Shown: positions 1 to 48,220 of the stretch, piece by piece
How positions within the stretch are numbered: the stretch's first letter is position 1
How the letters are laid out: every line of letters starts with the position of its first letter
IMG/VR virus record: IMGVR_UViG_3300021964_000119
Span: 1 to 48,220 of that record
Length of the DNA: 48,220 nt
Source: a virus
Direction: 5' to 3' (one strand)
Position numbers and translations under genes: made by a program
Notes under the pieces: model-generated
Told to the model about the DNA's origin: nothing
What the model saw: only the letters and a program-made list of their open reading frames with translations
Databases searched by the model: none

Positions 1-6244: not shown

Positions 6245-6440
6245 GCTATGCTTGTCAAGTCCCCGCTCTGCTCTGCATCGGGCTCAAGTCCTGCCTCGGC
6301 AGGCCAGGAGGGTTGATCGCCTCCTGAGCGCCCCTAAGCCTCTCAACGATGCTCAAACATGGGGCCTTCTGGGAGGCTAAGACAGCGCTAGGCCAATAGC
6401 CTAGAAGAGCTGGGTGCAATTCCTGGCCCTCTCGTTCCAG
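6245..6440. other. Hairpin-rich intergenic stretch
   Basis: No plus-strand gene is seen, and the minus-strand open frame over it looks like chance. Stems include cctgcc/ggcagg, caggagg/cctcctg, agcctc/gaggct and ctaggc/gcctag. The segment GGGAGGCTAAGACAG ... GAGCTGGGTG resembles GGGAGAGGCTAAGCA ... GAGCTGAGTG at 3450-3476, the other structured stretch ahead of a related small gene. No tRNA or known RNA was recognised. Confidence 0.4.
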
Positions 6441-6467
6441 TAGACTGAATGCCCTCTTCCGTTGATC

Positions 6468-6671
6468 ATGGCTCGGTTTCGCATTGTTCAAAAGCCATCA
6501 GTGATGGATCCACGTCGGCCAATGTATGAAGTGCAAGAAAAGGAGCTTTGGTGGTGGAATTTTCGTAACGTGTTTAACGATTTAAATGAAGCTGAAGAAT
6601 GGACCGTCCAATTAATTGAAAGTCTTGAGCGGCCTTTTGTAAAAACTCGCGTGGTGGGCGAGTATAAATAA
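6468..6671 (+). CDS. Small hypothetical protein
   Basis: This 67-residue protein starts at the ATG at 6468, with TAGACT at 6441-6446 as a possible -10 element. The N-terminal half has strand-like segments (FRIVQKPS, MYEVQEKELWWW). The C-terminal half has a helix LNEAEEWTVQLIESLE that resembles the small protein encoded at 3686-3877. The stop codon overlaps the ATG of the phosphoesterase gene by one base, so the two are translated together. Function unknown. Confidence 0.7.
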   Translation: MARFRIVQKPSVMDPRRPMYEVQEKELWWWNFRNVFNDLNEAEEWTVQLIESLERPFVKTRVVGEYK

Positions 6672-7240
6672 TGAGCGCTTTCGTTACCAGTGACACGCAT
6701 TTTGGTCACGCCAAGATGATTGATTTTGTGCGTCCCGATGGCGAACCGCTGCGTCCATTTGCATCGTGTGAAGAAATGGATGAAACAATTATTGAACGAT
6801 GGAACGCAAAAGTAGGCAAACGTGACACTGTTTACCATCTTGGGGATGTGGTTATTCCTCGTGCATCGCTAAAGCTTCTTTCTCGTCTTAATGGAAGAAA
6901 AATTCTCATTCGTGGGAATCATGATCAAGGGGCGCTGAAAGATTATTTGCCATATTTTGAGGATGTGCGAGGAGCGTTCTTCCATCCCTGCGACAGCACT
7001 TTTCCTGGCGGCTTAATCTTTACGCATGTTCCCGTACATCCATCTTGCCTTTCTGGGCATTACACGGGCAATGTGCATGGTCATTTGCATTGTCATCGTA
7101 TTCTGGATGACAAAGGGCAAGTTGATAAACGCTTCTTCAATGCCTGTCTGGAAGTAAATAATTTTTCTCCAGTAGCATTTGAAGATATAAAAGAATTTTT
7201 CCGCCGTGGACGAGCGCAGGACGTTCAACACGCCCATTAG
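6671..7240 (+). CDS. Calcineurin-like metallophosphoesterase
   Basis: A 189-residue metallophosphoesterase with the full set of metal-binding motifs: D8-x-H10 (SDTHFGH), G58-D59, G82-N-H-D85, H119 (FTHVPVH) and GHLH at 137-140. Members cleave phosphomono- or diesters with two metal ions; the substrate cannot be told from sequence. Small phage enzymes of this kind are often predicted phosphodiesterases that might act on cyclic nucleotides, nucleic acids or modified nucleotides. It overlaps the 3' end of the upstream small gene by one base and the next ORF by 35 bases, suggesting coupled expression. Located with RNR, so a role in nucleotide metabolism is reasonable inference. Confidence 0.9.
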   Translation: MSAFVTSDTHFGHAKMIDFVRPDGEPLRPFASCEEMDETIIERWNAKVGKRDTVYHLGDVVIPRASLKLLSRLNGRKILIRGNHDQGALKDYLPYFEDVRGAFFHPCDSTFPGGLIFTHVPVHPSCLSGHYTGNVHGHLHCHRILDDKGQVDKRFFNACLEVNNFSPVAFEDIKEFFRRGRAQDVQHAH

Positions 7241-7448
7241 GGAGCCATGGAATGCTCCCATTCATCAAATTCTTAAAGCCGTGGATACTCACATGGCCTT
7301 GTATTTTGCCTGTAGAGACCCTTGGCATTTAGAGAAAGCCGCTATGCTCAGGGCTTATCTTCATGAGCTAAAAACTTACATCCATGCGAAGGAAGAAAGT
7401 GTGGCGGATATGGGCGAAAGCTCTCGGAGAGAAGGCGGGGAAACATGA
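7206..7448 (+). CDS. Small helical hypothetical protein
   Basis: An 80-residue ORF with a GTG start at 7206 inside the 3' end of the phosphoesterase gene. The core WNAPIHQILKAVDTHMALYF continues into a second amphipathic helix (KAAMLRAYLHELKTYIHAKE), like small helical phage proteins of unknown role. The long overlap makes the exact start uncertain. The body of the protein looks real because charged and hydrophobic residues alternate in helical phase. Confidence 0.6.
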   Translation: MDERRTFNTPIREPWNAPIHQILKAVDTHMALYFACRDPWHLEKAAMLRAYLHELKTYIHAKEESVADMGESSRREGGET

Positions 7449-7611
7449 TCGAGAGGCCGATACGATTGCCATCGTTCGTTCATTTATTTTTGCTTCCTAT
7501 TTGATTACCAATATTGCCATTGTTGCGAATGCTTGGCGCCATTGGAATGACAATGAGTGTATCCAGCAGGCTACAAAAAAGGAGAGCCTTGGCTCTCCTT
7601 CCCTGCGCTAA
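7384..7611 (+). CDS. Small membrane protein
   Basis: A 75-residue ORF starting with ATG at 7384 and overlapping the previous gene by 65 bases. A basic N-terminus (MRRKKVWRIWAKAL) is followed by one probable transmembrane helix at about residues 33-48 (SFIFASYLITNIAIVA), then a short polar tail. It could be a single-pass inner-membrane protein; no link to lysis can be shown. The last codons overlap a strong hairpin at 7579-7600. Confidence 0.55.
   Translation: MRRKKVWRIWAKALGEKAGKHDREADTIAIVRSFIFASYLITNIAIVANAWRHWNDNECIQQATKKESLGSPSLR
7579..7600. terminator. Intrinsic terminator overlapping a gene end
   Basis: Nine-pair stem aaggagagc / gctctcctt with loop cttg and an A-run on its left side. 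It lies inside the last codons of the membrane-protein ORF and ahead of the minus-strand genes, so it probably works in both directions. Confidence 0.7.
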
Positions 7612-7693
7612 CGCCTTTTCTCTTTGAACAGCAAGCAAATGCCGTGAAGGGTTGAAAGGCGTGTTGGCTTCAAAATGTTACCACGGCGACGGC

Positions 7694-7813
7694 TCAAAAC
7701 CAATGAGGTTTAGGCACGTAGGCAATACCACGGTAGACAAGCGAAGCATGTTGAGCTTCGCGCAGACGAGCAGCTTTTTGAATCTGCTCTTTAACGAGCT
7801 GGAGGACGTTCAT
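7694..7813 (-). CDS. DUF4278-like mini-protein
   Basis: A 39-residue minus-strand gene. The N-terminal helix (MNVLQLVKEQIQKAARLRE) leads into LVYRGIAYVPKPHWF. The YRG-x-x-Y motif is the hallmark of DUF4278, a family I know from cyanobacteria and their phages; its function is unknown. It is the last gene of the minus-strand module that contains the terminase. A hairpin at 7829-7852 (atcgccg/cggcgat) lies in its leader. Confidence 0.65.
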   Translation of the reverse strand: MNVLQLVKEQIQKAARLREAQHASLVYRGIAYVPKPHWF

Positions 7814-7966
7814 GACGGTTCCCGATAAATCGCCGCCCGTTCCATCGGCGATGAATCTGCAGCCCTAAGGCCGAACGTCTCTTTAATCTAGCAATGGTGT
7901 GAAGAGGAAAGGAGCTGAGGGCAGGGCTTCAATCTGCCTTTATACAGCATTTAACCATGAGTTGGC

Positions 7967-8074
7967 TCATGGCCTTTGCTCTTCTTTAAGCAGCATCCCC
8001 CGATACTGCAGAACGCTGGCCAGCGTGCTTCGCGAAAGCTTTGAAATCATAACACGATGCGGCTCAGGCGTCAT
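7967..8074 (-). CDS. Possible 35-residue protein
   Basis: A minus-strand mini-ORF whose ATG lies within the last codons of the upstream gene (ATGACGCCTGA overlap). The product, MTPEPHRVMISKLSRSTLAS and onward to LLKEEQRP, is a short basic helix. The stop overlaps a ccatgag/ctcatgg hairpin. The overlap geometry supports translation; the length makes it uncertain. No family recognised. Confidence 0.4.
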   Translation of the reverse strand: MTPEPHRVMISKLSRSTLASVLQYRGMLLKEEQRP

Positions 8075-8306
8075 ATTCTCTTAAGCTTTCATCGCCATGA
8101 TGGTCTGGCATGTAATCGTCATCAGTGGCCTCCGCTTCCCATGCGCGTTCAAGCTGCTCTTCTTCTTTCAGGCGTTTGGCATGGGCTTTTAGCTTTGGAA
8201 GCAAAGTAGGAATGTATAGATGTTCAGCAGCAAGAAGCTGGAGAGAGGTTTGCTTGCTAGTTGGGGCATTTTCTAATAGTGCTACGAGGAATTTGGTTTC
8301 CTGCAT
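8064..8306 (-). CDS. Small helical hypothetical protein downstream of terminase
   Basis: An 80-residue protein from the ATG at 8306; a GTG at 8327 in the same frame would add seven residues. It has a helix ETKFLVALLENAP, a middle helix TLLPKLKAHAKRLKEEEQLE and an acidic C-terminal tail. It lies 65 bases downstream of the terminase stop on the same strand, with a mini-ORF overlapping its end. No family recognised. Confidence 0.6.
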   Translation of the reverse strand: MQETKFLVALLENAPTSKQTSLQLLAAEHLYIPTLLPKLKAHAKRLKEEEQLERAWEAEATDDDYMPDHHGDESLREYDA

Positions 8307-8371
8307 AGTTAATTTGCAATAAGTCACTTCATGACAGAACTATTGTTTGAAAATCATACTAGAGAAAATGA

Positions 8372-9742
8372 TTACGAAATAAGGCTTTCAATCCAGCCAA
8401 TGTCGTCGTCTTTACTTGCAGCGAGAATGGCGCCTGCCATTGCAAACGCCAAGTCATCAATGCCAGTAGCTTTACCACCAGTCACGCTCCATTGTCCACT
8501 TGGTTTGTAAATGACAGTCAAATTCTTGAGCTGCATAATTGCTTTTTCATGGCGATAGATATTGATTTGCCCTGCATTGAAAAGCTCCCGCATTTTGCTA
8601 AATGCCTTCATCTTTGAACTAACTGTCCAAGTGAGTTCGGTGATGGGCAGGTCGCTAGCCAGACTTTGAATGGTGCCAGCGCTATTGAACTGGTCCATTA
8701 CGATTGTGTCGAAAACGTACAGACGGTGCTGCTCTTTAATCCAATCTTCCACTGCATTGATATTAACTTCCATCCTTCCATTGATTTCAAAATCAGCAAC
8801 GAAAGAATGAAACTTGTCTACAACTAATGTGCCGTTTTCGTAGTGAACAATACAAGCAGTGTAATCGTCACGGCCAACGCCACCACGGGCGGGGTCAAGG
8901 GCAAGGACGTAAGCTCCCTGGAATTCAGGGCGTGGTGGTAATGCTGCGCGGCGATCATCAATACAAGCATCAATTACATCGCTATTGACTAGCGCCGAAA
9001 GATTAGAAGCAAACTGAGCTCCATATTCCACTTTAAATTTTTCGGGATCACGCTGTCTTTCTGTGTCAAGAAACTCTTGCGAAATATTTGGGTTCATCTC
9101 CCACGTTGGGAGATTCACTGCTTGCATGAAAGGAAATCGTCCTGATGATGCCTCTTTGAAATGTTGATAGAAGATGCCGTCAGTGAGCCATGGAGAAGAT
9201 AGTTCAAGGATGCGTCCTTTGCCTCCGAACTGAGCAATGGCAGGAGAAAGTGCGTCGTAAATACCACGTCCTCCACTATTTGCATCGCCTTCAGTGGCAA
9301 ATGCAAGCTCGTCAAATACTGCTCCAGCGCAAGCAAGACCACGAGCGGCCCTGCCTGATGTGGGAATGGCTTTGAATACGCAATTATTGCTTAGTTCAAT
9401 GATGTCGGCAGTTTCACGGACAATTTCTTGGGCAAAGGGACTTTCAATAATTAGTTGGCGAATGTTGTTAAGAGCAATGCGAGCCTGGTCTTGACTGTTT
9501 GCCACAGTCACCACATACCATCGTTCCCCTTTTCTAACTTTTCGACGATATTCCTCTTCTAAAACAAAGCACATATAAAGACAAGCAACTGCAGCCATTA
9601 ATGTTTTGCCGCTCCTTCGTCCCAATGCCCATACGGCATGCGATTTTCCTGGCTGGAAGAATTCATCCAGAATACGAGCTTGAGAAGGATAGAGTTCTAA
9701 GCCAAGCGCATGTTTTGCGAATTGACTACAAGTGAGATTCAT
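8372..9742 (-). CDS. terL: Terminase large subunit
   Basis: This ATPase-nuclease motor pumps DNA into the prohead through the portal. It is 456 residues long. The N-terminal ATPase has Walker A G41-R-R-S-G-K-T47 and Walker B AVFDEL with D144-E145. The C-terminal RNase-H-like nuclease has the three acidic positions D283 (LALDPARGG), D350 (IVMDQF) and the GIDDLAFA motif near residue 430. The gene overlaps the upstream PD-(D/E)XK gene by four bases. It is on the minus strand while portal and all other virion genes are on the plus strand, which is unusual. A small terminase subunit was not identified. Confidence 0.95.
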   Translation of the reverse strand: MNLTCSQFAKHALGLELYPSQARILDEFFQPGKSHAVWALGRRSGKTLMAAVACLYMCFVLEEEYRRKVRKGERWYVVTVANSQDQARIALNNIRQLIIESPFAQEIVRETADIIELSNNCVFKAIPTSGRAARGLACAGAVFDELAFATEGDANSGGRGIYDALSPAIAQFGGKGRILELSSPWLTDGIFYQHFKEASSGRFPFMQAVNLPTWEMNPNISQEFLDTERQRDPEKFKVEYGAQFASNLSALVNSDVIDACIDDRRAALPPRPEFQGAYVLALDPARGGVGRDDYTACIVHYENGTLVVDKFHSFVADFEINGRMEVNINAVEDWIKEQHRLYVFDTIVMDQFNSAGTIQSLASDLPITELTWTVSSKMKAFSKMRELFNAGQINIYRHEKAIMQLKNLTVIYKPSGQWSVTGGKATGIDDLAFAMAGAILAASKDDDIGWIESLIS

Positions 9743-10233
9743 TTCAAAAGCGCCAGTGGCCGTAGTTTAGTTTTTGGAAAGAAATAAGCAGGGCGTCCAC
9801 CTGCTGGATCTTTCTTCCATTGTTCCTTCATCGCATCTTTGCTATTAATCCAGCCATGGACAAACGTAGTGCGATTTTCAATTGTGACAAGCACCAATAT
9901 CTTACTTGGACTTTCATCAAGTTGAACTATTAAATCGTAATAGTGACGAGAGCGAGTTTTAACGTCAATATTGGGAGGAAGATCGGAGGATCCCCGTTTT
10001 GCTTCTGTCTCTTGGTAGAGCTTATCCTCCATTCCAAGCAATGCTGCCACGGCCATTTCCCCTGCTGCACCGAGCAAATGATATTGCAAAGCTAAATTTC
10101 CCCTTTCCGCTCCATTGTTCCGCCCTTTCCTGCCCTGCTTCTCATTAAGCGCTTGCCTGCGGAAGGCTTCAGCACGAGCACGTTGGCGCTGTTCTTCCGT
10201 AAAAACAAAGGCAATGGGTTCTGGCATGTGCAT
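9739..10233 (-). CDS. PD-(D/E)XK nuclease-like protein
   Basis: A 164-residue protein translated just ahead of the terminase, with a four-base overlap. After a basic, helical N-terminus (EEQRQRARAEAFRRQALNEK) it shows a nuclease core: GAAGEMAVAALLG with a candidate first-helix Glu, then PPNIDVKTRS in which D-x-K forms the (D/E)-x-K motif, and strands KILVLVTIEN and VHGWI. This pattern is typical of restriction-endonuclease-fold proteins beside phage terminases. It could trim concatemers or process recombination intermediates; a role as small terminase is less likely. Two possible ATG starts lie six bases apart (10233 and 10227). Confidence 0.7.
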   Translation of the reverse strand: MHMPEPIAFVFTEEQRQRARAEAFRRQALNEKQGRKGRNNGAERGNLALQYHLLGAAGEMAVAALLGMEDKLYQETEAKRGSSDLPPNIDVKTRSRHYYDLIVQLDESPSKILVLVTIENRTTFVHGWINSKDAMKEQWKKDPAGGRPAYFFPKTKLRPLALLK

Positions 10234-10307
10234 AATGGCCAGTTTGTCAAGCCAATGTATCCAGCTTTTAGACTAAAAGCAATACAACACCGCCATTAGC
10301 GTTGGTT

Positions 10308-12170
10308 ATGGAAGGCGAAGCAATTGATTTGGGCCATGCTACGGCAGGTGGCATCCGTGCAGATGGCCTTCAGAACGTCCTGATTGGCATGGGCACTGGC
10401 CGAGACAAGGGCCAGTACACTAAAACCACTGCTACAGTCTTCCTTGCGCAGGAGGAGCTTGAAAATCTCTATGGAGAATGGCTTCCTCGTCGCATTGTTG
10501 ACATTTATGCCGATCAAGCCACTCGCAAAGGCTTTAAAGTGTTGTTTGGTGGTGACGGCGTAAGAGCCGAAGAAGTGCAGGGCATTGAGCAGACGATTGA
10601 AGACCTCTACATCCTCGAACATCTCAACCTCGCAGCCAAGAACGCCCGCCTTTATGGGGGTGCTTGTCTACTTCTTTTTATTGACGATGGGCGTCCCGCT
10701 TACATGCCTGTCGATAAACGTAACATCCGTCGCATTGAAGAAATTGAATGCCTTGACCGATGGCAAATTGCTCCAGTCATCAACGAAGAAAACTTATACG
10801 ACTATTCAAAAGCCACTTATTATCAGATCATCTCTGGAGATTTAATTAACGAGCCAACGCTTACTTACATTCATAAAGACAGGATTTTGCGCTTTGATGG
10901 GGACTGGCTCCCCTATCGCATTCGTCAAAGGAATTATGGATGGGGCATGAGCAGTTTGCAAACTGTTTATGACAGTTTCCGTCATTATTGGACGGGCCTA
11001 AACTCTGCTGCCACGCTTTTGACGGAGTTTGACATTTTCGTTCATAAAGTGAGGGGCTTGGCTGCAATGTTGGCGGCTGGCAAGGAAAGCTCCATTCGTG
11101 ATCGCTTGCAAGTGAATGATATGAGCAAGAGCATTTATCGCGGCTATGCGATTGATGCGGAGAAAGAAGAGCTTGAATTTATTAGCCGCAACTTTGGTGG
11201 TATTGGGGAGATCTTAGAAAAGCTTCGCGTGGACATTATTGGCGCCAGCAAAATTCCTCATACAGTGCTCTTTGGTGAAAGCCCTAGTGGTCTTGGCTCC
11301 ACTGGTCGTAGCGAAGAGCGCGATTTTGCAAAGATGCTTTCTGACTATCAGAGCGTGCATTTTAAGCGGCCCATGAAGAAGCTGCTTGAATACATCATGC
11401 TGAGTAAAGAAGGGCCGACCAATGGAGAGGTGCCAGATTCGTGGCGCATTCAGTTCAACCCATTGTTTGAGCTGAATGAGCGTGAAATGGCTGACGTAAG
11501 GGCTCGTGTGGCGGCTGTAGATGGTCGCTACATCCAACTGGGTGTCCTTACGCCTAAGGAAGTAGCAGACGCCCGTTACGGCGGTTCTGAGTGGAGCATG
11601 GAACTTACGCTTGATCCGTCAGTGGAACGCGCTAATGAAATGCCTGTTCCAGAAGGGGGTGGTTCCACTCCTGAACGGGGTGGTCTGGCGGTGCCTCCTG
11701 GCGGGCGTGATCCAATGAACGAAGAAAATGGCACGCTTCCCATGGACGGAAGTCGTGAAGTGCAAGATGCTGCTGGCCTTTATCTCCCGCGCGATCTGGA
11801 GAAAGTACGTGGCGATGTTGAATTCACCGACAAGGAGCTTCATAAACAAGCAGTGGCAGCAGCAAAAGCCAAATTCAAGGAATGGCCCAGTGCTGTTGCT
11901 GGAGCCTATGTGACGCGCAAGTACAAAGATTTGTACAAGCGCAAGCATGGTTCAATGGAAGGGGCATTCAAGGGCAAGAAGCAAACTGCCGAATATTTCA
12001 AAGAAGATGCCATTGAGCCCTTGAAAACCAGCGGCCTCATCCTCGCTGATATTGATGAAGCTGCTCTCATTGATGAGGAAGACATTTCTGCTGCATTGAA
12101 TCAATGGAAAGAAGAAGCGCCGGAACGTTTTAAGGACATCCTGGAGGCCGAGGATGTACAGCCTGAATAA
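10308..12170 (+). CDS. Portal protein (DUF1073/Phage_portal_3 type) with extra C-terminal domain
   Basis: A 620-residue portal forming the dodecameric ring through which DNA enters and leaves the capsid and to which the neck attaches. Family features are an early GRDKG segment, WLPRRIVDIYADQATRKGF, a central ARLYGGACLLL strand, and GASKIPHTVLFGESPSGLGS followed by DYQS, as in DUF1073 portals. From about residue 495 a separate domain follows: HKQAVAAAKAKFKEWPSAVA, then YKDLYKRKHG, typical of small phage basic domains of unknown role. ATG 10308 is preferred over TTG 10302; TAGACT at 10269-10274 is a possible -10. It overlaps the next gene by 17 bases. Confidence 0.9.
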   Translation: MEGEAIDLGHATAGGIRADGLQNVLIGMGTGRDKGQYTKTTATVFLAQEELENLYGEWLPRRIVDIYADQATRKGFKVLFGGDGVRAEEVQGIEQTIEDLYILEHLNLAAKNARLYGGACLLLFIDDGRPAYMPVDKRNIRRIEEIECLDRWQIAPVINEENLYDYSKATYYQIISGDLINEPTLTYIHKDRILRFDGDWLPYRIRQRNYGWGMSSLQTVYDSFRHYWTGLNSAATLLTEFDIFVHKVRGLAAMLAAGKESSIRDRLQVNDMSKSIYRGYAIDAEKEELEFISRNFGGIGEILEKLRVDIIGASKIPHTVLFGESPSGLGSTGRSEERDFAKMLSDYQSVHFKRPMKKLLEYIMLSKEGPTNGEVPDSWRIQFNPLFELNEREMADVRARVAAVDGRYIQLGVLTPKEVADARYGGSEWSMELTLDPSVERANEMPVPEGGGSTPERGGLAVPPGGRDPMNEENGTLPMDGSREVQDAAGLYLPRDLEKVRGDVEFTDKELHKQAVAAAKAKFKEWPSAVAGAYVTRKYKDLYKRKHGSMEGAFKGKKQTAEYFKEDAIEPLKTSGLILADIDEAALIDEEDISAALNQWKEEAPERFKDILEAEDVQPE

Positions 12171-12834
12171 TCTCGCTCAATTCTCTAAAGCGATTGTTCG
12201 CTTTGATCAATCGTCGTGGCGTTACGATCCAATTAGCGGGAGGTATCGTGGCGCCAATGGACGATTCCTTAGTGCGAAGGCAGTGGAAGCTCTTGTTGAT
12301 GGACGTATTGACAAGCTTGGTCGTGAGCTTCGGCGTTTTACGCGCATGCTTGCCGATGGCAGCATCACTTTAGACCAATGGCAAAGTAGCGTCAGGGAAG
12401 CCCTTAAGCTTGTGCATGTACAGGCAGCGATCATTGGCAATGGCGGACGCGAAACCATGGGAGCAGCAGATTGGGGGCGCATCGGGCAGCGTCTCCGCGT
12501 GGAATATGCTTACCTACAGGGTTTTGCTAATGATCTTCTGGGCAATCGCGTTTCTGTTGCCCAGTCTCTTGCTCGTATCCAGCTTTATGCTCAAAGTGTA
12601 CGCGGATCTTTTTGGGAAGGAACTTCAATTCGGCAAGAAAAGCAAGGATATAGCTTGATGCGCCGCATTCTTGATTCGCAAGCAAAACATTGCCAAGACT
12701 GTCTCGATTATGCTGCACGTGGCGTTGTCCCCCTTGGAAGCCTTCCTCTTCCTGGGCAACGTTGTGCTTGCCGAGCAAATTGTCGCTGCAGCGTCAAATA
12801 TTTTCGCCAGCAAGCGCCAACTGTGCAAGTGTAA
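12154..12834 (+). CDS. Minor head (MuF-like) protein
   Basis: A 226-residue protein starting inside the 3' end of the portal gene. The long helical N-terminal part is followed from about residue 177 by a cysteine motif C-x2-C ... GSLPLPGQRCACRANCRC. The C-x2-C, a Gly/Pro linker and a final NCRC are typical of phage head morphogenesis (MuF-like) proteins that follow the portal. Such proteins are minor capsid components that may be injected or help assembly. The cysteines could bind zinc. Order portal then MuF-like is standard for tailed phages. Confidence 0.8.
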   Translation: MYSLNNLAQFSKAIVRFDQSSWRYDPISGRYRGANGRFLSAKAVEALVDGRIDKLGRELRRFTRMLADGSITLDQWQSSVREALKLVHVQAAIIGNGGRETMGAADWGRIGQRLRVEYAYLQGFANDLLGNRVSVAQSLARIQLYAQSVRGSFWEGTSIRQEKQGYSLMRRILDSQAKHCQDCLDYAARGVVPLGSLPLPGQRCACRANCRCSVKYFRQQAPTVQV

Positions 12835-12871
12835 TTCTGGCTTGTAGTATTGGGCAAGCTTATTTTGTCCA

Positions 12872-14095
12872 ATGGCGAAAATACTGTATTGTGCTGACGC
12901 TTTTGTAGAAACAGGCTTCGGGCGAGTTGCGCAGTACTTGCTGCCTGCTCTTGCCGAAAAGCATGAAGTGGTAGTGCTTTCAGTGAACTATCACGGTGAC
13001 CCTCATCCCGAAGCACAAAAATACAAAGTGTATCCAGCCATGTTGCATGGCTCTGATCCATTTGGCTCCCATCGCATTGCCGATATCATTCGCCGAGAAA
13101 AGCCTGATTTGGTATGGGTGACAAATGATATCTGGGTGGCTATTCAACTATGGGAGCGAGCGAAGGCGTTAAAAGAAGAGTTTGGATTTAAATGGTTTGT
13201 CTACACTCCCATTGATTCTTATGGACTATTCCCTGAGCTAAAAGCTCAAATGGAGGGATGGGATGGCATTGCCACGTATACGCAATTTGCGAATAACGAA
13301 TTGAAGCTTATGGGCTGGGACAAGCCTATTGACATTATTGGCCATGGTACTGATTTTGAAAAATTCTTTCCGCTTAATAAGCAGCAATGCCGAAAAGAGC
13401 TAGGCGTACCAGAAGATGTGTTTGTTGTCTTTAATGGCAACAGGAACCAGCCACGCAAGCGTATTGATCTCACGCTTAAAGCTTTCATCAAATTTGCCAA
13501 GGACAAAGACGATGCTCGTCTGTGGCTCAACATGGGCAAAAAAGATTTGGGATGGGACATAATTCCTTTATTCAAGCGTCTTGCCCGCGATGAAGGCTAT
13601 GACCCAACTGGAAAGATAATTCTCACGAGCCCACATTTTTCAGTGGACAATTGCCTTTCCATTGAACAATTGAACAAGGTGTATAACGCAGTGGACGTTG
13701 GCATCAACACTTGCATGGGTGAGGGCTGGGGCCTAGTTAATACAGAACATGGTTCAGTTGGCGTGGCGCAAGTGGTGCCGGATCATACGAGCCTGGCTGA
13801 AATTTTTGATGAACTGCCGCGCATCTTTTGTAACGCTGCTGAAACTGACAGGAACTATGGACTTGAACGGCTTCTTCCTGATCCTGAAAGCGCTGCAAAG
13901 ATCCTCACTTATTACTACGAAAATCGTGATGCGCTAAAGAAAGACGGGCAATGGTGCGCAAGGCGCTTGCGTGAAGAGCCATTTACTTGGCCTTATATTC
14001 AGCAGCAGCTTCTTGATGTAGTAGAGCGCACGCTAAATGCAGCGGCTCCCGAGCCTGAATTCAAAGGATTTGGCACTCCCGCAAAAATCAATTAA
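12872..14095 (+). CDS. Glycosyltransferase family 4-like protein
   Basis: A 407-residue GT-B fold glycosyltransferase. The N-terminal domain has the glycine-rich start CADAFVETGFGRVAQYLLPAL, and the C-terminal domain has FNGNRNQPRKRIDL, a typical donor-site strand and loop, and GEGWGLVNTEHG, the E-x7-E motif of GT4 enzymes. It should transfer a nucleotide-sugar residue; the acceptor is unknown. It is the first gene of a four-gene glycan cassette placed between head morphogenesis genes. Modification of virion proteins or of the host surface are both possible. TAGTAT 22 bases upstream is a weak -10 candidate. Confidence 0.85.
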   Translation: MAKILYCADAFVETGFGRVAQYLLPALAEKHEVVVLSVNYHGDPHPEAQKYKVYPAMLHGSDPFGSHRIADIIRREKPDLVWVTNDIWVAIQLWERAKALKEEFGFKWFVYTPIDSYGLFPELKAQMEGWDGIATYTQFANNELKLMGWDKPIDIIGHGTDFEKFFPLNKQQCRKELGVPEDVFVVFNGNRNQPRKRIDLTLKAFIKFAKDKDDARLWLNMGKKDLGWDIIPLFKRLARDEGYDPTGKIILTSPHFSVDNCLSIEQLNKVYNAVDVGINTCMGEGWGLVNTEHGSVGVAQVVPDHTSLAEIFDELPRIFCNAAETDRNYGLERLLPDPESAAKILTYYYENRDALKKDGQWCARRLREEPFTWPYIQQQLLDVVERTLNAAAPEPEFKGFGTPAKIN

Positions 14096-14097
14096 TC

Positions 14098-14808
14098 ATG
14101 CAAGTTTCACAAATTTTTCTTTCTACTAATTCATCAGAAGAGCTTAGCCCTTTCTTGAGGCACGCCACTGGCACCATTGATGCATGTTTTCCCGAAGCAA
14201 AGCATGTCATTTATAACAGCGATTCGCTTCGCGCTTTCATCGCTGATAACTATGAAGAAGAAGTGCTGTGGGCATACGATACGCTTAAGCCATTTTCTTA
14301 CAAGGCGGATCTTGGACGCTTCTGCCTGTTAAATAAACTAGGGGGCTGGTATTTTGATATTGGCGTGAGAGCTTTTAATGGAGTGGAGTTGGGAGATCGA
14401 ATTAAGTTTTTAGCTTTTCGTGATATCCAGCGTTTTAGTTTTACAAGCTGGGCTTGCGCCACAACTGTGCTCTATTCCAAGCCTGATAACCCTGCTTTGC
14501 AAACTGCCATTGAAATGATTGTGGCAAATTGCATTGAGAAATACTACGGCATCACGCCATTATGCCCTACTGGTCCGACTTTGCTCGGCAAGGCATTGGC
14601 TTGTAATGGTAGCGACGCTGATTTTGTTTACGGCGACTACCTTGAACTCACCCCTACGCATGGTCAAAAGAATAGAGCTTTTGTACTTCCTGATGGCACG
14701 ATCATGGCATGGAGCAAGCCTGCAGGCGGTGGCGATTTGAAAGGGCTTGGCGCAAAGGGTGTTAATAATTACAATGAACTGTGGCAGGCCCGTCAAGTGT
14801 ATGACTGA
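14098..14808 (+). CDS. GT32-like glycosyltransferase (DXD-type fold)
   Basis: A 236-residue protein resembling the sugar-transferase DXD (GT32/OCH1-like) family: LKPFSYKADLGRFCLLNKLG followed by GWYFDIGV, equivalent to the family motif GG-x-Y-x-D-x-D. The second Asp is replaced by Gly here (DIG), so metal binding may differ or the enzyme may be altered. Later family-like elements are CPTGPTLLGKAL and a C-terminal Trp-containing segment. It follows the GT4 gene by two bases and overlaps the next gene by eight bases, so the cassette is translated as a unit. Confidence 0.75.
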   Translation: MQVSQIFLSTNSSEELSPFLRHATGTIDACFPEAKHVIYNSDSLRAFIADNYEEEVLWAYDTLKPFSYKADLGRFCLLNKLGGWYFDIGVRAFNGVELGDRIKFLAFRDIQRFSFTSWACATTVLYSKPDNPALQTAIEMIVANCIEKYYGITPLCPTGPTLLGKALACNGSDADFVYGDYLELTPTHGQKNRAFVLPDGTIMAWSKPAGGGDLKGLGAKGVNNYNELWQARQVYD

Positions 14809-15517
14809 TCGCGACGATACTATTTATGCAGTTTGTATTCCGGGCGAAAAAGTACGCTATACGGCTCAGTCTCGCATTGTCCCCATAATGGGAGGCGCGT
14901 ATGCATTGTCAAAAGAAAAACGGGAAAAACTTAGAAAAGAAGATTATGTGTTCGATAACGAAGGAGCTTTTCTTTCTTCGTTAAATGATCGCTGGGGAGA
15001 GTTATCTTGCATACATTGGATGATTCTTAATGCCAGTGAAGACATTATTGGTAACGCACAATATCGACGCAATTGGGTGGAACCTAGTGGTGAATGGTAC
15101 TCCCCTGAGACTTTGTATGTGCCAGAGCCCGCTCAATTTTCTTGCTCTTTAGAGCAACAGTTTTATGGCGGGCATTCGGCGTTTGATGCTCCTGCTATTA
15201 CGCGCGAATTTGCAGATACTGGCAAATGGTTATTTACGCGAGAAGAAATTGATTATTTATGGTCTCAGTCGTCTTTTATTGGATGCAATATGGCGCGAGG
15301 CAGCAGGCGTAATTACAAGCATTTTATGACTGTTTTATTTACAGGGCTTGTTCCAATCTGGGAAAAGCACAAAGAACATTTTCTTTCCATTGAAGGTTAC
15401 GATAAGCGAGCTATTGCATTTATTGCTGAACGCCTTATTACTGGCATGATTCTATGCCGAGACAGAATTCTTCCTGAGATTAACATTGCCACAGCTCCCA
15501 TCTCATTTATCCCTTAA
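14801..15517 (+). CDS. DUF4422-like glycosyltransferase
   Basis: A 238-residue protein starting at the ATG at 14801, inside the end of the previous gene (ATGACTGA). It shows the DUF4422 pattern: an early conserved strand ending RIVPIMGGAY, a DN-x-G-x(5)-SLNDRWGELSCIHWMILN segment matching the family's Asn ... Glu-Leu-Thr ... Trp stretch, and GNAQYRRNW corresponding to G-x-x-H-YRRY-F. DUF4422 proteins are linked to polysaccharide synthesis and are regarded as glycosyltransferases. The His of the last motif is Gln here. It completes the set of three sugar-transfer proteins. Confidence 0.7.
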   Translation: MTDRDDTIYAVCIPGEKVRYTAQSRIVPIMGGAYALSKEKREKLRKEDYVFDNEGAFLSSLNDRWGELSCIHWMILNASEDIIGNAQYRRNWVEPSGEWYSPETLYVPEPAQFSCSLEQQFYGGHSAFDAPAITREFADTGKWLFTREEIDYLWSQSSFIGCNMARGSRRNYKHFMTVLFTGLVPIWEKHKEHFLSIEGYDKRAIAFIAERLITGMILCRDRILPEINIATAPISFIP

Positions 15518-15519
15518 TC

Positions 15520-16053
15520 ATGGCTCACAAAGAACAATCTGATTACATTGCTTCAGTTAAAGAACAGTTTTCTTCTTTTTTCCATGGAGGAAGAGTATTG
15601 GAAATTGGCAGCTTAAACATTAATGGAACAGTGCGCAAATTTTTCAACGCAGAAGAATACATTGGTGTAGATGTTGGAAACGGCCCTGGCGTAGACGTTG
15701 TGATTAGCGGCCATGAATATGACGACGATAAGCTTTTTGATTGCACCATTTCTTGTGAATGCTTTGAGCACAATCCTTACTGGGCAGAAACGTTCGCCAA
15801 CATGGTGAGACTGACCAAGAATGGTGGTCTTGTTATCTTTACTTGCGCAACCACTGGACGCCCAGAGCATGGCACTGAAAGAACGACGCCACAAGATTCC
15901 CCGTTAACCATTGCAAAGGGCTGGTCATACTACCGCAATTTGACGCGAGAAGATTTTGAAGAAGCTTTTGAATTTGACAGCATGTTCAGTCAAAAGTGTT
16001 TTAGCCTTAATAGCAGCTCTTGTGATTTGTACTTCTGGGGAATCAAAAAATGA
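15520..16053 (+). CDS. SAM-dependent methyltransferase (class I)
   Basis: A 177-residue Rossmann-fold methyltransferase. Motif I is VLEIGSLNINGTVR (residues about 26-39), the acidic residue after strand 2 is in YIGVDVG, motif III/IV is CTISCECFEHNPYW, and a later strand GGLVIFTCATTG fits motif VI. The SLNINGTVR variant is like those of methyltransferases in sugar-modification loci. It may O-methylate the glycan made by the neighbouring transferases; this is inferred from context. Its stop overlaps the next start (ATGA). Confidence 0.8.
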   Translation: MAHKEQSDYIASVKEQFSSFFHGGRVLEIGSLNINGTVRKFFNAEEYIGVDVGNGPGVDVVISGHEYDDDKLFDCTISCECFEHNPYWAETFANMVRLTKNGGLVIFTCATTGRPEHGTERTTPQDSPLTIAKGWSYYRNLTREDFEEAFEFDSMFSQKCFSLNSSSCDLYFWGIKK

Positions 16054-16355
16054 CCAAGAAAGAAAAGCAGGCAAAAATTCGCCTTGTCATGAAAGAATTT
16101 AAGAGTGGCAAGCTAAAGAGTAGCAGCGGAGAGAAAGTAACAACTCCGGCCCAGGCATTAGCGATTGCGCTTTCCGAAGCTGGCATGTCGCGTAAGCCCA
16201 AGAAAGACCAAAGCGACGAATACTATATGGGCTTCTTCAAGGAGATTGCTGGAGAAGAGGAAGAGGAAGGGGAAGAGGAAATGGATGAAAGTGCAGGTGA
16301 GGCCCGCTGTCGTGGCTATCTAAAGACTGTTGCGAAGAATAAAAAAAAGAACTAA
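16050..16355 (+). CDS. DUF6496-like protein, zero-frame product
   Basis: A 101-residue protein. Residues 8-48 (KIRLVMKEFKSGKLKSSSGE ... ALAIALSEAGMSRK) match the DUF6496 pattern of short phage proteins, in which a helix and a K-S-rich turn are followed by an A-IA-ALSEAG helix. Then come a strongly acidic stretch (EEEEEGEEEMDES) and the segment CRGYLKTVAKNKKKN. The last codons form a slippery A-AAA-AAG site followed by a hairpin, so part of the ribosomes should shift to the -1 frame and make the longer protein listed separately. Confidence 0.75.
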   Translation: MTKKEKQAKIRLVMKEFKSGKLKSSSGEKVTTPAQALAIALSEAGMSRKPKKDQSDEYYMGFFKEIAGEEEEEGEEEMDESAGEARCRGYLKTVAKNKKKN

Positions 16356-16702
16356 GGGGAGACGCTGAGAGCTTCTCCCCTCCTGCTGGTGTTAGAACTG
16401 CGGCACGTCGCGGCCTTGAGTTGCGTAAGAAACACGGCAAAGGGGGGTTAAGTACGCAGGAGGCGGGAAAGCAGGGAATTGGTAGTGGCGTGGCGAGGGC
16501 TAGTAATTTAGCTAGTGGTGACAAAATTAGTTTTGCCACTATTAAGCGCATGGCCGCATTTTTCTCTCGCCATGAAAAGAATAAAAGCGGGGGAGAAGAT
16601 GATGCTGGTTATATTGCATGGCTCCTATGGGGAGGTGATGCTGGTAGGGCGTGGGCTAATCGCATTATTAAGATGGTGGAAAGTCGCAATAAAGACCAAT
16701 GA
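16050..16702 (+). CDS. Longer product made by -1 frameshift (DUF6496-like plus second domain)
   Basis: After tandem slippage on A-AAA-AAG (16343-16349) translation continues in the -1 frame from the GAA at 16349 to the stop at 16700-16702. The added part begins ELRGDAESFSPPAGV and continues RTAARRGLELRKKHGKGG, GIGSGVARASNL, DKISFATIKRMAAFFSRHEK and AGYIAWLLWGGDAGRAWA, a pattern known from phage proteins that normally sit next to the first domain. The second ORF has no ATG near its start: the open frame begins at 16343 and the PPAGVRTAARRGLEL segment lies before any good start codon. That is strong support for frameshifting. A sequencing error is the main alternative. The product is about 217 residues long. 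Confidence 0.7.
16343..16381 (+). promoter_or_regulatory. Programmed -1 frameshift signal
   Basis: The in-frame heptamer A-AAA-AAG (the dnaX-type slippery site) at 16343-16349 is followed after five bases by an eight-pair hairpin, aggggaga (16355-16362) with tctcccct (16374-16381). An inner gct/agc pair lies inside the loop. Slippery site, spacing and stem match the known design of stimulated -1 frameshifting. Confidence 0.75.
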
Positions 16703-17010
16703 GCGAATACGTGCGTGTCATTGAAGAAGAAGACGAAGGCATTGGTCTGCTGCAGGCATTGTCTATTCTTTCTGCCAACGAACACCGCAACACTTCACGA
16801 TGGGAGCTAGTAGAAAAACAATGCTTTAAGAATGGCCGTCTTGACGAGACTCATATTTATGTGATGAGCGTTTACGACAAGCCTGATGAGCATTTTGAGC
16901 CAACCAAGTTTCTTACGTTTGAAATTGAAGCAATGGCCAAGTCATATGTCATGGAAGGCATTGAAGCTCAGCTTTCTTCCATTCGCGACGACGATGATGA
17001 TGATGATTGA
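16699..17010 (+). CDS. Small hypothetical protein with poly-Asp tail
   Basis: A 103-residue protein that starts with ATGA overlap on the previous stop. It has an alpha/beta look (EYVRVIEEEDEGIGLLQAL, THIYVMSVYDK, TKFLTFEIEA) and ends in seven Asp residues encoded by a gat/gac run. Acidic tails occur in DNA-mimic and chaperone-like phage proteins, but no function can be assigned. It is the last plus-strand gene before the antisense insert. Confidence 0.7.
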   Translation: MSEYVRVIEEEDEGIGLLQALSILSANEHRNTSRWELVEKQCFKNGRLDETHIYVMSVYDKPDEHFEPTKFLTFEIEAMAKSYVMEGIEAQLSSIRDDDDDDD

Positions 17011-17047
17011 TTAGTTGTTTTCTTGATAATCGGCAGTTATTAAGAAA

Positions 17048-17323
17048 TCAATTAATTTTTGCAATAAATGATGGATAGCCCATCAGCCATAGCACGCTGA
17101 CGTCGTAGAGACCGCTGAGTGTGACAATTTGCACGACAGACGGCTCTGTTTGCCCTTTTTCTATTCGGCAATAGGTGGATTGACCTATGTGAAGCGCTTC
17201 TGCCGCGTCTCGCTGAGATAGGCCATTGTTTAATCTGGCATCTTTAATGCGCGATGCAATAAGCATGCGCCTTTGGTGGTGAGGCAGCTTCATGCCATTG
17301 ACAGTGCTTGCTAAAAATCTCAT
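17048..17323 (-). CDS. XRE-family helix-turn-helix regulator
   Basis: A 91-residue protein with a Cro/CI-type helix-turn-helix: RIKDARLNNGLSQRDAAEAL, then IGQSTYCRIEKGQTEPSVVQ and the supporting helices ending SVLWLMGYPSF. It is co-directional with the endonuclease gene at 17320-17853 and overlaps it by four bases (ATGA). Together they form an antisense two-gene unit inside the plus-strand head operon. The regulator may control expression of the endonuclease rather than a lysis/lysogeny switch, because no integrase or second repressor is seen. Confidence 0.85.
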   Translation of the reverse strand: MRFLASTVNGMKLPHHQRRMLIASRIKDARLNNGLSQRDAAEALHIGQSTYCRIEKGQTEPSVVQIVTLSGLYDVSVLWLMGYPSFIAKIN

Positions 17324-17853
17324 GACATCGCGTGCTTGCTAACTTTCCATCCCTTGATCTGCTTAAGCCTGCCGTTAATCACATCGTAAACATGCGCTCG
17401 GTTTATGTCGTGCTCCCTGCAGAATTCCCGCAGGTTTAAGGTGACATGTATAGACCCGCTGGGCGAAGTGAAGTGGTAAAAGTAGCCGCGAGATCCAGCG
17501 CACAAAGATTTAATCCATTTTTGCTTTCTGTTTGCTTTCTGTTTAATAGTTAGCCTTTCCGTCGTATTTCCTCTCCAAGCAAATTTGGATGTAGTTTGCT
17601 TGGCTTTATTTGCAAAATGTGGATTTATATCCACTTCATAGTATTGATGTAATTTTACTTCCGCCTCAAGAGCCTCTTGTTCTGTATTAAATACTTCAAG
17701 AATTATTTTGCACGTGGGCTTGAATGTTTTATCGGTGTAACTTCCAAAGTAGTTAACATCATTTTCTGGGGGCACGTTTGACGAGCGCTTGCCAATATAG
17801 CCACGCCCCCACTGCTCGTAGGAGTAATAGACATAGTGCCACTTTGCGCCCAT
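17320..17853 (-). CDS. GIY-YIG homing endonuclease
   Basis: A 177-residue free-standing homing endonuclease. The N-terminal GIY-YIG domain shows YVYYSYEQWGRGYIGKR, with the family's YVY and GYIG strands, followed by NYFGSY and the helix around EQEALEAEVKLHQYY, where a catalytic Glu is expected. The C-terminal part NLREFCREHDINRAHVYDVI followed by NGRLKQIKGW is a NUMOD/IENR-type helix-turn-helix DNA-binding repeat. Such enzymes cut intronless or endonuclease-less relatives so that their own gene is copied in. It is antisense to the surrounding head genes and followed by an XRE regulator. Confidence 0.85.
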   Translation of the reverse strand: MGAKWHYVYYSYEQWGRGYIGKRSSNVPPENDVNYFGSYTDKTFKPTCKIILEVFNTEQEALEAEVKLHQYYEVDINPHFANKAKQTTSKFAWRGNTTERLTIKQKANRKQKWIKSLCAGSRGYFYHFTSPSGSIHVTLNLREFCREHDINRAHVYDVINGRLKQIKGWKVSKHAMS

Positions 17854-17912
17854 TGATCTATGTTTGAATCATGGCCTGAATGCTAACACATTCTTTGGTT
17901 TATTATGTAAAT

Positions 17913-19109
17913 ATGGACTTCCAAAACGGCTTCCGTTACGATGTTTCCACCATCCAGAACTACGAGTTCACGGATGAGGGCTATTTGCGCGTAAAAGCGC
18001 GAATTGCCCGTACTGGTATTCAGTCGTATACAGATGCAAGTGGCGGTGTCCGCTTGGAGTATAGGCCCGAGGACGAAGTGGCTTCGCAAGAAGCCCTTGA
18101 TAGTTTTCGGGAGAAGTGCGTAACCAAGGAGCATCCTCCGGTGCTGCTTGATGCCGCCAATACGAAAGACTATGCAGTTGGTTTTACCAGTGCAGATGTC
18201 TCATACTCTGATGGCTTTGTTGAAAGCACTCTGACTGTAACCGACAAGGAAACTATTGATTCAATCATGCGTGGAGACGTGCGTGAAGTTTCATGTGGTT
18301 ATAAAGTTGATTACAGTCCAGAGCCTGGCGTTACGTCTGACGGCCAACATTATGATGGCATTCAGCGAAACATTCGTGGTAATCACGTTGCCATTGTCAA
18401 CAGGGCTAGAGGTGGGGCGCAGGTGCGCCTCATGCTTGATTCAGCGGATGCCGCTGTCAACGATTTAATCACTCCCCAAAAGGAACAAATTATGTCTGCA
18501 AACATTGTGTTTGACGGCGTTTCCTTTGAGGCGGATGCAGCTCTTGCGGCTGCCATTGCTGCTGAGCGTGAAGACGCAAAAGGCAGCTACGCCGAAATGA
18601 AGCGTCGTTATGAAGACGCCATGGCCGAAGCCTCCAAAATGAAGGAAGAAATGGACGCCATGGAAAAAGAAATGAAGGGCAAAATGGACGCTGCCGAAGG
18701 CCGCGCCGATGCCCTGGCCGAGCAAGTCGAAGAACTAAACGGAGAGCTTGCTGCTGCCAAGGAAATCAATCTTGATTCCATGGTAGAAGAGCGTGTTGCT
18801 CTCATTGAAAAAGCAAAGCCTGTGCTTGATGCTGCCTATTCCTTCTCTGGTAAAGATGCTCGTGAAGTGATGGTGGATGCTATCAAGGCAGTGCGTGGTG
18901 ATGAGCTCGATCTTTCTGAGAAGAGCGATGACTACGTGCAGGCAATGTTTGACACTCTTTCCGAGGGTCGTTCTGACTCTGCCACCACTGATGAGCTGCG
19001 TAAAGCCGTAGCTTCCATTGCTTCTCCAATGTCTGCTCCTTCTTCCTACATGGAAGCTCTGCAGAATGCTTGGAAGAAGCCCCTTTCCATCTCCAAGGAG
19101 GCTAAGTAA
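17913..19109 (+). CDS. Prohead protease (DUF2213-like) fused to scaffold
   Basis: A protein of 398 residues from the ATG at 17913; an ATG at 17880 would add eleven residues. The N-terminal half resembles DUF2213 prohead proteases: KEHPPVLLDAANTKDYAVGF, then VREVSCGYKVDYSPE and QRNIRGNHVAIVNRARGGAQ, in which His and Ser could form the catalytic pair. From about residue 215 a long acidic coiled coil follows (MKRRYEDAMAEASKMKEEMD and on), the typical scaffold part cleaved during head maturation. The position right before cement and capsid genes is standard. The fused form lets the protease travel inside the prohead. Confidence 0.8.
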   Translation: MDFQNGFRYDVSTIQNYEFTDEGYLRVKARIARTGIQSYTDASGGVRLEYRPEDEVASQEALDSFREKCVTKEHPPVLLDAANTKDYAVGFTSADVSYSDGFVESTLTVTDKETIDSIMRGDVREVSCGYKVDYSPEPGVTSDGQHYDGIQRNIRGNHVAIVNRARGGAQVRLMLDSADAAVNDLITPQKEQIMSANIVFDGVSFEADAALAAAIAAEREDAKGSYAEMKRRYEDAMAEASKMKEEMDAMEKEMKGKMDAAEGRADALAEQVEELNGELAAAKEINLDSMVEERVALIEKAKPVLDAAYSFSGKDAREVMVDAIKAVRGDELDLSEKSDDYVQAMFDTLSEGRSDSATTDELRKAVASIASPMSAPSSYMEALQNAWKKPLSISKEAK

Positions 19110-19111
19110 TC

Positions 19112-19672
19112 ATGGCCGTAACTTTTACTGCTTCGGGCTCGCCCACAGCAGGTGGTGTGCAACAGACTTATGCTCTGGAGCATGACGCACTGCTCGAAGG
19201 TCAACTGTCCGACATTCGTGATAACACTATTATCACCCGCGTTAACGAAACCGCCGTTGTCATTCCCTTTGGTAATGGCGTGGTGTATGACAGCACTGGT
19301 ACTGGTGGTACTGGCGCCAAAACTCTTTCTGCCTCCGGCGACACCTTCCTGGGCGTGAACGTTCTCACTTATGTGGACGAAACCGCTCTGGATGCCAACA
19401 GCCGTCCTGGCGTGAAAGTGGATCAACTGATGAACGTAGCTAGCGAAGGTGCAGTTGCCGTGTATGTGCATGGTGCTGTTAATCCTTCCACTGCAGTTCG
19501 TGTGATTCACACTGCTACTGGCGTCAAGTACGCTGGCCGCTTTAACAATGCTGCCATTGCTGGCAAAACTGCTGTTCTGTCGAATGCTCGCTATCTCACC
19601 ACTACAACTGGTGACGGTATTGCCATTCTGGAACTGAACGGCCCCTCGTTCACTCTCACTGGCGATTCCTGA
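19112..19672 (+). CDS. Head decoration (cement) protein
   Basis: A 186-residue, Gly/Thr/Ala-rich, all-beta protein directly before the major capsid gene. It contains segments such as NTIITRVNETAVVIPFGNGV and GVKVDQLMNVASEGAVAVYV that resemble the structural cement proteins (Gp24-like) of siphoviruses using DUF2184 capsids. It should bind the outside of the expanded capsid and stabilise it. Very good codon use and a strong Shine-Dalgarno for the next gene suggest high expression of both. The exact family is inferred from position and composition. Confidence 0.65.
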   Translation: MAVTFTASGSPTAGGVQQTYALEHDALLEGQLSDIRDNTIITRVNETAVVIPFGNGVVYDSTGTGGTGAKTLSASGDTFLGVNVLTYVDETALDANSRPGVKVDQLMNVASEGAVAVYVHGAVNPSTAVRVIHTATGVKYAGRFNNAAIAGKTAVLSNARYLTTTTGDGIAILELNGPSFTLTGDS

Positions 19673-19675
19673 TAG

Positions 19676-19683
19676 GAGGTCTT
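19676..19683 (+). promoter_or_regulatory. Strong ribosome-binding site of the capsid gene
   Basis: The sequence AGGAGGTC just before the capsid ATG at 19688 is nearly a full anti-16S match, the best in the window. It fits the need for many capsid copies. Confidence 0.8.
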
Positions 19684-19687
19684 AACC

Positions 19688-20596
19688 ATGTCTGAATTCC
19701 GTATGGATGATGCGGGTCTGTTCCTTGAGCGCCAGCTTGAGTACATCCGCCCCCAAGTTTTTGAAGTGCAGTATGCGGATATTAAATATCCGACCATTCT
19801 GCCTGTTACCAGTGAAGCTGGTCCTGGCTCCCAGACTTTCACCTATCGCATCATGGACTCCACTGGTGAGTTCAAGCTGATTGCTGATGCTGCTGATGAT
19901 CTGCCCCGTGCCGACATCAGCCAAGTTGAGAAGAGCATCAACATCCGCTCTTTTGGTGGTTCGTTCGGTTACACCGTACAGGAACTGCGTGCCGCTCAAA
20001 TGGCCAATATTGCTCTGGAGCAGCGCCGTGCTGCTGCTGTGCGCCGTGCCTATGAGGAGAAAGTGGAAGATGTGGCGATGTTCGGTGAGAGCAGCGTCGG
20101 TCTGGCTGGTTTCTTCAACAATTCCACCGTGGATGTTGTTGCTGCTGATAAGTGGTTCACTGATAGTGGCACCACTGCCCAGGAAATGCTGGAGCTGTTG
20201 AACTATGGCGTGAGCGCTATCATCAACGCCTCTCAGATGAAGGAAACTCCTGATACTATCCTCATGGCTTATGAGGATTACAACAAGGTCAGCACCACTC
20301 GTAACTCTGATTCTTCGGACGTTACCGTGCTGGAATATTTCCTGCGTACCAATCCTTACATCCGTAATGTTGAGCCTATCAACCAACTGGATGCAAGCAA
20401 AGGCGCTTTGAATACCAACCGTATGGTTGTGTACAAGCGCGATCCTGAGAAGCTGCAACTGCACATTCCTCAGCCCCTTGAGCTCTTCCCGCCTCAACAG
20501 CGCGGTCTTGAGTTCATCGTCCCTGCTCATGCTCGCGTGGGTGGCCTGGCTCTGTACTATCCCAAGAGCGTTATTTACGTTCAAGCTTCTAGCTGA
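19688..20596 (+). CDS. Major capsid protein (DUF2184-like)
   Basis: A 302-residue HK97-fold capsid protein of the DUF2184 type: MSEFRMDDAGLFLERQLEYI at the N-terminus, then YADIKYPTILPV, a QTFTYRIMDSTGEFKL strand, SFGYTVQELRAAQMANIALE along the spine helix, FFNNSTVD, and the C-terminal strands PLELFPPQQRGLEFIVPAHA and RVGGLALYYP. It forms the icosahedral shell. A very strong Shine-Dalgarno precedes it, and protease/scaffold and cement genes lie directly upstream. No delta-domain extension is seen, in keeping with a separate scaffold. A 300-codon mirror ORF on the minus strand is a codon-bias shadow. Confidence 0.9.
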   Translation: MSEFRMDDAGLFLERQLEYIRPQVFEVQYADIKYPTILPVTSEAGPGSQTFTYRIMDSTGEFKLIADAADDLPRADISQVEKSINIRSFGGSFGYTVQELRAAQMANIALEQRRAAAVRRAYEEKVEDVAMFGESSVGLAGFFNNSTVDVVAADKWFTDSGTTAQEMLELLNYGVSAIINASQMKETPDTILMAYEDYNKVSTTRNSDSSDVTVLEYFLRTNPYIRNVEPINQLDASKGALNTNRMVVYKRDPEKLQLHIPQPLELFPPQQRGLEFIVPAHARVGGLALYYPKSVIYVQASS

Positions 20597-20651
20597 GGAT
20601 AGTTAATTAAGGGAGGGACGTTAAGCTATGGACAATTGTTTCTTTTGAACA

Positions 20652-21038
20652 ATGCTCATTGCTTATCGTCCCGAACTTGAAAACCCGCCTCGCGAGGGCG
20701 GGTTTGGCATTATTACACAAGCTGGCATGATTCAGCTTACGCCTGGTCTTAATCAGGAAATTCCTGAAAGCCAATGGAAAGTAGCTCGTGAGAATAAGGC
20801 GGTTAAACGTCTTATGAACATTGGAGCCATTGAGGAAGTAAGGGAGCAAATCATGGTGGAAGATGTGCCACAAGATGTGCAAACGCTTTCTCAGATGCCG
20901 TTGGTGGAAGCCATTCGCATGATTGAACTTATTCATGATCCTGATCAATTGGGGGCATGGAAAAAGATTGAAGGGCGAGTAAGGGTGCGTAATGCCATTA
21001 ATAAGCGCATTGAAAGCATTCGCATTGGGAAAGCCTGA
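20652..21038 (+). CDS. Hypothetical head-tail connector-region protein
   Basis: A 128-residue protein between the capsid and connector genes. The first 20 codons contain a perfect nine-pair GC-rich hairpin (20681-20705) that looks like a terminator, so the real start could be the internal ATG at 20726 (GMIQLTPG). The body is helical (WKVARENKAVKRLMNIGAIE, PLVEAIRMIELIHDPDQLGA). No family recognised; a role in head completion or as a small capsid-linked protein would fit the position. Confidence 0.65.
   Translation: MLIAYRPELENPPREGGFGIITQAGMIQLTPGLNQEIPESQWKVARENKAVKRLMNIGAIEEVREQIMVEDVPQDVQTLSQMPLVEAIRMIELIHDPDQLGAWKKIEGRVRVRNAINKRIESIRIGKA
20681..20705 (+). terminator. Terminator-like hairpin downstream of the capsid gene, inside the next ORF
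   Basis: Arms aaacccgcc and ggcgggttt pair perfectly over nine bases around the loop tcgcgag. It lies 85 bases after the capsid stop and within codons 10-18 of the next ORF. It could attenuate transcription after the capsid gene. Confidence 0.5.
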
Positions 21039-21040
21039 TT

Positions 21041-21352
21041 ATGGCCGTCACTTATGCAAGCTTCCTTGAGCGTTTCCCTGAATTTTCTCCCCACCCATCG
21101 GGGATTGTAAATGGAGCTATCTCTGAAGCCACTTATGACGCTTCAGAAGATGTGTTTGGGGATCAAACTGATAGGGCAGTTAAATTTCTTGCTGCTCATA
21201 TTATTGCCATTCAACTTGCACAAATGGGCATTCAAATTGAAGCCACAACTGGCAAGGTGTATGGAGAGGGGCTAGATGCCACTCAATACGGTCAAGAGTT
21301 CAAGCGTCTTTTGAATCTTCTTCCTTCTTCTGCTGTTGGTTTTGTTGTATGA
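21041..21352 (+). CDS. Head-tail connector (DUF4054/adaptor-like)
   Basis: A 103-residue protein with the DUF4054/gp6-like pattern: YASFLERFPEF at the start, GAISEATYDASEDVFGDQTD as the middle helix, and AVKFLAAHIIAIQLAQMG as the main helix. Adaptor proteins of this type bind under the portal and open the way for the stopper. It overlaps the next gene by four bases. The position after the capsid and before a likely stopper supports the call. Confidence 0.75.
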   Translation: MAVTYASFLERFPEFSPHPSGIVNGAISEATYDASEDVFGDQTDRAVKFLAAHIIAIQLAQMGIQIEATTGKVYGEGLDATQYGQEFKRLLNLLPSSAVGFVV

Positions 21353-21738
21353 GCAATTTCCTGGAGCCACTTGCCAATGCCACACTGGTGTGGTCAGTGG
21401 CTTCAGGCTATGTGCTTGACAATGAAACAGGGAATTACGTGGCAATGGCAACGGGCGTCACTTATTACGCATCGTTAAAGCAAAAACGTAATCCTCAGTA
21501 TGATTATTTGCTTGGTGCTGATCAGACGGCTGTCTACATGGAAGGCCGTCTGACTAATCCATTAGCGCTTTCGGGCGTCACTCCTGGTGATTCAGCTCAA
21601 GCAACAATCAATGGAAGAGAAGGAAGGTTTGAGCTATTGCCAAACGAAGAAATTGCTATTCATTATTGGCAATTTTTGGGCACGCCAATTAGGGGAATTT
21701 TTAGACTAATTGGCAAAGGGAGCGTTGACAACGTTTGA
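21349..21738 (+). CDS. Probable head closure (stopper) protein
   Basis: A 129-residue all-beta protein starting with ATGA overlap on the adaptor gene. Segments include VTYYASLKQKRNPQY, DQTAVYMEGRLTNPLAL and the C-terminal strands HYWQFLGTPIRGIFRLIG. Its length, fold class and place between adaptor and tail-tube gene fit a head closure protein that plugs the connector until DNA ejection. No specific family motif was recognised. Confidence 0.55.
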   Translation: MSNFLEPLANATLVWSVASGYVLDNETGNYVAMATGVTYYASLKQKRNPQYDYLLGADQTAVYMEGRLTNPLALSGVTPGDSAQATINGREGRFELLPNEEIAIHYWQFLGTPIRGIFRLIGKGSVDNV

Positions 21739-21794
21739 TCGCCCCGATCAAGCCTTCCTTCGCTTAATCATTTTCTTCCATTGAGGATCTTCTC

Positions 21795-22373
21795 ATGCTT
21801 TACCATCCTACTGAGCTGGTAAAGAGCCAAGACGTGATTGTGCGTGTTGGCTCGATTAGCGGCACTGCACGTCCTGTAATCACCCAGAGCGGCGCCACTT
21901 TCACTGTTAGCGGCACTCCCACTCTTTATACGCTGCAAGCTGCCACGACTGCCTCTGTTGCCTTTAACGATGGCAACCAAGAATTCTATCTGCTGGGCGG
22001 CGGCGGTTTCGCTGATAGCGTGATTGTTACCAGCCAAGCCACTGCTTCTATCACCTCCTACTTCCAAAAGGATGTTGATGGCACTGTGTTCCTTCCCAAT
22101 AGCTTTGATGAAGCATTCCAAGTGATTACCGCTTCTCGCTATGACAAGAACTATGAAGTGTATGTAGAGATTAACAAGCAGCTTGGTGCTTCTGGCAACA
22201 CTTATTACTATGACCGAGTGGCATTTGTTGCTTGCGTGATGAACTACAACGAGAGCTATCCTGCGGATAATCTCGTGGAATGCACGTTTGATCTTATGAG
22301 CCGTGGTCGCATTGGCATTCATCAAAATGCTGAGGAGACTGGCTCGATCATTCCGACTGCTCCTAATTCCTAA
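21795..22373 (+). CDS. Probable major tail (tube) protein
   Basis: A 192-residue, Thr/Ala/Gly-rich beta protein: ELVKSQDVIVRVGSISGTAR at the N-terminus, a middle part with GNQEFYLLGGGGFADSVIV, the segment FDEAFQVITASRYDKNYEVY, and a C-terminal NYNESYPADNLVECTFDLMS. Placement between the stopper-like gene and the tail-terminator-like gene, high Thr/Ser content and good codon use point to the tube-forming protein. A second tube-like protein is encoded at 33542-33940, so which one forms most of the tube is uncertain. A small hairpin (21735-21751, ttgatcg/cgatcaa) lies upstream. Confidence 0.55.
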   Translation: MLYHPTELVKSQDVIVRVGSISGTARPVITQSGATFTVSGTPTLYTLQAATTASVAFNDGNQEFYLLGGGGFADSVIVTSQATASITSYFQKDVDGTVFLPNSFDEAFQVITASRYDKNYEVYVEINKQLGASGNTYYYDRVAFVACVMNYNESYPADNLVECTFDLMSRGRIGIHQNAEETGSIIPTAPNS

Positions 22374-22397
22374 TTCATCTTTCCATTGTTTCTTGCT

Positions 22398-22423
22398 AGC
22401 CTCTCTTTACGGAGAGGCTTTTT
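22398..22423 (+). terminator. Intrinsic terminator after the tail-tube gene
   Basis: Stem agcctctc / gagaggct with loop tttacg, followed by a five-base T-run. The next gene's GTG start lies only eight bases further on. Confidence 0.85.
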
Positions 22424-22426
22424 ATT

Positions 22427-22837
22427 GTGAACATTTCGCAGCTTCGGGAAACAGTTACTGAACTGCTTTCTGCATCGCCTAATTTAATTGGTTCTTATAC
22501 GCTGCCTAATGGTGCCACGCTTCCTGCCGTGTATGTAGTTGGCAGACAAAGCGTGCCGAGTGAATGGAAAATCAAAGGGCTAGAAGTGACGATAGAGGAA
22601 TTTGCCTCAATTAACCCTAGGGCGATGGTGGGAAAAGTGGGGAACAATAAACAATGGACAGTAGTCTTGGTTGATTACACGACAAATTCAAATGCCTTGC
22701 AGAATGCAGCAGAAAGAATGGCTCGACGCTTTCCTGATGCCCAGTTTGCATTCAGACCAGAATCTGATGTTATTTATGGTCAGTATCGAATTAGAATTCC
22801 AGATATGGAGCTATTGAACGTCTACCCTCACTCGTGA
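22427..22837 (+). CDS. Probable tail terminator protein
   Basis: A 136-residue protein with a GTG start at 22427. It begins with an amphipathic helix (NISQLRETVTELLSAS), has the strands NGATLPAVYVVG, KGLEVTIEEF and WTVVLVDYT, a helix NALQNAAERMARRFP, and final strands that end YRIRIPDMELL. The alpha/beta order and size fit tail terminator proteins (lambda gpU-like) that end tail polymerisation and bind the connector. Family identity is inferred from fold pattern and position. Confidence 0.55.
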   Translation: MNISQLRETVTELLSASPNLIGSYTLPNGATLPAVYVVGRQSVPSEWKIKGLEVTIEEFASINPRAMVGKVGNNKQWTVVLVDYTTNSNALQNAAERMARRFPDAQFAFRPESDVIYGQYRIRIPDMELLNVYPHS

Positions 22838-23052
22838 AACTCTTAAAAAGCAAATGTGAAAAAGTCTGGTTATTTGACGCAAAAGTAGATGATGTTTCTA
22901 TTGGAGCTGGATTAGCGTGTTTTCTTTCCCAGGCTCCAGCGTTCGCAGTTTTTGCTTACAAGGGAAATGAAATCAAGGCTTGTCTTCCATTAAGGGCGAT
23001 TAATAGCGGCGTGCCGCTAAGAATTACGAATGCTAGACTTTTTCTGCAATAG
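22834..23052 (+). CDS. Small hypothetical protein
   Basis: A 72-residue ORF with a GTG start overlapping the previous stop (GTGA). It contains the strands KVWLFDAKVDDVSI, AFAVFAYKGNEIKA and LRITNARLFLQ. It precedes the tail chaperone gene and is on the same strand, so it is probably part of the tail operon. No family recognised. Confidence 0.55.
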   Translation: MKLLKSKCEKVWLFDAKVDDVSIGAGLACFLSQAPAFAVFAYKGNEIKACLPLRAINSGVPLRITNARLFLQ

Positions 23053-23060
23053 AGAAGACC

Positions 23061-23585
23061 ATGAGCAAGTATTCAAGCATTTTTCTGCTTAGTAATGCAG
23101 AGTATGAAAATATTGGCGATTGTTTGAGGCTGCGTAAATATGGTAGTTGGCTAGCAGAGGAAGCATGGCAAAAAGAAGAGCAAGGCCAAAAACGCGCACA
23201 ATTTACACTGCGAGCTATTGCGCTTGCCAAGAAAATTGCCGTTGAAAAAGGCGTTGACCAAGACGAAGCATTCGCCATGCTTCAAGGAGGCAATGAAGGT
23301 GAAAGTATCTTGTCTGAATACTCAGAAGAGGCAATGGAGCTAATGAATAGCATGCCTTCTGCGCGTGAACAATTCGGCGAACTCATTACAACTTTTTTCC
23401 GTAATCGCGGAGAAATCATGAGCGGCAAGAAGTGGTGCGCTACAGATGATTGGACCATTGAGGATACGCAAAAACTACCAAAAGCGTTTCTTGATCAAAT
23501 TGAAGCATTCATGGCAACAGAAGATAAGGGGCAAGAAGTTTTTGACAACGAGCAAGATACTGAGGAGGAGGAGGAAAAAAACTAA
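23061..23585 (+). CDS. Tail assembly chaperone, short form (gpG-like)
   Basis: A 174-residue acidic helical protein just upstream of a second frame and the tape measure, the classic place of lambda gpG. It ends in a DNEQDTEEEEEKN tail encoded by a purine run that contains the slippery heptamer A-AAA-AAC. Such chaperones coat the tape-measure protein before the tube forms. The short form should be the major product. Confidence 0.8.
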   Translation: MSKYSSIFLLSNAEYENIGDCLRLRKYGSWLAEEAWQKEEQGQKRAQFTLRAIALAKKIAVEKGVDQDEAFAMLQGGNEGESILSEYSEEAMELMNSMPSAREQFGELITTFFRNRGEIMSGKKWCATDDWTIEDTQKLPKAFLDQIEAFMATEDKGQEVFDNEQDTEEEEEKN

Positions 23586-23992
23586 CAGAGCGGCTTGCAG
23601 CGCAAGCCGACGCAGTAATTAACTATGCCACTGATTGGACTCATATTTATTGCCAGCTAGCAGCTCTTCAGCTTTCTGATCCATTATTCCAGGCAAGTAA
23701 TTTTGCTCGCTTGCCAGTGAAGCTGCTCGCCGATGTACTAGAACACAGTTACAAAAGTTTGCATACAAAAGCAAATGCTGCAAGCATTAGCACTGCCAAA
23801 CTTGCAATGGTTGTCATGGGGGCACTTGGAACGAAGGGTGGAAAGGTAAAACTTGATCAATTTCTTCCTTACGAGCTTGATGATGGCACTTCTTCATTGA
23901 AGGCTTCTACCAAAGAAGCTCTTGAATGGGCTCTAAAGAATGAAAAGATGCCAGCGGCGATTGTAGGAATGATTGGCGCTGAACTTAGTTGA
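23061..23992 (+). CDS. Tail assembly chaperone, -1 frameshift form (gpGT-like)
   Basis: Slippage on A-AAA-AAC (23576-23582) continues translation in the -1 frame as LTERLAAQADAVINYATDWT and on to PVKLLADVLEHSYKSLHTKA and the stop at 23990-23992, about 310 residues in all. The second frame has no start codon before its conserved-looking part, which supports frameshifting. In lambda-type tails the T domain recruits the tail-tube protein. The ratio of short to long form normally controls tail assembly. Confidence 0.8.
23576..23609 (+). promoter_or_regulatory. Programmed -1 frameshift signal of the tail chaperone
   Basis: In-frame A-AAA-AAC at 23576-23582, stop codon directly after, and an eight-pair hairpin cggcttgc (23591-23598) with gcaagccg (23602-23609) eight bases downstream. 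This is the usual architecture for gpG/gpGT frameshifting. Confidence 0.8.
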
Positions 23993-24028
23993 AAATGTTA
24001 GATTGGAGCTATTATGGCCTAGGCAATA

Positions 24029-24550
24029 ATGGCTTATCAGCTTCGTTTTGAAAGCAATGCATTTGAAGCTGATTCCATGATTGGGAAAGCTTTGGACAAG
24101 CTGATGTCTTTATCTCGCAATGCGCAGCGCATGGCAGGCGCAAAGGTTAGAGCTGATGAAGTGAATAAATTGATGGTTTTGAGAGGAGTGTGTCAACGCA
24201 CTTTTGAAAGAGGCATGGATTGGGCTGATAAAGATTTTGATCAACAAATGGCGAGTAGTAAATGGCCATTAACAGAATCATGGCCGAATACTACTAGACG
24301 GAAAAACGGAGAAGTGGTTGACAGTCCGCGCGACATTATTGACACTGGGGCCTTGTTGCAAAGCAAACGACGAGATCCCATCAGCTCTAGCATTACTGAA
24401 TTTATTTGGGAAGATGACGTGGCAGAAGGCGTACATGATGGCATGGTGACTAAGCGCGGAAAACGACTTCCTGCTCGTCCATGGACTGAGCCCACTTTAG
24501 AAGAAATTGACCTCATCATTGATACTGTACTTCGCAAGGAGAGTCGCTGA
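24029..24550 (+). CDS. HK97 gp10-like neck/tail completion protein
   Basis: A 173-residue protein with the gp10/virion-morphogenesis pattern in its second half: IIDTGALLQSKR, then ITEFIWEDDVAEGVHDGMVT, GKRLPARPWTEP and a final amphipathic helix. The D-T-G-x-L-x-x-S motif, V-H-x-G, and A-R-P-W-T are typical of HK97 gp10-type head-tail joining or tail completion proteins. It is unusual that it lies after the chaperone and directly before the tape measure rather than next to the adaptor. The intergenic gap to the tape measure is only two bases. Confidence 0.7.
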   Translation: MAYQLRFESNAFEADSMIGKALDKLMSLSRNAQRMAGAKVRADEVNKLMVLRGVCQRTFERGMDWADKDFDQQMASSKWPLTESWPNTTRRKNGEVVDSPRDIIDTGALLQSKRRDPISSSITEFIWEDDVAEGVHDGMVTKRGKRLPARPWTEPTLEEIDLIIDTVLRKESR

Positions 24551-24552
24551 TT

Positions 24553-27500
24553 ATGGCACGTTATACAATTGATTTCACAACCAATGCGAGCAAAATTGTT
24601 CGTGAAATTGAAGAAGTAAATAGAAAAGTTGCTCAAGTAGCTCGCACTGGTAAAAGCGTACAAATCAAGCTGGACGTAGCTCCATTGCGAGCAAGTCTTG
24701 ATGATACCTTTAGGCAGCTTGATAATCAAATTGCGCGAATGCAGCGCAAGCTTGCCAATCTTCCCATTGGCAGCAGGAAGTTTCAGCAACAAGCCACTGG
24801 TCTTGGCATTACAGAAGGCATTCGCCAGCGTGGCGGAATACAGGCTTCCGCCATTCAACTTGGCGCACAAGCAGAAGCGTTTGACATTGGCAGTGTTCAG
24901 CGTTTGCAGCGGCAATTGGAAGCTGCTCGCCTTGAAGCATCGCAAATTTCACCAAATACGCCAGAATGGTTAGCCTTTCAAAGGCAAATTGGTCAAATTA
25001 ATCTTCAACTAAAAGCTTCGGAGCGTCTCGCTGAAAGCGTTCAAATGCAGGAAAGCTTAGGCGCTTTTGCCCCTGGCAGCTTAAATGCTCTTGAAGCAAA
25101 ACTTATCGTCCTGCGTAACAGGGCAAGAGAAATTGCTCCCGATACAACGGAATGGAAAGAGCTTAACAAAGAAATTGTTAAAACCGAGCAAGGTATTGAA
25201 AGACAAACTCGGCGTCCATTGACAAAAGGGCAGCGCCTAGGGGCTGCTGGTGGAGCTTTTCTTTATGGAGGAGGTCTCGGGGGCGGTATTGGCAGTGCTG
25301 TTGGTGGTATTGCTGGAGGCTTAGCGGGAGGAGTGCCTGGTGCCTTTACAGGGGCTGCTATTGGGCAGGCAGTTGACAATCTTGGGAATTTAGCTTCAAG
25401 CGTCACCAAAACAGCAGCCACAATTGATCAATTAAAGCGCGGTCTTGCCTTAGCTTCAATTGATTCCTCTGATTTCGCGGATGCGCAAAAAGCCATTGCA
25501 GACAGCAGTAACACTCTTGTTGTTCCCCTTGAACAAGTTTATCGGCAATTCACTCAATTAAGAGTGAACACAAAACAATACAATTTAAGCGTTGATGAAA
25601 CGCGGCAAATTTTAGAGGGCGTAGTACTGGCAGTATCTTCCACTGGTGGATCGTTGGAGGATGTAGATGGTGCATTAAGAGCCGTAGTGCAAATCTTTAG
25701 CAAAGGCAGTGTACAAGCTGAAGAATTGCGAGGGCAGCTTGGCGAACGTTTTCCAGGCGCTGTCGTCAAATTTGCTCAAGCCAATAAACTAAGCTTTGAC
25801 GAACTACAAAGCGCACTAGAGCAAGGCAAGGTTTCTGTTGGAGATTTTGTTAATTTTGCAAAACAAAACTATGAAGACTATGCAAGTTTTTCGGAACGCT
25901 TAGCAACTGGCCCAGAATTTGCTGGTAGGCGCCTTGAAAAAGCATTAAGCGATCTTCAAATTGCAATTGGATCTGCATTGGGTCCCGCTGGCGCGGAATT
26001 CCAAAATTTCTTCACCGAAACAATTCAAGGCTTCGCAAAATGGGTGAATGAAAACAAGGAATTTATTGGTCAATACCTTAAAGATTGGTCAAAACTTGTC
26101 ACTGATTTTGCGCGTATTGTTGGCGGCATTGTAAAAATTGCAGTGCAAATTAGCACAGCAATTGTCAAAGCGTTTAGAGGAGCTATTTATGAAATTAGGC
26201 GTCTTCTTGGCATGGTTGGAGTGGCAGAAATTAAGGCGCAGCTTGATAAGGTAAATGCTCAAATCGCCTCGGGGCAAACAGGAGGAAGGCGTCGAGGAGC
26301 TGCAAAAAGTGCGCTGGAGCTAAAGCGGGATCAATTACAAGCTCAGTTCAAAGCCGCTGGTGGCCAAGCTGCGCTTGACGCGGCTACCGCCCCTTCTGGT
26401 GATGATTTTACCTATGGAGGTCCAGGAGCGGGCATTAGCCTTGATGCCAGTGGCGGAAGAGGAGCGAAGGGTGCAAAGGGTAAGGAACTCAAAGATTTTG
26501 CGGAAGACGAAGTGAGAGTACTGAGAGAGCGCCTTGCTCTTCAAAAAACTCTTATAGACGTTCAAGCTGATCTTACGTCTTCCCAAAAAGAGCTTGCCAA
26601 AGCAGAGCTTGACTATGAATATGGACTTGATATTGTAGAAGCCCAGTACCAAGCTGCAATTAAGACTTTAGGGGAATATAAAGAAGCTCAACGTGGTGCT
26701 GCTCAGGCTTCAATGCAAAATGCCGCTGTAGTAGCTCGGGAAAATGTTACAGCAGAATATCGCAAAGCTCTTTTGGGCGATCTAATTGGACAGTCGGAAG
26801 ATTATGAAAATAAGACAAATGAATTAGAAGATAGTATTTCTGCGTTGATTGCTGGCAAGGAAGATTTATCAGAGATTGAAAAGCTTGAAGCAATAATTAA
26901 AAGAGAAACGGCTGGCTTAACCGAAAAACAACTGAAAATTATTGCCCCCTATATTGCAAAGCTAAGAGAGCAAGCCCAAGCTGTTCAAGCTCTTTCTGAA
27001 GAGGAAAAAAATCTACAAGAAAACTTAGAAAAAACACAAAATCTTCGTGAAGCAGAGGCCGGTCTTGGTTTAATTGGCGGCGGACTTCGCGCTGGTTTTA
27101 CCGGCGAAGCTGCCAATGTGTTTGAACAAGCAATGCAACAATATAACGATGTAGATTATGCCACTCGTCTTGCAGATATTGAAACAGCGGCAATGCAATT
27201 GCGAAGTGTATTTGAAGGTATTCAAGGTGCAATTGAAGGTGTTAGTGGTGCATTTGCGAGCTTGTTAACAGAAGGCGTTGCTTCTCTTGTTGCAGGCACG
27301 GCTACTGCTAAAGAAGTGTTTGCCAGTTTTCTGCAAAGTGTCGCACAGGCATTGTCGCAAGCCGCTTCTCAAATTATTGCTACTTACATTGCCATTGGTC
27401 TAGCAAAAATCTTTGCCGGATTCACTGGGGGAAGTGGATTTAAATTTAGCGGGCAAGGACCAGTTGGTCTCCCTGGCGCTCTGAATCCACTGGGTGGAGC

Positions 27501-28281
27501 AGATGTCGCAGGGAATTTCGCTCCTAACTTCACTTTTGCCAATGGAGGCATTGTTTCTTCTCCAACGTTCTTCCAATTTGCTGATGGTGGCAAGATCAAC
27601 ATGGGCCTCATGGGCGAAGCTGGTCCCGAAGCTATCATGCCTCTTAAGCGTGGTGCAGATGGCAAACTAGGCGTTCAAGTGGCAGACAATAGAGCCTTCC
27701 TGAATTCGGCTTCTGCAGGCAGCACAGAAAACGACAATGTTGATTTTGGCGATGAAGATGAAATGAATGCAGCAGGACGATCTGCCATTCGTGAAATCGA
27801 ACGCATCAAAGAAAATAAAGATAGCTTGACCAGCAATAACGAGCGTTCTGTTATGAAGCAAATGATGGATCGCGAACGTAGCCTGATTTCAGAAAATCGC
27901 AGCGAGCTTAATAGTCAGCAATTGAGCTCTGAAATCAGCCTCATGCGCGAGCGTATGCTTGAAACTAAAACGCAGTTAGAAACCCAGCGTTCTGCAATGG
28001 AGCGTAATTATGAAATTGAACGGCAGGAAAATCGCATGGAACTAATGAGCCAGCGCTATGAAAGCGAACGTCGTTTTGAGCGGGAGCGCATTGAGAAGCT
28101 AGCAAGCGGCAATCAGAAGCTTGACATTAGCTACACTTCTCAAGTGATTAACAATGTAGAATATGTCACGCGAGAACAAGCTGAACAATTGGCTGCTCAA
28201 TCTGCATTAAGAGGGCGTGAACTTGCTCTTGGCTCCCTTCAAAATAGCGTTAAGGCTCGTAAGCGAGTGGGGATTGCCTAA
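24553..28281 (+). CDS. Tape measure protein
   Basis: A 1242-residue protein that sets tail length and leaves the tail with the DNA. It has N-terminal coiled coils, then a glycine-rich hydrophobic stretch (about residues 230-275, GGGLGGGIGSAVGG), and the conserved tape-measure domain YRQFTQLRVNTKQYNLSVDE, QIFSKGSVQAEELRGQLGER, and FVNFAKQNYEDYASFSERLA (about 335-460). Another hydrophobic part lies near 915-955, followed by FADGGKINMGLMGEAGPEAI with the GP-EA-I-PL motif common in tape measures. The C-terminus is a long charged coiled coil. With about 0.15 nm per residue, a known rule of thumb, a tail near 185 nm is expected. Confidence 0.9.
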   Translation: MARYTIDFTTNASKIVREIEEVNRKVAQVARTGKSVQIKLDVAPLRASLDDTFRQLDNQIARMQRKLANLPIGSRKFQQQATGLGITEGIRQRGGIQASAIQLGAQAEAFDIGSVQRLQRQLEAARLEASQISPNTPEWLAFQRQIGQINLQLKASERLAESVQMQESLGAFAPGSLNALEAKLIVLRNRAREIAPDTTEWKELNKEIVKTEQGIERQTRRPLTKGQRLGAAGGAFLYGGGLGGGIGSAVGGIAGGLAGGVPGAFTGAAIGQAVDNLGNLASSVTKTAATIDQLKRGLALASIDSSDFADAQKAIADSSNTLVVPLEQVYRQFTQLRVNTKQYNLSVDETRQILEGVVLAVSSTGGSLEDVDGALRAVVQIFSKGSVQAEELRGQLGERFPGAVVKFAQANKLSFDELQSALEQGKVSVGDFVNFAKQNYEDYASFSERLATGPEFAGRRLEKALSDLQIAIGSALGPAGAEFQNFFTETIQGFAKWVNENKEFIGQYLKDWSKLVTDFARIVGGIVKIAVQISTAIVKAFRGAIYEIRRLLGMVGVAEIKAQLDKVNAQIASGQTGGRRRGAAKSALELKRDQLQAQFKAAGGQAALDAATAPSGDDFTYGGPGAGISLDASGGRGAKGAKGKELKDFAEDEVRVLRERLALQKTLIDVQADLTSSQKELAKAELDYEYGLDIVEAQYQAAIKTLGEYKEAQRGAAQASMQNAAVVARENVTAEYRKALLGDLIGQSEDYENKTNELEDSISALIAGKEDLSEIEKLEAIIKRETAGLTEKQLKIIAPYIAKLREQAQAVQALSEEEKNLQENLEKTQNLREAEAGLGLIGGGLRAGFTGEAANVFEQAMQQYNDVDYATRLADIETAAMQLRSVFEGIQGAIEGVSGAFASLLTEGVASLVAGTATAKEVFASFLQSVAQALSQAASQIIATYIAIGLAKIFAGFTGGSGFKFSGQGPVGLPGALNPLGGADVAGNFAPNFTFANGGIVSSPTFFQFADGGKINMGLMGEAGPEAIMPLKRGADGKLGVQVADNRAFLNSASAGSTENDNVDFGDEDEMNAAGRSAIREIERIKENKDSLTSNNERSVMKQMMDRERSLISENRSELNSQQLSSEISLMRERMLETKTQLETQRSAMERNYEIERQENRMELMSQRYESERRFERERIEKLASGNQKLDISYTSQVINNVEYVTREQAEQLAAQSALRGRELALGSLQNSVKARKRVGIA

Positions 28282-28730
28282 TGTCAGTTGCCATCGTTAA
28301 CTACATTCAATTTCGCAATCGCGAAACTTTTGCCACTACTAGTCCAATGTGGCAAAATTTCTTTTTGGACAGAGCAAGTGATTTTTTGCCTTTTAGTTAT
28401 GGACAAGGTGCCGGGCAAACAGCAGGAGAAAGATCACAGGCAAATCTTATTACGCCAGTGAATGCTATTTCATTGAACTATGCGAAGGAAGCCGCAGATA
28501 ATCGCTATCTTCTTGACGTGACAACTAGAGAGCTTAATATTAGCTCATTGGCAGAAGTGTCAACTATTTCACGAGAGCTATGGGTGGTGGGAAGTTTTAA
28601 CCATGATCAAGAACTGCTCACTTTTGTGCTACGCGGCCCAGGTGATGCGACTAGACAAGGGCCAGGAAGGTTTCTTTCTCGCTTTTTGGTTGGTAATGTA
28701 CCAAGTTCTGGCACTCTTGTTATCTCATGA
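28281..28730 (+). CDS. Probable distal tail protein
   Basis: A 149-residue protein directly after the tape measure (one-base junction, TAATG) and before the NlpC/P60-like gene. It has SVAIVNYIQFRNRETFATTS, a central beta-rich part with NLITPVNAISLNYAKEAADN and RYLLDVTTRELNISSL, and ends in VPSSGTLVIS. Order tape measure, this gene, peptidase and J-like protein matches lambda gpH-M-L-K-J, so it is probably the gpM/gpL-type tip component. No strong motif was recognised. Confidence 0.55.
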   Translation: MSVAIVNYIQFRNRETFATTSPMWQNFFLDRASDFLPFSYGQGAGQTAGERSQANLITPVNAISLNYAKEAADNRYLLDVTTRELNISSLAEVSTISRELWVVGSFNHDQELLTFVLRGPGDATRQGPGRFLSRFLVGNVPSSGTLVIS

Positions 28731-29104
28731 ATTGGCATAAGTGGATTGGTAAAAAGCACATTGTTGGTGCTGATCCAGAGTATGATGAAGGCTGTGACTG
28801 CCTTTTAATGGTAGTTCGCATTCGTGAAAGCCTTGGTTTGCCAGTGCCAAATTCAATGGATGTGGCAACAATGCTTTTATTGGCTAATACGGGGGCATAT
28901 GAAGAAATTCACGGTTTAATGAAGCCTCATTTAACACCTTCCGAGCCTCCTTGTGATGGTTCTTTTGCAATATTTGAAACCCCAGATCACATAGGGGCTG
29001 CTGTAATGGTGGAAGGCGGTCTTTTGCATGTAAATTTAAAGCACGGCGTTCGCTGGCTTCCTGGCAGTGCGCTACGTAAATTCAATTGGTACCATTGGAA
29101 ATGA
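28727..29104 (+). CDS. NlpC/P60-like tail tip peptidase
   Basis: A 125-residue protein overlapping both neighbours by four bases. The catalytic pattern of NlpC/P60 is visible: GCDCLLMVVRIRESLG with the active Cys in D-C, and DHIGAAVMVEGGLLHVNLKH with the conserved His in the strand after G-A-x-V. Such peptidases (lambda gpK-like) sit at the tail tip and may open peptidoglycan during DNA entry. The small size means only the core domain is present. Position before the J-like tip gene supports the call. Confidence 0.75.
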   Translation: MNWHKWIGKKHIVGADPEYDEGCDCLLMVVRIRESLGLPVPNSMDVATMLLLANTGAYEEIHGLMKPHLTPSEPPCDGSFAIFETPDHIGAAVMVEGGLLHVNLKHGVRWLPGSALRKFNWYHWK

Positions 29105-32100
29105 ACAATCCTCTTCTGCCCCAAGACCGTTACATTGCTGAGATGCTGGGGCTCTCTGAGGAGGAGATGCGTTGGTATAAGGCGGAGATTCAACGACGGG
29201 CAATGGAAGGCCCTCAGCCCGCAGTTTTAAACGCTACTACTGCGATTACGCTTTCAATTATCAGTATTAGCTTGACTGCGGTCAGTGTTGGCTTAACAAT
29301 ATTATCAACATTATTAATTCCGCGTCCTGACACGGCGCAACGTGGCAGGCTAACCACTAGGCAGCGGCAGGGCGACACTTTACAAGTGCCTTCTGCATTT
29401 GCCCCTACGTATGGCTTTGAAGCAGTACAAGATATTGCTCCCCTTGGCGACCCAATTCCTCTTGTCTATACAAAGCGCGAATTCTTAAATGGCGAATGGT
29501 ATGGCGGCACTCGCGTCAATACGCCATTGCTTTGGAGTCAAATTTGGTCGTTAGGTGGCAGCCAAATGTTAAGGGCTGTTTTCTTGGTATCAGAAGGAGA
29601 CATTGGAAGAATTCAGCCTAAAAGTTTTGCCATTGGAAATAATACGCTTGGCGCCTATTCGTTTGATGGTAATTTGCAGCGGATTGCTATTTATTCAGTG
29701 AGCAATGGTGGCCGCATGGCCATTGGCAATTATTTGTCTGGTTCACAAAACGATGTTGGCGCTCACAGTATTTATAGCAATGATATCTACCAAGTGGACA
29801 TTGGCATTAACCAGCCTGCTCCTTATTTTTGCGGAGCGTATAAACCAAGCACTTCAACATCCTTCGGTCTGTATTCGCCTATAGCTAACGGGCTTGGATA
29901 TCGCATTAATCCGCGCATTCGCCCACTCAGGCAGTTACAGGCAAATGACGACGAATATGATGCCACTGATGATGCCCAGGCAGTAGCCGAAGCTTGGAAA
30001 TACAAATATTGCTATAGCAGCAAATCAGGAATCATTTCCACGTCTCGTGGCGGTGCAGCGGGTGGTTTAGTTGCCCTGCAAGTCGGTGATACATTTGAAT
30101 ATATGCTCAGCTCTAAATCGGATGCTGTGCGTAACTTTACTAAAACTCCTGCCATCTTTGTAAATCAGCGTAACAGCGATAACAAGCGCGGCTCTCAAGA
30201 CGGCGAAGAAACGCTTATCAGCGTCGGACAAGCCGTGGCAGGTAGGCAAAAGCAATACGACGCCGCCTTGCAAGAAGGCGAGCTGTACAAAGTGGGTTCG
30301 TGCTTGGCGATTTTGATTGATCGCAGTCCAGTGTTTATCAGCGAAGCTGATTACAGCTTAGATTCATTGGATGAAGGGGAACTTGCAGATGAGGATACTG
30401 GCACGCCAGGTGAAAGTCTCATGTGTACATTTCGAGTGGTACGTGAAGGCACTGTCGGTGTTGTCGGGATACCATTGGTAGATACACGCTTTTTTGATGT
30501 ACCTAACGCCAATAAGATCTATCCCGCAGAAGATGATCCAAGTGATACCAGGGCGTCTAAGCCTTGGCTGTTTAATACGGCAGGCACAAATTATGCTTTA
30601 GGGGAGATTGGCGAACGTTATTACACAGCATCGGCATTTCCGCAGTTGTTCCGGTGTGCTTTAGGAGGTGTAACACTTAACCGTCGCACTCGCTTCTTTG
30701 AGATAGGCATTCGTAGCACTGTCGCCATGCAAATCCAAGGCATGTGTAATTTCGCTGATGTACCGAGTGAAATTACAGAATTTGAATTTGGCATTGTTGA
30801 TAATACGAGCGCTGGTCAGACTGGTAGCAATAATCTGCTGGACGGCTCTTTCTTGAGATCTTTTAGTGGTGGCAGCGGATCTGGCGGCACTTTTGCTGTT
30901 ACTGTTCAAAGTGGAAGGATTATCACTAATTCCATTGTTGCTGGAGGCAGTAACTATCAAGTGAATGACATGGTTAGCATCACGCTACAAACAACTTCAC
31001 TTGGATTAGCAACATTTTTTTATACAGTAACGGCGGTGAATCCGCTCACCGGCGCCATTGAATTTTTGACGCCCACGTCAGGCAGCGGAATGCCTCTTGT
31101 AAATGGAACATACGTTAGGAGCGCCGATGGAGGCAGCGGAACTGGACTGGAGTTTACTTTTGTAGTATCTAGCAATGCCATACAAACCATAACAATAACC
31201 GATGGTGGTAAAAATTACAAGATCAATGATGTGGTGACAGTTATGTTGCCGCTGCAAGCTGGTGGCAATGCCATGATTGCTTATACAATTACTAGCGTTA
31301 GCAATCAGGAGAAAGCTCCGCAAAGTGTACCAGGATATCGTGCAATTAATTTCAAAGCAGCAGATGCTTTAGATGGTAGTGGAATTCAAGACAATTTAAC
31401 AAACGCAGTTTTCACTTCTGGAACAATTACATCGCCGGAAAAGCGCTATAGCTTTTTCCGCGTTTCACTTCGCAGCGATCCAGAAGACTCCGTAGCCTTC
31501 ACTCCAATTTCAAATGTAATTTTTGGCGTGGGTAGCGCAAAAGAAACGCCAGTCTTTAATTACCTTCGCTTTGCTCTCAATGGAGATGCAAGCTGGGAAG
31601 TGCGTATTGAGCCCGTGTCGAGCTGGGAAGTACGTAATACAACTTTTCAGATTGTGCTGCTGGATTCAGAGCGAGATTCTGAATATGTATTTCTGCCTTT
31701 TGCCCTTGGTACAGTCATTGCCCAGGGCAGCTTTATGAGCGGGTTTAATAGTAATGAGATGTTTGATCTGCAAAACCTACGCCCCAAGCGTGAAATTGGC
31801 TTGAGCTGGACTGAAGATCCAAACAATGATTATGGCTCTAACAATGATGGCACCTATATTGACTTGTACGCCCGTGCTGCAGAGTTCTTTGTTTACGACG
31901 AAATTACAACGAGCTGTTCTTCTAGTCCTGAGCACGAGATTACCTACGTCAATGTTATTCAACCAAACGACACAGCGCCTCAATACGACAATCTCTGTCT
32001 AGTTGGCGTCAACGCCAAGGCAACACGGGAATGGTCACAGTTCTCGCAGTTCTCTGCTTACGTGACTGAAGGGATTAAGGTGAACACGTTTGCTGGTGGT

Positions 32101-33117
32101 TTTGAAGCCAGTCATCTGTTCCCTGAGATCCTGTACGATTTCATGCTGAACACTCGGTATGGCGTTGGCAATGAAATTAGCCCTGAGCAAATTGACACAG
32201 CATCGTTTGCCGCTGCTGCCCAGTTCTGCTTTGACAATCATTTCTTCTACGATGGCCCTAAACTTAACAACACTAACTGGCGCCAATGGGCGGCGGATAC
32301 TGCAGCAGCACATTGTTTGTTGTTAATTGAACGCGGTGGCATCTTTTTCTTAGAACTTGCCATCCCGGAAAAGCCTGAAATTCGCGGGCTCTTTACTGCT
32401 GGCAATGCCATTAACTTGGAGCTCAATACGGTAGAAACAGAACAGCGTCAACCATTTTCCATCTCTGTAAGGTATCGCACAGAGCGTTACGGTGGAAACG
32501 CTCCTTCTGCTAGTCCCGACCCCGAATTTGGCCTATTCCCAGAACCTCAAGAGCGTTTTATTTATCACGCAATTTGGGGAGAAGGTGAGATTGAAAGCGT
32601 TGACGTGTCTGATTTTTGTACAAGCGAAAATCATGCAATTAAAGCTGCTCGTTACATCATCGGGAGTCGCCGACTGTCTGATCATACGGTGAAGATTACA
32701 ACCACTTACGAATCTTTAACTAGCTCACTTGCGCCAGGTGATTTCATTAAAGTGGCATTGGACTACACTTTTTTCAATCAATTTACCAATGGTGCAGTCA
32801 CTGCTGATGGCAAGTTAGTCTCATCTAGCCAGTTATCAGACGGTAGTTATTCTGTCATCTATTGGAATGGTGACAAAGACACTGAAGTGGTTGACGGCTT
32901 TTTGACAGTTAGTAACAATGGTACTACGGCTAGCCCATCTGGCATAGTCTTTACAGTCAAGACAAATGAAATCCTCACTCGCACTTATCGCATTGATTCT
33001 ATTCAACCCAGTGACGATGGCTATGAAATTGAAGCCATCCACACTCCATTGTTAACAGACGGAACGCTCCAGCTTTATGCTGAATGGAGCAACGATTCTT
33101 TCTGGGTGGAGTCTTAA
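29101..33117 (+). CDS. Tail tip attachment protein (J-like) with inserted beta modules
   Basis: A 1338-residue central tip protein; ATG 29101 overlaps the peptidase stop. A hydrophobic segment at about residues 41-72 (ending LSTLLIPRP) resembles the N-terminal membrane-like helix of J/TipJ proteins. The early DIAPLGDPIPLVYTKREFLN and later FAAAAQFCFDNHFFYDGPKL, EIRGLFTAGNAINLELNTVE and LAPGDFIKVALDY segments follow the J-like pattern (hub and fibronectin-like domains). Two Gly-rich modules ending in YQVNDMVSI and YKINDVVTV are inserted in the middle (30841-31300). It should link the tail tube to receptor-binding fibres. Confidence 0.8.
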   Translation: MNNPLLPQDRYIAEMLGLSEEEMRWYKAEIQRRAMEGPQPAVLNATTAITLSIISISLTAVSVGLTILSTLLIPRPDTAQRGRLTTRQRQGDTLQVPSAFAPTYGFEAVQDIAPLGDPIPLVYTKREFLNGEWYGGTRVNTPLLWSQIWSLGGSQMLRAVFLVSEGDIGRIQPKSFAIGNNTLGAYSFDGNLQRIAIYSVSNGGRMAIGNYLSGSQNDVGAHSIYSNDIYQVDIGINQPAPYFCGAYKPSTSTSFGLYSPIANGLGYRINPRIRPLRQLQANDDEYDATDDAQAVAEAWKYKYCYSSKSGIISTSRGGAAGGLVALQVGDTFEYMLSSKSDAVRNFTKTPAIFVNQRNSDNKRGSQDGEETLISVGQAVAGRQKQYDAALQEGELYKVGSCLAILIDRSPVFISEADYSLDSLDEGELADEDTGTPGESLMCTFRVVREGTVGVVGIPLVDTRFFDVPNANKIYPAEDDPSDTRASKPWLFNTAGTNYALGEIGERYYTASAFPQLFRCALGGVTLNRRTRFFEIGIRSTVAMQIQGMCNFADVPSEITEFEFGIVDNTSAGQTGSNNLLDGSFLRSFSGGSGSGGTFAVTVQSGRIITNSIVAGGSNYQVNDMVSITLQTTSLGLATFFYTVTAVNPLTGAIEFLTPTSGSGMPLVNGTYVRSADGGSGTGLEFTFVVSSNAIQTITITDGGKNYKINDVVTVMLPLQAGGNAMIAYTITSVSNQEKAPQSVPGYRAINFKAADALDGSGIQDNLTNAVFTSGTITSPEKRYSFFRVSLRSDPEDSVAFTPISNVIFGVGSAKETPVFNYLRFALNGDASWEVRIEPVSSWEVRNTTFQIVLLDSERDSEYVFLPFALGTVIAQGSFMSGFNSNEMFDLQNLRPKREIGLSWTEDPNNDYGSNNDGTYIDLYARAAEFFVYDEITTSCSSSPEHEITYVNVIQPNDTAPQYDNLCLVGVNAKATREWSQFSQFSAYVTEGIKVNTFAGGFEASHLFPEILYDFMLNTRYGVGNEISPEQIDTASFAAAAQFCFDNHFFYDGPKLNNTNWRQWAADTAAAHCLLLIERGGIFFLELAIPEKPEIRGLFTAGNAINLELNTVETEQRQPFSISVRYRTERYGGNAPSASPDPEFGLFPEPQERFIYHAIWGEGEIESVDVSDFCTSENHAIKAARYIIGSRRLSDHTVKITTTYESLTSSLAPGDFIKVALDYTFFNQFTNGAVTADGKLVSSSQLSDGSYSVIYWNGDKDTEVVDGFLTVSNNGTTASPSGIVFTVKTNEILTRTYRIDSIQPSDDGYEIEAIHTPLLTDGTLQLYAEWSNDSFWVES

Positions 33118-33119
33118 TT

Positions 33120-33509
33120 ATGGCCACGTTTCCTTCAGTTGTTCCCACTGGGATGGACTTTACGGCTCCTGAATTTCCAGTGAGGGCCAACACATCTTTA
33201 AGCGGCGTTGTTTCGCGTAGGATTTTTGGCAATAGAGGATCGCGGGCAGTGCTCACTTTAAGCTTTGATAATGTTTCTGATACCATTGCTGCGGAGTTTT
33301 TAGACGTTTGGAACGAAGCGCGCGGTCCCTTTGAAAGTATTACAGTGCCATCAATTATTTTTGACGGAGCTAGCACTCCGTTGTTGAATTATTTAATTGA
33401 CGGAGGAGATTCTTTGGAATGGCACTTTGCTGAACCTCCTCAAATCCAACGTGTTTATCCTAGTATTAGCAATGTACGAGTGACGCTTGAGGCTACTCGC
33501 GATTTTTAG
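33120..33509 (+). CDS. Tail-associated hypothetical protein
   Basis: A 129-residue protein; the ATG at 33120 two bases after the tip gene stop is the best start. The sequence FPSVVPTGMDFTAPEFPVRA leads into SLSGVVSRRIFGNRGSRAVL and DTIAAEFLDVWNEARGPFES, then WHFAEPPQIQRVYPSISNVR. This order resembles small tail proteins often found beside cyanophage fibre genes. No function assigned; a tip accessory or fibre-joining role would fit. Confidence 0.65.
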   Translation: MATFPSVVPTGMDFTAPEFPVRANTSLSGVVSRRIFGNRGSRAVLTLSFDNVSDTIAAEFLDVWNEARGPFESITVPSIIFDGASTPLLNYLIDGGDSLEWHFAEPPQIQRVYPSISNVRVTLEATRDF

Positions 33510-33541
33510 CTAAACTAAAATAAAACAAAGGAGCAAGGGCC

Positions 33542-33940
33542 TTGGCAGTTCTTACTGGAAAAAATGGAGCGTTGCGCTGGAATGGAACCAGCGTTGGCAA
33601 GGTAAGGTCATGGTCTTTGTCCATCAATCGAGATTCCTTGGAGACAACGAATCTTGGCGAACATGATCGCACCTACGTGACTAGCTTGCGTAGCTCTACG
33701 GGCACAGCGGAGCTGATGTATGACCCCACTGAGTCTGGCGCCCTTGCATTGTTAAATAGCATTTTTGATAGTGACACTGGAGCAAGCCAAACTGTAGAGT
33801 TTATCTTGGATTCTGTTGGTGGCAAAACTCTTAGTTGTACAGCTTTTGTTACTGCAGCATCTCCTACTGTCAGTGTTGGTGAAATTCAAACTTGTTCCAT
33901 TTCATTCCAGGTGACTGGGGCTATTAGCGGTGGCTTCTAA
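33542..33940 (+). CDS. Tail tube-like structural protein
   Basis: A 132-residue protein that starts with TTG at 33542; AAGGAGC eight bases upstream decides this start, and TAAACT at 33511-33516 may be its -10 box. The segments TGKNGALRWNGTSVGKVRSW, INRDSLETTNLGEHDRTYVT, TGTAELMYDPTESGAL and QTCSISFQVTGAISGG match the phage tail tube fold, in which a beta sandwich carries an ETT-x-LG-x-x-D motif. Its place after the tip gene is unusual for a tube protein, so it could form a collar or fibre base instead. Confidence 0.7.
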   Translation: MAVLTGKNGALRWNGTSVGKVRSWSLSINRDSLETTNLGEHDRTYVTSLRSSTGTAELMYDPTESGALALLNSIFDSDTGASQTVEFILDSVGGKTLSCTAFVTAASPTVSVGEIQTCSISFQVTGAISGGF

Positions 33941-33942
33941 GG

Positions 33943-35031
33943 ATGGCAGTTCTTGGCAACGGCGGAATCATTAGGCTCCAGCGCGAGCCTCCTTCCCCTA
34001 TTGTTGTCCCTGTATCTTCTGCAAGATTTGATATTGACACATTAATAGTTAGAACTCAAGAATTTTGGAGCGGCGATGAAGTGAGGCTGTTTGCTCCAAA
34101 AGGCCTTCCTTTATCTATAGACGCATTACCAGAGGGTGTGGGTTGTTATTTTGGTTCGTTTTGGGACTTAGGGCCAAATAGAACTCACGTAACTGCAGAG
34201 GACGACGATTACTATGTAACAGACGACGACACTGTCTTGTTTTATAACCAAGGCAATCCTGTTACCACTGCAACGTATTTTATTTATAGGGATAGACTTG
34301 ATCGCGTTAGCTTTTATGACACGCGTGTCAAAGCATTGAAAGGACTTCCGGCAGATCGCATTGATTTTAAAAAGCTTAATTTTGGTTTTATTCTTTTATC
34401 TGCGGCAGGTACTGAGGAATACGACAATGCATTGGCTGAGTGTATAGCAGCGTCAGAGCTTGAATATCGTTTTAGTGATGTGAAAGATGAAGTGACGCTA
34501 GAAAGTATTTGTGACTTTCCTCCATTGTTCCTAAGTCCAGTTGCTGGCAGTGGAGACTATAACGATGCGGAACTGGCTCCTAGGCGATGGATTAATGGCT
34601 TTCCGTGGATTATCCAAGGGCTTGTTGAAGAATGGAACATTCAGCTTGATGCCAATGGAATTGATACCACGTCTGTTGGCGATAAATTTGGTGAAAATGT
34701 AAAAAGTATTGTCACTGGTGGTGGCACGTTTGATTTCTATGTTGACAGGCAGAATCAGGATAGAGACAGGAAGGAAGATATTTATGATGCCACATCTTTA
34801 ATGCAGCTTTTGCTGCTAACAGAAAAGGGGTGTAAGGCAAAGGCTCAGTTCTTTATGATTTTTGATCGTGCTGATTCTGTTGAGCGTCCAGAGCTGTTGC
34901 CAGGAGATTTGTACTATGAATGTGACATCTTAATTACGAATAACGCAATTAACACTCGTGCCGATGCATTGATTGTTGGCAGTGCTAGTTTCGTTACCAC
35001 AGGCCCCATTCAGCTTAGAATAGGCACATAA
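33943..35031 (+). CDS. Large tail protein of unknown function
   Basis: A 362-residue protein two bases after the tube-like gene. It has an Asp-rich beta region (TAEDDDYYVTDDDTVLFYNQ), DRLDRVSFYDTRVKALKGLP, and a C-terminal part FDFYVDRQNQDRDRKEDIYD with YYECDILITNNAINTRADAL that resembles a tube-like domain. It may be a long relative of the previous protein with an extra N-terminal domain. Location before the first giant fibre gene suggests a tail or fibre base component. Family not recognised with certainty. Confidence 0.6.
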   Translation: MAVLGNGGIIRLQREPPSPIVVPVSSARFDIDTLIVRTQEFWSGDEVRLFAPKGLPLSIDALPEGVGCYFGSFWDLGPNRTHVTAEDDDYYVTDDDTVLFYNQGNPVTTATYFIYRDRLDRVSFYDTRVKALKGLPADRIDFKKLNFGFILLSAAGTEEYDNALAECIAASELEYRFSDVKDEVTLESICDFPPLFLSPVAGSGDYNDAELAPRRWINGFPWIIQGLVEEWNIQLDANGIDTTSVGDKFGENVKSIVTGGGTFDFYVDRQNQDRDRKEDIYDATSLMQLLLLTEKGCKAKAQFFMIFDRADSVERPELLPGDLYYECDILITNNAINTRADALIVGSASFVTTGPIQLRIGT

Positions 35032-35053
35032 TTAAAGAAAGTAGCGGAAGCAA

Positions 35054-38000
35054 ATGACAGCTATTCTCCTGCCTGGCCAAGCCGGTGCGATTAATGACAT
35101 TGACATTACTCAGGCAGGGTTTCGCGAGCAAGCCGGAGCTATTGCTCTTGCAGCACGTCGTTTTACTGGAGGAACAGATCAAGGCGTTAGTACTACCACG
35201 CTTTACGTGGATCCTGAGATTGGTAGCGATGACTGGGAGGCTGGTATTGCTGATGGTAGCGCCACTCCGCCGCTTACCAACCAACAAGTAACTGCTGGCT
35301 ATTCAAAGAACGCGCCATTTAAAACGCTGCAACGTGCGCTAATTGAAGCTGCGCGTTTGTCAATTGTTGCTGGTGCATCAAACGATTTATATGATCGCGT
35401 GGTGATTAACGTGTCGCCAGGCGAGCATATTATTGATAATGCCACTGCAGGTAGTGAAGTGGTGAGTTCTTGGGGGAGCTCTTTTTCGCCTACAGCAGCT
35501 AATCTTCGTGCTTTTAATGGCGATAGTCTTGGCGTAATTTTGCCTCGTGGCGTTTCAATCATTGGCGAAGATCTTCGTAAGTCTGTCATTCGCCCCACCA
35601 CTGTTCCAGCATCAAATCTTAACCCGTCAACAGGACGTGGTGCAATTTTTAAGGCAACTGGTGGTTCGTTCTTCTTTAATTTTACGTTTAAAGATGCAAA
35701 CGGAATTACAACATCGCACCATTTATTGTCTGCCTTTGAATTCTGTTCTGAAGCAGAACTAACGGCATACTATACAAAGGTGGCCACTGCATTTGGCTTG
35801 AATCCTTCCAATGCGGAAATCATTAATCCAGGGGAAACGCAGATCACGACTGTCTACCCTGATGCAGGAGCTATTCCTGCAGTTGACTCCACTCGCGGCA
35901 GTTCACCTTACGTCTTTAACTGCTCATTGCGTTCTGACTATGGCATGTGTGGCATGTTCCTTGACGGCAGTAAAGTGACTGGCTTCAAGAGCATGGTGGT
36001 GGCACAGTTTACCAATGTGTCGCTGCAAAAGGATATGAACGCATGGGAAATTTATAACGGTACCACTTGGAACACGCCAGCAAGTTATCAAGCTTATATT
36101 GATTCTGACATTAACGATGTTCGCTATCGCATTGGTGGTGAAATTAATCAAAGCACTGGTTGCTATCAAATTGACTATCGCAGCTTTGGCTTTAAATGCA
36201 TTAATGATTCAATCATCCAAGAAGTTTCGTGCTTTGTAATTGGTGATGCCATCCACCATTGGACTGCAAGTGGTGGCGAGTGTACTATTACCAATTCCAA
36301 CTCCAATTTTGGCCTCACTGCACTACTGTCGTCTGGATTTAGGGGCATTGGCACTGCTGGGGGAGCCTACCCGCAAGATACTGGCTTCTTGGGCAAGCTG
36401 ATTCGCCGCGCCCTCAAAGTAAGGACTGATGGCAGTAATATTCGTCAGATTACCATTGGCACTGTTGCTGGTTATAACAGCGTTACTGGCGAGCTCACGC
36501 TTGATACTGCTTTTGATCCATTGACCACTTTTGGTCGCTTTGGTTATAGTCTCAAGGAAAATGATTACATTTGGATTGAGAACCGTAGTCGTGACACTGG
36601 CCCTGGTTTTGTCCCTGGTGATAAAAATGCGTCTGTTGCAATTAATGTAAGAGCAAAACTTGCTGCAACGCCTTTTGATGAAAATACGCCAACAATTATC
36701 AATGTCAATCCAAGCAATGATTTAGCAATTAACAATATTACAACTGTTGATCCTTCGGTTCTTATTGGCAATAGGGTTTTTATTCGCCGTCTTGTAGACA
36801 CTCGCACTCCAGATGAGCGCAAGTATTCTTTCATCCTTGAAACTTCTAATCCTGATGAATCTCGCCGTCCAGTAGGCAATTTCATCATGCGCTTGGGCAA
36901 TCGTGCATCTACCAGCGCTCAAGTGGACCCCACCAATGGTCCTGGTGAATTGTTTATTGTTTCCGAATCTACGGTGCATAGTGACGGGGGCAATGTTTCC
37001 GATGGAAGGTATCAAGTGGTAATTCGCCCTGGCGATTCTGCTGATGCTTTTACTGCCAATCAATATTATCGCGTTGGCACTCCTGTTTTCAATTCAAATC
37101 GTATTTTTCGCTCTAAGCGTAACCAAGCTTTTACTAGCTTTTCCAATGATCAATGGGAAGAAAGCTTGCCGATGCTGACAAATCAGCGTGGCGTTGAATC
37201 GCTACGTATTGCTATTGGTCCTGAGCTTATTTTTGACAAAGATTTGTCGAACGATCCTGATAGCACTGATCTTGGTATTAATCAAAGCACTGATGCTGAT
37301 GTGTTGGCGCAAGTGCAAAGCGCCACTGATTACCAAGGCGTTAGTGAGTTCATGGAGGCAGTGGGTTACAACCCTAATGAAGTGGAAGCCATTCTGCAAC
37401 TACAGAATTCCACTAGCACTCGTGACTGGGATCCTTCTGCTCTTACCAGTCCAGTGCCTAGCGGCAAGTTTACTTCCCGTGGTTTTTGGCCTTTGGAATT
37501 TAACCGTCCAAGCTTGATTCGTGCTTTTGGTCAAGCTTATGAATGGGCTGGTCAAGGTAACTATTCAAAGGCAATGCCGAAGTATCAAGTGACGGTACTT
37601 TCTGATCAGCATAAAGTTGATTATTTTGCCGTTAACTACTTTGGTGGTCGTGTTTATAACACTGGCTTCAATGAAGATGGCCTAATTGTTCAAGGCGATA
37701 CCATTAATGACCTTGGCACTAATACCATTGTTACCACTGAGACTGCTGGTCTTGGTGCGCTTGGTGGCGACCCTGATTTTCCAGTGGTGCCGACGAGTTT
37801 TGATACGCTGACAGTTACAGATGAATTTAATGCACTTCAGCAGGCTAATTTTAACAATATCACCATTAACGGAACATTTGAAGGTTCTCCCACTTTTGCT
37901 CCTGATTTCTTACCAGTAGCTAGCACCACTCGGGAAGGGATTATTGAACTAGCCACTGCAGCAGAAGTGGCGCAATTCCAAGATATTAATAAAGCAATCA

Positions 38001-39499
38001 CTCCTGCAACGCTTGATAGCGTGCGTGCAGTTGCAAGTGGCATTGCGTCATTGGACGGCTCTGGTAAATTACCTACAAGCCAGCTTCCCAATATTCCCAC
38101 TGCGAATCTAGCCGTTGCGACAACTACGCAACAAGGCATTATTGAATTGGCAACAAATGCTGAAGCTGCAGCCCTCACCGATACTGCCCGAGCAGTGGTG
38201 CCAGGGAATCTTGGTGCATTGCGTGGAGCGGCCAATGGTCTTGCTTCATTAGATGGCAGCACGAAACTGCCTTCTGCTCAACTACCTAATATTCCAGCGG
38301 CCAATCTGCCTGATGCAACGACCAGCGTCAAAGGCGCTGTAGAGCTTGCTACCAACGCAGAAGCTTTAGCCCTCACCGATACAACAAGGGCGCTGGTGCC
38401 AGGGAATTTAGCTGCAGTGCGTGGCGTGGCAAATGGTTTTGCAAGCTTGGATGGTACAACGAAGCTTCCCACGGCTCAACTTCCCACCATTCCCATTGCA
38501 AACCTGCCTGATGCGAGTACAACGCAGAAGGGCATTGTAGAGCTTGCAACAAATGCAGAGACAGCAGCTTATAGCAGCACTGATCGCGCCGTCACGCCTA
38601 GCAACATTGGAGCATTGCGAGCTGCTGCCAATGGTTTAGCAAGCTTGGATGGCACTGGACGAGTGCCCTCCGCTCAACTGCCAGCTTCTATTCCTGGTGG
38701 CTTCTTGCCCACTGCTAGCACTAGTCAGTCAGGCATTGTTGAACTAGCTACTAATGCCGAGGCTGCTGCTTTTACGGATACTGCTCGCGCTGTTGTTCCT
38801 AGTAATCTTGGTGCCATTCGTGGTGCTGCTAATGGTTTAGCAAGTTTGGACGGCAGCTCAAAAGTTCCCACGGCTCAACTGCCTACCATTCCAACCGCCA
38901 ATCTTCCTACTGCTTCTACCGCGCAAAGTGGCATTATTGAAGTGGCCACTAATGCAGAGGCAGCAGCTTATGCAGACACTGGAAGAGCATTGGTGCCCAG
39001 TAATCTTGCTGCATTACGAGGCGCAGCCAATGGCTTAGCAACGCTGGATGGCAGTTCTTTGCTACCAACTGCCCAGCTTCCATCAATTCCACTAGCCAAT
39101 ATTCCCACTCTTACAAATGCCAAGCTGCCGGTTCTTGAGCTAGCAAAGATTCCAACGCTGCCTGCTAATAAGCTGCTCACTACTCCCGTAGCATGGGTGA
39201 GTGGCAATGCCAATTTTGATCTGAGCGCCAACTTCACCTTTACCAAGAGTGGCACATCTACCACGCTGGCACTGGGAGCTCCAACTACCACTGGTTATAT
39301 TGGCACTTCCGGCTTTATCTTTGTGACCAACGCAACGGGCGTGGCGCAAGTTGGCATTGACAATGCTGCATGGAAACCAGCAGTTAATACATGGGTGGAT
39401 CCAACAACTAACACCACTGGCCTCACTGGTAATTTACTGATTGGCTACTACATCGCCGCGGCTAATACCGTCATTTACACTGCTACGAGGATCGCTTGA
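35054..39499 (+). CDS. Giant fibre-like virion protein with six tandem repeats
   Basis: A 1481-residue virion protein. Residues 1-120 (LLPGQAGAINDIDITQAGFR, TTTLYVDPEIGSDDWEAG, NAPFKTLQRALIEAARLSIV) resemble the pectin-lyase-like start of cyanophage structural fibre proteins; the central 800 residues should be beta-rich. Six tandem units of about 66 residues follow (37910-39103), each with G-I-x-ELATNAEA, an R-A-V-x-P-xN-L segment and LASLDGSxKLPTAQLP, like the shaft repeats of lambda Stf or T4 long fibres. The C-terminal 125 residues form a separate tip domain. It probably binds or presents receptor-recognition parts. Confidence 0.75.
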   Translation: MTAILLPGQAGAINDIDITQAGFREQAGAIALAARRFTGGTDQGVSTTTLYVDPEIGSDDWEAGIADGSATPPLTNQQVTAGYSKNAPFKTLQRALIEAARLSIVAGASNDLYDRVVINVSPGEHIIDNATAGSEVVSSWGSSFSPTAANLRAFNGDSLGVILPRGVSIIGEDLRKSVIRPTTVPASNLNPSTGRGAIFKATGGSFFFNFTFKDANGITTSHHLLSAFEFCSEAELTAYYTKVATAFGLNPSNAEIINPGETQITTVYPDAGAIPAVDSTRGSSPYVFNCSLRSDYGMCGMFLDGSKVTGFKSMVVAQFTNVSLQKDMNAWEIYNGTTWNTPASYQAYIDSDINDVRYRIGGEINQSTGCYQIDYRSFGFKCINDSIIQEVSCFVIGDAIHHWTASGGECTITNSNSNFGLTALLSSGFRGIGTAGGAYPQDTGFLGKLIRRALKVRTDGSNIRQITIGTVAGYNSVTGELTLDTAFDPLTTFGRFGYSLKENDYIWIENRSRDTGPGFVPGDKNASVAINVRAKLAATPFDENTPTIINVNPSNDLAINNITTVDPSVLIGNRVFIRRLVDTRTPDERKYSFILETSNPDESRRPVGNFIMRLGNRASTSAQVDPTNGPGELFIVSESTVHSDGGNVSDGRYQVVIRPGDSADAFTANQYYRVGTPVFNSNRIFRSKRNQAFTSFSNDQWEESLPMLTNQRGVESLRIAIGPELIFDKDLSNDPDSTDLGINQSTDADVLAQVQSATDYQGVSEFMEAVGYNPNEVEAILQLQNSTSTRDWDPSALTSPVPSGKFTSRGFWPLEFNRPSLIRAFGQAYEWAGQGNYSKAMPKYQVTVLSDQHKVDYFAVNYFGGRVYNTGFNEDGLIVQGDTINDLGTNTIVTTETAGLGALGGDPDFPVVPTSFDTLTVTDEFNALQQANFNNITINGTFEGSPTFAPDFLPVASTTREGIIELATAAEVAQFQDINKAITPATLDSVRAVASGIASLDGSGKLPTSQLPNIPTANLAVATTTQQGIIELATNAEAAALTDTARAVVPGNLGALRGAANGLASLDGSTKLPSAQLPNIPAANLPDATTSVKGAVELATNAEALALTDTTRALVPGNLAAVRGVANGFASLDGTTKLPTAQLPTIPIANLPDASTTQKGIVELATNAETAAYSSTDRAVTPSNIGALRAAANGLASLDGTGRVPSAQLPASIPGGFLPTASTSQSGIVELATNAEAAAFTDTARAVVPSNLGAIRGAANGLASLDGSSKVPTAQLPTIPTANLPTASTAQSGIIEVATNAEAAAYADTGRALVPSNLAALRGAANGLATLDGSSLLPTAQLPSIPLANIPTLTNAKLPVLELAKIPTLPANKLLTTPVAWVSGNANFDLSANFTFTKSGTSTTLALGAPTTTGYIGTSGFIFVTNATGVAQVGIDNAAWKPAVNTWVDPTTNTTGLTGNLLIGYYIAAANTVIYTATRIA
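37910..39103 (+). repeat. Six tandem 66-residue shaft repeats in the fibre gene
   Basis: Each unit codes for a version of x-A-S-T-x-Q-x-G-I-V-ELATNAE, a variable ten-residue part, R-A-V-V-P-x-N-L-G-A-L-R-G-A-A-N-G-L-A-S-L-DG and PTAQLP-x-IP-x-ANL. Units 2, 3, 5 and 6 are closest; unit 1 is most diverged and unit 4 has a two-residue change near its end. Confidence 0.9.
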
Positions 39500-39500
39500 T

Positions 39501-40349
39501 ATGGCTGGCAATTCAGTACCGGTATTCTTTGGCGCCAAAGCACGCAGCAAGCGTCCGCCAGGGATTGACGTGACAAGCATTACTGACTTGTCTGGTTCAA
39601 TGCAGCCATTTGCATCGTTCATTGCATCTCTTGCCACCATTGCCGCACTTGAAAATGCGTTGATTGCGCAGGGGATTGGTGTTCTTTCGACCAATCGCTA
39701 TAGCTTCGCCACAGGTGGCACTAGAAGTTCTGACACGCTGTCAACCATTGAGCTTCCTGTTCGCGTCAATAATTTCAGCCAACGTTGGGCAACTGGAGCG
39801 CAAGTCCTCAATAATACTGCAGTGTTACCTACTTTGACAGCGAACAGAGGAGGAAACACAGAGAATATGGGCATTGCCAGCAACTTGGTTACAAACAACA
39901 ATCGTAATTATCTGTCCGCAAATGAAAAAGTGATTATCGCTGGTTCAAACGAGCAAAGCGCTGGCGCGACGGCCTTTACGGTATCGCCTGCATTCCCGCA
40001 TCGTTATGTAGGCGTGCATAGCGTCAACATCAGCATCAGTGAACCCGCGGGTCCAAATCCAGTTCCTGCTGGTATATTGGCTGGGTTTGTGTATACAACA
40101 AACACAACAGGAGTGGCAGTTTATATTGACGGAACCACAATTAACAACAGGGGCGATGTTCCAGTTGCCAACGTAACAGCAACCGCACAAGCCCAAACGA
40201 ATCAGATTAACGTTAATCACTGCGCTACAACAAACGGCGCTATTTACGACATCCGCTTATTCCAGGGAAGTACGGCAAACTTGCAATTTACAACTCTTGC
40301 AACTTCGCTCGGTAATGCACTCGGTCAGTTCCTATTTGAAACCAGCTAA
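39501..40349 (+). CDS. VWA-domain virion-associated protein
   Basis: A 282-residue protein from the ATG at 39501. Residues 20-60 fit a von Willebrand factor A domain: the strand GIDVTSIT leads into D29-L-S31-G-S33-M, the metal-ion-dependent adhesion site, followed by a helix (FIASLATIAALENALIAQGI) and the strand NRYSFATGG. The rest is Asn/Thr-rich with beta strands (YVGVHSVNISISEPAG, AGFVYTTNTTGVAVYIDGTT). VWA domains bind protein or sugar ligands through the metal, so an adhesion role at the fibre tip is plausible. It sits between the two giant fibre genes. Confidence 0.65.
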   Translation: MAGNSVPVFFGAKARSKRPPGIDVTSITDLSGSMQPFASFIASLATIAALENALIAQGIGVLSTNRYSFATGGTRSSDTLSTIELPVRVNNFSQRWATGAQVLNNTAVLPTLTANRGGNTENMGIASNLVTNNNRNYLSANEKVIIAGSNEQSAGATAFTVSPAFPHRYVGVHSVNISISEPAGPNPVPAGILAGFVYTTNTTGVAVYIDGTTINNRGDVPVANVTATAQAQTNQINVNHCATTNGAIYDIRLFQGSTANLQFTTLATSLGNALGQFLFETS

Positions 40350-40402
40350 ATCGTTAGACTTGATCTACCGACCAATGTTCGGCAGTATCTTGCTCTATAG
40401 CC

Positions 40403-43400
40403 ATGTCCTTGCAAATTCAGCTCAAGAAGAGCGCCGTTAGCCAGAAACAACCTTTTGCCAGTGACTTGGCTGTCGGTGAACTGGCACTTAACTACAACGC
40501 TGATGGACCGTTTCTAACTTGCAAGGACACCGCAGGTAATGTTCGCAAGCTCAATAATGTATGGGTGGGAGCAACTGCCCCCACTAGTCCGAGTGCGGGA
40601 GATCTTTGGCTTGACATCAGCGCAACTACTGCCGTACTAAAGGTTTATAAAGATTCGACAAGCACTTGGGTGAATGCAACAACTATCCCACTGGCGACTA
40701 CAAGTATTTTTGGGACTGTCCGTCTTGCAACGTCAGCCGACATTACTAACGGCACTTCAGGCAAAGTTGTTGATGCGGCTCAATTAAATAGTAAAATCGT
40801 TTCCGCTTTCTCGCAAGAAGAAATCACTTTAAATGATGTTAATTTGCTTGGTGATTTAGTTGTTGCTGGTGATTTAACTGTTAGCGGTACTACTACAACT
40901 ATTTCGTCTGAAACCCTGTTGGTTGAAGACAAGAACATTGAAATGGGCGTCGTTGCAACGCCCACTGATATTACTGCCGATGGTGGCGGCATCACGCTGA
41001 AAGGAGCCACGGACAAGACGTTAAATTGGAGCAACGCCACTGATAGCTGGACCAGTAGCGAAAATATTGATCTTGCCAGCGGCAAAAGCTATCGCATTAA
41101 TGATGTTGAAGTGCTGAGTGCCACGGCACTTGGTTCGGCTGTGCAGATCAGTAGTGCCAACATTCCAAGCGGTACTATTGTTGATAGCGACATTAATGCT
41201 GCCGCCGAGATTGCCGTTAGTAAATTAGCTGACGGTGCTGCGCGTCAGTTGCTGCAAACTGATGCTGCTGGTAGTGGCGTGGAGTGGACTAGTAATGTAG
41301 ATGTGCCTGGTACACTTGACGTGACGGGAGCAGCTACGTTTGATAGTAGCGTTGCCGTCACTGGAGCATTAACTAAGAGCGGCAATAATGTTGTAACTGT
41401 TGGCGATACTGGTACTGTTACCAGCACAATGATTGCCAATAACACCATTGTTAACGAAGATATTAATTCTTCGGCGGCGATTGTTGATACAAAGCTTGCA
41501 ACGATTAGCACTGCTGGTAAAGTAAGCAATAGTGCTACAACTGCCACTTCTTCAAACACTGCAAATGCTATTGTCGCTCGTGATGCTAGTGGAGATTTCT
41601 CCGCCGGAGCAATCACCGCTAGCTTGACAGGCAATGCTGATACAGCTACAAAACTGAATAGCAGCCGCACATTTGCAGTCACTGGTGATGTTATTGGCAC
41701 TGTAAGTAGCGATTTGACAAGCGGTGCAAGCATTGGCACCAGCATTGCATCAGGAGTGATTGTTGATGCTGATATTAATGCTTCGGCAGAAATTGCAGTT
41801 TCAAAGCTTGCTGATGGTGCCGCTCGTCAACTTCTTCAAACTGATGCTGCTGGTACGGGAGTGGAATGGACAAGCAATGTAGATGTGCCTGGTACATTGG
41901 ATGTAACTGGTGCTGCCACGTTTGACAGTAGTGTTGCAGTTACCGGCACGCTTACTAAAAGCGGAAATAACGTTGTAACAGTTGGAGACACTGGTACTGT
42001 TACTAGTACGATGATCCTTGATGGGACCATTGTTAATGGAGATATTAATGCGAGCGCTGCGATTGCTGGCACCAAGATCAGCCCGAATTTCGGCAGTCAG
42101 AATGTTACCACCACTGGCACCAGCACCGCTGCGAGCTTCATTCCCACCAGCAGCACGGTGCCCACCAACGGGGTTTATCTACCTTCCGCAAATAGCGTAG
42201 CCCTCGCCACTAATGGCACGGGGAGGTTGTTTGTTGATAGTAGTGGGAATGTTGGTGTTGGTGCAGCAAGTCTCAACAATAAGTTTGAAGTCGTAGGTAA
42301 CGCACTGCTTCGAGCAAACGGTCAGTTGAAGCTCGGCGATGCGACAAATCAGCAAATTTCTGTTATTCAAAACAGTGGAGCATCCAACACAAGTCAAATC
42401 GAGTTTCTTACTGGCGCTATTCCTACCGAACGCCTCCGCATCACCTCCGACGGCAAAGTAGGTGTGGGGACTAGTGCGCCCAGTGCTCTTTTCCATTTGA
42501 AAGGCAACCCGTCTGCAATTATTCACTTGCAAGCAGCCAATGACACTGTTAGCAACTACATTACTTTCCGCAATGCCGCAGATGCTACAAGAGGCTATTT
42601 GGAATATAACTATGCAAGTGATTATCTATCTATTGCAACAGCTAATTCGACGCGAGTCCGGATTGACTCCTCAGGCCGCGTAGGGATTGGCACTACGAGC
42701 CCCAACTCAAAGTTGCACTTAAGGGAAGCCGGAGCATCATCAGTTTATCTACAGTGTGAAAACAATGGCGGCTCAGCAAGTTTTTACGCAGGTTTAACTT
42801 CATCTGGCGACATGTTGTTGACGGGAAACAATGCACTACTTTTTCAGGCAGGTAGCTTTACAGAACGCGCCCGCATCACATCAAGTGGGCAGCTTTTAGT
42901 GGGCACGTCTAGTGCGCTCACGCTTGATTCTTTTACCACGTACGGTATTCAACAATTTTCAGCCGGCAACGTATCAAATCAAGGCATTCTTCTCGAAAAC
43001 GGAGTAAATGGAGGTGGCCACGGAAAACTTACGTTTGCGAAAAACCGTCAAGGGTCTTCGGGCGGAACAACAATTGTAAATTCCGGCGACACGTTAGGGG
43101 CTTTTTATTTTTATGGAGCAGATGGTAGTAAATATGTGCAAGCAGCCTTCATTAGTGCCCAAGTAGACGGCACCCCCGGCGTTAACGACATGCCGGGCAG
43201 GCTTGTCTTTTCGACAACCGCGGATGGTTCTGCAAGTCCTACCGAACGCCTCCGCATCACATCCGACGGCAAAGTAGGTGTGGGGACTAGTAGCCCTGCG
43301 GCTATTTTGCATACAGTTACTTCAGCAAGTTTTGATCCTACGGGTGTTTCTAATTTTGCTGGTGTAGGTTTATTTCTTCAGACCCCTGCTGGAGTTGCTG

Positions 43401-45322
43401 GAGATGGAAATTTTGGGTCAGCACTTGCGTGGAGCAGACCAGAAGATAACTCACGGTTTAAAACCGCAATAGCTCCTGTTCAAGAAGGCGCCGACCAAGA
43501 TCGGCAAGGGTTAGCATTTTTTACTGCTGACGATGTTTCTGCGACAGTTGCCCCAGAGGAGCGGGTTCGAATTAGCAATGCAGGCAACGTAGGGATTGGC
43601 ACTACGAGCCCTATTGCTCCGCTTCATGTTTCCAATAACAGTACTTTGGATGGAAAAATTCTTGTTGGTGGCAATGATAGCGGCGGCATTGGTTTTGATA
43701 TTGATTATTCAAATTCGGGCGCTACAACTACAGTTATTAAGCAGCTTTACCGTGCATCTAATGCCGATGCTTTAATAGATATTGATACAGGTATTTTTAC
43801 TGTTTCCACTGGAAGCTCTGGAGACGAGAGCTTGCGTATCGACAGCTCTGGCAGGCTCTTAGTTGGCACGTCTAGTGCGCGTACTACATCTACCGTTAAC
43901 TGGCTTAGTCAGATTGAGGGAGGCTTTCTAACTGGATTAGGCATTACATCAAACAGTAATGACGCCGGTGGTGCTTACTTGTCTCTTGCCAAAAGCAGAG
44001 GCGCTTCCGTGGGTTCAAATACCATTGTTCAAAATGGTGATGGACTTGGTTTCATCCTTTTTTCAGGTGCGGATGGGACCGATGCAAATTCACAAGCTGC
44101 ATTAATCGGTTGCGAAGTAGATGGCACACCCGGCGCTAACGACATGCCGGGCAGATTAGTGTTCTCCACTACGGCAAATGCTGCTGCTAGCCCTACCGAA
44201 CGCTTGCGTATCAATAGCAGTGGTCAAATCGCTGTTACTGGCGCTGGTTCTGCTGCAGCCCCAGTCATCACGAAAAACGACGACCTCGACACCGGCATCT
44301 TCTTCCCCGCTGCTGACACTATTGCGTTTACCGAAGGCGGTAGTGAGGCCGCCCGCATCGACAGCTCCGGCAGGCTCCTAGTGGGCACGTCTAGTGTGAC
44401 TGACACAAATGCTAAATTTATAGTAGAAGGCAGAGGAGTTAGTGGCGCTAATCCGGCACAAGTGCATTTGCGTCGAAATGAAGCTGCAACAGCAATAACT
44501 AGCGGTGAAAATATTGGATTCCTTGTATTTACAGACAACGCAGATAAGCAGTTTGCCGTTATTGGTTGTTCCGCAGACGCTGATGCTGGATCTGGTGATT
44601 ACCCTGGCCGCCTAGTGTTCAGCGTTACTGCTGATGGCGCTAGTAGCCCAACCGAGGCAATGCGCATTACAAATGAAAGAAGAATACTAATGCAAAAGAC
44701 TTCCGTAGGCATTGCCAATGAAGGTCTCGAATTTTATCCCGGATTAGGGCTAGGTGTTACAAATAACCAGAATCCAGTTTTACGGATAAATAGACTTGGT
44801 ACTGATGGTAATCTTGTTGACTTTTACCAAGACAGTGCTCTTGAGGGAAGTATTTCAGTTTCAGGAACAACCGTCAGCTACAACGGTGCTCACCTTTCCC
44901 GCTGGTCCCAACTACCCGGCGGCGCAGAACGTACAGAAATTCTTCGCGGTACTGTACTTTCCAACATCGACGAAATGTGTACCTGGGGCGAAGAAAAAAA
45001 CGAGCAGCTCAACCGCATGAAGGTGAGCGATGTTGAAGGTGATCCAAATGTGTCAGGCGTCTTCCAAGCGTGGGACGATGACGACGACACCTACACAGAC
45101 GACTTCTACTGCGCGATGACGGGTGACTTTATCATCCGTATTGCAGAAGGCGTCACCGTTCAACGCGGCGACCTGCTGATGTCCGCTGGTGACGGCACTG
45201 CCAAACCTCAAGACGACGACATTATCCGCAGTAAGACCGTAGCCAAGGTGACTTCAACTCACGTCACTTGCACCTACGACGATGGCAGCTACTGCGTGCC
45301 CTGCGTGCTGATGGCTTGCTAA
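40403..45322 (+). CDS. Giant tail fibre protein with many internal repeats
   Basis: A 1639-residue fibre protein. The N-terminus (QIQLKKSAVSQKQPFASDLA, VGELALNYNADGPFL) is a known anchor of cyanophage fibres. It has two nearly identical 102-residue modules (41177-41482 and 41759-42064) and many short units of the type RLRITSDGKVGVGTSSP or DSSGRLLVGTSS, each ending a beta-helix-like section; NDMPGRLVFSTTA also recurs. The C-terminal 160 residues (ILRGTVLSNIDEMCTWGEEK, AMTGDFIIRIAEGVTVQRGD) are Cys- and Asp-rich and resemble a self-cleaving G2-peptidase-like or chaperone tip. TAGACT at 40355-40360 is a possible -10 element. Confidence 0.8.
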   Translation: MSLQIQLKKSAVSQKQPFASDLAVGELALNYNADGPFLTCKDTAGNVRKLNNVWVGATAPTSPSAGDLWLDISATTAVLKVYKDSTSTWVNATTIPLATTSIFGTVRLATSADITNGTSGKVVDAAQLNSKIVSAFSQEEITLNDVNLLGDLVVAGDLTVSGTTTTISSETLLVEDKNIEMGVVATPTDITADGGGITLKGATDKTLNWSNATDSWTSSENIDLASGKSYRINDVEVLSATALGSAVQISSANIPSGTIVDSDINAAAEIAVSKLADGAARQLLQTDAAGSGVEWTSNVDVPGTLDVTGAATFDSSVAVTGALTKSGNNVVTVGDTGTVTSTMIANNTIVNEDINSSAAIVDTKLATISTAGKVSNSATTATSSNTANAIVARDASGDFSAGAITASLTGNADTATKLNSSRTFAVTGDVIGTVSSDLTSGASIGTSIASGVIVDADINASAEIAVSKLADGAARQLLQTDAAGTGVEWTSNVDVPGTLDVTGAATFDSSVAVTGTLTKSGNNVVTVGDTGTVTSTMILDGTIVNGDINASAAIAGTKISPNFGSQNVTTTGTSTAASFIPTSSTVPTNGVYLPSANSVALATNGTGRLFVDSSGNVGVGAASLNNKFEVVGNALLRANGQLKLGDATNQQISVIQNSGASNTSQIEFLTGAIPTERLRITSDGKVGVGTSAPSALFHLKGNPSAIIHLQAANDTVSNYITFRNAADATRGYLEYNYASDYLSIATANSTRVRIDSSGRVGIGTTSPNSKLHLREAGASSVYLQCENNGGSASFYAGLTSSGDMLLTGNNALLFQAGSFTERARITSSGQLLVGTSSALTLDSFTTYGIQQFSAGNVSNQGILLENGVNGGGHGKLTFAKNRQGSSGGTTIVNSGDTLGAFYFYGADGSKYVQAAFISAQVDGTPGVNDMPGRLVFSTTADGSASPTERLRITSDGKVGVGTSSPAAILHTVTSASFDPTGVSNFAGVGLFLQTPAGVAGDGNFGSALAWSRPEDNSRFKTAIAPVQEGADQDRQGLAFFTADDVSATVAPEERVRISNAGNVGIGTTSPIAPLHVSNNSTLDGKILVGGNDSGGIGFDIDYSNSGATTTVIKQLYRASNADALIDIDTGIFTVSTGSSGDESLRIDSSGRLLVGTSSARTTSTVNWLSQIEGGFLTGLGITSNSNDAGGAYLSLAKSRGASVGSNTIVQNGDGLGFILFSGADGTDANSQAALIGCEVDGTPGANDMPGRLVFSTTANAAASPTERLRINSSGQIAVTGAGSAAAPVITKNDDLDTGIFFPAADTIAFTEGGSEAARIDSSGRLLVGTSSVTDTNAKFIVEGRGVSGANPAQVHLRRNEAATAITSGENIGFLVFTDNADKQFAVIGCSADADAGSGDYPGRLVFSVTADGASSPTEAMRITNERRILMQKTSVGIANEGLEFYPGLGLGVTNNQNPVLRINRLGTDGNLVDFYQDSALEGSISVSGTTVSYNGAHLSRWSQLPGGAERTEILRGTVLSNIDEMCTWGEEKNEQLNRMKVSDVEGDPNVSGVFQAWDDDDDTYTDDFYCAMTGDFIIRIAEGVTVQRGDLLMSAGDGTAKPQDDDIIRSKTVAKVTSTHVTCTYDDGSYCVPCVLMAC
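41177..41482 (+). repeat. Fibre module, copy 1
   Basis: Codes for IVDSDINAAAEIAVSKLADG, then AARQLLQTDAAGSG, DVPGTLDVTGAATFDSS and NNVVTVGDTGTVTSTMI. Copy 2 at 41759 has the same 102-residue protein with nine changes but many synonymous third-base differences. Confidence 0.9.
41759..42064 (+). repeat. Fibre module, copy 2
   Basis: Codes for the same module as 41177-41482. The two copies differ at nine of 102 residues but at many synonymous sites, so the duplication is old or its codons were re-shuffled. Confidence 0.9.
42422..42475 (+). repeat. Reiterated fibre segment (copy 1)
   Basis: Segment beginning cctaccgaacgcctccgcat and ending gtgtggggactag. It recurs almost base for base at 43239-43292, unlike the synonymously diverged larger module. 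Shorter identical pieces (gtagggattggcactacgag) lie at 42680 and 43589. Confidence 0.8.
43239..43292 (+). repeat. Reiterated fibre segment (copy 2)
   Basis: Second copy of the segment at 42422-42475, differing at one base in the part compared by eye. Confidence 0.8.
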
Positions 45323-45340
45323 GACCAGTAGTCCTACTCA

Positions 45341-45385
45341 AAGATCTAGCTGGCTTGGTTATACTAACTGACCCGGCTAGATCTT
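45341..45385. terminator. Ten-pair inverted repeat between fibre and HNH genes
   Basis: Arms aagatctagc and gctagatctt are perfectly complementary around a 25-base loop that contains TATACT. The right arm is followed by atttc. It may terminate fibre transcription, or be an operator around the promoter of the HNH gene. Confidence 0.5.
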
Positions 45386-45391
45386 ATTTCT

Positions 45392-45871
45392 ATGGCACTG
45401 GAGAGCACAGAGATTACCAAAGACCTGCTTCACGCCCTCTTTGATTACGAAGATGGCAAGCTTTACTGGAAGGGCAAGCACGAAAAAGAAGCTGGCTCTG
45501 TAGGAAATCGTGGTTATCGCTGTGTCTGCATTAATTATCGCAAGTACATGGCGCACCGCTTGATCTGGATTATGCATGGCAACGATCCAGTGGAAATGCT
45601 TGACCACATTGACGGCGATCAGCTCAATAACAAAATCGAAAACCTGCGCGCTGTAACCAACTCGCAAAACCAACGCAATCAAAAACTACGCAAAGACAGC
45701 ACTTCAGGCATTAAAGGCGTGAGCTGGATTAAAGCTCATAAACGCTGGGCAGGACAAGTCTGGCACAAAGGCAAGCTTTATCGCGCTGGTTACTTTAAGG
45801 ACAAAGATGAGTGCGCTGCCGCCGTCCGTGAATTGCGCGAGTCGCTCCACGGCGAGTTTGCACGCCACTGA
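45392..45871 (+). CDS. HNH endonuclease with AP2 DNA-binding domain
   Basis: A 159-residue homing-type endonuclease. The HNH core is visible as MAHRLIWIMHGNDP, then LDHIDGDQLNNKIENLRAVT and SQNQRNQ, with the His of DHIDGD, the central Asn and later residues of the beta-beta-alpha metal fold. From about residue 106 an AP2-like three-strand domain follows: GIKGVSWIKAHKRWAGQVWH, then YRAGYFKDKDECAAAVRELR. HNH-AP2 enzymes are common free-standing mobile genes in phages. It is placed right after the big fibre gene, with its own inverted repeat upstream and a terminator downstream. Confidence 0.9.
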   Translation: MALESTEITKDLLHALFDYEDGKLYWKGKHEKEAGSVGNRGYRCVCINYRKYMAHRLIWIMHGNDPVEMLDHIDGDQLNNKIENLRAVTNSQNQRNQKLRKDSTSGIKGVSWIKAHKRWAGQVWHKGKLYRAGYFKDKDECAAAVRELRESLHGEFARH

Positions 45872-45876
45872 CCACG

Positions 45877-45911
45877 GGCAACTATCTGGAATTTCCGGAT
45901 GGTTGCCTTTT
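45877..45911 (+). terminator. Intrinsic terminator after the HNH gene
   Basis: Stem ggcaac-t-atctgg / ccggat-gttgcc with loop aattt and a TTTT tail. Confidence 0.8.
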
Positions 45912-45975
45912 GCTGTAGTGTGGTAGGGCAGCGGTGCGTCAACACCCTGCCCCTGGCCACAGTTCCCTAGAAACC

Positions 45976-46155
45976 ATGACCAAGAAAGACTACAAGAAGA
46001 TCCCACCGCCTGAGCTGATCCAGAAATGGTGCAAGGCAGCCCGTGGTGATCACCTCGAAATAATCATCAAAGCCGCTGAGTGGGGATACCGGCAACGCTG
46101 CTTGGAAGAACTCAGCGAGCTGGGACAAGAAATGCAAGTCTCCACTGCCTCGTAG
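45976..46155 (+). CDS. Small hypothetical protein
   Basis: A 59-residue protein from the ATG at 45976: MTKKDYKKIPPPELIQKWCK, then a helical part EIIIKAAEWGYRQRCLEELS. The P-P-E-L-I-xxW pattern is common in small cyanophage and cyanobacterial proteins where a helix-turn binds a partner, but no family name can be given. First of four or five consecutive tiny genes. Confidence 0.65.
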   Translation: MTKKDYKKIPPPELIQKWCKAARGDHLEIIIKAAEWGYRQRCLEELSELGQEMQVSTAS

Positions 46156-46175
46156 TGATTCCGACTAAGCACATC

Positions 46176-46325
46176 ATGACTAACCTAAAAGCTTTCTTGA
46201 TTATTGCCTTTTTGGCAACGTTAATTGCGTTTAATTGGTGGTGGCTTCCACAGAAGTGGCACGCTTGTCAAAGGCTTTATGACAACAAGCTGGCGCAGGT
46301 TATGTGCCTGCTAGCCAAGCAGTGA
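46176..46325 (+). CDS. Small membrane protein
   Basis: A 49-residue protein. Residues 4-24 (LKAFLIIAFLATLIAFNWWW) form one transmembrane helix with a Trp-rich end, followed by a short polar tail with two Cys. The start at 46176 is chosen because the longer frame has no good upstream start. A role in the host membrane is likely, but a holin function cannot be shown. Confidence 0.6.
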   Translation: MTNLKAFLIIAFLATLIAFNWWWLPQKWHACQRLYDNKLAQVMCLLAKQ

Positions 46326-46341
46326 GGAACCCTAATCACCC

Positions 46342-46539
46342 ATGATCCACTTGTTTCGCAAGGAGTCAGCTCGCACATCTCTTTGGGTAGACCTGTCCGA
46401 TTGCTGGACACGCGACGGAAAACCTATTTGGTTTCAATTTCGCAAGCTTCAACACCCGCGAGATCCAAAGTGCCGGGCACTCTCTTTGATCGTTGGTCCA
46501 TTGGCGATCAAGCTTGGCTGGATCTCTGAACCCTCGTAG
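46342..46539 (+). CDS. Small hypothetical protein
   Basis: A 65-residue basic protein: MIHLFRKESARTSLWVDLSD, then CWTRDGKPIWFQFRKLQ and ALSLIVGPLAIKLGWISEPS. Two beta strands and a helix are likely. The leader before it (AGTGAGGAACCC-TAAT-CACCC) is almost the same as that of the next gene, which supports translation. No family recognised. Confidence 0.55.
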   Translation: MIHLFRKESARTSLWVDLSDCWTRDGKPIWFQFRKLQHPRDPKCRALSLIVGPLAIKLGWISEPS

Positions 46540-46560
46540 TGTGGAACCCACTAATTACCC

Positions 46561-46770
46561 ATGACAGACCAACAAAAACTTGAATTTCTTCTTTCTAAAC
46601 TCCAAGACAGCGCAAACTGCAAGCACTGCATTGATGAATACGGCGATGATTACGGTCCCTCAGATGCTGGAAACTATGATGATACTTTCGATGATGGGCG
46701 CTGGTATGGCGAGATTGAGTTTGCCCGTGAACTGCTTCGGCATATTGCTGACAAACCTGCAACCTTGTAG
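46561..46770 (+). CDS. Small acidic hypothetical protein
   Basis: A 69-residue acidic protein: helix TDQQKLEFLLSKLQDSANCK, then a CxxC-like CKHC and an Asp/Tyr-rich loop (DEYGDDYGPSDAGNYDDTFD), and an amphipathic helix EIEFARELLRHI. Likely a small helical protein with a possible metal site at the Cys/Asp cluster; this is speculation. The leader is nearly the same as that of the gene at 46342. Confidence 0.6.
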   Translation: MTDQQKLEFLLSKLQDSANCKHCIDEYGDDYGPSDAGNYDDTFDDGRWYGEIEFARELLRHIADKPATL

Positions 46771-46784
46771 TCGCTTCCACTTCT

Positions 46785-47156
46785 ATGTCCATGACAGCAA
46801 ACGGCACTGGTCAGATTAGCGACGGCTATCACACCTTCAACGAGTTGTACGAGCACCGTCACGCACTGTGCTTGGCACTCATGAAGGCGATGCCCGAACA
46901 CTGGTGGTTCAGCAAGCGCCATCACGACGGAGAGCTTTGTTTTGGTGACGGCGACTGGTTCATTGTTGGCGCCACATTGCCTGGGATTCCTTGTGGAGAG
47001 GTCACTTATCACCTGCCCTCCCGTCTGTGGGAACATGCGAATACCACGGGTGCCACCAGACTTGAGCATGGCCGTTTATGGGACGGACATACGTCTGAAG
47101 ACGTTACCGCACGCCTTCTTGCATGGGTTTCATCTACTCATTCTCAGCCCTCTTAG
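46785..47156 (+). CDS. WDGH-domain phage protein
   Basis: A 123-residue protein with the pattern ISDGYHTFNELYEHRHALCL, WFSKRHHDGELCFGDGDWFI, VGATLPGIPCGEVTYHLPSR and the C-terminal RLWDGHTSEDVTARLLAWV. This is a widespread phage family (WDGH domain) of unknown function. Two ATG codons at 46785 and 46791 are possible starts. A terminator follows at 47177. Confidence 0.85.
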   Translation: MSMTANGTGQISDGYHTFNELYEHRHALCLALMKAMPEHWWFSKRHHDGELCFGDGDWFIVGATLPGIPCGEVTYHLPSRLWEHANTTGATRLEHGRLWDGHTSEDVTARLLAWVSSTHSQPS

Positions 47157-47176
47157 TCACCTTCTCTAATTTGCCT

Positions 47177-47201
47177 AGGACGGCTTTCCGCCGTCCTTTT
47201 C
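47177..47201 (+). terminator. Intrinsic terminator
   Basis: Eight-pair stem aggacggc / gccgtcct with loop tttcc and a T-rich tail. It follows the WDGH gene. Confidence 0.9.
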
Positions 47202-47242
47202 TTTTGCCATTGTTTAAACTAAGAAAGATCATTATTTCAACC

Positions 47243-47557
47243 ATGACCACTGAAATCACTTGGGGCATTAGCCAGCTTGAGCGACAGCTTGCTGACGGAA
47301 TTGTTTACACGGTTCACTATACCGTTGAAGCCTTTGACGGCACTTATCGTTCGTCGGCATATGGCAGTCTTGGCCTTGAAGCTCCTGAAGAGGATGAAAT
47401 GATTCCCTATGCAGACCTCACGCCTGAAATCGTGACTGGCTGGGTAAAGGAAAAGTTTGGCGAAGAAAAGGTGCAAGAAATTTGCGACGCCCTACAAGCG
47501 CAAATTGACCAGCAGAAAACGCCTACTACAGGCACCGGCCTGCCTTGGGCTAGCTAA
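47243..47557 (+). CDS. DUF7936-like phage protein
   Basis: A 104-residue protein from the ATG at 47243: EITWGISQLERQLADGIVYT, VHYTVEAFDGTYRSSAYGSL, then a proline-acidic stretch, MIPYADLTPEIVTGWVKEKF and a final helix. The order I-S-x-LER-x(6)-G-x-V, Y-G, and PY-x-x-LT-x-E-x-V-x-x-WV matches the DUF7936 phage family. Function unknown. The upstream region has a TAAACT element at 47215-47220. Confidence 0.75.
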   Translation: MTTEITWGISQLERQLADGIVYTVHYTVEAFDGTYRSSAYGSLGLEAPEEDEMIPYADLTPEIVTGWVKEKFGEEKVQEICDALQAQIDQQKTPTTGTGLPWAS

Positions 47558-47580
47558 GCTTTTGTTTTCATCGTCCTTCC

Positions 47581-47718
47581 ATGGCGACAAAATCAAAGAT
47601 TGGCATCAGCGGACAAAAGCAGCTTGTCCCCAACAAAAGTAAGCGTACTAGGCAGGGTAATGGCAAAAATAGCAAACCCAGTCATGGGCGCAAACTAAGC
47701 CGAGGACAAGGTAAATAA
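47581..47718 (+). CDS. Small basic Lys/Gly/Ser-rich protein
   Basis: A 45-residue, strongly basic protein that starts MATKSKIGISGQKQLVPNKS and ends KPSHGRKLSRGQGK. It is probably unfolded and may bind nucleic acid. The coding frame is clear because it ends just before a strong terminator at 47722, and many Lys and Ser codons share the phage style. No family recognised. Confidence 0.6.
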   Translation: MATKSKIGISGQKQLVPNKSKRTRQGNGKNSKPSHGRKLSRGQGK

Positions 47719-47721
47719 AAC

Positions 47722-47745
47722 AAGGGCCGAAAGGCCCTTTCTTTT
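47722..47745 (+). terminator. Intrinsic terminator
   Basis: Stem aagggcc / ggccctt with a GAAA tetraloop, followed by tctttttg. Confidence 0.9.
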
Positions 47746-47777
47746 TGCGCGTACAATAAAAGAAAGACATTATTCCA

Positions 47778-48155
47778 ATGGGGCAAGTAATTAGGGGCGG
47801 CGAACAGTTTGAAACTGCAATTGCTGCTGATTATCGCGGGCAAATTATTCGTCGTGGTATTGATAGTGGAGAAGTGGATGCTTTTGCCAGGAAGCGCGTA
47901 AGTGAGCCATATACGCTTTTTGATAGCACAATGCGTTATGACAAACGTGCTGAAAATTGGAACGAAACCATTGTTGGTTCTGGTGCGTCCGAGCATAATA
48001 TTTATCAAAGTTCAGTGCTAATGAGCACTGTTGCTTCTGGCGATAGCGTAATGAGGCGCACTCGTCGGAGATTTCCCTACCAGCCAGGCAAAGCGCTCAG
48101 AAATGGAGAACCAGTGCTCACGCCGACTGGATGGAAAGCAATTGAAACGCTTTAA
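47778..48155 (+). CDS. Virion-like protein interrupted by an apparent intein start
   Basis: A 125-residue ORF. Residues 1-105 read like the N-terminus of a phage structural protein: MGQVIRGGEQFETAIAADYR, EPYTLFDSTMRYDKRAENWN and SEHNIYQSSVLMSTVASGDS, then RFPYQPGK. From residue 106 the sequence turns into ALRNGEPVLTPTGWKAIETL, a good match to block A of inteins/Hint domains (x-x-x-GD-x-V-x-TP-x-G-x-x-x-I-x-x-L), and stops at once. A remaining intein part and C-extein would be expected outside the window, so this may be the N-part of a split protein. A truncated gene or chance match are alternatives. TACAAT at 47752-47757 may be the -10 box. Confidence 0.7.
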   Translation: MGQVIRGGEQFETAIAADYRGQIIRRGIDSGEVDAFARKRVSEPYTLFDSTMRYDKRAENWNETIVGSGASEHNIYQSSVLMSTVASGDSVMRRTRRRFPYQPGKALRNGEPVLTPTGWKAIETL

Positions 48156-48191
48156 TCATGAGCGCATTACAATGAAAGAAAAAGGCAGTCA

Positions 48192-48220: not shown

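Follow-up and report, generated by a model that had tools for sequence, protein, structure and literature searches.

A conserved -1 frameshift signal probably joins a DUF6496 reading frame to a phrog_2859 domain in a phage gene outside the tail chaperone

In the window, that is, the whole 48,220-nucleotide stretch of viral DNA analysed here, two open reading frames overlap on the plus strand, with the second (B) in the -1 frame of the first (A). Are they two genes, a single gene split by an error in a run of eight adenines, or a single gene whose second half is reached by a ribosomal frameshift? A first-pass annotation favored the frameshift and placed it outside the tail chaperone. The features of the locus are as follows.

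16050..16355 (+): ORF A, zero-frame product of 101 aa, with a DUF6496 domain (residues 4-44) and an acidic linker; Pfam PF20106 match
16343..16349 (+): slippery heptamer A AAA AAG, read in the frame of ORF A; from the sequence, with a heptamer there in 138/138 collapsed -1 loci
16350..16354 (+): spacer of 5 nt; from sequence and fold
16353..16355 (+): zero-frame stop TAA, one codon past the heptamer; from the sequence
16355..16381 (+): putative stimulatory hairpin; from the fold, pairing across relatives and a synonymous-shuffle test
16343..16702 (+): ORF B, -1 frame, conserved domain phrog_2859, C-terminal part of the predicted A-B protein; profile match

The heptamer, the five-base spacer and the 8-bp hairpin with an inner 3-bp stem, as described in the first-pass annotation, are all present in the sequence and in the RNAfold prediction. 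The A8 run covers 16341-16348 and is followed by G, and ORF A reads ...AAT AAA AAA AAG AAC TAA. In the hairpin, 16355-16362 pairs with 16374-16381 (8 bp), and 16364-16366 pairs with 16370-16372 (inner 3 bp). RNAfold predicts precisely these stems, at -17.5 kcal/mol, and when the window sequence was shuffled synonymously 200 times, no shuffle was as stable as the native hairpin. ORF A belongs to DUF6496 (PF20106) with 28.7 bits against the Pfam gathering cut-off of 24, and domain B belongs to phrog_2859 by profile search (E 1.3e-17, residues 12-113). The acidic linker noticed just before the shift is part of ORF A. The B frame is open over 16343-16702 and, as had been claimed, contains no ATG, GTG or TTG ahead of its PPAGVR segment in the window. 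The shifted A-B product is predicted to have 217 aa, 23.7 kDa and a pI of 9.6, with the junction peptide ...TVAKNKKKELRGDAES..., while the ORF A product alone would have 101 aa, 11.3 kDa and a pI of 8.9.

Slippery heptamers of any kind occur in frame 18 times in about 35 kb of scanned plus-strand ORFs of the window. Only two of them lie within two codons of an ORF end, namely the site at 16343-16349 and a tail-chaperone site at 23576. A 32-base DNA match at 41269-41300 was considered as a second copy of domain B and rejected, because the B profile matches only 16343-16699 among the window ORFs.

We consider it very probable that A and B form one gene with a programmed -1 frameshift. In the proposed mechanism, most ribosomes would read A, comprising DUF6496 and the acidic linker, and terminate one codon past the heptamer. 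On reaching the hairpin, a fraction of ribosomes would stall, and both of their tRNAs, P-site and A-site, would move back one base in tandem on X XXA AAG. The shifted ribosomes would then read on into B and produce the A-B protein, 217 aa long in the window, with the ratio of A to A-B fixed by the RNA signal. All three heptamers found among the relatives end in AAAG, which allows the A-site AAG to pair again as AAA; the P-site codons AAA, GGA and CCA can re-pair as AAA, GGG and CCC. Since every heptamer type keeps three identical leading bases, tandem slippage is favored. Anticodons of the host tRNA-Lys influence A AAA AAG. That slippage happens, at whatever rate, is what we infer from the sequences.

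The set of relatives included 452 sequences: the window, IMG/VR viral contigs, MAG contigs, Synechococcus phage S-CBS4 and three other phage records. Each collection scan contributed its best 80 matches, and the set is skewed to close relatives; for profile A1 in IMG/VR, the best 80 of 532 related stretches counted were taken. Collapsing identical or contained cores left 184 sequences, and the window itself (L001, L002) was removed before every count. Among the 184, the -1 arrangement of A and B occurs in 138, a single common frame in 28 and the other frame in one (L195). The remaining 17, without A, comprise three contig ends (L045, L288, L431), 13 distant architectures and one cut locus (L315), in which the heptamer is kept. 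Some counts refer to 127 frameshift loci assembled earlier, with 100 distinct 45-mers and 113 distinct 57-mers, and to 28 fused loci. The window DNA is 71.7% identical to that of S-CBS4 over 63% of 15500-20600.

In all 138 collapsed -1 loci among the matches listed, a canonical heptamer locates exactly 30 nt 5' of a conserved Phe codon. It is A AAA AAG in 98 loci, G GGA AAG in 31 and C CCA AAG in nine. Every -1 locus therefore has the in-frame X XXY YYZ heptamer inside the overlap that is typical of bacterial-type programmed -1 frameshifting, and conservation of the site in related phages, set beforehand as a check, is borne out. The zero-frame stop follows one codon past the heptamer in 124 loci, immediately in 12 and later in two. 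In a tree of B from which the signal region was left out, the A type changed 13 times, the G type 16 times and the C type four times, of which seven, seven and one changes, respectively, are forced by well-supported branches.

These loci bear on the possibility that A and B are truly in one frame and were separated by a homopolymer error in sequencing or assembly, the outcome that the first-pass annotation had named as fatal to its own reading. Two loci do resemble A-run indels: L195 has an A5 run, one A fewer, with A and B not in a -1 relation, and L124 is fused. The single-base A-run differences in L195 and L124 are new mutations or homopolymer errors. However, 138 distinct loci share the -1 arrangement, one of them from a cultured isolate, and it is found with heptamers that are not homopolymers, which makes such an error extremely improbable as an explanation. 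Transcriptional slippage on the A-run, yielding mRNAs with A and B in one frame, is highly improbable on similar grounds. The A8 run of the window would suit it, but 40 of the 138 sites (31 GGGAAAG, 9 CCCAAAG) have only three A and so do not offer the long homopolymer expected of such slippage, and selection keeps the hairpin at a spacing that fits a ribosome.

On the other hand, A and B could be separate proteins, with B started by reinitiation at a non-standard codon past the A stop, such as a CTG overlapping the TGA. A CTG indeed stands at B-frame codon -7 in 71 of the 138 loci, and the S-CBS4 annotation splits the locus into two genes and starts B at a GTG. But the window has CTA at codon -7, which varies among the 138 loci (28 CTA, 16 TTA, 7 TTG, 5 GAC, 3 GAT), and starting at the S-CBS4 GTG removes the conserved segment. 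No start codon is conserved: among the matches listed, none of the 138 loci has an ATG in the B frame 5' of the conserved Phe, and GTG or TTG occurs somewhere in that interval in 41 of the 127 loci of the earlier set. The downstream frame is thus open and has no ATG start of its own, as in programmed -1 frameshifting of the bacterial type, and relatives with an independent ATG start, which would have spoken against a frameshift, did not appear among the 138. Furthermore, reinitiation needs no heptamer at fixed spacing, and 28 one-frame fusions exist. We regard reinitiation as very unlikely.

The frameshift reading calls for a selected, stable RNA structure a few nucleotides 3' of the heptamer, and such a structure is found in all but three of the 138 loci. 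The frameshift set (138) has an MFE of -16.4 versus -8.5 for synonymous shuffles, with a mean z of -3.01 and 119/138 at 5% or better. In the fused set (28), the MFE is -7.9 versus -6.6 for the shuffles, with a mean z of -0.49 and only 2/28 at that level. The stem is complete, with 8/8 pairs, in 86 of the 109 distinct frameshift sequences, and 20 more have 7/8; of the 24 distinct fused sequences, two have the full stem and 10 have seven pairs. As the residues encoded at the hairpin are similar in the two sets, codon choice tests selection at the RNA level. The hairpin Arg codon is AGG in 134/138 frameshift loci (the others are three Ser AGC and one CGG) versus 11/28 fused loci.

Pairing is also maintained across sequence change. 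Of the 904 cells in an alignment of 113 distinct sequences, 98.0% are paired; shifting the partner by 1-3 columns lowers this to 56.6-69.7%. Most double changes occur at the stem pair 16360-16376 (CG 48, AU 45, UG 10, GU 2, other 8 in the 113 sequences), which links a synonymous Gly third base with an Ala/Ser first base. The independent-pairs covariation test on well-supported branches yields only six comparisons, none against, with a median p of 0.0625; branch-counted covariation alone is therefore suggestive, not decisive. Fold and shuffle tests gave no hairpin at the site in L379, L392 and L417, all with C CCA AAG. These three loci may use another stimulator or shift little.

In the 28 one-frame sequences, A and B form a continuous frame and the protein sequence past the join is nearly unchanged. 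The heptamer is absent in 27 of the 28, and the hairpin is degraded in most. The exception is L124, in which both heptamer and hairpin are kept; here a single base of the A-run seems to have changed, either truly or by error. The frameshift and fused states interchange 12 times on the B tree, at least three of these changes being forced by well-supported branches. We observe that the heptamer and hairpin are under selection and that both are lost where A and B are naturally fused. Taken together, the conservation, the fused controls and the hairpin selection make a strong case against sequencing error, independent starts and transcriptional slippage. With heptamers of three types at fixed spacing, a covarying hairpin and fusions without the signal, the comparison convincingly indicates that the frameshift signal outside the tail chaperone is real and conserved, and that a known mechanism probably operates in a new gene.

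The fusions and the repeated changes of slippery site among close relatives offer a natural experiment on the origin, change and loss of frameshift signals, and on whether the protein ratio or only the A-B fusion is needed. The short form is dispensable in some lineages, as the one-frame fusions show, which makes it less credible that a fixed A to A-B ratio is essential. In one fused relative (L233), the DUF6496 score is 18.9, under the gathering cut-off of 24.

The shifted product of dnaX is the shorter one; the A-B gene differs in being a phage gene of other function whose shifted product would be longer. In the parts of PMC5009743 consulted, E. coli dnaX, like the A-B gene, combines an A AAA AAG heptamer with a 3' stem-loop, and A_AAA_AAG, the dnaX site, is described as much more shift-prone in E. 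coli than four other heptamers. Anti-SD pairing near -12 is stronger at the G- and C-type sites of the frameshift loci, but linkers shuffled synonymously pair just as well (mean fraction as good 0.43-0.61); compared with dnaX, the A-B loci thus give no signal of an upstream Shine-Dalgarno stimulator above the shuffles.

The heptamer of lambda gpG/gpGT is G GGA AAG, the kind present in 31 A-B loci. As predicted for the A-B gene, gpG/gpGT has a short product and a -1 C-terminal extension. Unlike gpG/gpGT, the A-B gene precedes the head protease and is not beside the tape measure, the family profiles are unrelated, and one-frame fusions occur among its relatives. A tail assembly chaperone role for A-B was considered and rejected: the gene is not directly 5' of the tape measure, and what follows it in relatives is the 16699 gene, then a repressor and then the head maturation protease. 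The window has a separate candidate.

23061-23585, -1 frame to about 23990: tail-chaperone candidate; precedes tape measure ORF 24553

The candidate site is A AAA AAC at 23576, with a stop right after and then the inverted repeat CGGCTTG...CAAGCCG. This site also lies past an acidic stretch, and ORF 23061-23585 has no PHROG match.

The first-pass annotation had called frameshifted phage genes other than gpG/gpGT rare. They are uncommon but known, and the consulted parts of PMC5009743 include the T3/T7 coat, Lactobacillus A2 and Listeria A118/A500/PSA cases. As proposed for the A-B gene, the coat frameshifts add a C-terminal domain to a fraction of a protein, there a head protein (same parts of PMC5009743). 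Unlike A-B, which would join a small DUF6496 protein to phrog_2859, they act in coat (some also tail) proteins and often add Ig-like domains. A direct homologue is S-CBS4 gp018/gp019, with A and B, A AAA AAG and the hairpin; it is annotated as two hypothetical proteins, with gp019 starting from a GTG inside the conserved domain. The gene adds a probable frameshift family beyond the tail chaperone; in the sole close isolate found, its two halves are annotated as separate hypothetical genes. Searches of titles and abstract starts found no description of a DUF6496/phrog_2859 frameshift, and, in literature that included few subscription papers, no paper naming DUF6496 was found. The passages covered of PMC5009743, PMC10274946 and PMC3711429 make no mention of a frameshift in a DUF6496 gene.

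Immediately downstream of the A-B gene lies a further conserved cistron.

16699..17010 (+): next cistron, 103 aa, conserved neighbour; ATGA overlap of its start with the B stop; Shine-Dalgarno match absent

Its product has a run of Asp at the end. In the relatives, the gene order is A-B, the 16699 homologue, the repressor and the head maturation protease. A homologue of the 16699-17010 ORF is found in 136/137 frameshift and 28/28 fused relatives, a divergent repressor nearby in 136/137 and 27/28, and the head maturation protease nearby in 130/137 and 26/28, many contigs being too short to tell.

The ATGA junction raises the question of whether shifting occurs but serves mainly the dose of the downstream protein, since only shifted ribosomes would reach it. 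The next ATG stands at -1, overlapping the B stop, in 94/138 loci, and 96 such ATGA starts are nearly without a Shine-Dalgarno match (1% at -6 kcal/mol or lower). However, the A starts lack such matches as well (5% at -6 kcal/mol or lower), which makes the lack a common trait of this phage group, and the overlap also exists in 24/28 fused relatives. We consider dose as the main use rather unlikely. The frameshift may also set the dose of the 16699 gene, but with the A starts equally poor in Shine-Dalgarno matches, this coupling is only a possibility.

Regarding the role of the protein, the first-pass annotation was probably right that a DUF6496 part is joined to a second domain; the Pfam and phrog_2859 matches confirm the two parts. 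It was not right that this domain usually sits beside DUF6496; outside this phage group, B was not seen next to DUF6496 and is mostly found on head proteins, including proteins with head maturation protease-like regions (L084, L441). Among predicted viral proteins, structure matches of the fused model include portal, prohead protease, XkdF, ParB-like and HAD-like proteins. In a MAG contig labelled Actinomycetota (L244:1738-5112), B is part of a protein of 1125 aa that also has poly(A) polymerase head and HAD_SAK_1 domains, an architecture hinting at nucleic-acid binding. The AlphaFold model of the natural fusion L233 is mostly helical, with a mean pLDDT of 84.1, a pTM of 0.56 and the highest confidence in B. 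No solved fold was found for the fused protein: Foldseek against PDB gave a best E of 2.5 (the lambda cI N-domain, not significant), VIA-align a best Z of 3.3 with no useful match, and the PDB sequence search E 0.65 or worse with no useful match. NCBIfam yielded no families in the three proteins scanned.

Because the gene adjoins the head maturation protease, and B domains elsewhere sit on portal, protease and other head proteins, we infer that A-B is likely an accessory of head assembly or packaging, with B docking on head components or nucleic acid. More tentatively, and with low confidence, we speculate that the A-B gene is a head-module counterpart of gpG/gpGT. The frameshift would set the ratio of DUF6496 to the phrog_2859 form, with B docking on head proteins, as well as the dose of the next cistron through ATGA, and phages would switch between this device and the one-frame fusion, and between dnaX-kind and lambda-kind slippery sites.

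Two further observations concern the surroundings. A block of glycosyltransferase and methyltransferase genes occupies 12872-16053 of the window, between the portal and head protease genes, and its make-up varies among relatives. On the minus strand, an ORF at 17320-17853 lies in a stretch with DNA matches to cyanophages annotated with HNH endonucleases. This ORF is present in only 10/137 frameshift and 5/28 fused relatives and is therefore probably mobile; its sequence reads like GIY-YIG, to which it may belong.

What the first reader, a model, noticed from the sequence alone, without database searches (positions are those of the whole stretch)
47778..48155. Apparent split-intein N-fragment ending a virion protein
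After RFPYQPGK the ORF switches to ALRNGEPVLTPTGWKAIETL and stops. The last 20 residues are a very good match to intein block A. Atypical split inteins have N-parts of about 15-25 residues, and fractured inteins often carry a homing gene between halves. The first residue is Ala instead of Cys or Ser, which is known only for special intein classes.
Basis: partly seen in the sequence, partly recalled or inferred. Interest (0 to 1): 0.75.

Follow-up and report, generated by a model that had tools for sequence, protein, structure and literature searches.

The report
Intein stub in a cyanophage gene
A virus of cyanobacteria carries the first sixteen to twenty residues of a self-splicing protein element inside a shortened structural gene; it looks like the scar of a failed or deleted insertion rather than half of a working split element.

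Summary
Residues 1-105 of the 125-aa ORF are the N-terminus of a cyanophage virion protein (phrog_1645). In 83 of 83 relatives examined, the protein runs on uninterrupted at this point (most about 405 aa). The tail ALRNGEPVLTPTGWKAIETL is genuine intein block A. It matches class 3 inteins, which lack a position-1 nucleophile and sit at P-loop GK|T/S sites. The nearest, in a TerL, shares 16 of 20 residues. The virion gene has a fortuitous GK|S exactly there, and a class 3 intein is present in a helicase-like gene of two relatives.

The split-intein reading is not shown. The codons IETL plus stop, and the bases after them, align with the native 3' end of the intact gene and the start of the next (LtfC-like) gene, 68/79 identical. 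No endonuclease follows directly, and no C-intein or C-extein lies in the 48-kb record. Of 123 comparable loci, none stops after block A. Best reading: a class 3 intein entered at GK|S, and host gene plus the rest of the intein was lost through short homology, possibly in one abortive homing event. A working split class 3 intein with its other half in the unseen genome is not excluded (about 14%).

The parts
47778..48155 (+). Whole ORF, 125 aa: truncated virion structural protein with an intein-derived tail
47778..48092 (+). N-extein: residues 1-105 of the virion protein (phrog_1645), ending in QPGK; under purifying selection against L002 (dN/dS 0.044)
48093..48140 (+). Certain intein-derived part, 16 codons ALRNGEPVLTPTGWKA (block A start, no nucleophile at position 1)
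48141..48155 (+). IETL + stop: junction zone; fits both intein block A (IE[ET]L) and the native 3' end of the host gene (GWIETL*)
48156..48220 (+). Intergenic sequence and, from 48191, the start of the next gene (MITPGSHDI..., LtfC-like in relative L030), colinear with relatives that hold the intact gene

Best explanation
It is the N-terminal stub (16-20 codons) of a class 3-type intein at a GK|S site in a cyanophage virion structural gene. The rest of the intein and about 295 codons of the host gene have been replaced by a direct join to the gene's last codons. Inferred mechanism: the LAGLIDADG endonuclease of a class 3 intein whose usual target is a P-loop GK|T/S codon pair (as in TerL or the group's RecA-like helicase) cut or invaded the look-alike GGCAAA|TCn of this non-ATPase gene. 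Either the intein was fully inserted and later deleted, or repair copied only about 60 bases of it and then re-annealed, through short homology around ATTGAA, to the resected 3' end of the gene. The product is a 125-aa truncated protein with no splicing activity of its own. Shown: N-extein identity, block A identity, exact insertion point, native 3' end, conserved next gene. Inferred: class of the lost intein, homing, the order of events, loss of function.
For: Tail matches class 3 inteins at GK|T/S: L209 16/20 residues and 42/60 bases, L130 16/20, L096 14/20. Five such inteins share the WCT triplet as invariant W68, C311, T329. Same site in relatives: K at -1 in 40 of 40 and S at +1 in 33 of 40 that a pattern could read, of 83 loci given. 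48141-48219 aligns 68/79 with the 3' end of the intact gene, the intergenic DNA and the next gene of L025-L030, E 7e-21. A class 3 intein occurs in the same phage group: G010 and G012, E about 1e-91, in a helicase-like gene at GGTGK|T; the G012 TerL is 98% identical to the window's. No C-part in the record. 0 of 123 comparable loci stop after block A except at contig ends.
Against: No relative with a full intein at this site was found: 83 of 83 loci are uninterrupted, so insertion in this gene rests on the stub alone. The gene is single-copy and full length in 13 of 13 related records, so losing most of it should be harmful, yet the shortened form was assembled into a 48-kb contig. The junction lies only about 80 bases from the contig end, so a misassembly of the second junction cannot be ruled out.
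Confidence: 0.6

Rival explanations
1. A working split class 3 intein with a 20-residue N-part; the C-part (blocks B-G plus the C-extein) is a separate gene in the unseen part of the genome, and the two halves trans-splice the virion protein.
For: The stub ends at the end of block A, close to where natural atypical split inteins break (AceL-TerL 25 aa, GOS-TerL 37 aa: PMC11766414, passages). In class 3 chemistry both nucleophiles sit on the C-part, so position 1 may be Ala (PMC10559147, part 1 of 2 read). One natural class 3 split intein is known, with Ala1: AceL NrdHF (PMC7891396). The host gene is single-copy and strongly conserved, so the loss needs rescue.
Against: IETL* and the DNA after it are the gene's native 3' end. 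No endonuclease follows directly. No second block-A-then-stop gene in viral contigs: one pattern hit, a 24-aa chance frame.
Confidence: 0.14
2. The second junction is a sequencing or assembly artefact: the real gene holds a complete cis-splicing class 3 intein at GK|S followed by the normal C-extein.
For: The junction is about 80 bases from the contig end, and short homology of the kind found in chimeric reads is present. The first junction falls exactly at GK|S at the standard distance from block A, so it is probably real. The first 1 kb at the other contig end has deviant composition.
Against: The shared stretch is probably at most about 12-14 bases (inferred; the lost intein's DNA is unknown), shorter than usual assembly k-mers (recalled). 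The join preserves the gene order of relatives.
Confidence: 0.16
3. Not an intein: a chance C-terminal sequence produced by an internal deletion or a domain swap of the virion gene.
For: The protein ends with the native IETL*. Pfam and NCBIfam do not call an intein in it.
Against: 16/20 identity with a TerL intein at the same GK| position, model E 2e-6, 0 of 100,000 random peptides as good. The curated intein C-terminal model also misses the known class 3 inteins of L209, so its silence means little.
Confidence: 0.03

Closest known systems
Class 3 inteins at P-loop GK|T/S sites (phage TerL, helicases; e.g. L209, L096, Klebsiella phage K64-1 TerL, Mycobacterium phage Cane17 gp179)
   Same: Block A sequence, non-nucleophilic residue at position 1, insertion directly after GK and before a Ser/Thr codon
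   Different: Here only the first 16-20 residues remain, and the host is a virion structural protein whose GKS is not a Walker A motif. An L209 portal-like gene also carries such an intein, so a structural host is not unique.
AceL NrdHF, the first natural split class 3 intein (PMC7891396)
   Same: Class 3 type, Ala at position 1, phage-like metagenomic contig
   Different: AceL NrdHF is broken at the endonuclease site (98 + 48 aa) with a GIY-YIG gene between the halves and a proven partner; here the break follows block A, no endonuclease gene follows directly and no partner was found
Atypical TerL split inteins (AceL-TerL, GOS-TerL; PMC11766414)
   Same: Very short N-part ending soon after block A
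   Different: Those are class 1 with Cys/Ser1 and a known C-part
Arthrobacter FB24 Arth_1007 decayed class 3 intein (PMC3196547)
   Same: Remnant class 3 intein of phage origin in a truncated host gene
   Different: That one is nearly full length with lost catalytic residues; this is a short N-terminal stub joined to the host gene's end

Membership tests
Class 3 intein | No Cys/Ser/Thr nucleophile at position 1 | tested here: met
   Ala at position 1; 64 of the 124 comparable start sites, the window included, have Ala
Class 3 intein | Block A motif at the right spacing from the splice site | tested here: met
Class 3 intein | WCT triplet (Trp block B, Cys block F, Thr block G) and terminal Asn | tested here: not met
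   Blocks B-G are absent from the 48-kb record. So it is filed as a fragment derived from a class 3-type intein, not as a class 3 intein.
Class 3 intein | Ser/Thr/Cys as first C-extein residue | tested here: inconclusive
   The C-extein is missing here; intact relatives have Ser in 33 of 40 readable loci, Gly in 7
Split intein | Separate gene with the complementary C-intein and C-extein | tested here: inconclusive
   Absent from the record. The genome is incomplete: group records reach 70-107 kb, S-CBS4 is 69 kb.
Split intein | Trans-splicing activity | not testable with these tools
   needs expression of both halves; no C-half known
Fractured gene with homing endonuclease between halves | Endonuclease gene directly after the N-half | tested here: not met
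   An LtfC-like gene starts at 48191. The HNH gene in the window lies upstream, at 45392-45871.

The most novel reading that the evidence does not exclude
A natural split class 3 intein with an N-part of only about 20 residues and Ala at position 1, formed when a microhomology rearrangement moved the rest of an intein-bearing virion gene elsewhere; all chemistry would sit on the unseen C-part, and the virion protein would be rebuilt by trans-splicing.
Probability: 0.14. Interest if true: 0.75.

Novelty: new variant of a known kind. Interest (0 to 1): 0.42.

Why it matters
As a relic it shows a class 3 intein reaching a look-alike GK|S in a gene that is not an ATPase, with about 0.9 kb of host gene lost: a snapshot of how off-site insertion can damage a phage gene. 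It also places class 3 inteins in this S-CBS4-like cyanophage group. If a partner gene exists, it would be a split class 3 intein with a very short N-part, useful for peptide labelling and a direct view of how split inteins arise.

Tried and rejected
Curated intein models gave nothing in the window. They are weak here: TIGR01443 also misses both class 3 inteins of L209, and TIGR01445 sees only one of them, below its cut-off. I therefore built profiles from class 3 inteins.

Chance was tested and rejected. The full 20-position score there is partly circular, because the intein set was picked by a pattern that fixes several positions; the 14 free positions are the fair test. L096 and L097 in alignment A1 were found with the window tail as part of the query, so E 2e-6 is somewhat flattered.

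Best C-profile hit in the window: 33941-34042, E 0.07, overlapping another gene in a different frame; taken as chance. The C-junction pattern hit L099 and five genome contigs; all were unrelated or out-of-frame matches. The block-A-then-stop pattern hit only L226, a 24-aa chance frame.

I considered using the contig-end distance (80 bases after the junction, 128 from the intein start) to infer an assembly branch; too speculative to use.

Full report
What is there. The ORF 47778-48155 encodes 125 aa. Residues 29-109 match phrog_1645, virion structural protein. The search for related loci matched 195 stretches, of which 156 encode relatives; the best 80 were kept and all match residues 1 to 107 or 108, at 62-97% identity. 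Their intact proteins are mostly 403-408 aa. Together with three more loci (L093-L095), 83 of 83 give a single tblastn alignment running across the site without an insertion. In known phages the family is found in 137 of 50,697 records, mostly Synechococcus phages, at under 60% identity.

The tail. After QPGK the window reads ALRNGEPVLTPTGWKAIETL. A 64-residue query from the window brought three loci (L096-L098) that match only this tail. They are inteins inserted between GK and T of a SNF2 helicase and of a putative packaging ATPase (the second name is my reading of the sequence). A tblastn of the tail in phages likewise pointed to inteins of K64-1 TerL and a mycobacteriophage helicase, but only at E 1 or worse. 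With L096-L098 this makes 123 intein starts. Of these, 97 show HLW within the first 110 residues. Of the 114 long enough to test, 94 end THN|[TSC] and 90 also have the block F Cys; 9 of the 123 are cut by a contig end before 150 aa, and none stops within 60 aa otherwise. The best matches to the window tail are L209 and L130 (16/20) and L096 (14/20); the rest have 5-12. L209 is a terminase with a LAGLIDADG intein. In a five-intein alignment W68, C311 and T329 are invariant, which is the class 3 WCT triplet (the definition was read in passages of PMC3196547 and PMC5050341). A GK|T P-loop position is described there as a classic intein site. The virion gene is not a P-loop ATPase as far as the families show, but has GKS at the right place.

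The end. From 48141 the DNA is that of the native gene end: ATTGAAACGCTTTAA, intergenic DNA, then the next gene. It is 68/79 identical to L025-L030, E 7e-21. Intact close relatives end GWIETL*. In L030 the next gene is LtfC-like (PF23926, phrog_3304); in the window it begins MITPGSHDI at 48191. So the gene order is kept, and what is missing is the intein beyond block A and about 295 host codons. The nearest intein, L209, has ATT GAA GAG CTC where the window has ATT GAA ACG CTT, so at least ATTGAA could be shared between the intein and the gene end.

Partner search. No C-extein and no C-intein were found in the record with TIGR models, own profiles (the controls L082 and L083, not in the training set, scored 35 and 53 bits) or alignment A1. 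A pattern for HN|S-L-L-x-x-Q-S-F found nothing real in viral contigs or genome contigs.

The phage. Its TerL is 77% identical to Synechococcus phage S-CBS4 (69 kb) and 95-98% identical to five of six related records tested, of 73-107 kb. The full-length virion gene is present as one strong copy in 13 of 13 related records; two have an extra weak match. Two of these 13 (G010, G012) carry a class 3 intein in a helicase-like gene at GGTGK|T. It matches the window tail poorly, so it is not the direct donor, but it shows such inteins circulate in this group. Codons 1-105 against L002 give dN/dS 0.044, so the truncation is recent or the fragment is still of use.

Mechanism. I favour off-site insertion or abortive homing at the look-alike GK|S, followed or accompanied by a microhomology deletion. 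Insertion plus later deletion and partial copying with template switch give the same product, and I cannot tell them apart. The precise first junction argues that intein entry itself is real. The second junction is about 80 bases from the contig end and could be an artefact.

Known context. The natural split class 3 intein AceL NrdHF (98 + 48 aa, Ala1) was found when none of 1701 class 3 inteins in nr was split (PMC7891396: abstract, first part and section 7 read). An artificial class 3 split also works (PMC10559147, part 1 of 2 read). Natural atypical splits have N-parts of 25-37 aa (PMC11766414, passages). A decayed class 3 intein is described in PMC3196547 (passages). In the searches, whose listings I read, I saw no report of an intein in this virion family.

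Noticed in passing
G010:C1:17987-19021 and G012:C1:58893-59927 (L234, L235): A 345-aa class 3 intein (AQSLDSKILTPDGW...VTHN|T) in a helicase-like gene at GGTGK|T of two records of the same phage group; not detected in the other 11 related records.
   Followed up: partly
L209:2484-5978 (G014:C1:4269-5216): A portal-like protein with a class 3 intein directly after a terminase that carries another one: two class 3 inteins in neighbouring packaging genes.
   Followed up: no
window 45392-45871 (+): Free-standing HNH endonuclease (PF13392), about 2 kb upstream of the truncated gene.
   Followed up: no
window 17320-17853 (-): 177-aa ORF with a GIY-YIG-like start (YVYYSYEQWGRGYIGKRSS); motif recalled, no Pfam match.
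   Followed up: no
window 1-1000: GC 66% against 42-53% elsewhere, strong negative skews and short tandem repeats; the first 1.9 kb has no match in phages. Possibly a chimeric contig end.
   Followed up: partly
window 3962-5407 (+): Ribonucleotide reductase large-subunit ORF of only 481 aa, which seems short for this family (size recalled).
   Followed up: no
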